A stretch of 32,501 nt of DNA, taken from IMG/VR virus record IMGVR_UViG_3300019760_000009, positions 1-32,501 of that record; one strand, given 5' to 3'. Made by a program: the position numbers and the translations under genes. Origin of the DNA: a virus. Each line of letters starts with the position of its first letter. Position 1 is the first letter of the stretch. Below, in pieces: positions 1 through 32,501 of this stretch. The notes under the pieces are model-generated. The model worked only from the letters and a program-made list of their open reading frames with translations, made no database searches and had not been told where the DNA came from.

Positions 1-1
1 A

Positions 2-481
2 GCAATTGGCGCGGCTAAAGTTGAATGGGTGAAAGCTTTTCTTGAGGGCAATGTTAACACGGTTGAGCAGCTAAGAGAGGGCTTTAAACATGCTAGGGCT
101 TGCGAGTCTGATTTTTTACCATCGTCAGGCAAGTTTGTTCAATGGTGCAATAAGTCAGTTTGTGATCCTGCGCCAGGCTACATTAGATTTGTTAATCGAG
201 AAAAGGCACAACACCCTGTTGAAGTTGCTACGCGTGGTCAGGTTGGTTTTAACTGCCGTTCAGTTAGTGCAGAGAAAGCCGAAATAATTTGGAATAAGCA
301 CTTTAAGATAAATTACCAAAAGTGGGTTAACGGCCAATTAAATAAAACCGAAACACCACTTTTAACTGAGCATTCAACTGCAAGACCTACGGATATTATG
401 CGAGATACTTTTAAGCCTACAAATCCAAAGGTTGCGGCTAGAATGGCAAGATTAAACAAAAATAAGGCGGGTAAGAAATGA
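2..481 (+). CDS. Lambda P-like replication protein (5' end missing)
   Basis: The reading frame is open from base 2, so the gene is cut by the left edge; the GTG at 29 is internal. The visible C-terminal 159 residues contain the hallmark region of the phage lambda P family (helicase loader that delivers host DnaB to the origin): a W-V-x-A-F segment just before residue 1 of the GTG frame, then T-V-E-Q-L near residue 12, then F-L-P-S-S-G-K-F-V-Q-W-C near residues 29-40. This corresponds to the F-L-P-S-P-G-Q-F-V-A-W-C region of lambda P as I remember it. The C-terminus is basic. It overlaps the next gene by four bases (ATGA). A lambda O-like gene leaves the other edge of the window, which supports the replication role. 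The family is fairly secure; helicase loading itself is inferred. Confidence 0.8.
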   Translation, partial: AIGAAKVEWVKAFLEGNVNTVEQLREGFKHARACESDFLPSSGKFVQWCNKSVCDPAPGYIRFVNREKAQHPVEVATRGQVGFNCRSVSAEKAEIIWNKHFKINYQKWVNGQLNKTETPLLTEHSTARPTDIMRDTFKPTNPKVAARMARLNKNKAGKK

Positions 482-774
482 ATGAAGATTTAAGAAGCTC
501 AATAATGCAGGAAATAAAATCAAAGTCAGATTATTACGGGTTTGATGATTGCATAGAGGCTGCAACACTAAACTTTTGTGAAATACTAATTAAATTTACA
601 GCCGGGTATAGTGTTTCTTACACAGAGGGGAAGTTTTTAAGATCTATCCCGAAATTCAGGAATAAGAATGGCAAGCCTTCAAGGTTGGCAATGAAATTTT
701 TATGCTCTGTATATTACAAGCATTCAAACATTAAGTCTGACGGGTGCGAATGGTCAAATAAGTTTAGGTGCTGA
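478..774 (+). CDS. Hypothetical phage protein, 98 aa
   Basis: I do not recognise this protein. It starts on an ATG that overlaps the stop of the P-like gene (ATGA), which indicates translational coupling in the early plus-strand operon. The protein is mixed, with an acidic N-terminus and a Lys/Arg-rich second half (K-F-R-N-K-N-G-K-P-S near residues 58-67) containing several cysteines (25, 34, 75, 90 and 98 approximately) but no clear CxxC pair. No membrane segment or signal peptide is visible. Genes in this slot of lambdoid phages (the nin-type region) are usually small accessory proteins, so that is the only guess offered. Confidence 0.6.
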   Translation: MNEDLRSSIMQEIKSKSDYYGFDDCIEAATLNFCEILIKFTAGYSVSYTEGKFLRSIPKFRNKNGKPSRLAMKFLCSVYYKHSNIKSDGCEWSNKFRC

Positions 775-775
775 A

Positions 776-1132
776 ATGATTTACCCAATACGCTATTACT
801 ATCGTGGAGGTGTAAGTGATAAGCAATTCATACTTTATTGCATGGCCAGCGTTCCACCAACAAAGCAAAAGGAAGTGAGCGACAAATACGATTTACTTTA
901 TATGCAAGATGGTGGGGTTAACGTAGTTAAGGGGCGTAAAGAGGCTAATGAATATCTTAAAGCAGTGGCTAATCACTTTAGAGGTGAACGAACGCCGGAT
1001 GCTTTGGCCAATCATCACAAAAAGATGATCGAAATGGCAAGAGAAAAAACAGCAGTAAAAATTAAAAGTAAAAGCGGTGTCATTGAAATGGCGCCAATAC
1101 CTAAAAACATGAAAGGCATACAATTAGATTAA
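776..1132 (+). CDS. Hypothetical phage protein, 118 aa
   Basis: Not recognised. The ATG lies one base after the preceding stop and has an AGGTG ribosome binding site six bases upstream, so the full-length start is favoured over the internal ATG at 842. The protein is basic at its C-terminal half, with a helical stretch rich in Arg, Glu and Ala (residues 50-95) and no membrane segment. The first 25 residues are aromatic and Tyr-rich. It is the third gene in a tightly packed plus-strand operon, ten bases ahead of the adenine methyltransferase gene. Confidence 0.6.
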   Translation: MIYPIRYYYRGGVSDKQFILYCMASVPPTKQKEVSDKYDLLYMQDGGVNVVKGRKEANEYLKAVANHFRGERTPDALANHHKKMIEMAREKTAVKIKSKSGVIEMAPIPKNMKGIQLD

Positions 1133-1141
1133 GGAATTAAA

Positions 1142-1663
1142 ATGGCTAATGATTTATGGCGCACACCGCCAGAAGTATTTAACACCCTAGATCGTGAGTT
1201 TGGATTTATTGCTGATATGGCAAGTTCTCACGAAAACGCACTTTGTGATCTTAACTTTACTGAAAAAGATAATTCACTTTCTTTTCATTGGGGTATTAGG
1301 CTTGTTTTAACTCATACCCATGATTACGTTTGGTGCAACCCTCCATATAGCGATCCTATGCCGTGGGTTAAAAAGGCGTTAGAGTCTCAAAAGAGTGGTT
1401 TAGGAGTGGTTATGCTGCTAAACCAAGATACTAGCGTAGGTTGGTTTTTAGAGGCGCTTAAAGGAGTTAGTGAAATACGCAACATAGTTGGGGATCATAA
1501 AGAAAATGGCGGAACTTCAAGCGGCAGATTAGATTTTTTAGACGAAAACGGAAACCCTGCAAAAGGCAATAACAAGGCTCAATTCATACTTGTTTTCAAC
1601 CCGTTTAAAATTGGTCACTGTGTTACCACTTACGTATCTAAAAAAGATTTAATGGGATCATAA
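1142..1663 (+). CDS. dam: Phage DNA N-6-adenine methyltransferase (Dam family)
   Basis: A 173-aa protein of the small phage Dam-type methyltransferase family, which transfers a methyl group from S-adenosylmethionine to adenine N6 in DNA. It opens with the family signature W-R-T-P-P-E-V-F near residues 6-13. It carries the catalytic N-P-P-Y at residues 66-69 inside C-N-P-P-Y-S-D-P and ends within 20 residues of the usual family length. The start has an AAGGA site six bases upstream. Such orphan enzymes in phages protect against host restriction or tune gene expression; the target site cannot be read from the sequence, and GATC is only a family expectation. It is the last gene before a hairpin that is a terminator only for the opposite strand. 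Confidence 0.9.
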   Translation: MANDLWRTPPEVFNTLDREFGFIADMASSHENALCDLNFTEKDNSLSFHWGIRLVLTHTHDYVWCNPPYSDPMPWVKKALESQKSGLGVVMLLNQDTSVGWFLEALKGVSEIRNIVGDHKENGGTSSGRLDFLDENGNPAKGNNKAQFILVFNPFKIGHCVTTYVSKKDLMGS

Positions 1664-1689
1664 AAAAGCCCAATCATAAAGATTGGGCT
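1662..1689 (-). terminator. Intrinsic terminator for leftward transcription
   Basis: A perfect 9-bp stem, AGCCCAATC at 1667-1675 and GATTGGGCT at 1681-1689, has a 5-base loop. On the minus strand the stem is followed by six T residues (the A run at 1662-1667). On the plus strand it is followed by AGGACTCAAC, with no T tract. It is therefore built to stop RNA polymerase moving leftward, against the genes around it. It sits directly after the stop of the methyltransferase gene. Confidence 0.75.
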
Positions 1690-1757
1690 AGGACTCAACA
1701 CAAGTAACAACAATTCACAAGGCAAGTATATGCCTAAACAAACACAGGGGCAACACT

Positions 1758-1925
1758 ATGTGTGATTTAACTGATTTAGAAAAAATTGAAGTTATGAAAA
1801 AGGCGCTTATTAAAATAATGCAGCTGCCAGCATATCGAGAAGATGAGGCGCACTTAATGGCCTTTAACGCGCTTAAAGACTCTGGTTTTCTTGAGTGCAA
1901 AATAGAACCAGGCGTTAAACAATGA
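1758..1925 (+). CDS. Small hypothetical protein, 55 aa
   Basis: An ATG at 1758 with AGGGG about eight bases upstream opens a 55-codon frame. It begins M-C-D-L-T-D-L-E-K-I and ends P-G-V-K-Q. Its TGA overlaps the ATG of the next gene (ATGA), the same coupling seen elsewhere in this operon. The protein is helical and charged (E-K-I-E-V-M-K-K-A-L-I-K-I-M), with no membrane segment. An even smaller 11-codon frame (1730-1765) overlaps its start and has its own AAGG-type site; it could be a leader peptide or chance. Function unknown. Confidence 0.6.
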   Translation: MCDLTDLEKIEVMKKALIKIMQLPAYREDEAHLMAFNALKDSGFLECKIEPGVKQ

Positions 1926-2386
1926 AAGAGTTCCCATTAAACAACCAAAATTTTCAAAGCTTCATACAAGATCTTCAAAACGAGCTTGAAGAATACCCGT
2001 TGCTAATTGTAACAACTCAGCAAATGAACACCGGTAAATGGGGCATGGCTAAGCTTTGGCGCGCATGGATGGCAACGACGGCCGAGTGGATGGCAAAAAA
2101 CGGGGCTAAAATGCCCCTCACGCTAGATAAAAACGGAAATCCATACGGTAGCCGCCCTTTTAGTGCGAATGACGCTCACGATCTTTTCACGCGCCAGCAT
2201 ATGGGCGTGGATGAAAATGGCAATAGATTATCATGGGCTAAGTCTGGCAATCACAGAAAGGCCACAAAAGGCGAAAGGTTTAACGCCTTGCAACGCCATG
2301 AAGCGTGGGCTAGTGAGCGAGGTATAATTTTATTTAAGCCAAGAGGCTCAGAGTACGATCAATTAGAGCAGGAGCAAAACAAATGA
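1922..2386 (+). CDS. Conserved phage protein in the ninB position, 154 aa
   Basis: I recognise the general look of this protein from phage early regions but not a biochemical function. The centre holds M-A-K-L-W-R-A-W-M near residues 41-49, then D-K-N-G-N-P-Y-G-S-R-P-F and D-A-H-D-L-F-T-R-Q near residues 68-91. The C-terminal part is basic and then acidic. It sits three genes before ninG in place of ninB, and the start of the W-R-A-W region loosely resembles where NinB has its DQNRK-L motif. That is not enough to call it NinB. It is coupled to both neighbours by ATGA overlaps. Confidence 0.65.
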   Translation: MKEFPLNNQNFQSFIQDLQNELEEYPLLIVTTQQMNTGKWGMAKLWRAWMATTAEWMAKNGAKMPLTLDKNGNPYGSRPFSANDAHDLFTRQHMGVDENGNRLSWAKSGNHRKATKGERFNALQRHEAWASERGIILFKPRGSEYDQLEQEQNK

Positions 2387-2604
2387 TTCCAAAAATATTT
2401 CACCCTTTAGATATAATTGATATTAAACGTCACTTGTCGCATATACCTGAAAGCCACCATGAAAGAGTGTGCAAGCGATACTGTGAAATATTTACAGACG
2501 TAAAGCATGGCAGAATGAAGGCTAATAATTATATGAGTTCATATGCGCGCGAATTTAGAGTACCAAAAATAAAAATAGGTGTTATTGGTCATGGCAAAGT
2601 CTAA
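2383..2604 (+). CDS. Small hypothetical protein, 73 aa
   Basis: Not recognised. It has a strong ribosome binding site (AGGAG, eight bases before the ATG) and overlaps the preceding stop by four bases. The 73-residue protein is basic (pI high by inspection) with a His-rich segment, H-I-P-E-S-H-H-E-R-V-C-K-R-Y-C, in residues 20-34. The C-terminus overlaps the start of ninG by 14 bases. Its position just ahead of ninG suggests an accessory nin-region gene. Confidence 0.6.
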   Translation: MIPKIFHPLDIIDIKRHLSHIPESHHERVCKRYCEIFTDVKHGRMKANNYMSSYAREFRVPKIKIGVIGHGKV

Positions 2605-3256
2605 ATGTAAATTTTGCAGTGACCGCAAAGAAACGAGCGATGGCATTAAAACCCCCGCTGGTTTCTTCTGCAATGTTGATCACGCATTTAAATACGGTAA
2701 TGCAAAAAAAGAGATTGGCCGCAAAAAGCTAATAGCCAAGCGTAAAGCCGATAGTAATAAAAAAATTAAAGCTGACAATAAAATATTTAGAGAAAAGAAA
2801 GCGGCATTAAAACCAGCATCAAAACTACTAGCAGAGGCGCAGGCTGCATTTAATAAATACATTCGATTACGTGACTATGATCAGCCTTGTATATCGTGCT
2901 TAAAGCCAAGAGAAGCAATTGAGGCTGAACAAGGATGGAAAGTTGGTGGGTGTTGGGATGCCGGCCACTTTATGACTAGGGGCGCTAAAGGGCAGTTAAG
3001 GTTTGTTTTATTTAATGTTCACAAGCAATGTAAATCTTGTAATGCTGGTGGCGGTAGGTTCTCAGCTAAAGCGGCAACCGTTGACGCTAATTATAGAGTA
3101 AATTTAATTAAAAAAATTGGAATTAATAAAGTTGAATGGCTTGAAAATAACAATGAAATCGATTTAAAAAAGCGTGATATAGAATACCTGAAAAGAATAA
3201 AGCGCATTTTTAATAAACGCGCTTTACGATTTCAGAAGAGAATTGACCGGCGTTAA
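2591..3256 (+). CDS. ninG: NinG/Rap recombination protein
   Basis: A 221-aa member of the lambda NinG (Rap) family, a structure-specific endonuclease that promotes recombination by cutting branched DNA such as Holliday junctions and D-loops. Visible features from the ATG at 2591 are: CxxC at residues 6 and 9; a long Lys/Ala-rich helix (residues 35-85); the family core with CxxC at 100 and 103; D-A-G-H-F near 113-117; and H-K-Q-C-K-S-C-N near 134-141. These are the metal-binding and HNH-like residues. The ATG at 2591 has AGGTG eight bases upstream and is preferred to an in-frame GTG at 2579. It is the last gene of the plus operon and would work with the Rad52-type protein encoded at 30574-31491. 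Its stop lies 13 bases from that of the converging tail fibre gene. Confidence 0.9.
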   Translation: MAKSKCKFCSDRKETSDGIKTPAGFFCNVDHAFKYGNAKKEIGRKKLIAKRKADSNKKIKADNKIFREKKAALKPASKLLAEAQAAFNKYIRLRDYDQPCISCLKPREAIEAEQGWKVGGCWDAGHFMTRGAKGQLRFVLFNVHKQCKSCNAGGGRFSAKAATVDANYRVNLIKKIGINKVEWLENNNEIDLKKRDIEYLKRIKRIFNKRALRFQKRIDRR

Positions 3257-3269
3257 CCTGGCGATTGCG

Positions 3270-5360
3270 CTAAAATTTAGGAACGTAAAGTATCGCTTTT
3301 ACCTTTTTAATTTGAACTTCAAAAGCCCCGTCACCAGATTGAGTATAGCCAGAATCAGTAAATAGGAAGTTTAACCTTATCCACTTTAAGTACTCAGCAG
3401 GATTTAAGCCTGTTGCTGCGTTAAATCGGATTGGGATTATGTAGTTAACATACGCCCAATCTTCACCGATAGCGGCGACTTGCAACGGATCCATATCTAA
3501 GTCGGTGTTATTATTGAATGTGCCAGAGGCAGTATCCACAAATGACGCTCTTAGTAGTGGGCCAAACCAGTTGCCAGTTGGTTTTGTCGGCGTTCTGGCT
3601 TGGCACTGGACAAACAAGAACGCTTCTTGCCCGTCACCTATGGTAAGTTCTTGTTGTATCGTTTGGTCATAATCACTGGTTATGCTTGTGAACGCATCGG
3701 CGCTAGAGTTAACGCTTATTGAGCCGCCGCCCTTGCCAACATCAGGGTTTTGAGTAACCGTACAACCTCCTGGTGTCCAGCCAGTGTCTATGTCTTCGGA
3801 TATATTCAACTTATAAGTTTCATAGTTACCGCCAATAACGATAAGTCCAGTACCAAAAATGCGGACGCTATTGTTTTTATAACTGTTATCTATCTTGAAG
3901 CTGCCTTTTTCATCAACACAAATGCTGGTTGCCTCTAAGTACCCGTTATCTAGTGATAGCTGAGAATACGCGCCAACATACAACCCGGCTTGCCTTGCCT
4001 TTCCTGTCAGGCTACCGGTTGCGCCACACCCCTCAATTAACACTTGGTCTAGCCGTATGTTTGCATACTGCGAAGACAAAGGGCATTCAATATATAACCC
4101 ATTGACTGAGCAATTTCGAATATCTGTGTTTGAGACTCGCAAATCAGTTGCTCCGCCAACGGCGCTAATGCCTACTTTTGAGTTATTAAATTCTGAGTCA
4201 GTAATTTTTCTATATGCACCAGTCCATATATTAGTGGTTGTAATTTCTGAATAACCAGTATCCCACCCATTAATTCTTAACCCCTTCATTGTGGAGACTC
4301 CGCTATTAGGATCATCTTGTTGCGTTATGGCAACGTGACCTAAATTACCAGTTTCAGGGTTTATAACACCTCCGCTTTTTGTGCCTAACAAGTGTAAGTT
4401 TGATAGTTCAGTGTAGCTGTTATTAAAAGTTATTCCTTGATCTTCAAAGTTCAAAATAGACTTGGTGTATGATTCACCCCTAATGGACTGTTCAAAAGCC
4501 AGCGCTATTGTTGACATTTTAAATGAGCCGATTCCTACTCTTGCGCTGCCAGTTGAATCAAGAAGAGATTGTACTGATGATGTAGAGTTTGTTACGTTGT
4601 TTTTGTCCGCTCCGGCTTCAACTATTGAGGTTGATATTCCAATTCTTAGTTTTAATTGTATTGGAAGTGAGTTGTGATTAACTATGGTGTCACCGTTTGC
4701 TATTTCTCCTGAAACAACGTCCCAAAAAGCACCACCACCATTACCAATGGTTCTTTCTTTAATGTTGCAAGATTGATTTATTTTTAAGCTAGCATCAGAT
4801 TGAGCGGCTAATAATGTCGGGTAATTAATAACAACTTTATCGTTTGCTATTTCTTCATTGCTTACTGTTGAGTTGTCATAGTTCTCAAGGCCGGTTTCGT
4901 CACCATTCCACCTGACAGGAAAGCCGGATTTAGGTATTGGCAGGCTTAAAGGCTTTGGATCTTGTTGTGACTCAGGAAGCAATAAGGCGCGATTGGTTCT
5001 ATCTTCAACCTTTTTAACAAGAGAAACCACGCGATCAAAGTCGTTATTCACAACGTTTGGGCGAAAGTCACCGTTGTTCTGATAGTCGGTTGTTCTGCTT
5101 GATGGAATATTAGAAACAATAGTTACAAGATCGTTTGCATTGGTTGGTATTGCAAGCGTGATTGAACCGCCGTCCTCGTCACCTATTCCAGTTACAGTGT
5201 AAAGCGTTGTAAGGTCGGTTGAGTCGTTGGCGTCTTGACCTGCCGGTGTTACATAAACATTTAAATCAGTGTTTTGAAATATTTTAAACGTATAGTTAAA
5301 TATTGTCTGCCCCGCATTTGCAGTGTATTCGTTACGGGCTGGTGATACGGTAATAGTCAT
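3270..5360 (-). CDS. Tail fibre/tailspike with T7-type N-terminal domain
   Basis: A 696-aa virion protein. The N-terminal 130 residues (M-T-I-T-V-S-P-A-R-N-E-Y-T-A-N-A-G-Q-T then F-N-Y-T-F-K-I-F) are the adaptor domain of T7-like tail fibres that docks to the tail tube. Residues about 200-520 are Ser/Asn/Gly-rich with regular short strands and look like a right-handed parallel beta-helix as in tailspikes. The last 160 residues form a separate beta-rich domain, probably for carbohydrate binding or trimer capping. The start at 5360 is chosen because GGAG lies ten bases upstream and the ORF then begins two bases after the stop of the previous gene; a longer frame to 5396 has no such support. It is the last gene of the leftward virion operon. 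The receptor is unknown and no enzyme motif was identified. Confidence 0.85.
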   Translation of the reverse strand: MTITVSPARNEYTANAGQTIFNYTFKIFQNTDLNVYVTPAGQDANDSTDLTTLYTVTGIGDEDGGSITLAIPTNANDLVTIVSNIPSSRTTDYQNNGDFRPNVVNNDFDRVVSLVKKVEDRTNRALLLPESQQDPKPLSLPIPKSGFPVRWNGDETGLENYDNSTVSNEEIANDKVVINYPTLLAAQSDASLKINQSCNIKERTIGNGGGAFWDVVSGEIANGDTIVNHNSLPIQLKLRIGISTSIVEAGADKNNVTNSTSSVQSLLDSTGSARVGIGSFKMSTIALAFEQSIRGESYTKSILNFEDQGITFNNSYTELSNLHLLGTKSGGVINPETGNLGHVAITQQDDPNSGVSTMKGLRINGWDTGYSEITTTNIWTGAYRKITDSEFNNSKVGISAVGGATDLRVSNTDIRNCSVNGLYIECPLSSQYANIRLDQVLIEGCGATGSLTGKARQAGLYVGAYSQLSLDNGYLEATSICVDEKGSFKIDNSYKNNSVRIFGTGLIVIGGNYETYKLNISEDIDTGWTPGGCTVTQNPDVGKGGGSISVNSSADAFTSITSDYDQTIQQELTIGDGQEAFLFVQCQARTPTKPTGNWFGPLLRASFVDTASGTFNNNTDLDMDPLQVAAIGEDWAYVNYIIPIRFNAATGLNPAEYLKWIRLNFLFTDSGYTQSGDGAFEVQIKKVKAILYVPKF

Positions 5361-5362
5361 GG

Positions 5363-7657
5363 TTATTGCTCCGGCAATGGCTGTCCTGGCTTCCACCAGT
5401 AATCTTGATTAAATTCTTTTTTACGCTTGCGCATGATGCGGTTAAATCGTTTTTGGGTTTTTGGGTTTGCCATTAATTCTAGCTGATCAAACAAAGCATT
5501 TTTAAATAAATGAGTTTGCCATATATCAGGTGTATAGCGATCAACAATTTGAACAGCTTCACCCAACACGTTTGTTTCTTCACCCTGAATAGCTTCTCTA
5601 ATGTTACCAAGTGTAAACTTAACTGATGTGTCAATAAGCTGTCCAGTTGGCCCCGTTAAAGTTTCTGTAATGCCGCCGCCAAAACGGTTAACATCACTAA
5701 AAACAAAATCCCCAAAAATACCAAGGCCACCACCTTGATTGAATGATGCTGCAAAGAACTTAGCATCTACTGGGCGCGGTTCTCTGCCAGCTGCAATATC
5801 TTTTGCCTGTAGTGCAACGCCGCCTAAAACAGTTGTAGTGGCTGCAAGCGTTCCAATGTAAGCAAGCTTTTGCCCCGTGGTAGCTTGAAAAGCTGCGCGA
5901 TAAAAGTGAGTGGTTGCAATTGTAACAGGGAATGATTTTAACATCATTGCAGAGCGCCACGCTTGCCCCGCAACACTCGCCCGACCTAATCCGCCTGTGG
6001 TTATGGCCCTTACTCTTGCGTCAGGTGTTGGAACTGCAAAATCTGTTTCGCTTAAAACCATTTGGTGGAACTTCTTTCCGCCGTCTTGCGTCATGTCTGC
6101 AAACTTAGCGCCTTTAAAAGTTAATGGCTTTTGCTTTCTGAATGTATCCCAATCGGTTTTATTAATGCCGTACGATTCAAATGCTCTAATGACATTAGGA
6201 TCAAGTTCGTCAATCGTTTTTCCAAAGTTATCAGCAAGCATTGAACCAAACTCCATCCCAAATGCCTTGCGACCTGCATCAGTCCAAGGCGCTAGCAATG
6301 ATGCTCTCATTACGCCCTCGGCAACCTTTGTAGTTGCTCCGGTGCCGTAAACATCAGCATAACGATTTGAGCCAGTTGCTCGCCCTAGCCAAGCCTCGGC
6401 AATCAAACCCATTTTAACAGCCGCTACCCTGTCAGCTTCGTTCGCGGGGTTCATTAAAGACATTTGCCTAGATAAAACCTTAAACGCCGGTACATTGTTA
6501 TAGCGCGCTGTTATGGCCTGAAATCCAATATCAGAGAACGCAGATAAAAATGCTTTCCCTAATGTTGATGCCACTAGAACATTACGAACCGACTGCATGA
6601 AGTCAGCAAGGGTCGTTAATTCGCCTTGGTTAATCTGCCCTGTGGCAGTATCAAAAATCATTTCAGAAAAACGGCTTTCACGCGGCGTCATTCCAACTTC
6701 TTTTTTAATTTGGTTTTTCAGCGCATCAAACGTTGATTTTGGGCTGGTTCCAAATATCTCCATGACTGCAATATCGTTTGCTCGAGTGTCAACGTAATCC
6801 GTTAGCGTTGTAAATATATCGCCTTTGCCAAAGTCTTTTTGGTATTCAAGCCATGAATCAGCATCTTTAAAAAATAAAAAGCGCTTTTCAGAACCTCGGC
6901 GCGATAGCTTTTTACCCATTCTTGGCGCCGTGAAATCTTTAGTTTTATTAATTCCGCCGCTTGTAATTGTTTCATAAGTAAAGTCTAAAGCCGCTTCAAA
7001 ATCTTCATCAGACAAACGATTACCTAAATCATCAAGCATATTGTCGCGATCAAGCATTGGCTTTATTTTTTGTTTCCAGGCATCAATGCCGACTTTTGTT
7101 ATCGCTCTTGCGTCATGGTTCTGAGGCAGTAGCCACTTTTCGTTTTTAGATACTGAACCGCCTTTTGCATTAAACTCAACGCGCAGTTCTTCGGTTAGCT
7201 TCGCCCAGCCATCTGCAAAACCTTTTATTTCGGTATCGTCTACAGCTTCACCATAAATGGCTTTAACCATTTTCTTTAAGCCTTGCTCGTCTTGGCTCAT
7301 GCCGATCATGCGAGTTCTAAAACGTGATAAAGTATCGGCCATTTTTGCCTGGTACTTACCTTGGTAAAACTTGGCAAGGTATTCAACGTTAAAATAACCA
7401 GCTTTACCCTTTGGGTCTTTAGTCAATAAACCAACTAAACCAGCATACATGCCATCAGGATGTGAGCTTATTTTCTCAAACGCCTCTGATAACCTAACAG
7501 CTTGAATTGCTGCTTCACGGCGCTGTCTTGATAGGTCGGCTAAAACATCATCAATAGCCGCTTCTGGATTTTCAGCCGCCTTTATTTTTTCAGCAACGTC
7601 TTTGGTGATCTTCCCCGCTTTAAAGGAAATATCAATACACTCGTTAAAACTAGCCAA
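5363..7657 (-). CDS. Large internal virion/ejection protein, C-terminal half of a gp16-type function
   Basis: A protein of about 764 aa rich in helices. Hydrophobic stretches occur in the last third (around residues 575-600, with I-G-T-L-A-A-T-T-T-V-L-G-G-V-A). It has the basic, Tyr/Trp-rich C-terminus (K-K-E-F-N-Q-D-Y-W-W-K-P-G-Q) seen in ejection proteins of T7-like podoviruses, which form the channel that carries DNA across the cell envelope. Order relative to the tail tube genes supports this. The start is a TTG at 7657 with GAGG seven bases upstream; a GTG at 7663 is possible but only one base from that site. It overlaps the preceding gene, which ends at 7650, in a different frame. Together the two proteins have about 1270 residues, close to T7 gp16 (about 1300), so the function appears split. 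Confidence 0.7.
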   Translation of the reverse strand: MASFNECIDISFKAGKITKDVAEKIKAAENPEAAIDDVLADLSRQRREAAIQAVRLSEAFEKISSHPDGMYAGLVGLLTKDPKGKAGYFNVEYLAKFYQGKYQAKMADTLSRFRTRMIGMSQDEQGLKKMVKAIYGEAVDDTEIKGFADGWAKLTEELRVEFNAKGGSVSKNEKWLLPQNHDARAITKVGIDAWKQKIKPMLDRDNMLDDLGNRLSDEDFEAALDFTYETITSGGINKTKDFTAPRMGKKLSRRGSEKRFLFFKDADSWLEYQKDFGKGDIFTTLTDYVDTRANDIAVMEIFGTSPKSTFDALKNQIKKEVGMTPRESRFSEMIFDTATGQINQGELTTLADFMQSVRNVLVASTLGKAFLSAFSDIGFQAITARYNNVPAFKVLSRQMSLMNPANEADRVAAVKMGLIAEAWLGRATGSNRYADVYGTGATTKVAEGVMRASLLAPWTDAGRKAFGMEFGSMLADNFGKTIDELDPNVIRAFESYGINKTDWDTFRKQKPLTFKGAKFADMTQDGGKKFHQMVLSETDFAVPTPDARVRAITTGGLGRASVAGQAWRSAMMLKSFPVTIATTHFYRAAFQATTGQKLAYIGTLAATTTVLGGVALQAKDIAAGREPRPVDAKFFAASFNQGGGLGIFGDFVFSDVNRFGGGITETLTGPTGQLIDTSVKFTLGNIREAIQGEETNVLGEAVQIVDRYTPDIWQTHLFKNALFDQLELMANPKTQKRFNRIMRKRKKEFNQDYWWKPGQPLPEQ

Positions 7658-9164
7658 TTGCACACCTCAATATATCGTCCATACCTGCAATTTCATCATC
7701 AATGCTTTTCATAAAATCACCGGCATCAACAACTTCATCACCTTGTATTATTTTAGGGTTTTGTAATGCTTTAAACGCTTGTATGTCTGCATCATAGTCT
7801 GATTCTATACCTTGACGCTGTAAAACGCTTCTTTCCCTTTGATTTATTGTACCAGTTGTAATTGGTTCAGTTTTTTGTATTTCGTAATTTTCCGCTTTTT
7901 TAGCTGGTGGGTTAACGGCTTCCATTTTATTGTTAACGTCACGTAGGTAATTAGAATCAACTTCAAGCTCCTTTTCAAACTTGATTTGGTCTAATCGTTT
8001 TTTATATTCATCAGGTATAATCCCCTGCTCAATCCTTGAAAGGTTTGCTTCTGCCTTTGAGCCAACTTCGTCAGCTTTAAGTTTTGTTTTGATGGCGTCT
8101 ATTTGCGTTCGCAGTTCTAAGCGCTGCTCATCGGCAACGCGCTTAACTTCTGCTTGCGCTTCTGCTTTTGCTTTTCTTGCTGGCACACCTTGACGAGCAA
8201 TAACTTCTGGTTGATCTTCGGTTATTTTTGATAACCGAGTTTCAAGATCGTTTAATGATGAAGTTAAAGCCTTTCGCTCACCTCGCGTTATCTTTTGTGA
8301 AGCATCAGCAATAAACTCTGTTTTTATTTCTTCAATGAAATCGTTTTCAAGCTGCTTAAAATCTAGGTTAATGCGTTCGGGATTTAGGTTTAAATCGTCC
8401 TCAACACGCGCTAGTGATTGCAAGCCAGCTGCAGCATCATCAGTAAGCGGTTGAGTTGATGCCTTTTCCCTTACTGCTTTGAAGTATCCTGATATACCAC
8501 CAGTGGCAGCACCAATAACAGCGGCACCGGTTGCAGCAGTAGCGATATTTGTTAAAGCGTCAGAAAACTCAAACGGCGAATTAATGTCATGCTTATGTTG
8601 GTAAACTAGTGGTTGTATCATCATTTCAGCAGCAATGGCCAAACCTGCCTCGTTTTTGGCGACGGTTAAAGCTCGACCAAGTGCCGTTAAACTTTTTGTT
8701 GCAGTTCCTGCGGTTGCTATAGGCATGGTTGCTATATTGATAGGATCAAGCATAAACGCATTTGCCATCCCTAAGAACTGAGCCATGCCAGAGCCGCGCT
8801 CAAAAACATCTTGCGAGTATTCGCGGCGCTGCTTTAATAATTTGGCTCGTTCATCAAATAGCGTGCGATCATCTTTTACATTAAAGTCTGGGAAGTCTTT
8901 AGCGATTTTATCGTAGTTAACGTCACCCACTGGCGATGTATACTCTTGTAAATTAAATTGCCCTGAATCACCTAGCTCTTTCACTCGCTGCTTGCGCTGG
9001 TTAAAACCCTCCATATTTAAAAAGCGTGAAATAGATAATTCTTCATCTATTGTTTGGCCTACACCAGCTGCAAACACTTCTGAGAACTCAGGTTCAATAA
9101 CATTTTTAGCAGGCGTTAAGGTCTGCATTGTTTCGCGAGTATCTTTAGTAGATAAAAACGGCAT
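7650..9164 (-). CDS. Internal virion/ejection protein, 504 aa
   Basis: A 504-aa protein with three visible zones. An acidic N-terminal region (1-125) is followed by a long small-residue, hydrophobic zone (about 128-230). That zone contains M-A-N-A-F-M-L-D-P-I-N-I-A and A-A-T-G-A-A-V-I-G-A-A-T-G-G-I-S-G, which could insert into membrane. A charged coiled-coil zone (about 245-400) completes it. The G-x-x-L/F-x-x-x-D-P-I-N pattern recurs in large ejection proteins of podoviruses. No lytic transglycosylase motif is evident. The gene begins with a one-base overlap of the upstream stop (TAATG), and its 3' end overlaps the next gene by eight bases at the favoured start. Role as a DNA-ejection protein is inferred from order and composition. 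Confidence 0.65.
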   Translation of the reverse strand: MPFLSTKDTRETMQTLTPAKNVIEPEFSEVFAAGVGQTIDEELSISRFLNMEGFNQRKQRVKELGDSGQFNLQEYTSPVGDVNYDKIAKDFPDFNVKDDRTLFDERAKLLKQRREYSQDVFERGSGMAQFLGMANAFMLDPINIATMPIATAGTATKSLTALGRALTVAKNEAGLAIAAEMMIQPLVYQHKHDINSPFEFSDALTNIATAATGAAVIGAATGGISGYFKAVREKASTQPLTDDAAAGLQSLARVEDDLNLNPERINLDFKQLENDFIEEIKTEFIADASQKITRGERKALTSSLNDLETRLSKITEDQPEVIARQGVPARKAKAEAQAEVKRVADEQRLELRTQIDAIKTKLKADEVGSKAEANLSRIEQGIIPDEYKKRLDQIKFEKELEVDSNYLRDVNNKMEAVNPPAKKAENYEIQKTEPITTGTINQRERSVLQRQGIESDYDADIQAFKALQNPKIIQGDEVVDAGDFMKSIDDEIAGMDDILRCAIG

Positions 9165-11221
9165 TAGAAACTCCTTAATGAACTTAGGCTATCTGATATT
9201 GTTTGGCGCTTAATAAATCGCTCTGCCTCAATATCTGCCATCGCTTGTTCTGTCCATTCAATAGTTAACGGTTTTCCATCAGGTTTAAACAAGGCTTGCG
9301 TATCGTTTGCCATAACAACATATTTATTTGCGCCAACGTTTTTAATTCTGCCTGTTTGTATTAGTTCTGCCGCTTGCTCATTAGTGAAGCCCATAACACC
9401 GCCAAGCTTTTCAACTTGCGCAGGTGTAAACGCATCAATGAAATCATCAAATGTGTCTTCTGTGGTTCCTCGCGGTAGTTCAACTTTAAAGCCGTTTATT
9501 TCACCAATACCACCGGTTACAGCTGATAATGATTCTTCAAATTTGCTTTGGTCAAAAACGCCGCCATCATCAGCGGTTGCAGCGTAATGATTTTTTGTTG
9601 CTTCAAGTATTGCAGCTTTGTCTTGCACACCGTAAACATCACCAACAAACTCATCCAGCACAGGCAAGTAATCTGCTCGCTTTGGTGGATCAACTAGCTT
9701 TGCCGCTAACAGTTCTTGCCCTTTGAATACGGTAGCCATTAACGTTGTATCACCAGTTGCGCCAGCCATGGCAAAAGCAGGCTGGTTTTTAGCTGATATT
9801 TGTCCCCATACTGCAGGTGATTCGTTTAACGTTGTTGCTAACTGTACTTTTTCTGGCACTGTCATTTCGTTAATGCTATTTGATAAGTTTTCAGCTTCCG
9901 CGTCAGTAAGTGGCGATACAGGCACACCATAATGAGCGCTTAACGAGTCTGCTTGAGTTGCTCTTGCTGCCATGCTTTGAGGGTCAGCGGGATCAAAAGG
10001 AACAAGATCAACAAGCCCTTGCTGAACACCAAGCGCATAACCGTCTTTCATAGCCGCTTTGTTTATTTCAGAATTAGCTTTAAGCATTGCGGAAAAATCA
10101 GCAACGTTATCAAGTTCACCTGTTTCAAGCTTGTTTAATTCTGCAGCACGATCTGCATTAGATAAAAGAGAAAATGAAGCGGTGCGATTGATTCGATCAA
10201 ACTGCTCTTGTTGTGGTGTTCCTGCAACCAGCTCTTTAACTTTTATTTTTTCTTCTGGCGATACTTCAAACCCTAAGCTAACAGCAGACTCGTATTGTCT
10301 AAGTGCAATTTGAGCTTGTTTTGCTGCCTCTTGAGCAGCTGCGTTTTGCTTTGCTATTTGGCGATTAATATCGGCTTGTTGAGAATTAGTGTATGTTTGC
10401 CATTCGTCAGGTGTCCAGCCTTTAGGCGCTTTACCCTTAATTTCATTTAAAACTTTTTCTGCTTCTTGCGGGCCCTTTGATTCAATTAAATCATCAAACT
10501 TTTTACGGTTCGTTTGCTCGGATGCTTCGCGGTTAATTTCACGCTTCATAATAAATGCGCGATCAGCAGCTAAATCACCAGATGCTACCATACCGTCTAT
10601 AGTTTCATATGCGTTTACTATCTGTTCAGCAGAACCGACCTGGTTACCCTCACGCGCTAGCCTTGCTGATTCGTTACCAAATGAAGTGATAGCAACGGCA
10701 CTTTCTGCAGCTGCATCAGCTTTGTTTTTCTTTATAGTGTTACGGTGAACACGTAATCGCGAGTTGGTTACCTGCCCGTCTAGGAACTCAGCAACCTTGT
10801 CTTTAACAGATGGGTCAACCGTTTTTAATACGCCTGATACATAGCCACGCGCTTTATCATTAAAAGCTGCTATATCGCTTGTGTTTTCTGCTTCAATGGC
10901 GTTTATAGCTTCTTTGGCATCATTGCCAAGGCCAGCAAGGTAGGCTGTTTCTAATGATTTGTTGTATTGAGCAGTGGCAACACCGCCGGTTAATACCTTT
11001 TCGAAAATTCCTGCTTCTTTTTTCTCGAATGGCTTTCCCTCTGCAATAGCAAGCTTTGCTTCTTCTTCGCCCCTTTTGGTTTCAATTACATCGGTTAACT
11101 GATTTGTTGAGCGCTTAAACGACTCAAGACGATTTAAAAGAGTATTGGCGCCTTGTGTAAACCCTGTTGATAGATTTTGTTGTTGGATGCCAACTTGATC
11201 AGTAAATCTTTTAGCTGCCAT
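9164..11221 (-). CDS. Internal virion protein (gp15-type), 685 aa
   Basis: A 685-aa, Ala/Glu/Lys/Gln-rich, almost entirely helical protein without membrane segments or enzyme motifs. A long coiled-coil stretch (about residues 275-320, rich in Q, A and K) follows an N-terminal helical bundle. It lies between the small gp14-like gene and the gp16-like pair, in the slot of T7 gp15, which forms the periplasmic tube of the ejection machine. The start and stop both overlap neighbouring genes by one base (TAATG), showing tight coupling. The assignment rests on order, size and composition, not on a recognised motif. Confidence 0.65.
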   Translation of the reverse strand: MAAKRFTDQVGIQQQNLSTGFTQGANTLLNRLESFKRSTNQLTDVIETKRGEEEAKLAIAEGKPFEKKEAGIFEKVLTGGVATAQYNKSLETAYLAGLGNDAKEAINAIEAENTSDIAAFNDKARGYVSGVLKTVDPSVKDKVAEFLDGQVTNSRLRVHRNTIKKNKADAAAESAVAITSFGNESARLAREGNQVGSAEQIVNAYETIDGMVASGDLAADRAFIMKREINREASEQTNRKKFDDLIESKGPQEAEKVLNEIKGKAPKGWTPDEWQTYTNSQQADINRQIAKQNAAAQEAAKQAQIALRQYESAVSLGFEVSPEEKIKVKELVAGTPQQEQFDRINRTASFSLLSNADRAAELNKLETGELDNVADFSAMLKANSEINKAAMKDGYALGVQQGLVDLVPFDPADPQSMAARATQADSLSAHYGVPVSPLTDAEAENLSNSINEMTVPEKVQLATTLNESPAVWGQISAKNQPAFAMAGATGDTTLMATVFKGQELLAAKLVDPPKRADYLPVLDEFVGDVYGVQDKAAILEATKNHYAATADDGGVFDQSKFEESLSAVTGGIGEINGFKVELPRGTTEDTFDDFIDAFTPAQVEKLGGVMGFTNEQAAELIQTGRIKNVGANKYVVMANDTQALFKPDGKPLTIEWTEQAMADIEAERFIKRQTISDSLSSLRSF

Positions 11222-11628
11222 TAGCTGCCACCTCCCTGAGTCATTGCTTTTGCAGCCCTATCTTCAACAGCCGTAATAAGGCCAATGTTAGCCGCCGTTT
11301 TAGCTTGGCGCTCTGCAATTTTACCTTGTGCACGTAAAGTCATAGAGCGTAGTTTTGTTTGAAATTCATCACGGCCAGTTGCTTGAGACTCTTTGCGTAT
11401 ATCTTCATTCATCACTGATAGTGGCGAACCCTCAAACGCAGCAATTCCACCAGCACCAGCAGCGGCATTTTGACTAGCCAAAGCCTGTGCTAGTCGTTCT
11501 TTTCTGTCGGCTTCACGCGATACGCCAGCGGCCTCTTCTGCCTTAGCTGCAACTTCCGCTTCACCTCTTGCTATTTTGCCTTGTGATCTTTGCATCCCAA
11601 AACTAGCAACATCAAGTAAAACACCCAA
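11221..11628 (-). CDS. Small internal virion protein (gp14-type), 135 aa
   Basis: A 135-aa helical protein with an Ala/Glu/Lys-rich coiled coil and the signature A-A-A-G-A-G-G-I-A-A-F-E-G-S-P-L-S-V near residues 55-72. A G-S-P-L element of this kind is shared by T7 gp14-like ejection proteins, which form the outer-membrane pore during DNA delivery. Its position, directly after the tail nozzle gene and before the two large ejection genes, matches the T7 order gp14-gp15-gp16. The last residues are Gly-rich. Start ATG at 11628, with the stop overlapping the next ATG (TAATG). Confidence 0.7.
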   Translation of the reverse strand: MGVLLDVASFGMQRSQGKIARGEAEVAAKAEEAAGVSREADRKERLAQALASQNAAAGAGGIAAFEGSPLSVMNEDIRKESQATGRDEFQTKLRSMTLRAQGKIAERQAKTAANIGLITAVEDRAAKAMTQGGGS

Positions 11629-11631
11629 AAC

Positions 11632-13668
11632 CTACTCCTTAACCTCAATGCCAATAGATAAAATCGTCATATTGAATGGGGTTGTCTGTGTTATTTCTAT
11701 ATCAGCTTCCAAAGACCAACCAAGTAAAGTAATTCTCTTTATTTCGGTTTGTGGCGCTGGCGCATTAAATTGATCTATGCCAATTGTTTTATCAGCTAAT
11801 CGCTGGCCGTTAACTATAACCCCGTTAGACTCATGAACCCTAATTGCTGCGCGTAAAATCTTTTTCTTACTTGCTACATTAGGGCCATTGTTTAAACCAA
11901 TATTAACAGGCATCGTTTTTATAACCGGGGTGTAAGGTAAGCCAGCTTCTATAACATCGGCATCACGTGTTATTGTAATCTCACCACCCGTTACAGTAAA
12001 TGTTCCCTGGTATGAATTATCAGCTTTAACGTCTACGGTTTCACCCTCTAAGTGATCAAGGCCAGTAAGCGTATTAGAGCCGCCAACATTAGAAACAATG
12101 GCGCTATCAGTTAAAGCAATATCTGATTCAACCTCGACATAGTAAACGGTCGATCCATTAACTTCCCTTTCAACAAGCAAGTATAGCTTGTCATTAACAA
12201 CAGATACCGATTTAATATTGGCACTAGTCCAGCTAGTAAAAGCTTGCACACCCTCGGCGGCAAGCGTATTAAAAACAGTTAATGAACCATTTTCATTAAG
12301 CATATAAACATAATTGGCGTCACTTGTTTCAGTTCCTCGGCTTGCCACCAACTCTTTAGGCTTATTAATTAAATGCGGTGCCAATGATGAAACAGAAGCC
12401 GATTGATTAGATTGAAACTCATTAACAAACACAAACTGGTTAACTGCTTTCCCTGTGCGCTGAACAAATAACGTGATCCCATCAATACTAACAGGGCGAA
12501 CCCTGCGCGAACCTAAATTAGTTTGAGGTGATACAGCAACGTTAGACGGAGTTATTGGCTCGCCTCTTCCTTGTGGCACATAGAACTCAGCACCACTAGT
12601 AAACACCTGCAATGAGCGATTGTTAAAAATAGACTCAATAGCGTTAACTTGATCTGTATCCAATGTCACATCAATGCTTTCATCGTCACGCGCCCGACCT
12701 GCATCAAAATTAAAAAAGTCATTAACGTTTGAGCCCCAAAGCGTAGCTGGTCTTGATTTAGAACCGCCAAAATACAACCTAGCCTCATAAAACACACATG
12801 TTTTAGGCCACCCGCGCGTAACACTCCATACGTTTTCCTTTGATGATGATCCTGTTTGGCTTCTAGTGGTTGCGCCTGCAAAGGTTGCATCATTAGTTAA
12901 TATTGCTGTTACTGTTATTAGTTCCCAACTGTCAGCAGAATCACCGGCAAGTGTTATTTGAAACTCTGTGGCACTGGTTGCGGTAACTGTTATCCCTGAA
13001 TTGCCAGTGTTAGAAAGGTTTTGCAGTGCATCACGAATGCCCTCAATGTTTGTTGAGTTATCGCCACCAAAAACAATTTCTTCACTAAGCAAGCCATTTA
13101 AAGCAAGCTTATAACGATCACCCTCTTTTGCATCAGTAAAAACAATTGATTGAATTTCGCTAACCGGTGCAGGGCTTGAGCCGTCATTAAAATCATATTG
13201 AGGTATATTAATTAACGGCAAAGCACCAATAGACCAACTAGTATCTGAGGTTCTTGTTAATCGCTGAGGTGCAACATCAATGTGAGTAATAATTGCAGTA
13301 TCGGCAGATTGAATAAAATCAAATTGCTGTACTTGCTCCAATGTCCAAGGCGTAGTTAAGTAATCAAAACCAGAGCCATTGATATTGGTTTGCAATATTC
13401 CATCTTTGTAAATCTGAACTTTTAAGTCAGTAAATACTAATAGGTAATTTTGCAGCACGTTAAATGAAAAGTTTTCTAAACGCCCATCACCATAAGCGGT
13501 GCCTAAATATTCTTGACCTGGGCGGCGCTTAACTCCACCTTGAGGCAAAGTTAAAACGTTTGATGCAGTACGCAAGCCATTATAGTAAGCCTGAATATCA
13601 ATGCGGCCAACGAGTAAAGGATCTAACTCGCCTCGGTTCATGTTGCTTTGAAAGTTCCATAAAGGCAT
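11632..13668 (-). CDS. Tail nozzle protein (T7 gp12-like, tail tubular protein B)
   Basis: A 678-aa protein beginning M-P-L-W-N-F-Q-S-N-M-N-R-G-E-L-D-P and continuing with R-I-D-I-Q-A-Y-Y-N-G, then L-P-Q-G-G-V-K-R-R-P-G near residues 41-51. This N-terminus (G-E-L-x-P-x-L-x-G-R-x-D then P-Q-G-G-x-x-R-R-P-G) is a clear mark of podoviral tail nozzle proteins equivalent to T7 gp12. The remainder is beta-rich with repeated blades (for example near 275-310 and 360-470), consistent with the nozzle beta-propeller. It starts by a one-base overlap (TAATG) with the gp11-like gene, its expected partner in the tail tube. Confidence 0.85.
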   Translation of the reverse strand: MPLWNFQSNMNRGELDPLLVGRIDIQAYYNGLRTASNVLTLPQGGVKRRPGQEYLGTAYGDGRLENFSFNVLQNYLLVFTDLKVQIYKDGILQTNINGSGFDYLTTPWTLEQVQQFDFIQSADTAIITHIDVAPQRLTRTSDTSWSIGALPLINIPQYDFNDGSSPAPVSEIQSIVFTDAKEGDRYKLALNGLLSEEIVFGGDNSTNIEGIRDALQNLSNTGNSGITVTATSATEFQITLAGDSADSWELITVTAILTNDATFAGATTRSQTGSSSKENVWSVTRGWPKTCVFYEARLYFGGSKSRPATLWGSNVNDFFNFDAGRARDDESIDVTLDTDQVNAIESIFNNRSLQVFTSGAEFYVPQGRGEPITPSNVAVSPQTNLGSRRVRPVSIDGITLFVQRTGKAVNQFVFVNEFQSNQSASVSSLAPHLINKPKELVASRGTETSDANYVYMLNENGSLTVFNTLAAEGVQAFTSWTSANIKSVSVVNDKLYLLVEREVNGSTVYYVEVESDIALTDSAIVSNVGGSNTLTGLDHLEGETVDVKADNSYQGTFTVTGGEITITRDADVIEAGLPYTPVIKTMPVNIGLNNGPNVASKKKILRAAIRVHESNGVIVNGQRLADKTIGIDQFNAPAPQTEIKRITLLGWSLEADIEITQTTPFNMTILSIGIEVKE

Positions 13669-14255
13669 TAGTACATACCTCTGTATCCGCCACGGTTGCC
13701 AGAATGCGCATCAATTAAAGGGGAGTCGATTATTGATTGTTGCGGTCTGCCTTGGCTATCAATTGCCATGGCTTGAGACTTGGCATTAATTGCCTTTTGT
13801 TCAAACAGTCCAGCCATTGCATTATCTTCTGTTACAGCAATAGCAAAATCAGACGCGAGTGAATACTCAAGCGACTTAACAAAGTGAGGTGGTAAATTAA
13901 CCTCGTCAACGTTGTAAATATACGTTGCTAATAACTGAGTCTCATTAGAGTAAAGCAGGTTGCCAATTAAAATATAATTGCTGTGGCTTTGAATGTTCCA
14001 AATTCGAATTAAATCTGTAGGTAATTGAAAAGCGTTATTGTACCCGGTCATAACATCGGGCTTTTGTGAAAGCTTATTTAAACGCTGTTGCTTTAAAGCG
14101 AATGACCAGGGATGCTCGCTTAAGAGTCTTTTTTTTGTTTCAGGATAGATATTAGCGGCAACTTGAGCGCCAGCCCCCGCATCTTCAAACGATGAAATAG
14201 GGTTATCACCTATTAACAATAAAGCGTTTGATGCAATATCAATTGAACTAGGCAT
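13668..14255 (-). CDS. Tail tubular protein A (T7 gp11-like adaptor)
   Basis: A 195-aa protein of the gp11 family, which forms the ring joining portal to tail nozzle. Recognisable parts are A-S-N-A-L-L-L-I-G-D-N-P-I-S-S-F near residues 8-23, I-Y-P-E-T-K-K-R-L-L-S-E-H-P-W-S-F-A near 36-53, and L-P-T-D-L-I-R-I near 78-85. The length matches the family (about 190-200). A GGGGG site lies seven bases before the ATG. The C-terminal 40 residues are Gly/Arg/Ser-rich and variable. It is followed by the nozzle gene. Confidence 0.9.
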   Translation of the reverse strand: MPSSIDIASNALLLIGDNPISSFEDAGAGAQVAANIYPETKKRLLSEHPWSFALKQQRLNKLSQKPDVMTGYNNAFQLPTDLIRIWNIQSHSNYILIGNLLYSNETQLLATYIYNVDEVNLPPHFVKSLEYSLASDFAIAVTEDNAMAGLFEQKAINAKSQAMAIDSQGRPQQSIIDSPLIDAHSGNRGGYRGMY

Positions 14256-14306
14256 GAATAACCCCCAAATTATAGCGCCCTCACTCCTTGTTAAGGGCTA
14301 GTTACA

Positions 14307-14582
14307 TTAAGCTAGTGTAAGTGACGAACTTAAAACAGTTACATCACCAGCGGCAGAAACAGCATCAACAAAGATCATAGTAAACGTTTCTGTGCCACCG
14401 TTCGCATCAACAGACCAAATTACATCACCTTTCTTTAGTCCTAGCGTTGCCGCTGCAGGGTTAAAGTAATTAGCTGCAACTACAGTTGCTTTTGCATCTG
14501 GCGTTGTATAGCTAAAATGTCGTGGTGCATTGCTGTTTGCCATGCTAGATAGTGGTAAAAAAGTGTCTGCAGTAAAAGCCAT
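14307..14582 (-). CDS. Probable head decoration protein, 91 aa
   Basis: A 91-aa beta-rich, Ala/Ser/Thr-rich protein encoded immediately downstream of the major capsid gene. Its whole length resembles the N-terminal 80 residues of the protein encoded at 15684-16430, on the other side of the capsid gene. Shared landmarks are F-x-P-x-S-x-x-A-N-S-x-x-P, Y-x-T-x-D, a V-x-A-x-N-Y-F block and K-x-G-[DE]-x-I. Small proteins in this slot are often capsid decoration or cement proteins. That role is inferred; the family resemblance between the two proteins is directly visible. Confidence 0.65.
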   Translation of the reverse strand: MAFTADTFLPLSSMANSNAPRHFSYTTPDAKATVVAANYFNPAAATLGLKKGDVIWSVDANGGTETFTMIFVDAVSAAGDVTVLSSSLTLA

Positions 14583-14604
14583 GGGCTTATCTCCAATTAG
14601 TTAA

Positions 14605-14622
14605 GGGCTGAATTAACAGCCC
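14605..14622 (-). other. Hairpin downstream of the capsid gene
   Basis: GGGCTG and CAGCCC form a 6-bp stem around a 6-base AATTAA loop, seven bases beyond the capsid stop codon. On the minus strand it is followed by TTAACTAATT, a poor U tract. It may be a weak terminator or attenuator that keeps capsid mRNA in excess, or a 3' stabilising hairpin. Confidence 0.4.
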
Positions 14623-14628
14623 AATTGA

Positions 14629-15492
14629 TTAAATGGTTTCGTTGTATTGTAGTTTAACAACGCCCTGCGGCTCACGCGCAACAGCACCAGCTTTAAAGAT
14701 ACCGTTAGCTAACCAAGATGTTTTTTGTGCAACCCAATCGATAGTTGTTTTCATATCAATACCAATTGCTAGGCCAACAGCCGATTTATGGTAAGCGAAT
14801 GCAACACGATCAGCAGCCACACCAGGTAAGCCACCCTCTTTACGAGTACCAATTTTATGAAACTTAAAGCCCATGTAAGTATCTAGCGTACCGTTTACAA
14901 GCGCTTTCACGGTGTTGTAATCAGAGCTAGTTACTTCGGTATCTTCAAGCAGCTTTTGTAATGCTAATGCGCGCAAAACAATATGACGATCCATTTCATC
15001 TGCTTCAATATCATCTAAGTGGCCAGCAGCACTACGCACTAAATCCAAAGAGAAGTTGGCAGAGGCTGAATTATCAAAAACACGGCCTGTGTCTGGATCT
15101 TCATCATTAGTTGCCACAAAGGTAACAGCAGCCATTGCATCAATAACCAGCTGATCTTCACGGCGGCCAATTGCTTTGGCTATAGTCATTGCAAGCTCTG
15201 ACTTTTCATCAAAGTTAACTTCTGCCTGATCGAAAATGTCCGTATATTCTGGCGCGTTCCAGTTTTCTAAATCAGCCGTTTGACGTCCGTGTGTGATATC
15301 CATTGGCGTAACGTCTGCTTGCGTTGCTTTCTGATTTGCTAAGCCTTTACCCATACGAGTAAATTTATATGACTCACCAGTAACGCCAGTACGAACTGTT
15401 ACAGTTTCGCGTAGTGATTTAGTGCCTTGGTATTCGTGTTTTACTTCTGCGTCAAAGTCTGTGACTGCAGCATTCGAAAGGAATTTAGACAT
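14629..15492 (-). CDS. Major capsid protein
   Basis: A 287-aa protein placed after scaffold and before the tail tube genes. It has the composition of an HK97-fold podoviral capsid protein of the T7-like or Bbp type: an N-terminal arm (1-60), a G-R-R-E-D-Q-L-V-I-D-A-M spine-helix segment near residues 108-119, and G-x-x-G-V-A-A-D-R-V-A-F-A-Y-H-K-S-A-V-G-L near 222-245. It ends with A-V-A-R-E-P-Q-G-V-V, typical of the P-domain end of these capsids. The start is an ATG with a strong AAGGGG site seven bases upstream, but that site lies inside a hairpin (see separate entry). A 190-base untranslated leader precedes it, by far the longest in the operon. Confidence 0.85.
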   Translation of the reverse strand: MSKFLSNAAVTDFDAEVKHEYQGTKSLRETVTVRTGVTGESYKFTRMGKGLANQKATQADVTPMDITHGRQTADLENWNAPEYTDIFDQAEVNFDEKSELAMTIAKAIGRREDQLVIDAMAAVTFVATNDEDPDTGRVFDNSASANFSLDLVRSAAGHLDDIEADEMDRHIVLRALALQKLLEDTEVTSSDYNTVKALVNGTLDTYMGFKFHKIGTRKEGGLPGVAADRVAFAYHKSAVGLAIGIDMKTTIDWVAQKTSWLANGIFKAGAVAREPQGVVKLQYNETI

Positions 15493-15499
15493 TATATGT

Positions 15500-15537
15500 C
15501 CCCTTATTAAATAAATTTTAGCTTGTTTAGTAAGGGG
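15500..15537 (-). promoter_or_regulatory. Hairpin that pairs with the capsid gene Shine-Dalgarno
   Basis: In the minus-strand RNA, CCCCUUA (plus coordinates 15531-15537) can pair with UAAGGGG (15500-15506) across a 24-base loop. The second arm contains the entire AAGGGG ribosome binding site of the major capsid gene. One mismatch and two more A-U pairs extend it inward. The surrounding leader (15493-15683) contains no gene; a -10-like TATTAT (15641-15646, minus strand) is present but without a convincing -35. Confidence 0.55.
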
Positions 15538-15683
15538 TGTGTCCTGAACGGGGCCGCCTAACTAAAAGTAATCTTACGATTTAAGTTTAATTAGTCATTG
15601 CTCAGGCTCAAAAGTGAGGTATCTGAAAGACTTAATTACAATAATACACCATTTATTTTAAAAACAAAATTTAATACCACATA

Positions 15684-16430
15684 TTAAACCCACCTCTCTA
15701 TTCTTATGGCTGCACTTGGCGCTGTATTCCATTCTGCACCAGCTGCGTCGGTAGGGTTGAAACCAATCAAACCGCCAAAGTTAGAGCCGCTAGAGTCGCG
15801 CATAATATCATATTTTAACGTGGTTCCGGCAGGTAAGAAAATCCAAGTGTCATTTTCAAAGTATTGCGTTGAACCTGAGTTAACAAGCTTAGTTGAAATG
15901 CTGCCACCAGCTTGAACGTCATTGGCTCTAACTCTAAATAATAATATTGACGTTCCGCTTGCGCCGGTTCTTCCGTATTGCAATGCTACCTTTATTCTAT
16001 AAAGTCCACTTTCGTTTACAGTCACCGTTCCTAATTCGTCAAGCATAACAGGGTCAGTAACATCATTAACAGCTGGGCCAAAGTTTACCTGCATTGCATT
16101 TGCTGGCCCTAAACCGGTTGGGTCTTGTTCATCTGCAGTGGCAATACCATCAAACAATCGCTCAATGTTTATATTGTTAGTTGGGTTAAATGTATTAACG
16201 TCAGTATTTAACGTAATGGCAGAGCCTGCTTTATCAAATGACGCCAAGAAATTACCATCGGCAGAGTCAACAATAATAAACTCACCTGTTTTCAGTTGGT
16301 TTATTTTTGCTATGAAATAGTTTTCAGCAATTACCTGGCCGGTAGTATCGGCTGTTCGATACGCCCATATTTTAGGCGAATCACTATTTGCATTGGCTGA
16401 AACAGGGCTGAAATTCTTTTGATTAAACAT
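15684..16430 (-). CDS. Head surface protein with C1q/TNF-like C-terminal domain, 248 aa
   Basis: Residues 1-80 resemble the 91-aa protein encoded beyond the capsid gene (F-S-P-V-S-A-N-A-N-S-D-S-P, then Y-R-T-A-D, V-I-A-E-N-Y-F, K-T-G-E-F-I). Residues about 110-248 form a beta-sandwich-like domain: G-T-V-T-V-N-E-S-G-L-Y-R-I-K-V-A-L-Q-Y, then L-L-F-R-V-R-A-N, then W-I-F-L-P-A-G-T-T-L-K-Y, ending I-R-I-E-R-W-V. This has the strand pattern of C1q/TNF-like trimeric jelly rolls common in phage and spore surface proteins. The natural reading is a two-domain capsid decoration or head fibre: an anchoring module plus an exposed trimer. It lies between the small head genes and the capsid gene. Confidence 0.6.
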   Translation of the reverse strand: MFNQKNFSPVSANANSDSPKIWAYRTADTTGQVIAENYFIAKINQLKTGEFIIVDSADGNFLASFDKAGSAITLNTDVNTFNPTNNINIERLFDGIATADEQDPTGLGPANAMQVNFGPAVNDVTDPVMLDELGTVTVNESGLYRIKVALQYGRTGASGTSILLFRVRANDVQAGGSISTKLVNSGSTQYFENDTWIFLPAGTTLKYDIMRDSSGSNFGGLIGFNPTDAAGAEWNTAPSAAIRIERWV

Positions 16431-16440
16431 GGCAAAACCT

Positions 16441-16731
16441 CTAGTTTATTTCGTCAGGCGGTGAATAGTGATTCATAATTTGCTTTGTTTGTTCAAGCGA
16501 GCAAACAAAAGGGCCTATTTCACCTGCGTCAATAGCGCTTATTGTTTGTTCGGCTGTTAATTCTTTAAACTCTGCGGTTGGGTATTGCTCTTTAAGCAAT
16601 GGGTAATCAGCGTTTGTAAACACTAAAACGCGATAGCCGCCCACTAATGGCGCATCAGGCCAGCGATCGCTTAATGATTCAGCCCATCCCATTGCAGTTA
16701 CAAATGCGTAAAGTTGATATAATTTGCTCAT
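16441..16731 (-). CDS. Hypothetical virion-operon protein, 96 aa
   Basis: Not recognised. The start at 16731 is chosen because its ATG overlaps the preceding stop as ATGA; a frame beginning four codons earlier is possible. The protein starts M-S-K-L-Y-Q-L-Y-A-F-V-T-A-M-G-W and has the look of a small alpha/beta fold (Y-R-V-L-V-F-T-N-A-D-Y-P-L-L near residues 34-47). There is no membrane segment. Its place among head genes suggests a structural or assembly role. Confidence 0.6.
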   Translation of the reverse strand: MSKLYQLYAFVTAMGWAESLSDRWPDAPLVGGYRVLVFTNADYPLLKEQYPTAEFKELTAEQTISAIDAGEIGPFVCSLEQTKQIMNHYSPPDEIN

Positions 16732-17300
16732 AGTTCTTTCCACACAGCTTCGGTGTAATTAGGCATAAATGCGTTAACATTACCCACTGTTGCAAGCTGT
16801 GTAGCTCCTTGTGGTTTGTTGTTTAAGGGTATTTCGTGGATTACAGCGCCGCTTCTTATAACTCTAAAGTTATAAACAGCTAAGTTCAAAAATAATGAGC
16901 TACCTGATCTGCTTGTAACATATGACATTATTTCTTCGCCAACTGTGGCCGCGCTTATCGTATTGTTTCCACTAGACGGGATTGGTGTTACGTTGTTGTC
17001 TATTAGCTGTGAATTAAGTGTAGGGGTTCCAAATGCGGCTTTAACTCTAAAATTAAGACTGTCAGCTGTTGTGGATAAATATAGATTCCTGCTATCAGAT
17101 TCCAAGAACATTGCAAAAGCATTGCTAACTTGACCTCCAACAAAGCTTAATTCAACAACGTCATTAGCGATCAAGGTGATAGGGGAAGTAAGCTGCCAAC
17201 TTTGCGTAGCACCATCTAACTGAGCTACATAATTAATATCACCACCAAAAATAGGCTTTAATATTGGGCTTAGTATGCTTCCTAATATTGGGTTAAGCAT
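16728..17300 (-). CDS. Probable virion protein with lectin-like beta domain, 190 aa
   Basis: The start at 17300 (M-L-N-P-I-L-G-S-I-L-S-P-I-L-K-P-I-F-G-G) overlaps the preceding stop by eight bases. A longer frame to 17345 would overlap the upstream gene more deeply. The N-terminal 20 residues are a Leu/Ile/Pro repeat of about seven residues (P-I-L-G-S-I-L, then S-P-I-L-K-P-I-F) that could be a capsid-docking peptide. The remaining residues are beta-rich, with a concanavalin/laminin-G-like feel (S-W-Q-L, N-L-Y-L-S-T-T, L-N-F-R-V-K-A). Likely a head-surface or head-fibre component, inferred from neighbours. Confidence 0.55.
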   Translation of the reverse strand: MLNPILGSILSPILKPIFGGDINYVAQLDGATQSWQLTSPITLIANDVVELSFVGGQVSNAFAMFLESDSRNLYLSTTADSLNFRVKAAFGTPTLNSQLIDNNVTPIPSSGNNTISAATVGEEIMSYVTSRSGSSLFLNLAVYNFRVIRSGAVIHEIPLNNKPQGATQLATVGNVNAFMPNYTEAVWKEL

Positions 17301-17541
17301 AGAAGTTACCGTAAATTGCCAGCTTTGCATCACCTGTAATTTCAAATACCATTACAGCGTCTTTAAAGTCACCGAACTGTGCAAAGTCCGCTGTTTTTGA
17401 TTCTTCTAAGTTTACGTATTCACCATCATCAACACGAACTTTCATTTGCATACTGCCAGTACCAGCCTTAAACGCTAGAACCTGACCGCCTTTCATTTGT
17501 ATTTCTTGTGCGCTATCTGCGCTGGTAAGTAATTTTGCCAT
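17293..17541 (-). CDS. Small beta-rich head protein, 82 aa
   Basis: An 82-residue soluble protein with alternating hydrophobic strands (G-Q-V-L-A-F-K-A-G, M-Q-M-K-V-R-V-D-D-G-E-Y, A-V-M-V-F-E-I-T-G, L-A-I-Y-G-N-F-Y). This suggests a small beta-barrel, a plausible decoration protein. GGAG lies five bases before the ATG, but half of it is captured by a potential pseudoknot that fills the space between this gene and the scaffold gene. The gene overlaps the next by eight bases. Role is inferred from location. Confidence 0.6.
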   Translation of the reverse strand: MAKLLTSADSAQEIQMKGGQVLAFKAGTGSMQMKVRVDDGEYVNLEESKTADFAQFGDFKDAVMVFEITGDAKLAIYGNFYA

Positions 17542-17548
17542 GATAACT

Positions 17549-17594
17549 CCGATTGATACTAGTTAAGCTAGGCAACCAATCGGCTAGCCTAGCT
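17549..17594 (-). promoter_or_regulatory. Candidate H-type RNA pseudoknot over a ribosome binding site
   Basis: In the minus-strand RNA four segments alternate. A is AGCUAGGC (17587-17594) and B is CCGAUUG (17577-17583). A' is GCCUAGCU (17566-17573) and B' is CAAUCGG (17549-17555). A pairs with A' (8 perfect bp) and B pairs with B' (7 perfect bp), with connecting loops of 3, 3 and 10 bases. B' includes the two G residues of the GGAG ribosome binding site of the 82-aa gene. Arm A begins five bases after the scaffold stop codon, so a ribosome finishing scaffold would open it. Confidence 0.55.
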
Positions 17595-17599
17595 GTTAT

Positions 17600-18427
17600 T
17601 TACCCAATAATTTGTTTGTGATCTTCTGTGCCGTAAACTTCATTTCTTAACTTGATGTAACGCGCTTTAAACTCTGGATCTGTTGCAATGCGGCGGTTGC
17701 CGTGTTCGTCCTTTTCAAACTGCATAGACCGAACATCTTCGGCGGTTGCACCTGCATTGTTATTTGAGCCGTCAGCGTCCATTGGTGCGCTGCGAGTCAT
17801 TGAGATTAAACGCTCTATGGCTTTTACTGATTCTGCGCTGGTGGCTATTTGCTCAAGCCCTTGGATTGTTTCAGGGTCTAAGTTCTTATTAGCCCATTGC
17901 TGAATGTTTTCAATGCGTGAGTTGGCATTAGGGCCCAAAGCTTTTAATTGCTGTTCTTTGTATTCGGCCTGTGCCTTTTGCTCTGCAACCTGTTGCATAG
18001 CGTAAAGGTTAACCATGCCGTTAAAGCCCTCTTGGCTCATGTTGCTTTCTTTGGCAAACTCTTTAGCAGCTTCAAGCATAGGATCGTCAGCGCTAATCTC
18101 TATACCCATTTCTTTGAGCTCGTCACTCAAAGCAACTTCTGCATATTCTTCTGGTGCGCCTGTGAATGCGCCAAACTTACCCGAAAGCTCTTTATATGCT
18201 TTTGCTTGCTCTGCGGTTGCTTCATCAACAGTTTTACCGTCAGTGGCGTATTTATCTAAAAGCCATTCAGGGCGCTCTGGCTCTTGTTGCTGCCCCTCAA
18301 CAGGTGGTGTTTGCTGTCCATCATCATTGCTTTGCTCTTGAGTGCCACCAGCTCCACCATCTGCAGCGCCATCGTCAGCGGCTTCTTCTCGGAATACACG
18401 GCCTAACCAGTTTCTGTTAATTAGCAT
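17600..18427 (-). CDS. Capsid scaffolding protein
   Basis: A 275-aa very acidic, Gln/Glu/Ala-rich, helical protein. It has a low-complexity N-terminal linker (residues 14-55, rich in D, G, Q and P), a central region around P-E-W-L-L-D-K-Y then A-K-A-Y-K-E-L-S-G-K-F-G-A-F-T-G-A-P-E-E-Y (residues 52-93) and a charged C-terminal tail. The P-E-W-L-x-x-K-Y and G-A-P-x-x-Y elements recur in podoviral scaffold proteins. It is placed between the Bbp19-like gene and the capsid genes, as expected for the internal scaffold that guides shell assembly. The start codon is an ATG two bases after the preceding gene's stop. Confidence 0.8.
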   Translation of the reverse strand: MLINRNWLGRVFREEAADDGAADGGAGGTQEQSNDDGQQTPPVEGQQQEPERPEWLLDKYATDGKTVDEATAEQAKAYKELSGKFGAFTGAPEEYAEVALSDELKEMGIEISADDPMLEAAKEFAKESNMSQEGFNGMVNLYAMQQVAEQKAQAEYKEQQLKALGPNANSRIENIQQWANKNLDPETIQGLEQIATSAESVKAIERLISMTRSAPMDADGSNNNAGATAEDVRSMQFEKDEHGNRRIATDPEFKARYIKLRNEVYGTEDHKQIIG

Positions 18428-18428
18428 G

Positions 18429-18716
18429 TTACTTGCTCTCTACATTTTTAATTGTTAAATAGATATTACGAATAAACTCTTTGTTGCCCTCAGCTATACC
18501 AGCTTGAAATGGCGTTGAATTTGGCGTAACAGTTGGGTTCATTATAAGCGCTTCTTTCCAAATGCTTAAAAGCTCTTTTCCTTTTGGGTTTTGTTCAAAC
18601 ACTTGATGAATTAAGTTGTCTATATTATCCCACATTGCAGCCTTTTCAGCTTCAATTTTAGCTAATTCTTCGGGGTCTGCAATGCCTACCATGTTATCAA
18701 ACGGGTTGCTGCTCAC
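18429..18716 (-). CDS. Bbp19-like small virion-operon protein, 95 aa
   Basis: The best start is a GTG at 18716 with AAGG eight bases upstream; a GTG at 18725 also lies in frame but sits on that site. The gene overlaps the portal gene's end by 20 bases. The C-terminal 60 residues (F-E-Q-N-P-K-G-K-E-L-L-S-I-W-K-E, then Q-A-G-I-A-E-G-N-K-E-F-I-R-N-I) show the pattern G-[KR]-x-[VL]-L...Y/A-x-x-E-G-x-R-x-x of the Bbp19-like family, found between portal and scaffold genes in Bordetella BPP-1-type podoviruses. Its molecular role is unknown. Confidence 0.7.
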   Translation of the reverse strand: MSSNPFDNMVGIADPEELAKIEAEKAAMWDNIDNLIHQVFEQNPKGKELLSIWKEALIMNPTVTPNSTPFQAGIAEGNKEFIRNIYLTIKNVESK

Positions 18717-20244
18717 TTTGTCCACCTTGTAGTTGTTGTCCTGCTGCTTGTTGTATTTGCCCTGCTACTTGCTGCGTTTCCGCATCACTACGTATCAAGC
18801 TAGGGTCTGTTCCAAGTTGCTTTTGGAATTTACCGGGTAACTCTTCAACTTTAACTTTAAGCGCTATTACTTCTGGCGGCAAGAACTGTGCTAACGTTCC
18901 TAGCCACAATTGAGTGTTTTGGAAGTTTTCTAAGTCCTCAGCTTTAGCCAGTGGCGACATTTGTTTAATAGTAACGTCTTTACCATCTACTTTTATTTCT
19001 GGCAATTTTCCGCGCTGAATAAGTATATCAACACAAGCAGCTACTAACGGTTCAATAAGCTCTGTCTTTTGTCGGCCAATAGATGCGCCAGACTGCTTTA
19101 AAAACTCTTGATTGCGCAAAATGTTTTCGGTTGCTGAACGAACAGGATCATTGATTTCACCAAGTGGCGAACTAAAAAACGCTTTTCTTATACCATCTTG
19201 ATAGCTTTGTAGCAGCCCATCAGCAATGCCTAGATTACCTGATGGTGTTAACGGTCTAAGGGTTGGGTTAGCGTTGTCGTTACTTCCAACAGGAACAATG
19301 GCACCAGGTGCAATGCGTGTTGTGTGTGGATTAAATATCCCATCACTTCTACCTGTGTAAACACCGCTCATTTGCAAAGCAGCATTGCCAAGCGTTAGTT
19401 CAACAATTTTGTTTGCAACACGAATGTCAGGCAGCTTTTTAATTGCAGGACCACGACCGTAACCCTCACCGGGTGTTAATGACCATCGGAAAACAATTAA
19501 ACGTCTAGTATCGAATGATTGAGTGAACAATAGCTGCTTTTTCCAAATAACAACTTGATCATAAAGCTTGGTTGTTTGGTTAAATAGAAAACCATTAATT
19601 ATATCTAGTTCTTTGTTTGGCTCGTCTTTAATGATTTTTTCTAGCTCGGCATTCATCTTCATGTTAGGCCAAGTGGCTTTCATGTTGATTGCTTCAACTT
19701 TTTGTTTACGCCATGCGTTCTTTACTGCGCCGCGTGCTGGCTTTTCAATGTATAACTCGGCTAATGGTATGTTGGTGAACTTAAAAGCGCTTGATTCATC
19801 AAAGTCATTTTCTTCAACAAGTATTGCGCCAGTACCAATACCAAGATCAACTAACGACGGTGTTATCTCAGTATCAAAGTTAGAGTGATTTAAGTGAGAA
19901 AAGAAAGTATCAGTGGCATCTTTAAGCGCCTTGTTTACTTCTTCCACTTCTTCTTCGGGAATGTCATCACCTGCAGCTAAGTTCATCCATTGCTGCCACG
20001 TTGGCATTAGCGAACCCTGAATGCGTGATGCAAACTGCTCTATTCCCTCTTCTGCTGTAGAGTCAAACACAAAATGGTTCTTGCGCTGTCCCTCAGCTTG
20101 AACTGTAAATGTTTCGCGTTGCGGTGTGCAATAGTCCATTGCTTCTTGATGCAGTGAGCGCCATTTATTATAGCGATCCTCTGCTTTATTGAAGCGCTTA
20201 AGTAGTTTATCAACAGACTCAAGCCCTTTAGGTAATTCAGCCAT
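18697..20244 (-). CDS. Portal protein (T7-like head-tail connector)
   Basis: A 515-aa portal of the T7-like head-tail connector family, forming the dodecameric ring through which DNA is packaged. Recognisable parts are W-R-S-L-H-Q-E-A-M-D-Y-C-T-P near residues 28-41, F-D-S-T-A-E-E-G-I-E-Q-F-A-S-R-I-Q-G near 60-77, L-M-P-T-W-Q-Q-W near 79-86, and G-E-G-Y-G-R-G-P near 259-266. The C-terminal 50 residues are Gln-rich. Length is typical (about 500-550). It follows a one-base overlap (TAATG) with a small upstream gene, and the terminase genes lie just before, in the usual order. Confidence 0.92.
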   Translation of the reverse strand: MAELPKGLESVDKLLKRFNKAEDRYNKWRSLHQEAMDYCTPQRETFTVQAEGQRKNHFVFDSTAEEGIEQFASRIQGSLMPTWQQWMNLAAGDDIPEEEVEEVNKALKDATDTFFSHLNHSNFDTEITPSLVDLGIGTGAILVEENDFDESSAFKFTNIPLAELYIEKPARGAVKNAWRKQKVEAINMKATWPNMKMNAELEKIIKDEPNKELDIINGFLFNQTTKLYDQVVIWKKQLLFTQSFDTRRLIVFRWSLTPGEGYGRGPAIKKLPDIRVANKIVELTLGNAALQMSGVYTGRSDGIFNPHTTRIAPGAIVPVGSNDNANPTLRPLTPSGNLGIADGLLQSYQDGIRKAFFSSPLGEINDPVRSATENILRNQEFLKQSGASIGRQKTELIEPLVAACVDILIQRGKLPEIKVDGKDVTIKQMSPLAKAEDLENFQNTQLWLGTLAQFLPPEVIALKVKVEELPGKFQKQLGTDPSLIRSDAETQQVAGQIQQAAGQQLQGGQSEQQPV

Positions 20245-20474
20245 TATACAGTGCCACCCAAGTTTGTTGATTTGGTGCCTGTCTCTGAGGTTTTAATTAA
20301 CAAAGATCGGCCACCTTTGCTGGCAAGCTGTTTCTTTCTTGCCAGTTCGCTTTCTGTTTCAGCTAATGCAAGCTCATCTTGTTGACGTTGCTTTTGAATC
20401 AGCATGCTTTGCTCGTTCTGCGCTCGCTGTGCTGATGACTTGCCAGTTCTAAACGGCTTTTCTAATGCGCTCAT
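20244..20474 (-). CDS. Small coiled-coil protein between terminase and portal, 76 aa
   Basis: A 76-aa Gln/Lys/Arg/Glu-rich protein, mostly one charged helix (residues 15-50, including Q-R-Q-Q-D-E-L-A-L-A-E-T-E-S-E-L-A-R-K-K). A short Ser/Thr/Gly tail follows. Not assigned to a family. Genes of this size and type commonly sit just before the portal in Bbp-type podoviruses. Coupled at both ends: an ATGA overlap with the previous gene and TAATG with the portal. Confidence 0.6.
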   Translation of the reverse strand: MSALEKPFRTGKSSAQRAQNEQSMLIQKQRQQDELALAETESELARKKQLASKGGRSLLIKTSETGTKSTNLGGTV

Positions 20475-20851
20475 CTGATTAACTTCCTATACAGTTGGTA
20501 AGGTGTGAACGTCCAAAAGGATTTTACACCAATTAAAGATTTAACCACCTCAACGCAATTAAAGCGGCAGAAATGGCCTCTATCTTTTGCTAAATCATAC
20601 TTAACTATAACTCTAACAAGTTTACTGCAATTTGTCATTTTAGCTAAGTTCTCTTTGGTGTTTGGCACCATATCAATATCAAGGTGACTTCTCATTGGGT
20701 TAACTATGATAAGGAACTGACCGCCAGCACTCTCTTTAAAAGCATAGCAATGATAAAAGCCATTTTTTAAATAGCGCTGTATCCAATGTTTGTTTGGTAC
20801 ATCAGAAAAGCAAACGTGCCATTCTTCAATTACTTCATGATCCAAAGACAT
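20471..20851 (-). CDS. Conserved protein downstream of terL, possible permuted papain-like fold
   Basis: A 126-aa protein in the small slot between large terminase and portal. Visible landmarks are W-I-Q-R-Y-L-K-N-G-F-Y-H-C-Y-A-F near residues 23-38, F-L-I-I-V-N-P near 46-52, and F-N-C-V-E-V-V-K-S-L-I-G near 97-108, then F-T-P-Y-Q-L-Y. The order 'His in G-F-x-H ... Cys in N-C-V-E' is the arrangement of circularly permuted NlpC/LRAT-type cysteine enzymes. I suggest that fold with low confidence; the function is unknown. The start is an ATG with GGGGGG four bases upstream, overlapping the terL end by 17 bases. Confidence 0.6.
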   Translation of the reverse strand: MSLDHEVIEEWHVCFSDVPNKHWIQRYLKNGFYHCYAFKESAGGQFLIIVNPMRSHLDIDMVPNTKENLAKMTNCSKLVRVIVKYDLAKDRGHFCRFNCVEVVKSLIGVKSFWTFTPYQLYRKLIR

Positions 20852-22313
20852 TAAACCCCCCTGCTTGTGCTGGTGCGCTGAACTGATTTTGGTGATCGTT
20901 AATTACCGCTGATCTTCCCTCGCCCTCACCTTGAACGCCATACTCTAACGCCTCTACAATATGTGAATACTCGTTCTTATCTGGTTCATCAGAGTATCTT
21001 TCGCCTGTCGTCTGTATACGCTTGTAACAGAAACCACCTTGCAAACCCTTTCTAGCCATTCTAGCTTTAGGCAGAATAATAAATCTAGGCTTGCCGTCCA
21101 TGCAAAGTTCTGTCATTGGTTTTTCTAGCGCTGCTCTGCGCTTGGTAGGGTTATTTGTTTCAGTTGGATAACACGGTATACCTGCCGCCCTTATTATTTC
21201 AAATGGTGTTTCATCTGTCCCCTGACCTTTGTTATTACCGGATGGATCGCCCCAACCTTTGAATTTATGCCCAGGGTAATTAGCTTCCAAGTAGCTTTTA
21301 AGTGCAGGAGCATAAGTTACTGCGCTCATGTCTTCACATAAAAACTCATCAAACAATATCCAACGACTAAAAGCCGGCTGTCTTTGTAGCATTGCACATG
21401 CTGGCGTTCTACCAAAGTCAAAACCAAGCACGATTTCAATGTCTCTACTTGGTTTAAAGTCTAAATCTTGGCAGTGGATTGAATCAACATATCTAGGGTG
21501 AACTGGCTTGCCGTTAGAAACAAAGCCGTATTCATTGGCAAGGTTAACTTTAATCCAATCGTCACTTTTGTTTGACATACCGCGCTTATAATAACCATCG
21601 GGCAAGTTGTTAATGTTTTCTGCGTTAGGGTTTATCTTCCAAGTTTCACCATCTTTAATAACTCCGCCTGGTTGTCTAAAGAACTTCCAACCATCGTCCT
21701 TTGTTTCTTCCGCAGCCTTGTAATACCAGTGATCTTCATCAGGCGCATTAGTATCACCTACCATGCCATGCCAAGTAGGTCGGGCACCCTCTTTCATTGA
21801 TGGGTAACGTCCGTGGCGCAAATCAAGCATATCTACAACGGACTTTGAAAGCTCTTTAGTTTCGTTTAGCCAAATACCGGTGGCCTGAATACCGCGAGCT
21901 TTTTTGACGTGGTCTGGCCTATCAAAGGCTATAAACATTATCTCTGCTTTTACTCTAGTGCCATCTTCAAGGTAGAAATCTAGCTTGTGTGTTGGCGGCT
22001 CTTTGCTACCTTGCTTAAACACACCAAGATCACCATGTATTTCTAGCCAATCTTTTATGGTTGTTGAAAACAATTCTGAATAGGTATTACGAGCCGCTAT
22101 AAATCTGGTTAGCCTTACATTGTAGTTTTTATGGTCTTTTGCTTTTACTGGCTCTTGCTCACACATTAAGTCAAAAACTTTAAGGATGGTTTGAACTGTC
22201 TTGCCTGAACCAAGCGGGCCCATAATAAATGTGTTTCGCTCCCTTGAGTCTGAGAACGCTTGAAGAACTGGGCCTTGCGGCATCATGCAATATTCAATTG
22301 TTTTATCACTCAC
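20835..22313 (-). CDS. terL: Terminase large subunit
   Basis: About 492 aa. It is the ATPase-nuclease motor that cuts and packages the phage genome. The N-terminal ATPase has the Walker A loop G-P-L-G-S-G-K-T near residue 32, and a Walker B-like strand ending in W-L-N-E-T-K-E near 145-152. The nuclease half has the RNase H-type start G-F-D-F-G-R-T-P-A-C near 287-296, then W-G-D-P-S-G near 337 and H-I-V-E-A-L-E-Y-G near 460. The preferred start is GTG at 22313, which overlaps the small-subunit stop by eight bases; a TTG three codons earlier (22322) is possible. It encodes everything needed for a functional enzyme. Confidence 0.93.
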   Translation of the reverse strand: MSDKTIEYCMMPQGPVLQAFSDSRERNTFIMGPLGSGKTVQTILKVFDLMCEQEPVKAKDHKNYNVRLTRFIAARNTYSELFSTTIKDWLEIHGDLGVFKQGSKEPPTHKLDFYLEDGTRVKAEIMFIAFDRPDHVKKARGIQATGIWLNETKELSKSVVDMLDLRHGRYPSMKEGARPTWHGMVGDTNAPDEDHWYYKAAEETKDDGWKFFRQPGGVIKDGETWKINPNAENINNLPDGYYKRGMSNKSDDWIKVNLANEYGFVSNGKPVHPRYVDSIHCQDLDFKPSRDIEIVLGFDFGRTPACAMLQRQPAFSRWILFDEFLCEDMSAVTYAPALKSYLEANYPGHKFKGWGDPSGNNKGQGTDETPFEIIRAAGIPCYPTETNNPTKRRAALEKPMTELCMDGKPRFIILPKARMARKGLQGGFCYKRIQTTGERYSDEPDKNEYSHIVEALEYGVQGEGEGRSAVINDHQNQFSAPAQAGGFNVFGS

Positions 22314-22824
22314 CGCCGTCAAACCTTTTTCTAGTTGTTTTAACTACCAGCTTACCGTCAATTTCAAACTTGTCAGTAAACAACTTGAAGTGCCTACCCA
22401 ATAATTCAAGGTTCTTTGTTTTGTCAGGCCATTTTATTTTGCGAACAAGCTTTTCAATTGGTTCATCACCGCCAGTTATAATAGTTTGAATATCAAGACC
22501 GCTTATTGAAGTGCGCCAAGCTTTAGGCCATTCACTTAATCTCTTGAACCCGTCCATATCATCATTAAGAATGTCGATAACGTCTAGCTCGTCTATTTCC
22601 TTTAAACGTCTTAAAACGTGTTCTGCGTCCATTTCTGCTGATTCTACACGCGTATTCATTAACTCTTGTATTCTTGATTGAATGTCAAGTTTAGACAATA
22701 GCTGGCTTGCTATTCTATTAGCCGTCTTTTCAGAGTATCCAGCCCTAATAGCTGCTTGAGTTGCGTTTAAGTCAATGATGTATTCTCGGCAGAACATTTC
22801 TTGCTTTGCTGTTAGCTTTGCCAT
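22306..22824 (-). CDS. terS: Terminase small subunit
   Basis: A 172-aa member of the Terminase_2 family, which recognises the packaging site and recruits the large subunit. The N-terminus is diagnostic: L-T-A-K-Q-E-M-F-C-R-E-Y-I near residues 4-16, then N-A-T-Q-A-A-I-R-A-G-Y-S near 20-31, with a helix-turn-helix in residues 15-50. The C-terminal part has a coiled-coil oligomerisation zone and an L-E-L-L-G-R-H-F-K-L-F motif near 138-148. It has a GGGG site upstream and begins 10 bases after a 27-aa membrane peptide gene. The pac or cos site was not located. Confidence 0.92.
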   Translation of the reverse strand: MAKLTAKQEMFCREYIIDLNATQAAIRAGYSEKTANRIASQLLSKLDIQSRIQELMNTRVESAEMDAEHVLRRLKEIDELDVIDILNDDMDGFKRLSEWPKAWRTSISGLDIQTIITGGDEPIEKLVRKIKWPDKTKNLELLGRHFKLFTDKFEIDGKLVVKTTRKRFDGGE

Positions 22825-22834
22825 GCTCTACCCC

Positions 22835-22918
22835 TTAATGAACAGCTACGCAAATAATAGCAATATATGTAATTACTATTAGTGCATAGACTATTTGACT
22901 TTGTTTATTTTTACTCAT
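22835..22918 (-). CDS. 27-aa single-span membrane peptide
   Basis: An ATG at 22918 overlaps the preceding stop by eight bases and opens a 27-codon frame. Six polar residues (M-S-K-N-K-Q) are followed by one strongly hydrophobic helix (V-Y-A-L-I-V-I-T-Y-I-A-I-I-C-V-A-V). A GGTAGA-type site lies nearby. Spacing to neighbours is exactly that of a real cistron, and the stretch would otherwise be an unexplained 90-base gap. It could be a small membrane accessory or a remnant. No function is claimed. Confidence 0.45.
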   Translation of the reverse strand: MSKNKQSQIVYALIVITYIAIICVAVH

Positions 22919-23105
22919 GAGCATCTACCAGTTTATAGCCATGGTCTAATAGCAGGTTTTCTAAAGCATCTAAGAATTGAGCTTGTCCAGAGTTGATGTT
23001 TTTAAGTTCGATTAGCTCAGCGGCCATTCGTTTGTTGGCTGCTCGCATTTCAAGTATTTGACTAGCGGTTAATCCGCATACTTTGATTGGTTGTGTTGAT
23101 TTCAT
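22911..23105 (-). CDS. Hypothetical protein, 64 aa
   Basis: The ATG at 23105 has AAGGA nine bases upstream; a TTG at 23111 in the same frame is too close to that site. The 64-aa protein is helical and charged (S-Q-I-L-E-M-R-A-A-N-K-R-M-A-A-E-L-I-E-L-K in residues 16-36), resembling a small coiled-coil or DNA-binding helix pair. Not recognised. It sits immediately upstream of a 27-aa membrane peptide and terS. Confidence 0.55.
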   Translation of the reverse strand: MKSTQPIKVCGLTASQILEMRAANKRMAAELIELKNINSGQAQFLDALENLLLDHGYKLVDAHE

Positions 23106-23137
23106 TAGCAAGTATCCTTATAGGGTTGCTTTTAGTT

Positions 23138-23157
23138 AAAGCCCATTTAAGGGCTTT
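23138..23157 (-). other. Intergenic hairpin, GCCC-ATTTAA-GGGC type
   Basis: AAAGCCC and GGGCTTT form a 7-bp stem with a 6-base loop in the 65-base gap between two minus-strand genes. It lacks a clear U tract on either strand. The central 14 bases, GCCCATTTAAGGGC, recur exactly at 29410-29423 with different but still paired flanks. It may be an mRNA processing or stabilising element. Confidence 0.4.
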
Positions 23158-23170
23158 GGATTTGAAGTGT

Positions 23171-23566
23171 TTAACGGTTGTATTTTTTACCCATGTCGCT
23201 TTTACTTGGTTGCCACTTTTCAATACCGTATTCTTTGAGATGGTTACCGTTACCGGTTAGGGTTGCTATTTTAGCTACCACTGCAGTTAATACATCAATA
23301 CGCTCTTGTAGTGATTCAACAACTTGTTCAGGTGTTAGCTCTGGCTCTACTTCAAGCTCTGGCTCTACTTTGGCTGGTTCATCTAGTGGGCGATCAAACT
23401 TCATAGCCTTTAATTGATTGGCCTTTTCTTCATCAAGATTGAACTCAGTAACTGCAGCATTAAAAATACCAGTTGCTACTTCAATGGTATATTCACCCTC
23501 TGCAACCTTTGATGATTCTTCGTTAATTTTAGCGAATGCTTTATTTAAATTACTTATAGCTGGCAT
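23171..23566 (-). CDS. Hypothetical acidic protein, 131 aa
   Basis: Not recognised. The centre contains an acidic proline-rich imperfect repeat (P-A-K-V-E-P-E-L-E-V-E-P-E-L-T-P-E, residues 64-80), likely a flexible linker. It joins an N-terminal helical part (1-60) to a C-terminal helix with K-K-Y-N-R at the end. No membrane segment. It lies in a cluster of small genes ahead of the terminases, in the region where phages keep packaging or lysis accessories. Confidence 0.55.
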   Translation of the reverse strand: MPAISNLNKAFAKINEESSKVAEGEYTIEVATGIFNAAVTEFNLDEEKANQLKAMKFDRPLDEPAKVEPELEVEPELTPEQVVESLQERIDVLTAVVAKIATLTGNGNHLKEYGIEKWQPSKSDMGKKYNR

Positions 23567-23575
23567 TGTTAGTTC

Positions 23576-23854
23576 CTAATGTGGTGTTTGTATAATGATA
23601 CTACCTGTTCGCTTGCCCATTAATGCTTGCTCAGATAGTTTTAGTTTCTCGTCAATAAATACGGCGTCTGTTCGCTGCTTGGCGCTTTCAATAATATAAA
23701 CTCGCATATCTAAGAATGATTGCTTACTCATTCCGCCATTAGCAAATTTAATTGCCAGTTCCTGCAGGCTTTCTGCGCCTTGGTTTATATTGTCAGAGCA
23801 TAAGTTATTTATGCAATCTTCAATAATTTGATCTATTTCGTTTTCAAATGGCAT
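23576..23854 (-). CDS. Hypothetical protein, 92 aa
   Basis: An acidic, mainly helical 92-aa protein without membrane segments (M-P-F-E-N-E-I-D-Q-I-I-E-D-C-I at the start). Family not recognised. It is separated from its neighbours by only a few bases (3 on the upstream side, 9 on the downstream side) and is clearly part of the leftward operon between the lysis genes and terS. Confidence 0.55.
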   Translation of the reverse strand: MPFENEIDQIIEDCINNLCSDNINQGAESLQELAIKFANGGMSKQSFLDMRVYIIESAKQRTDAVFIDEKLKLSEQALMGKRTGSIIIQTPH

Positions 23855-23857
23855 TTG

Positions 23858-24157
23858 TTACCCCTCGCCGCTTTCTTTTTTAAGCTGCTCTTTACCGGCA
23901 TCAATGGCCGCTAAGTTTTCTTTAACTTGCTTTTCAATTTCCATTTGTATCTTTTTGGTGTTGGTTAGGTGATACCGTACTAGTACAGCAATCATTACTA
24001 AGCCACCGATTGATGTTAGAAATGACAGAAGAGGCGAACCGTATTCAACATACCAGGCATTAAAGTTAACCCCAAACACGGTTGCTAGTGCCGTTTTTGG
24101 GCTAGTCATTACCTGGTTTGTTACTTCTTGAATTACGTGCTTTGTTTCTTCTCTCAT
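23858..24157 (-). CDS. Holin-like small membrane protein, 99 aa
   Basis: A 99-aa protein with a polar N-terminus, a Trp/Tyr-containing turn (N-A-W-Y-V-E-Y-G-S-P), and one clear transmembrane helix (L-L-S-F-L-T-S-I-G-G-L-V-M-I-A-V-L-V, about residues 43-60). A long charged coiled-coil tail (K-K-I-Q-M-E-I-E-K-Q-V-K-E-N) follows. That layout is common for phage holins or holin partners such as class II/III types. It overlaps the preceding gene by four bases (ATGA). A second holin candidate lies at 25037-25519, so either could be the pore former and the other an accessory. Confidence 0.6.
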   Translation of the reverse strand: MREETKHVIQEVTNQVMTSPKTALATVFGVNFNAWYVEYGSPLLSFLTSIGGLVMIAVLVRYHLTNTKKIQMEIEKQVKENLAAIDAGKEQLKKESGEG

Positions 24158-24642
24158 TTAACGCTTTCCTTATCGACTTTAACCGGCATTTTAGCACTTG
24201 GTTTATTACTAGCACTAGAATTAAAGCGTAAACGGCAGCTTCTGAAAGCACCTGTATGTATTCCGTCATTTATCGGCCTCATTAGCATTAGAATTATTTG
24301 AGCTGACACGACTGCAATACAAAGATATACATAAGTACCTGTGTCTGACATATAACCGTAAACTATGCGGCCATAAATATGAACAAATACACCGGCAAAC
24401 GATAAGTAAGCCATGTATTTAGAATTGACTAAGCCAGTTTTAAAATAGTGCAATGAAAATAACGTGCACAAAACAGCCTCTTGCAACGTTACTCCAATGT
24501 AATACATTTTATCACTGGCTATATTGTTTGTTACTAAAAGATAAAATACGTATGAAATAATCATAATAAGCGCAGGTGTTCTGCTTCGCTTTTTAAAAGC
24601 AAATATAAACGCCAATATAATTAAAAATACGTAATTCTGCAT
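24154..24642 (-). CDS. Polytopic membrane protein, 162 aa
   Basis: A very hydrophobic 162-aa protein with about five membrane spans (residues 1-16, 23-42, 47-67, 75-97 and 102-120) followed by a 40-residue polar, basic cytoplasmic-type tail. The family is not recognised. The first segment has no signal-peptidase site, so it reads as a true membrane protein. Position between the holin-like gene and the gp49/66 gene places it in the lysis or membrane module. Possible roles include superinfection exclusion or lysis control, but nothing in the sequence decides this. Confidence 0.6.
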   Translation of the reverse strand: MQNYVFLIILAFIFAFKKRSRTPALIMIISYVFYLLVTNNIASDKMYYIGVTLQEAVLCTLFSLHYFKTGLVNSKYMAYLSFAGVFVHIYGRIVYGYMSDTGTYVYLCIAVVSAQIILMLMRPINDGIHTGAFRSCRLRFNSSASNKPSAKMPVKVDKESVK

Positions 24643-24644
24643 CG

Positions 24645-24983
24645 TTACTTCTCTTTTGGCTTGCGTGGATCTCCACCGATAAGCGGCTCAACGCTTAGTT
24701 TTTGCTTAAGAAGATAGCCCTCTAGCATCCAGATCTTATTTCTAGCTTGCTCAAAAGCTATTTTTTTTCCAATTTCTTCATTAAAGTTTTCAGGGCTTGC
24801 GCAGGCGCTTTCACCTGTAACTGTAAATCCGTTACTCAAGGTTAAGCAGCAAACAGTTAAGCAGCTACCGCTAAAAACATGATAATCAGATTTCTCAATC
24901 TTTGAATCAATTAATTCAGGAGTTAAGCGCGGAGCATTTAACCCTTTTTCATTAATCTCTTTTTCAATTTCTATTTCGCTCAT
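24645..24983 (-). CDS. N4 gp49/Sf6 gene 66 family protein
   Basis: A 112-aa protein with the unmistakable signature G-F-T-V-T-G-E-S-A-C-A-S-P-E-N-F near residues 52-67, preceded by P-R-L-T-P-E-L-I-D-S-K-I and followed by A-R-N-K-I-W-M-L-E-G-Y-L-L near 80-92. The family occurs in many tailed phages and has no proven function. The start has AAGG nine bases upstream, and a low-GC hairpin (TTGTTT/AAACAA, 24999-25014) sits in the leader before it. It belongs to the same operon as the holin genes. Confidence 0.9.
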   Translation of the reverse strand: MSEIEIEKEINEKGLNAPRLTPELIDSKIEKSDYHVFSGSCLTVCCLTLSNGFTVTGESACASPENFNEEIGKKIAFEQARNKIWMLEGYLLKQKLSVEPLIGGDPRKPKEK

Positions 24984-25036
24984 AAATTAACGCCTTAGTT
25001 GTTTGCTTAAACAATTACAATGAAGTTAAAGTATAT

Positions 25037-25519
25037 CTACTTTTGAGAACTTTTGCCAAAAACCTTTATAATTAAAGGCTCTAAATTTTTAATGGTTCGC
25101 TCTCCAAACAAAAAACCAAGCACAAGAACGTTAATAACTATAAGTGCTGTTTGTTGTTGCTCGTCAAAATTATGAACTTCAAAGAACCATTTAAAATCCA
25201 TATACAAAGTAGCAAAGCCCCATAGCGGACGCTGAACCCCGCGCAAGAATAATATCAAAGTACCAAGTATGGGTATTGCTTTTAAGTCGCTTGCCGTCCC
25301 CTCTTGCTCTCTTATTCTCTTATCTAACTGCTGCGCTGACTCGTTTAGTATTCGGTTTGCATCAAGTTCTTTTTGATGCAGGAATTGCTGTATCTTTATT
25401 TCAGCTTCCATTTTTTGTGCTGGGGTCATATCTGGCGGAAAGTAAGCCATTACCCCATCCTTTAACTCTTTGAATAAAGAGCCGCCAATAAAATCAGTTA
25501 CCTTGCTTAAAAAACTCAC
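25037..25519 (-). CDS. Holin, 3TM (GTA-type) family
   Basis: A 160-aa protein with an amphipathic, charged N-terminal 75 residues and three membrane helices in residues 81-92, 97-110 and 124-139. It carries the family sequence around R-P-L-W-G-F-A-T-L-Y-M-D, then L-V-L-G-F-L-F-G-E-R-T-I-K-N. This matches 3TM holins of phages and gene transfer agents, which open the cytoplasmic membrane at the end of infection. The start is a GTG that overlaps the preceding TAG by one base, and an A-A-G-G site lies about ten bases upstream. It is the most convincing holin in the window. Confidence 0.85.
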   Translation of the reverse strand: MSFLSKVTDFIGGSLFKELKDGVMAYFPPDMTPAQKMEAEIKIQQFLHQKELDANRILNESAQQLDKRIREQEGTASDLKAIPILGTLILFLRGVQRPLWGFATLYMDFKWFFEVHNFDEQQQTALIVINVLVLGFLFGERTIKNLEPLIIKVFGKSSQK

Positions 25520-25731
25520 TACCCACCCACCTTAGACTTATAAAGTCTTTTTAGTTTAATTGCCGCCAGAATGCCAAAGTAAGCCACCAGCGGCATGAAT
25601 GTTTTATTATCAATTGAAGCATAGGCGAACATGCAGAACGTTGAGCATAGAGCTATAAACTTATATGTTTTTAACTTGCTTAATGCTTTGCGCTTTTCGT
25701 ACAGTGCTTTATTGATAATGTCTTGTTTCAT
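25519..25731 (-). CDS. Small two-span membrane protein, 70 aa
   Basis: A 70-aa basic protein with two hydrophobic stretches (F-I-A-L-C-S-T-F-C-M-F-A-Y, about 25-37, and F-M-P-L-V-A-Y-F-G-I-L-A-A-I, about 45-58) flanked by Lys/Arg. Its start overlaps the preceding stop as ATGA and its stop overlaps the GTG of the 3TM holin gene. The immediate coupling to the holin suggests an antiholin or second holin component; that is inference. Confidence 0.6.
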   Translation of the reverse strand: MKQDIINKALYEKRKALSKLKTYKFIALCSTFCMFAYASIDNKTFMPLVAYFGILAAIKLKRLYKSKVGG

Positions 25732-25910
25732 GGTTTCATAGCTTTTACAATTGCTTTTACAGATGTGGTGAATGCCGATATATTTCTATTTACCAAGTCA
25801 AAACCTCTTGGCTTTTCAAAAAAGTCGTGCACATAACTCTTGCAGCAGTCATTCCACACCGGCGGATAATCTGGCCGCCAAGGCTCGTGTTGTTGTGGGT
25901 ATGTTTTCAT
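25728..25910 (-). CDS. Hypothetical protein, 60 aa
   Basis: The start at 25910 (M-K-T-Y-P-Q-Q-H-E-P-W-R-P-D-Y-P-P-V-W-N) has AGGA seven bases upstream and overlaps the TGA of the 42-aa gene. The frame continues open to 26000, but that part overlaps the 42-aa membrane gene and has no start signal. The N-terminus is Pro/Trp/Tyr-rich with two cysteines (22-23); the C-terminus is basic. Not recognised. Confidence 0.55.
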   Translation of the reverse strand: MKTYPQQHEPWRPDYPPVWNDCCKSYVHDFFEKPRGFDLVNRNISAFTTSVKAIVKAMKP

Positions 25911-26035
25911 TTTAAATCCTTTAACTTGCCAATTAATATTTGGGCCCACTCTGATAACTGAATACCAATAGCCAAACCAATTAAACCCAAACCAAGCCAA
26001 GCCATTTCAATTGTTACTATGTATTGCCAGTTCAT
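25907..26035 (-). CDS. 42-aa single-span membrane protein
   Basis: An ATG at 26035 overlaps the preceding stop (ATGA) and opens a 42-codon frame that itself ends in an ATGA overlap with the next gene. Residues 11-26 are a hydrophobic Gly/Leu/Ile helix (M-A-W-L-G-L-G-L-I-G-L-A-I-G-I-Q); the tail is amphipathic (S-E-W-A-Q-I-L-I-G-K-L-K). Double ATGA coupling and a clean membrane helix make it a real gene. Placement in the holin cluster suggests a lysis accessory. Confidence 0.6.
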   Translation of the reverse strand: MNWQYIVTIEMAWLGLGLIGLAIGIQLSEWAQILIGKLKDLK

Positions 26036-26427
26036 AAATCACCAACTTTTTTAATATGTTCATCAATAGCTCTACGGATTGACACGCCACTAACCCCTGT
26101 ATCAACTACTGCTATTCGGTTGTGGTTCCAGTCAACTCGCCAACCATAATTTGACCCAGCTCTTTTGTTAAAGATCTCATTACATTTCTGAAGGTGATCA
26201 AGCCTTAACTTATCCTCCATTAGCTCAATAATGCGCTTTATGTCTGCTAGTGATCTGATTGTTTCATTTGGGTAGAACTCATCAATCTTATAACCCGTAC
26301 CGTCAGGCATTAAAAAAGTACCTCTATCTAGGTTTTTATATTTCCATGTTGCCAAGCTATCGTAGTGAGTGGCACCATCAGGTTCATTATCAACAATCGA
26401 TTTTAACTCTTCTAATGTTTCAATCAT
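26032..26427 (-). CDS. Hypothetical protein, 131 aa
   Basis: A soluble 131-aa protein, mixed alpha/beta. It has W-K-Y-K-N-L-D-R-G-T-F-L-M near residues 28-40 and a central helix (S-L-A-D-I-K-R-I-I-E-L-M-E). A D-W-N-H-N-R-I-A-V-V-D-T-G near 99-111 resembles proteins I have seen in phage accessory regions, without a known function. The start is an ATG, seven bases after the end of the DUF5675 gene. No catalytic motif is evident. Confidence 0.55.
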   Translation of the reverse strand: MIETLEELKSIVDNEPDGATHYDSLATWKYKNLDRGTFLMPDGTGYKIDEFYPNETIRSLADIKRIIELMEDKLRLDHLQKCNEIFNKRAGSNYGWRVDWNHNRIAVVDTGVSGVSIRRAIDEHIKKVGDL

Positions 26428-26434
26428 AAATCAC

Positions 26435-26824
26435 CTATTGAATATCAATAATAAAATCATCAGTGCCAGCCCAAGCAAGCAGCTTTTTTAATGTGGCCTT
26501 GCTGTTTGTTACATCTGGTATTGAATCGCCGTTAATGTCTTTGATTGAGTCTCCTACAAGTATGCAACCAAGTATTTGATGCGTGAAATTGCCTGCGTGA
26601 ATTTGAATGTAAGTGCGATTAGGTACGTTTTGTAATTCAATTACATCACCGTTGCTTGGGCTTTTTCTATAAGCTGCGCGGTACTTCTTGCGTGGAATAC
26701 AGCTTATGTCCTGTTCGTTTCCGTGGTCTGGTAGCTCAAGCGTGTAAGCTCGCTGCACTCCGAACTGAATAACACCTATCGTGCAGTCATGTAGGTGAAT
26801 TGTTTTCATTATTGCTGTTTTCAT
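26435..26824 (-). CDS. DUF5675 protein, candidate cell-wall enzyme of the lysis region
   Basis: The start at 26824 has GAGGG seven bases upstream; an upstream ATG at 26860 lacks a comparable site. The 129-aa protein is a DUF5675 member: T-L-E-L-P-D-H-G-N near residues 29-37, S-C-I-P near 41-44, Y-R-A-A-Y-R-K-S near 48-55, and a V-P-N-R-T-Y-I-Q-I-H-A-G-N block near 67-79 followed by L-G-C-I-L-V-G-D-S near 85-93. The order H-x-G ... G-C-I is the pattern of L,D-transpeptidase (YkuD) active sites. DUF5675 genes are often next to holins, and no conventional lysozyme, amidase or transglycosylase is visible in the window. A role in peptidoglycan is therefore a reasonable but unproven guess. Confidence 0.75.
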   Translation of the reverse strand: MKTAIMKTIHLHDCTIGVIQFGVQRAYTLELPDHGNEQDISCIPRKKYRAAYRKSPSNGDVIELQNVPNRTYIQIHAGNFTHQILGCILVGDSIKDINGDSIPDVTNSKATLKKLLAWAGTDDFIIDIQ

Positions 26825-26858
26825 TTTTAAGCCCTCAATATTTGTGTAAATTGTTAGC

Positions 26859-26888
26859 ATTGTAATGCCTGTTTTATTTAAATTTTAA
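26859..26888 (-). promoter_or_regulatory. Candidate leftward promoter for the lysis/late operon
   Basis: On the minus strand TTAAAA (26883-26888) and TACAAT (26859-26864) are 18 bases apart, giving 4/6 and 5/6 matches to sigma-70 boxes. The expected start near 26852 would give a 28-base leader to the DUF5675 gene. A GCGCAAA/TTTGCGC inverted repeat (26892-26916) lies just upstream. No gene occupies 26860-26923. Confidence 0.35.
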
Positions 26889-26923
26889 CCCGCGCAAATA
26901 AGCGTTTTTTTTGCGCTGAACGA

Positions 26924-27133
26924 TCACTTTTTTGCTGGTGACATTTCACCCCGCTTTCTTAAAGTGCATACCTTGTCAGTGATTGTTTTGTAAGTTCTAC
27001 CCAGTGAAAGGCATAATTCTGAAACTGAAACCTTTCCATAAAACTTAATCAAGTAATTTTGGTCAGTTGTCGTCCACGGCTTTTTGTGGTTAAAGTGAAC
27101 CTTAGGATCGTATTTGCACATTAACTCTTTCAT
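26924..27133 (-). CDS. Small Myb/SANT-like DNA-binding candidate, 69 aa
   Basis: A 69-aa basic protein with P-W-T-T-T-D-Q-N-Y-L-I-K-F-Y near residues 19-32, then V-S-E-L-C-L-S-L-G-R-T-Y-K-T-I-T-D-K-V near 36-54 and basic ends. Trp plus the L-G-R-T-x-x-T-I/V-x-x-K pattern resemble Myb/SANT-type or other HTH DNA-binding modules found in phages. It sits immediately upstream of the candidate late promoter, so a late-gene activator is a tempting inference. There is no close match I can name. Confidence 0.55.
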   Translation of the reverse strand: MKELMCKYDPKVHFNHKKPWTTTDQNYLIKFYGKVSVSELCLSLGRTYKTITDKVCTLRKRGEMSPAKK

Positions 27134-27181
27134 TGTTGCTTCCCAATAATTGCGTTGTGCGCTGGTTAGTTCCAGGTTGAT

Positions 27182-28021
27182 TTATATTTCACAGATTCTG
27201 CATCCTTGATTGTTATCATCCCACTTTTGACCTATGCCAGCAGTAAAAACACTTTTACCCAATTTTTCCTCAACAACTCGAACATCAATCAACTGCTGAG
27301 CACCAAAAGAGTCATGCTCGAAAGCTTTTATTTTTGACTTATCTCCACCTGCCAGGCAGGGAAAGCAGCCAACTCTAACAAAACCTTGGTTATATAGTGG
27401 ATTCTTATCATCTCCTATAAAATCTAAAACCTCTTCTGTGTACCAGTCAACTATGGGCAATCTATACCTAACCCCAAGCTTACCTAGATATTTCGGGTAG
27501 TTACTTATTACCTCGTGAGGTAAGTGAAGATCATCAGGATCTTTAAACTCATAACGCTTTGCACGTTCCGAGCTTTCATCCACACGCATCCCATACCAAA
27601 CTTCTATAACCTCACCTTCATCAATAAACTCTTCCGCGTAGGATTTTAAAAACTTCTTGGTTGGTATTATTTTTAACTCGTTGGTGCAATGTCTAGCTCC
27701 GCCACCAGGGAATCGCCCTCGCTGTACGCATTTATCAAGGACGTTACCATCGTTTATGGTGTGGATGTAAACGCCGTAAATATCAGACATATCCTTAATG
27801 TGCTGGTAGGTTAAAGGGTGTTCAAATTTAGTGTCGCAAAACAAACCCATTACGCTATCAGCTCCAAACTCTTCCACTGCCATTTTAAGGCATGCCTGAG
27901 AATCCTTACCACCGCTTACCGGAACTATACATTTTAAGTTTTTCAAATATGAGCTTTCAATAATTGCCTTTGGCATTTTTAGCCAAGCCGTCTTCCCGTA
28001 TTTACTAAATGCTTTATTCAT
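27182..28021 (-). CDS. PP-loop enzyme of the PAPS reductase/DndC-like superfamily
   Basis: A 279-aa protein with a PP-loop ATP-pyrophosphatase motif V-S-G-G-K-D-S near residues 35-41, the adenylation signature of CysH, ATP sulfurylase-type and DndC proteins. Further landmarks are G-L-F-C-D-T near 59-64, R-H-C-T-N-E-L-K-I-I-P near 110-120 (the R-x-C-T-x-x-L-K pattern of PAPS reductases), V-G-C-F-P-C near 217-222, and a C-terminal C-R-I-C-E-I. The cysteines could bind an iron-sulfur cluster. True sulfate assimilation by a phage is one option; DNA or nucleotide modification and interference with host DNA sulfur defence are others. It is not coupled to other metabolic genes: its neighbours are an unknown early protein and a small DNA-binding candidate. 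Confidence 0.85.
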   Translation of the reverse strand: MNKAFSKYGKTAWLKMPKAIIESSYLKNLKCIVPVSGGKDSQACLKMAVEEFGADSVMGLFCDTKFEHPLTYQHIKDMSDIYGVYIHTINDGNVLDKCVQRGRFPGGGARHCTNELKIIPTKKFLKSYAEEFIDEGEVIEVWYGMRVDESSERAKRYEFKDPDDLHLPHEVISNYPKYLGKLGVRYRLPIVDWYTEEVLDFIGDDKNPLYNQGFVRVGCFPCLAGGDKSKIKAFEHDSFGAQQLIDVRVVEEKLGKSVFTAGIGQKWDDNNQGCRICEI

Positions 28022-28023
28022 AA

Positions 28024-28800
28024 TTACTTTCCACCCTTTGGCACATACTTAATGCTATCAAACTCACCGTTTATTATTTGGCAAGCTAGAATGTAAACGT
28101 CTTGAACTCCTTTTTTGGCTAGTTCTTCGGATAGAATATCCTCGGGCGTTTTTGGTTTTTTGAGTTTTTCAGCCATAATTGATGCAAAGTCATTATCATC
28201 AACTTTAACCCAAGCCCATCCATCGTGAATACATTTAAGTTCGCCCTTTCTGTGGCCGTTTGACCAACAAACCTCATCACCAACTTTCGGCCATTCATCA
28301 TCATTTGATTGGCTGTTTAGCTCACTTTCCATAGAGCGTGATTTAAGTTCTGTTTCTTCATCCAGACTTAATACAGTATTGTTACGCTCATTCATTAAGC
28401 GCTTAAGTTTACCTATTGTCATTAGTTGGTTGTAGGTTAGCTCTCTTTCTTTGTGCGTTTCTCCGCCACCTAATTGCCATAATCCATCATCACAGCAACC
28501 TAAAGAGTCAGAATCTGTGAAATATCTAAATTCTTTTATAGCAGAGCCCATGAAATTAAACCCAAACAACACAAACACTTCTACAGCATTATTATACTTC
28601 TGCTCTGTGTCTAGCTCTGATTTAGGTATGTAGTCACCTTGACGCGGCTCGTTTAGCTGGAAGTCACCATAATAGTCAATATCTAAATCACCACACATTA
28701 ATTTGTTAGAAATATAACTTGCTGCGTATCTTTGCTCTCCATCTGCATAACAAACTGCACCATCTTTCCATTCAATATTATTAACTTGTGAATTGTTCAT
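28024..28800 (-). CDS. Hypothetical early protein with SH3/KOW-like segment, 258 aa
   Basis: A 258-aa protein of unknown function. The N-terminal half is acidic with Cys/Tyr/Trp (S-D-S-L-G-C-C-D-D-G-L-W-Q-L near residues 97-110). A short beta-barrel-like segment lies at 170-200: W-P-K-V-G-D-E-V-C-W-S-N-G-H-R-K-G-E, then W-A-W-V-K-V. This has the G-D-x-V ... G-x-v ... W-v-V look of SH3/KOW-type modules often found in phage early proteins. An acidic linker (Ser/Glu-rich, residues 140-165) joins the two. It lies between the HTH regulator and the PP-loop gene. Confidence 0.6.
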   Translation of the reverse strand: MNNSQVNNIEWKDGAVCYADGEQRYAASYISNKLMCGDLDIDYYGDFQLNEPRQGDYIPKSELDTEQKYNNAVEVFVLFGFNFMGSAIKEFRYFTDSDSLGCCDDGLWQLGGGETHKERELTYNQLMTIGKLKRLMNERNNTVLSLDEETELKSRSMESELNSQSNDDEWPKVGDEVCWSNGHRKGELKCIHDGWAWVKVDDNDFASIMAEKLKKPKTPEDILSEELAKKGVQDVYILACQIINGEFDSIKYVPKGGK

Positions 28801-28805
28801 TGTGC

Positions 28806-29015
28806 TTACTCTTCTTCTATTTGAAAGGCTTTTACTTGTTGTGCACCAATCATTCTAAGCATGTGAGCCGGTGCGCTTCTTTTACCGCAAAGTATCGCGC
28901 TAACGTAAGCAGGTGTTACGTTTTCGCTTTCTGCGTATTTAACCTGACTGCCAAATTCGCTTTTTATTTTATCTCGAAGCATTTTTAAACCAGCCTCTTT
29001 TGTTATTAATTTCAT
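28806..29015 (-). CDS. HTH transcriptional regulator (YdaS/Cro-like), 69 aa
   Basis: A 69-aa protein with a helix-turn-helix in residues 20-45: F-G-S-Q-V-K-Y-A-E-S-E-N-V-T-P-A-Y-V-S-A-I-L, then G-K-R. It has the G-S-Q-x-x-x-A-x-x-x-x-V-x-P-x-Y-[VL]-S-x-[IV]-L-x-G-K-R pattern of small phage regulators. The ATG has GAGG about six bases upstream and follows a good sigma-70 promoter with a palindrome on its -10 box, so autoregulation is likely. It is the first gene of the leftward transcription unit that also contains the unknown early gene and the PP-loop gene. Confidence 0.8.
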   Translation of the reverse strand: MKLITKEAGLKMLRDKIKSEFGSQVKYAESENVTPAYVSAILCGKRSAPAHMLRMIGAQQVKAFQIEEE

Positions 29016-29038
29016 AGTTAACCTCTTTTTAATGATTA

Positions 29039-29073
29039 GATTTAAATATAAATCACATTGGATATATTATCAA
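29039..29073 (-). promoter_or_regulatory. Leftward promoter with overlapping palindromic operator
   Basis: On the minus strand TTGATA (29068-29073) and TATATT (29045-29050) are exactly 17 bases apart; each matches the sigma-70 consensus at 5 of 6 positions. A 16-base inverted repeat, GATTTA-AATA-TAAATC (29039-29054), covers the -10 box and the expected start point. It could be the binding site of the HTH protein encoded next. Confidence 0.65.
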
Positions 29074-29091
29074 CCTTATTTTAATAATTTT

Positions 29092-29121
29092 ATAAAATAA
29101 AAAACCCCAATTAAGGGGTTT
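29092..29121 (-). terminator. Intrinsic terminator after the recombination operon
   Basis: AAACCCC (29102-29108) and GGGGTTT (29115-29121) form a 7-bp stem around AATTAA. On the minus strand it is followed by a long T-rich run. It also has G-TTTTT on the plus side, so it may work in both directions. It overlaps the stop codon end of the 94-aa gene and separates that operon from the promoter of the HTH gene. Confidence 0.8.
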
Positions 29122-29395
29122 GTTTTTGCTTGCATTTACATCGGTTAAGTGAAAACTCTCTTTCATCAAGTTCTTTTACCTCCTCGAATATGCTCGCTAT
29201 TACTTCGAGTTTAATTAAAGCCCTATCTAAATTCTGCTGAGCAATGTCGTTCATAGATGCGGCATTGCTTACATCAAAGCCGCGAACAAGATGATCATAC
29301 AAAGCGGACTTAATGCACTCGCTTTTTATTTTTGTTGGCCTTAATAGCAACTCCAATCGTTCTTTACTTTGAGTTCCTGCGAATAGGTATTTCAT
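29111..29395 (-). CDS. PapB/KorA-like small regulator, 94 aa
   Basis: A 94-aa protein with I-K-S-A-L-Y-D-H-L-V-R-G-F-D-V-S-N-A-A near residues 28-46, then I-A-Q-Q-N-L-D-R-A-L-I-K-L near 51-63. The pattern A-L-x-x-[HY]-L-V-x-G-x-s...A ... N-L-x-R-A-L-x-x-L is that of PapB/FocB and KorA-type helix-turn-helix regulators. The C-terminus is Cys/Lys-rich. A strong AGGTGACTT-type site precedes the ATG. It is the last gene before the terminator, and may regulate the recombination operon or the early promoter; targets are not visible. Confidence 0.6.
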   Translation of the reverse strand: MKYLFAGTQSKERLELLLRPTKIKSECIKSALYDHLVRGFDVSNAASMNDIAQQNLDRALIKLEVIASIFEEVKELDEREFSLNRCKCKQKQTP

Positions 29396-29407
29396 AAGTC
29401 ACCTATT

Positions 29408-29425
29408 GCGCCCATTTAAGGGCGC
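29408..29425 (-). other. Intergenic hairpin, GCCC-ATTTAA-GGGC type
   Basis: GCGCCC and GGGCGC form a 6-bp stem around ATTTAA between the 379-aa and 94-aa genes. The central 14 bases are identical to those at 23141-23154, but the outer pairs differ while staying complementary. There is no T tract downstream on the minus strand. Confidence 0.4.
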
Positions 29426-29432
29426 TTATTAA

Positions 29433-30572
29433 TTAAAAGTATTTTGCAACTATTGATTGAAGTTCTGCGCTTCGCTCAATTGATAAGTTAACCTTTGCAG
29501 AGAATGCAGCAAGTTCAGCAGATAAACCCTCTGGCGTTTTTGATGGCTCAACATCTTTAACTTTATCAAATACAGTGGTTTTGATTGTGTCGCCCAATAG
29601 TGGCTTATTTACTTCTTGAAGTGCTTCACGCTCTTGGTTATCAATAACTGGTTTGCTTTGTTCCGCTTCAAGCTCAGCCATAGCATTGTCTTGTTCTTGC
29701 TTTTTTTGCTCTGCAAGTTTGTTTTGCTTATTGGCTGACTCTATTGCATGCGCTTGTTGAAGCATCATTTCCAATTGCTGAACAACCAAAGATTTTGCTT
29801 GCTCTGCCTCAGCAGTGCGATCAAAAAACTCTGACTCGATTATTTGAACGCTTTTTATGCTTTCAATTTTACTTTCTATTTCAGCAGAGGATTTACCAAA
29901 CATTGACATTGGTATGTTTTGCAACTTACTTAATCGATCCTGTATTCCTGCTTTTTTAGCCTGCTCTGCTGCTTCTTCTGCAAGCTTTTGGCGCTCTCGT
30001 TCGGTTGCTTCACGCGCTTTAGTGTCTCTTAGTAACTGGTGCAACTCTTCAATTACATTTTTCTTTGTTTCTATTGCTTCATGTATTAATTCTTTATCAA
30101 AGCAATCTGTTTCAATTAAATCTACGGCTTCGATTATGTCTGCAACATCAGAAGAGCTTGAACCGCGAGCGCTTTCTAGGAATGATTTTAAACCATCTAT
30201 TTCTGATCGTTGCTTGAATAACATTTCATCACGAATGCGCTTTTCTTCTGCCGCTTTTTCTTTTCTGGCTTTATCTTCAATTTCAAATAAAGATACAACC
30301 GGTTCAAAAGCGTCATTAACTTGGCTGGTCAAATCATCTGCGTAATCTTTTACTTCGTTAGTAAATGCAATGCTCCTAGATTTAATGGCCTCAACCATTT
30401 TATTTCTTCTGGTTTTTGTTTTACGGGCAGCTTTAAAATTAACATCGTCTGTCATATCAATAACGACATCAGCAGGAAACTCTTTGCGAATTTCTTCGAT
30501 TGTCTCCTTGTTTGCATCATCTTGGTAGACTGATTTTACTAGTTGTGAAAATACTTGTTTTGAGCTTGTCAT
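29433..30572 (-). CDS. Long coiled-coil protein next to the Rad52-type gene, 379 aa
   Basis: A 379-aa protein almost entirely made of charged helices. Residues 100-130 and 190-225 (E-R-E-R-Q-K-L-A-E-E-A-A-E-Q-A-K-K) and 270-310 form strong coiled coils. No nuclease, ATPase or DNA-binding motif is seen. It begins one base after the stop of the Rad52-type gene with an AAAGG site, so it belongs to the same recombination operon in the slot normally filled by an exonuclease or single-strand binding partner. It may be a structural or SMC-like partner; this is a guess. Confidence 0.6.
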   Translation of the reverse strand: MTSSKQVFSQLVKSVYQDDANKETIEEIRKEFPADVVIDMTDDVNFKAARKTKTRRNKMVEAIKSRSIAFTNEVKDYADDLTSQVNDAFEPVVSLFEIEDKARKEKAAEEKRIRDEMLFKQRSEIDGLKSFLESARGSSSSDVADIIEAVDLIETDCFDKELIHEAIETKKNVIEELHQLLRDTKAREATERERQKLAEEAAEQAKKAGIQDRLSKLQNIPMSMFGKSSAEIESKIESIKSVQIIESEFFDRTAEAEQAKSLVVQQLEMMLQQAHAIESANKQNKLAEQKKQEQDNAMAELEAEQSKPVIDNQEREALQEVNKPLLGDTIKTTVFDKVKDVEPSKTPEGLSAELAAFSAKVNLSIERSAELQSIVAKYF

Positions 30573-30573
30573 T

Positions 30574-31491
30574 TTATTTACCTTTCATTGTCATTAATGC
30601 TTCATTAAGTGCAACTTCTAGAACATTTAAATAATGTTCAGTGTCGCGGTTCTCAGCCTTGCAAACGCCTGTTAATTCATTTTTTAGACGCTTGTAAGAA
30701 ATCTGCAATACACTTTCGTTTTCTGCAGAAATAATATTTTCTTGAATTTGATTGCTAACCCAAGATTCAAATTTCTCTTTTGCTTTTTGCTGCTTCTCAT
30801 CCTCTATTTGTTTTAGGATTGGCTTTAATTCATCTTTTGCAGCTACGGCCTTATCTCTTAAATCAATTCGATTTAAATACTGTGCAGCTTTGTATGCTTC
30901 GCCAAAGTTAACTTGTAGCGCAGCCAGGCTATCAGAGCGTTTTATGTTTGTGATGTATTGATCAAAACTAGCAGATGGGAGCGCCCAATCCGGCAGTTGA
31001 GGTTCAAACCATTCTATTTCTGCACTAGGGCCAGCTTTGTTTCTTTTATCTTTAAATACTTTTAAGTAGTGGCCGTCCTCACATTCATGGCGATTTTTTA
31101 CAACTCTAAATTTTGCAAACTCTTCATTTAAACCGTAAAGGTAACGACCTATACCAAACTGAACTGCCGCTCGCTTCATTGCACCAGACAAAGCGCCCTT
31201 AAGTGGTTCTATGTTTGAGTATTCAGCACCGTCCCACTTGGTAACCCATTGATCGTTTATTAAGATACTAATCCCGCAAAGGTAACCTTTGTCAGTTTTA
31301 TCAAAAACATTCTGCCAATTAAAAGCACCTACAGCTTCGTCCAAGCGGTTTTGTATTGCTCTATTGGTTACATAAGGTATAACGCGAACCCAAGGGTTGT
31401 TGTTTAAACCAGAAGCCTGAACCCGCCATTCAATATCGCAAGGATTAAAAGGATCTGATAAAAGCTTTTGTATTTCTTCTGCACTTTTCAT
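30574..31491 (-). CDS. Rad52/22-type single-strand annealing protein
   Basis: A 305-aa member of the phage Rad52/22 annealing family. It pairs complementary single strands during recombination and replication restart. Diagnostic parts are I-E-W-R-V-Q-A near residues 20-26, Y-V-T-N-R-A-I-Q-N-R-L near 41-51, W-D-G-A-E-Y-S near 88-94, and L-K-G-A-L-S-G-A-M-K-R-A-A-V-Q-F-G-I-G-R-Y-L-Y near 99-121. A basic, Gln/Lys-rich C-terminal third (about 190-260) is likely for protein contacts. It is the first gene of the leftward recombination operon and starts from the divergent control region, with AAGG eight bases before the ATG. Confidence 0.9.
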   Translation of the reverse strand: MKSAEEIQKLLSDPFNPCDIEWRVQASGLNNNPWVRVIPYVTNRAIQNRLDEAVGAFNWQNVFDKTDKGYLCGISILINDQWVTKWDGAEYSNIEPLKGALSGAMKRAAVQFGIGRYLYGLNEEFAKFRVVKNRHECEDGHYLKVFKDKRNKAGPSAEIEWFEPQLPDWALPSASFDQYITNIKRSDSLAALQVNFGEAYKAAQYLNRIDLRDKAVAAKDELKPILKQIEDEKQQKAKEKFESWVSNQIQENIISAENESVLQISYKRLKNELTGVCKAENRDTEHYLNVLEVALNEALMTMKGK

Positions 31492-31521
31492 GTTGCTGCC
31501 TTGTTTTGTGTTGATGCGTAA

Positions 31522-31550
31522 ATATTAGGTGATATAAAAAACAAATGCAA
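31522..31550 (-). promoter_or_regulatory. Leftward promoter of the recombination operon
   Basis: On the minus strand TTGCAT (31545-31550) and TAATAT (31522-31527) are exactly 17 bases apart, each 4/6 to consensus. The expected start near 31515 gives a leader of about 25 bases before the Rad52-type gene, with its AAGG site. Its -35 box is half of the shared symmetric element between the two promoters. Confidence 0.55.
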
Positions 31551-31562
31551 TAAAAACTTGCA
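31546..31562. promoter_or_regulatory. Symmetric operator candidate between divergent promoters
   Basis: TGCAA (31546-31550) and TTGCA (31558-31562) form a 5-bp inverted repeat with a 7-base AT-rich centre. The two arms coincide with the -35 boxes of the leftward and rightward promoters, so one bound repressor could block both. The bases between 31492 and 31619 hold no gene. Confidence 0.5.
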
Positions 31563-31586
31563 ATTATTATTAAATATCTCTAACAT
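31558..31586 (+). promoter_or_regulatory. Rightward early promoter
   Basis: TTGCAA (31558-31563) and TAACAT (31581-31586) are 17 bases apart, each 4/6 to sigma-70 consensus. The expected start near 31593 gives a 27-base leader to the Cro-like gene, which has an AAGG site. It should drive the early operon, including replication genes that continue past the right edge. Confidence 0.5.
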
Positions 31587-31619
31587 TAAAATCAATCCAA
31601 CAAACAATAAGGTTTTAAA

Positions 31620-31847
31620 ATGAGATTGGTAGATATGGATGCAGGAAAATCATTAAGAGTTTTCATGACTGAAAGAAATGTATCGGCAAAGCAGTTAGGT
31701 AATGATTTAAATATATCACCATCAACTGTCGCGACACTTAGAAAGTCTAAATTGATAAGCGGTAAAAATTTGCAAATGCTATGCAATTACTTTTACGCCA
31801 GCCCATCAGAGTTCCTTAAGGCGGGTGAAGAAGTTATACCAAGTTAA
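31620..31847 (+). CDS. Cro-like HTH regulator, 75 aa
   Basis: A 75-aa protein with a canonical HTH_3-type motif in residues 20-45: V-S-A-K-Q-L-G-N-D-L-N-I-S-P-S-T-V-A-T-L-R, then a short C-terminal dimerisation tail. Size and gene order (first in the rightward operon, facing the recombination operon) match lambda Cro and related plasmid repressors. It probably binds the symmetric element between the two divergent promoters. A separate C2/CI-type long repressor with a cleavable domain was not found. Confidence 0.8.
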   Translation: MRLVDMDAGKSLRVFMTERNVSAKQLGNDLNISPSTVATLRKSKLISGKNLQMLCNYFYASPSEFLKAGEEVIPS

Positions 31848-31850
31848 TTT

Positions 31851-31878
31851 AAAAATAAAAAACCCGCGCAAACGGGTT
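31851..31878 (-). terminator. Intrinsic terminator for leftward transcription
   Basis: AACCCG (31861-31866) and CGGGTT (31873-31878) pair around CGCAAA. On the minus strand this is followed by TTTTATTTTT; on the plus strand by AGTTAATTAC. It lies in the 61-base gap between two plus-strand genes, so it faces against them. Confidence 0.65.
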
Positions 31879-31908
31879 AGTTAATTACTAGGGCGATAGG
31901 ATTATAAC

Positions 31909-32501
31909 ATGCATTACTATCAATTCAATTTAGGTGACTACGCTAGAGATACGCAGCACTTAGATGATATGGAGGACTTAGCATACAGAAGAATGCTAGA
32001 CCTTTACTATCTAAAAGAGGCTCCATTGCCACGCAATAAAGAGCAGATAGCAAGGTTAATTAGGATGCGTTCGCATACCGAAAGCATTGCAAACGTATTG
32101 CAAGAATTCTTTATTTGTGAAAAAGACGGTTATCACAATGCTGGTGCAGATAAGGTGCTTGAAAAAATATATTCCAAATCTTTTAAGGCAAAGAAAGCAG
32201 CTGAAAAAAGATGGAGTAAAAACAATGGCTTGGATGATGCAAACGCAAAGCAAACGCAAAGCAAACGCAATGCGTCTGGTATGCTACCCAATACCCAAGA
32301 CCCAATACCCAATACCCAATTAAGTAATAGAGCTAAACGCTTCGCGCCGCCTACGCTATCAGAAGCAACCGAATACTTTGGTGATAGAGCTAAAGCAAAA
32401 GGTGTTTTAATTAGCCACGCAGAGCCAGAAAAGTTTATTGATTTTTACGAGTCAAAGAATTGGTATGTTGGCAAAAATAAAATGAAAGATTGGAAAGCAG
32501 C
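31909..32501 (+). CDS. DUF1376 replication protein (O-like), 3' end missing
   Basis: The gene runs off the right edge after 197 codons. The N-terminal domain is DUF1376: M-H-Y-Y-Q-F-N-L-G-D-Y-A-R-D-T near residues 1-15, then A-Y-R-R-M-L-D-L-Y-Y near 26-35, then P-L-P-R-N-K-E-Q-I-A-R-L near 40-51. This domain is common in lambda O-like initiator proteins of prophages. Residues 105-145 are a low-complexity Asn/Gln/Thr/Pro/Lys linker encoded by tandem DNA repeats. The C-terminal end resumes a folded-looking sequence (W-Y-V-G-K-N-K-M-K-D-W). A TAGGA-type site lies nine bases before the ATG. With the P-like gene on the opposite edge it defines a lambda-type replication module. Confidence 0.85.
   Translation, partial: MHYYQFNLGDYARDTQHLDDMEDLAYRRMLDLYYLKEAPLPRNKEQIARLIRMRSHTESIANVLQEFFICEKDGYHNAGADKVLEKIYSKSFKAKKAAEKRWSKNNGLDDANAKQTQSKRNASGMLPNTQDPIPNTQLSNRAKRFAPPTLSEATEYFGDRAKAKGVLISHAEPEKFIDFYESKNWYVGKNKMKDWKA
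32239..32271 (+). repeat. Three tandem 11-bp repeats (iteron-like)
   Basis: Three direct copies of GCAAACGCAAA occur end to end, the last with one change (final A to T). They lie inside the linker of the O-like gene, 13 bases before the second array. Lambda O has its origin iterons in the same kind of place. Confidence 0.75.
32285..32319 (+). repeat. Five tandem 7-bp repeats (iteron-like)
   Basis: Five uninterrupted copies of TACCCAA occur, the third reading GACCCAA. They encode the P-N-T-Q-D-P-I-P-N-T-Q linker of the O-like protein. An AT-richer stretch (TTAAGTAATAGAG) follows. Confidence 0.75.

Follow-up and report, generated by a model that had tools for sequence, protein, structure and literature searches.

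A candidate family of pseudoknot leaders that would hide the ribosome binding site behind the scaffold gene of marine podoviruses

To our knowledge, the unequal output of head proteins from neighbouring phage genes is mostly unexplained outside a few model phages. The present locus raises this question for the genes that follow the scaffold gene of a marine podovirus (IMG/VR virus record IMGVR_UViG_3300019760_000009; "the window" is the whole stretch analysed, positions 1 to 32,501, 32,501 nt). An H-type RNA pseudoknot had been predicted between the scaffold gene and an 82-aa protein, as a switch coupling the translation of the two. The best reading of the sequence data is that this leader belongs to a new family of cis-acting pseudoknot leaders that hide the Shine-Dalgarno (SD) motif. 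Related phages keep the arrangement with quite different letters, which makes a genuine element of translation control very probable. Also, it is likely that this cis-acting leader, by hiding the SD in an H-type pseudoknot, reduces or times the start of translation on the fibre/adsorption cassette that follows.

The leader and the genes around it

The gene order is terminase, portal, a 98-aa protein, scaffold, p82-p190-p100-p248, major capsid protein (PF19821), p91 and tail genes; scaffold, the cassette p82 to p248 and the leader lie on the minus strand. The scaffold gene (capsid assembly; 275 aa, 17600-18427) was recognized by a match to PF05396 Phage_T7_Capsid above the cut-off (E 6.5e-9) and by its position between the portal and capsid genes. 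The first cassette gene, p82 (82 aa, 17293-17541), is the gene predicted to be under leader control. It had no match in Pfam or PHROG, and its AlphaFold2 model, that of a small all-beta protein (pLDDT 72), had no PDB match at E ≤ 0.001. The start of p190 (16728-17300; phrog_6609 in its C-terminal part) overlaps the p82 stop (ATGCTTAA). A weaker 7/6 pseudoknot pattern was seen at this overlap (17265-17301, minus strand), probably a chance match, as the expected number per window is 1.4. The third gene, p100 (100 aa, 16441-16743), belongs to phrog_6699, has a relative in RIO-1_41, and presents a GTG start at 16743 and an internal ATG at 16731. The fourth, p248 (248 aa, 15684-16430), is of the head-fibre type (phrog_18004 and phrog_3614, with a weak BclA_C match below the cut-off); its AlphaFold model, made without alignment, was of no use (pLDDT 38). 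Both p91 (14307-14582) and the N-terminus of p248 (15684-15870) match phrog_18004, a duplicated domain that flanks the capsid gene.

A sister phage (L001/L005) presents 96-97% DNA identity with the window on both sides of a divergent p190-p100 segment (window 16441-17300), in which protein identity is about 32-36% (36% for p190 against L001). This combination of the same leader with a divergent p190-p100 suggests that the p190-p100 cassette is exchangeable. The sister leader is unchanged at all 58 positions, versus 9 changes at 109 four-fold sites of the scaffold gene, which is a weak sign of constraint; being identical, it gives no covariation. In L002, a phage with unrelated terminase- and portal-like genes, a p82 relative is found without a window-type leader (L002:2998-4474); the protein after it starts out like p190 and, by eye, reads into an SGNH-hydrolase-like domain. 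The p82/p190 pair seems to be mobile among phages.

Between the scaffold stop and the p82 start lie 58 nt. On the minus strand, the scaffold TAA (17602-17600) is followed by ATAAC, AGCTAGGC, TAG, CCGATTG, GTT, GCCTAGCT, TAACTAGTAT, CAATCGG, AGTTATC and the p82 ATG (17541-17539). The predicted pair of perfect stems, of 8 and 7 bp, proved exact to the base: all pairs are Watson-Crick, and the stems interleave in the A-B-A'-B' order of an H-type pseudoknot (17594-17549), with loops of 3, 3 and 10 nt. Stem S1 joins arm A, AGCTAGGC (17594-17587), to arm A', GCCTAGCT (17573-17566), and begins 5 nt past the scaffold stop, as had been stated. Stem S2 joins arm B, CCGATTG (17583-17577), which lies inside the S1 loop and is complementary to the SD region, to arm B', CAATCGG (17555-17549). 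The claim that this second stem occupies half of the p82 SD is also borne out, as B' takes in the GG of the GGAG motif (17550-17547). An intrinsic terminator was considered and rejected, because TAACTAGTAT, which follows stem A, holds no U run. No known RNA family was found in the window at the Rfam 15 gathering score, nor in 13 related loci; at E ≤ 5, just two chance-level matches to other RNAs appeared (E 3.6-4.7).

The geometry had been judged too compact for chance, a statement which holds for the leader site but not for a search of the whole window. When the 58-nt leader was shuffled 100,000 times with its dinucleotides preserved, an 8/7 H-type pseudoknot arose twice. On both strands of the real window it is present once, with 0.10 expected in the whole shuffled window, so that its presence is about a 1-in-10 event. 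The geometry alone is therefore suggestive and not proof, and the case for the element is carried by the comparative evidence. For the window loop (CCGAUUG/CAAUCGG), its own SD ranked 1st among 21 SDs, and pairing of the S2 5' arm with the SD gave p = 0.0011 in an SD-tail shuffle.

Relatives of the leader and covariation

Some 200 loci were collected with the capsid, scaffold and fibre proteins as queries. The capsid gene directly follows scaffold in many of them; where a fibre-type gene follows scaffold, two layouts were found. In the first, the fibre gene overlaps the scaffold stop or starts within about 15 nt of it (L070, L162, L222 and L239), and there is no leader. In the second, a head-fibre-type gene starts 58-140 nt past scaffold, most often behind a stop-adjacent hairpin with an apical loop complementary to the SD; this hairpin consists of an outer stem, a 3' bulge and an inner stem, and the gene directly after the leader is of the p248 type. 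The hairpin starts 0-12 nt past a stop codon in nearly all leaders (5 nt in the window), at 19 nt only in L098 and L099, and the main hairpin of L199 is about 30 nt away. In L103, the stop that the leader stands behind is that of a small inserted gene. No leader is present where the fibre-type gene lies beyond the capsid gene (L226, L234). Protein searches in a collection of annotated phages turned up no more than distant relatives of scaffold, carried by four Vibrio phages, of which the one examined has its capsid gene directly after scaffold; a search of a genome collection gave two distant loci.

The letters of the loop change together with those of the SD. The loop/SD pair is CCGATTG/CAATCGG in the window, CTCTACC/GGTAGAG in L198, L207 and L103, CCCTACC/GGTAGGG in L200, L202 and L212, TCCTACC/GGTAGGA in L199, CCTCAC/GTGAGG in L195, CCCCCA/TGGGGG in L157, CTCACC/GGTGAG in L098, CCCCGC/GCGGGG in L241, TCTACCTT/AAGGTAGA in L061 and ATTCCCCC/GGGGGAAT in L032. 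Homologues which break both stems without compensation are not the rule. The exceptions are L051, whose loop is not complementary to the SD, L063, with one mismatch in the loop:SD helix, and L066, L089 and L145, which carry a different, long scaffold-fibre leader of 134-139 nt. This long leader presents a hairpin loop TGTTGGG with several CCCAAC copies downstream; from its sequence, the loop may pair with these copies rather than with the SD.

Loop:SD complementarity was measured mechanically: RNAfold supplied the apical loop, the 22 nt ahead of the start stood for the SD side, and nothing was chosen by hand. Matched loop/SD pairs scored 14.7 versus 11.7 ± 0.5 for mismatched ones (n = 27 leaders, p = 1e-5). 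The excess was maintained with one leader per 70%-identity cluster (n = 14, p = 8e-5) and with the window left out (p = 0.0012). Pyrimidine-rich loops and purine-rich SDs cannot explain this result, because the permutation keeps both biases. Of the 14 clusters, 6 showed strong loop:SD pairing, compared with 2 among 57 other gaps in these contigs (Fisher p = 5e-4), the control having listed 4 of 59 gaps before two that were the leaders themselves were removed.

The covariation sought in related phages was found: the topology is kept with other sequences, and both hairpin stems as well as the loop:SD helix covary. In blocks from 16 relatives, cut in register by hand, 94.8% of cells were paired (44-56% in slid controls) and 17 of 18 pairs were changed on both sides; such hand-cut blocks lean towards the structure, a weakness from which the mechanical test is free. 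For S2 alone, i.e., the loop:SD helix, 91% of cells were paired and 6 of 7 pairs had changed on both sides, with a covariation score equalled in none of 500 shuffles. A MAFFT alignment of whole leaders gave no useful structure in RNAalifold, because stem lengths differ, and fixed blocks and the mechanical loop test were used instead.

The window leader shares with these relatives its place between the scaffold stop and the first gene of the fibre cassette (here p82, p190 and p100 precede the fibre-type p248) and a stop-adjacent hairpin with an SD-pairing loop. It differs in form: the relatives present an outer and an inner stem, a 3' bulge of 4-8 nt and a loop that does not compete, whereas the window has one 8-bp stem and a 4-bp inner stem that competes with S2. 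As the separate, non-competing inner stem is absent, the window leader appears to be a variant in form of the family, perhaps only an analogue. Common descent would rest on topology, place and SD pairing, which are shared, and not on sequence, which is not.

Competing folds and possible modes of control

Stacking energies of -17.2 (A) and -12.2 kcal/mol (B) were used for the pseudoknot; in Dirks-Pierce-type models, forming a pseudoknot costs 7 to 9.6 kcal/mol. The two stems together thus come to -19 to -22 kcal/mol, a rough estimate obtained by adding this penalty to the stacks. Two nested folds rival this pseudoknot, one with the SD open and the other with the SD hidden. In the first, stem A is extended by 4 bp (AGCC/GGUU, 17585-17582 with 17577-17574) at the expense of part of B, and RNAfold gives -18.4 kcal/mol for the resulting 8 + 4 bp fold, which leaves the SD mostly open and comes close to the estimated pseudoknot in stability. 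In the second, which forms when S1 is blocked, a 9-bp hairpin of CCGAUUGGU (17583-17575) and AUCAAUCGG (17557-17549) with an inner CUAG/CUAG hides the SD (-14.3 kcal/mol). Given this competition, the window leader may be a two-state switch. In the relatives, the pseudoknot should be more clearly favoured than in the window, because the inner stem, as a rule, does not compete with the loop:SD helix.

We propose that the hairpin would form directly behind the scaffold stop codon, that its apical loop would pair with the SD of the next gene to give the H-type pseudoknot, and that initiation on p82-p190-p100-p248 would be lowered or timed while the SD is hidden. The cassette could then be made at a rate unlike that of scaffold and capsid, even though all may be on one mRNA, an arrangement assumed from the gene order. 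We infer that the RNA adopts this fold in the cell and represses, that some trigger opens it, and that cassette and scaffold share an mRNA.

The original prediction saw this trigger in the ribosome that ends scaffold, which would melt stem A and free the SD, so that p82 would be translated only together with scaffold. A link with scaffold is favoured by the leaders themselves, which stand right behind its stop in nearly all cases and are absent where fibre genes abut scaffold or lie elsewhere. The 0-12 nt spacing of the hairpins and the L103 leader, which follows the stop of an inserted gene, speak for such coupling, as does the first layout, where the same scaffold/fibre junction has the overlap or few-nt spacing of classical coupling by termination-reinitiation; the window differs from that layout in having 58 nt of structured leader between stop and start. 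However, when the first 8, 12 or 15 nt past the stop were removed, as a crude stand-in for a ribosome sitting on the stop codon, the window RNA refolded into the 9-bp hairpin with its SD still paired, at about -14 to -15 kcal/mol (-14.3 or lower; nested folding only). In the relatives, by inspection, only the outer stem adjoins the stop; its loss would spare the inner stem and the loop:SD helix, and melting the first arm should therefore not free the SD. Thus, the part of the prediction in which a pseudoknot covers the SD of the gene that follows scaffold is upheld by the relatives and their covariation, but its opening by a terminating ribosome is not. On the folding models it is doubtful that ribosomes leaving scaffold open the leader, and we regard the coupling switch as rather unlikely. 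If the ribosome matters, its effect could even be opposite in sign, because the extended stem A with the open SD needs the arm that the ribosome would cover. Coupling via post-termination scanning is a conceivable other route.

By analogy, the hairpin or pseudoknot could instead be a putative operator, with scaffold or coat as the head protein that binds there and thereby represses the cassette. Scaffold autoregulation is known in P22, and both head leaders, that of the fibre cassette and that of the capsid gene, have SD-pairing loops. The pseudoknot in the T4 gene 32 leader serves autogenous repression by gp32 (PMC3014915). Against this, the stem sequences vary freely, the loop tracks the SD, and no invariant unpaired motif, which a conserved protein target often shows, was seen by eye in the fibre leaders; an operator is thus unlikely. 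A simpler explanation would be that only the nested, SD-hiding stem B:B' matters, with stem A incidental, or that the window pseudoknot is a chance match. B:B' on its own does form a nested hairpin of -7.7 to -14.3 kcal/mol, and an 8/7 pseudoknot should turn up in one of every ten shuffled windows. This explanation is decidedly unlikely in view of the leader shuffles (2 in 100,000), the recurrence in relatives of the A-B-A'-B' order at this junction, and the strong covariation of the hairpin stems. The SD-hiding pseudoknot leader is the reading that we retain.

Known systems and the capsid leader

In the SAM-II and preQ1 riboswitches, the second helix of the pseudoknot takes in the SD. The window leader resembles them in this respect, but has neither a conserved ligand pocket nor an Rfam match, and in leaders of its type the loop sequence follows the SD rather than being conserved. 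Papers on such riboswitches include PMC9373788 and PMC9410914. The gene 32 leaders of T4, T2 and RB69 are also phage mRNA leaders with an H-type pseudoknot and an expected control of translation start. That pseudoknot is placed some 67 nt ahead of the start, serves as a gp32 nucleation site and is not paired with the SD (PMC3014915), whereas in the window the SD is itself part of S2, and the leader has no known protein ligand. In the timP and tisB toxin mRNAs, alternative conformations, one of them pseudoknotted, set translation, as proposed here; their pseudoknot is required for translation (PMC11228461; PMC7708055), whereas that of the window would cover the SD. A 2010 review regarded the T4-type gene 32 element as perhaps the only viral pseudoknot known in translation autoregulation (PMC3014915), and a literature search, with most subscription papers outside its reach, returned no description of leaders such as these. 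A covarying, SD-pairing pseudoknot kept at a fixed junction with other letters in many uncultured phages offers a directly testable case.

Also, the capsid gene is preceded in nearly all relatives by a larger conserved leader, in which the apical part of a hairpin pairs with the capsid SD. In the window, this large structured element lies at 15493-15665 (minus strand), and it is present in L007-L046 and others; no Rfam match was obtained in the window or in the 13 loci examined. We tentatively suggest that head genes of this marine podovirus group are under SD-pairing RNA switches, i.e., the fibre family and the capsid leader, which would set the scaffold:fibre:capsid ratio by RNA folding and possibly sense a head protein. 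The capsid leader may be a larger discovery than that of the fibre cassette. Across 70 capsid leaders, matched loop/SD pairs scored 16.4 versus 11.3 ± 0.28 for mismatched ones, and the pairing reaches 12-13 bp in L030, L026, L155 and L186. In the subgroup of the window, capsid loop:SD pairing is weak, and the SD faces a nearby CCCCTTA instead (CCCCTTA/TAAGGGG).
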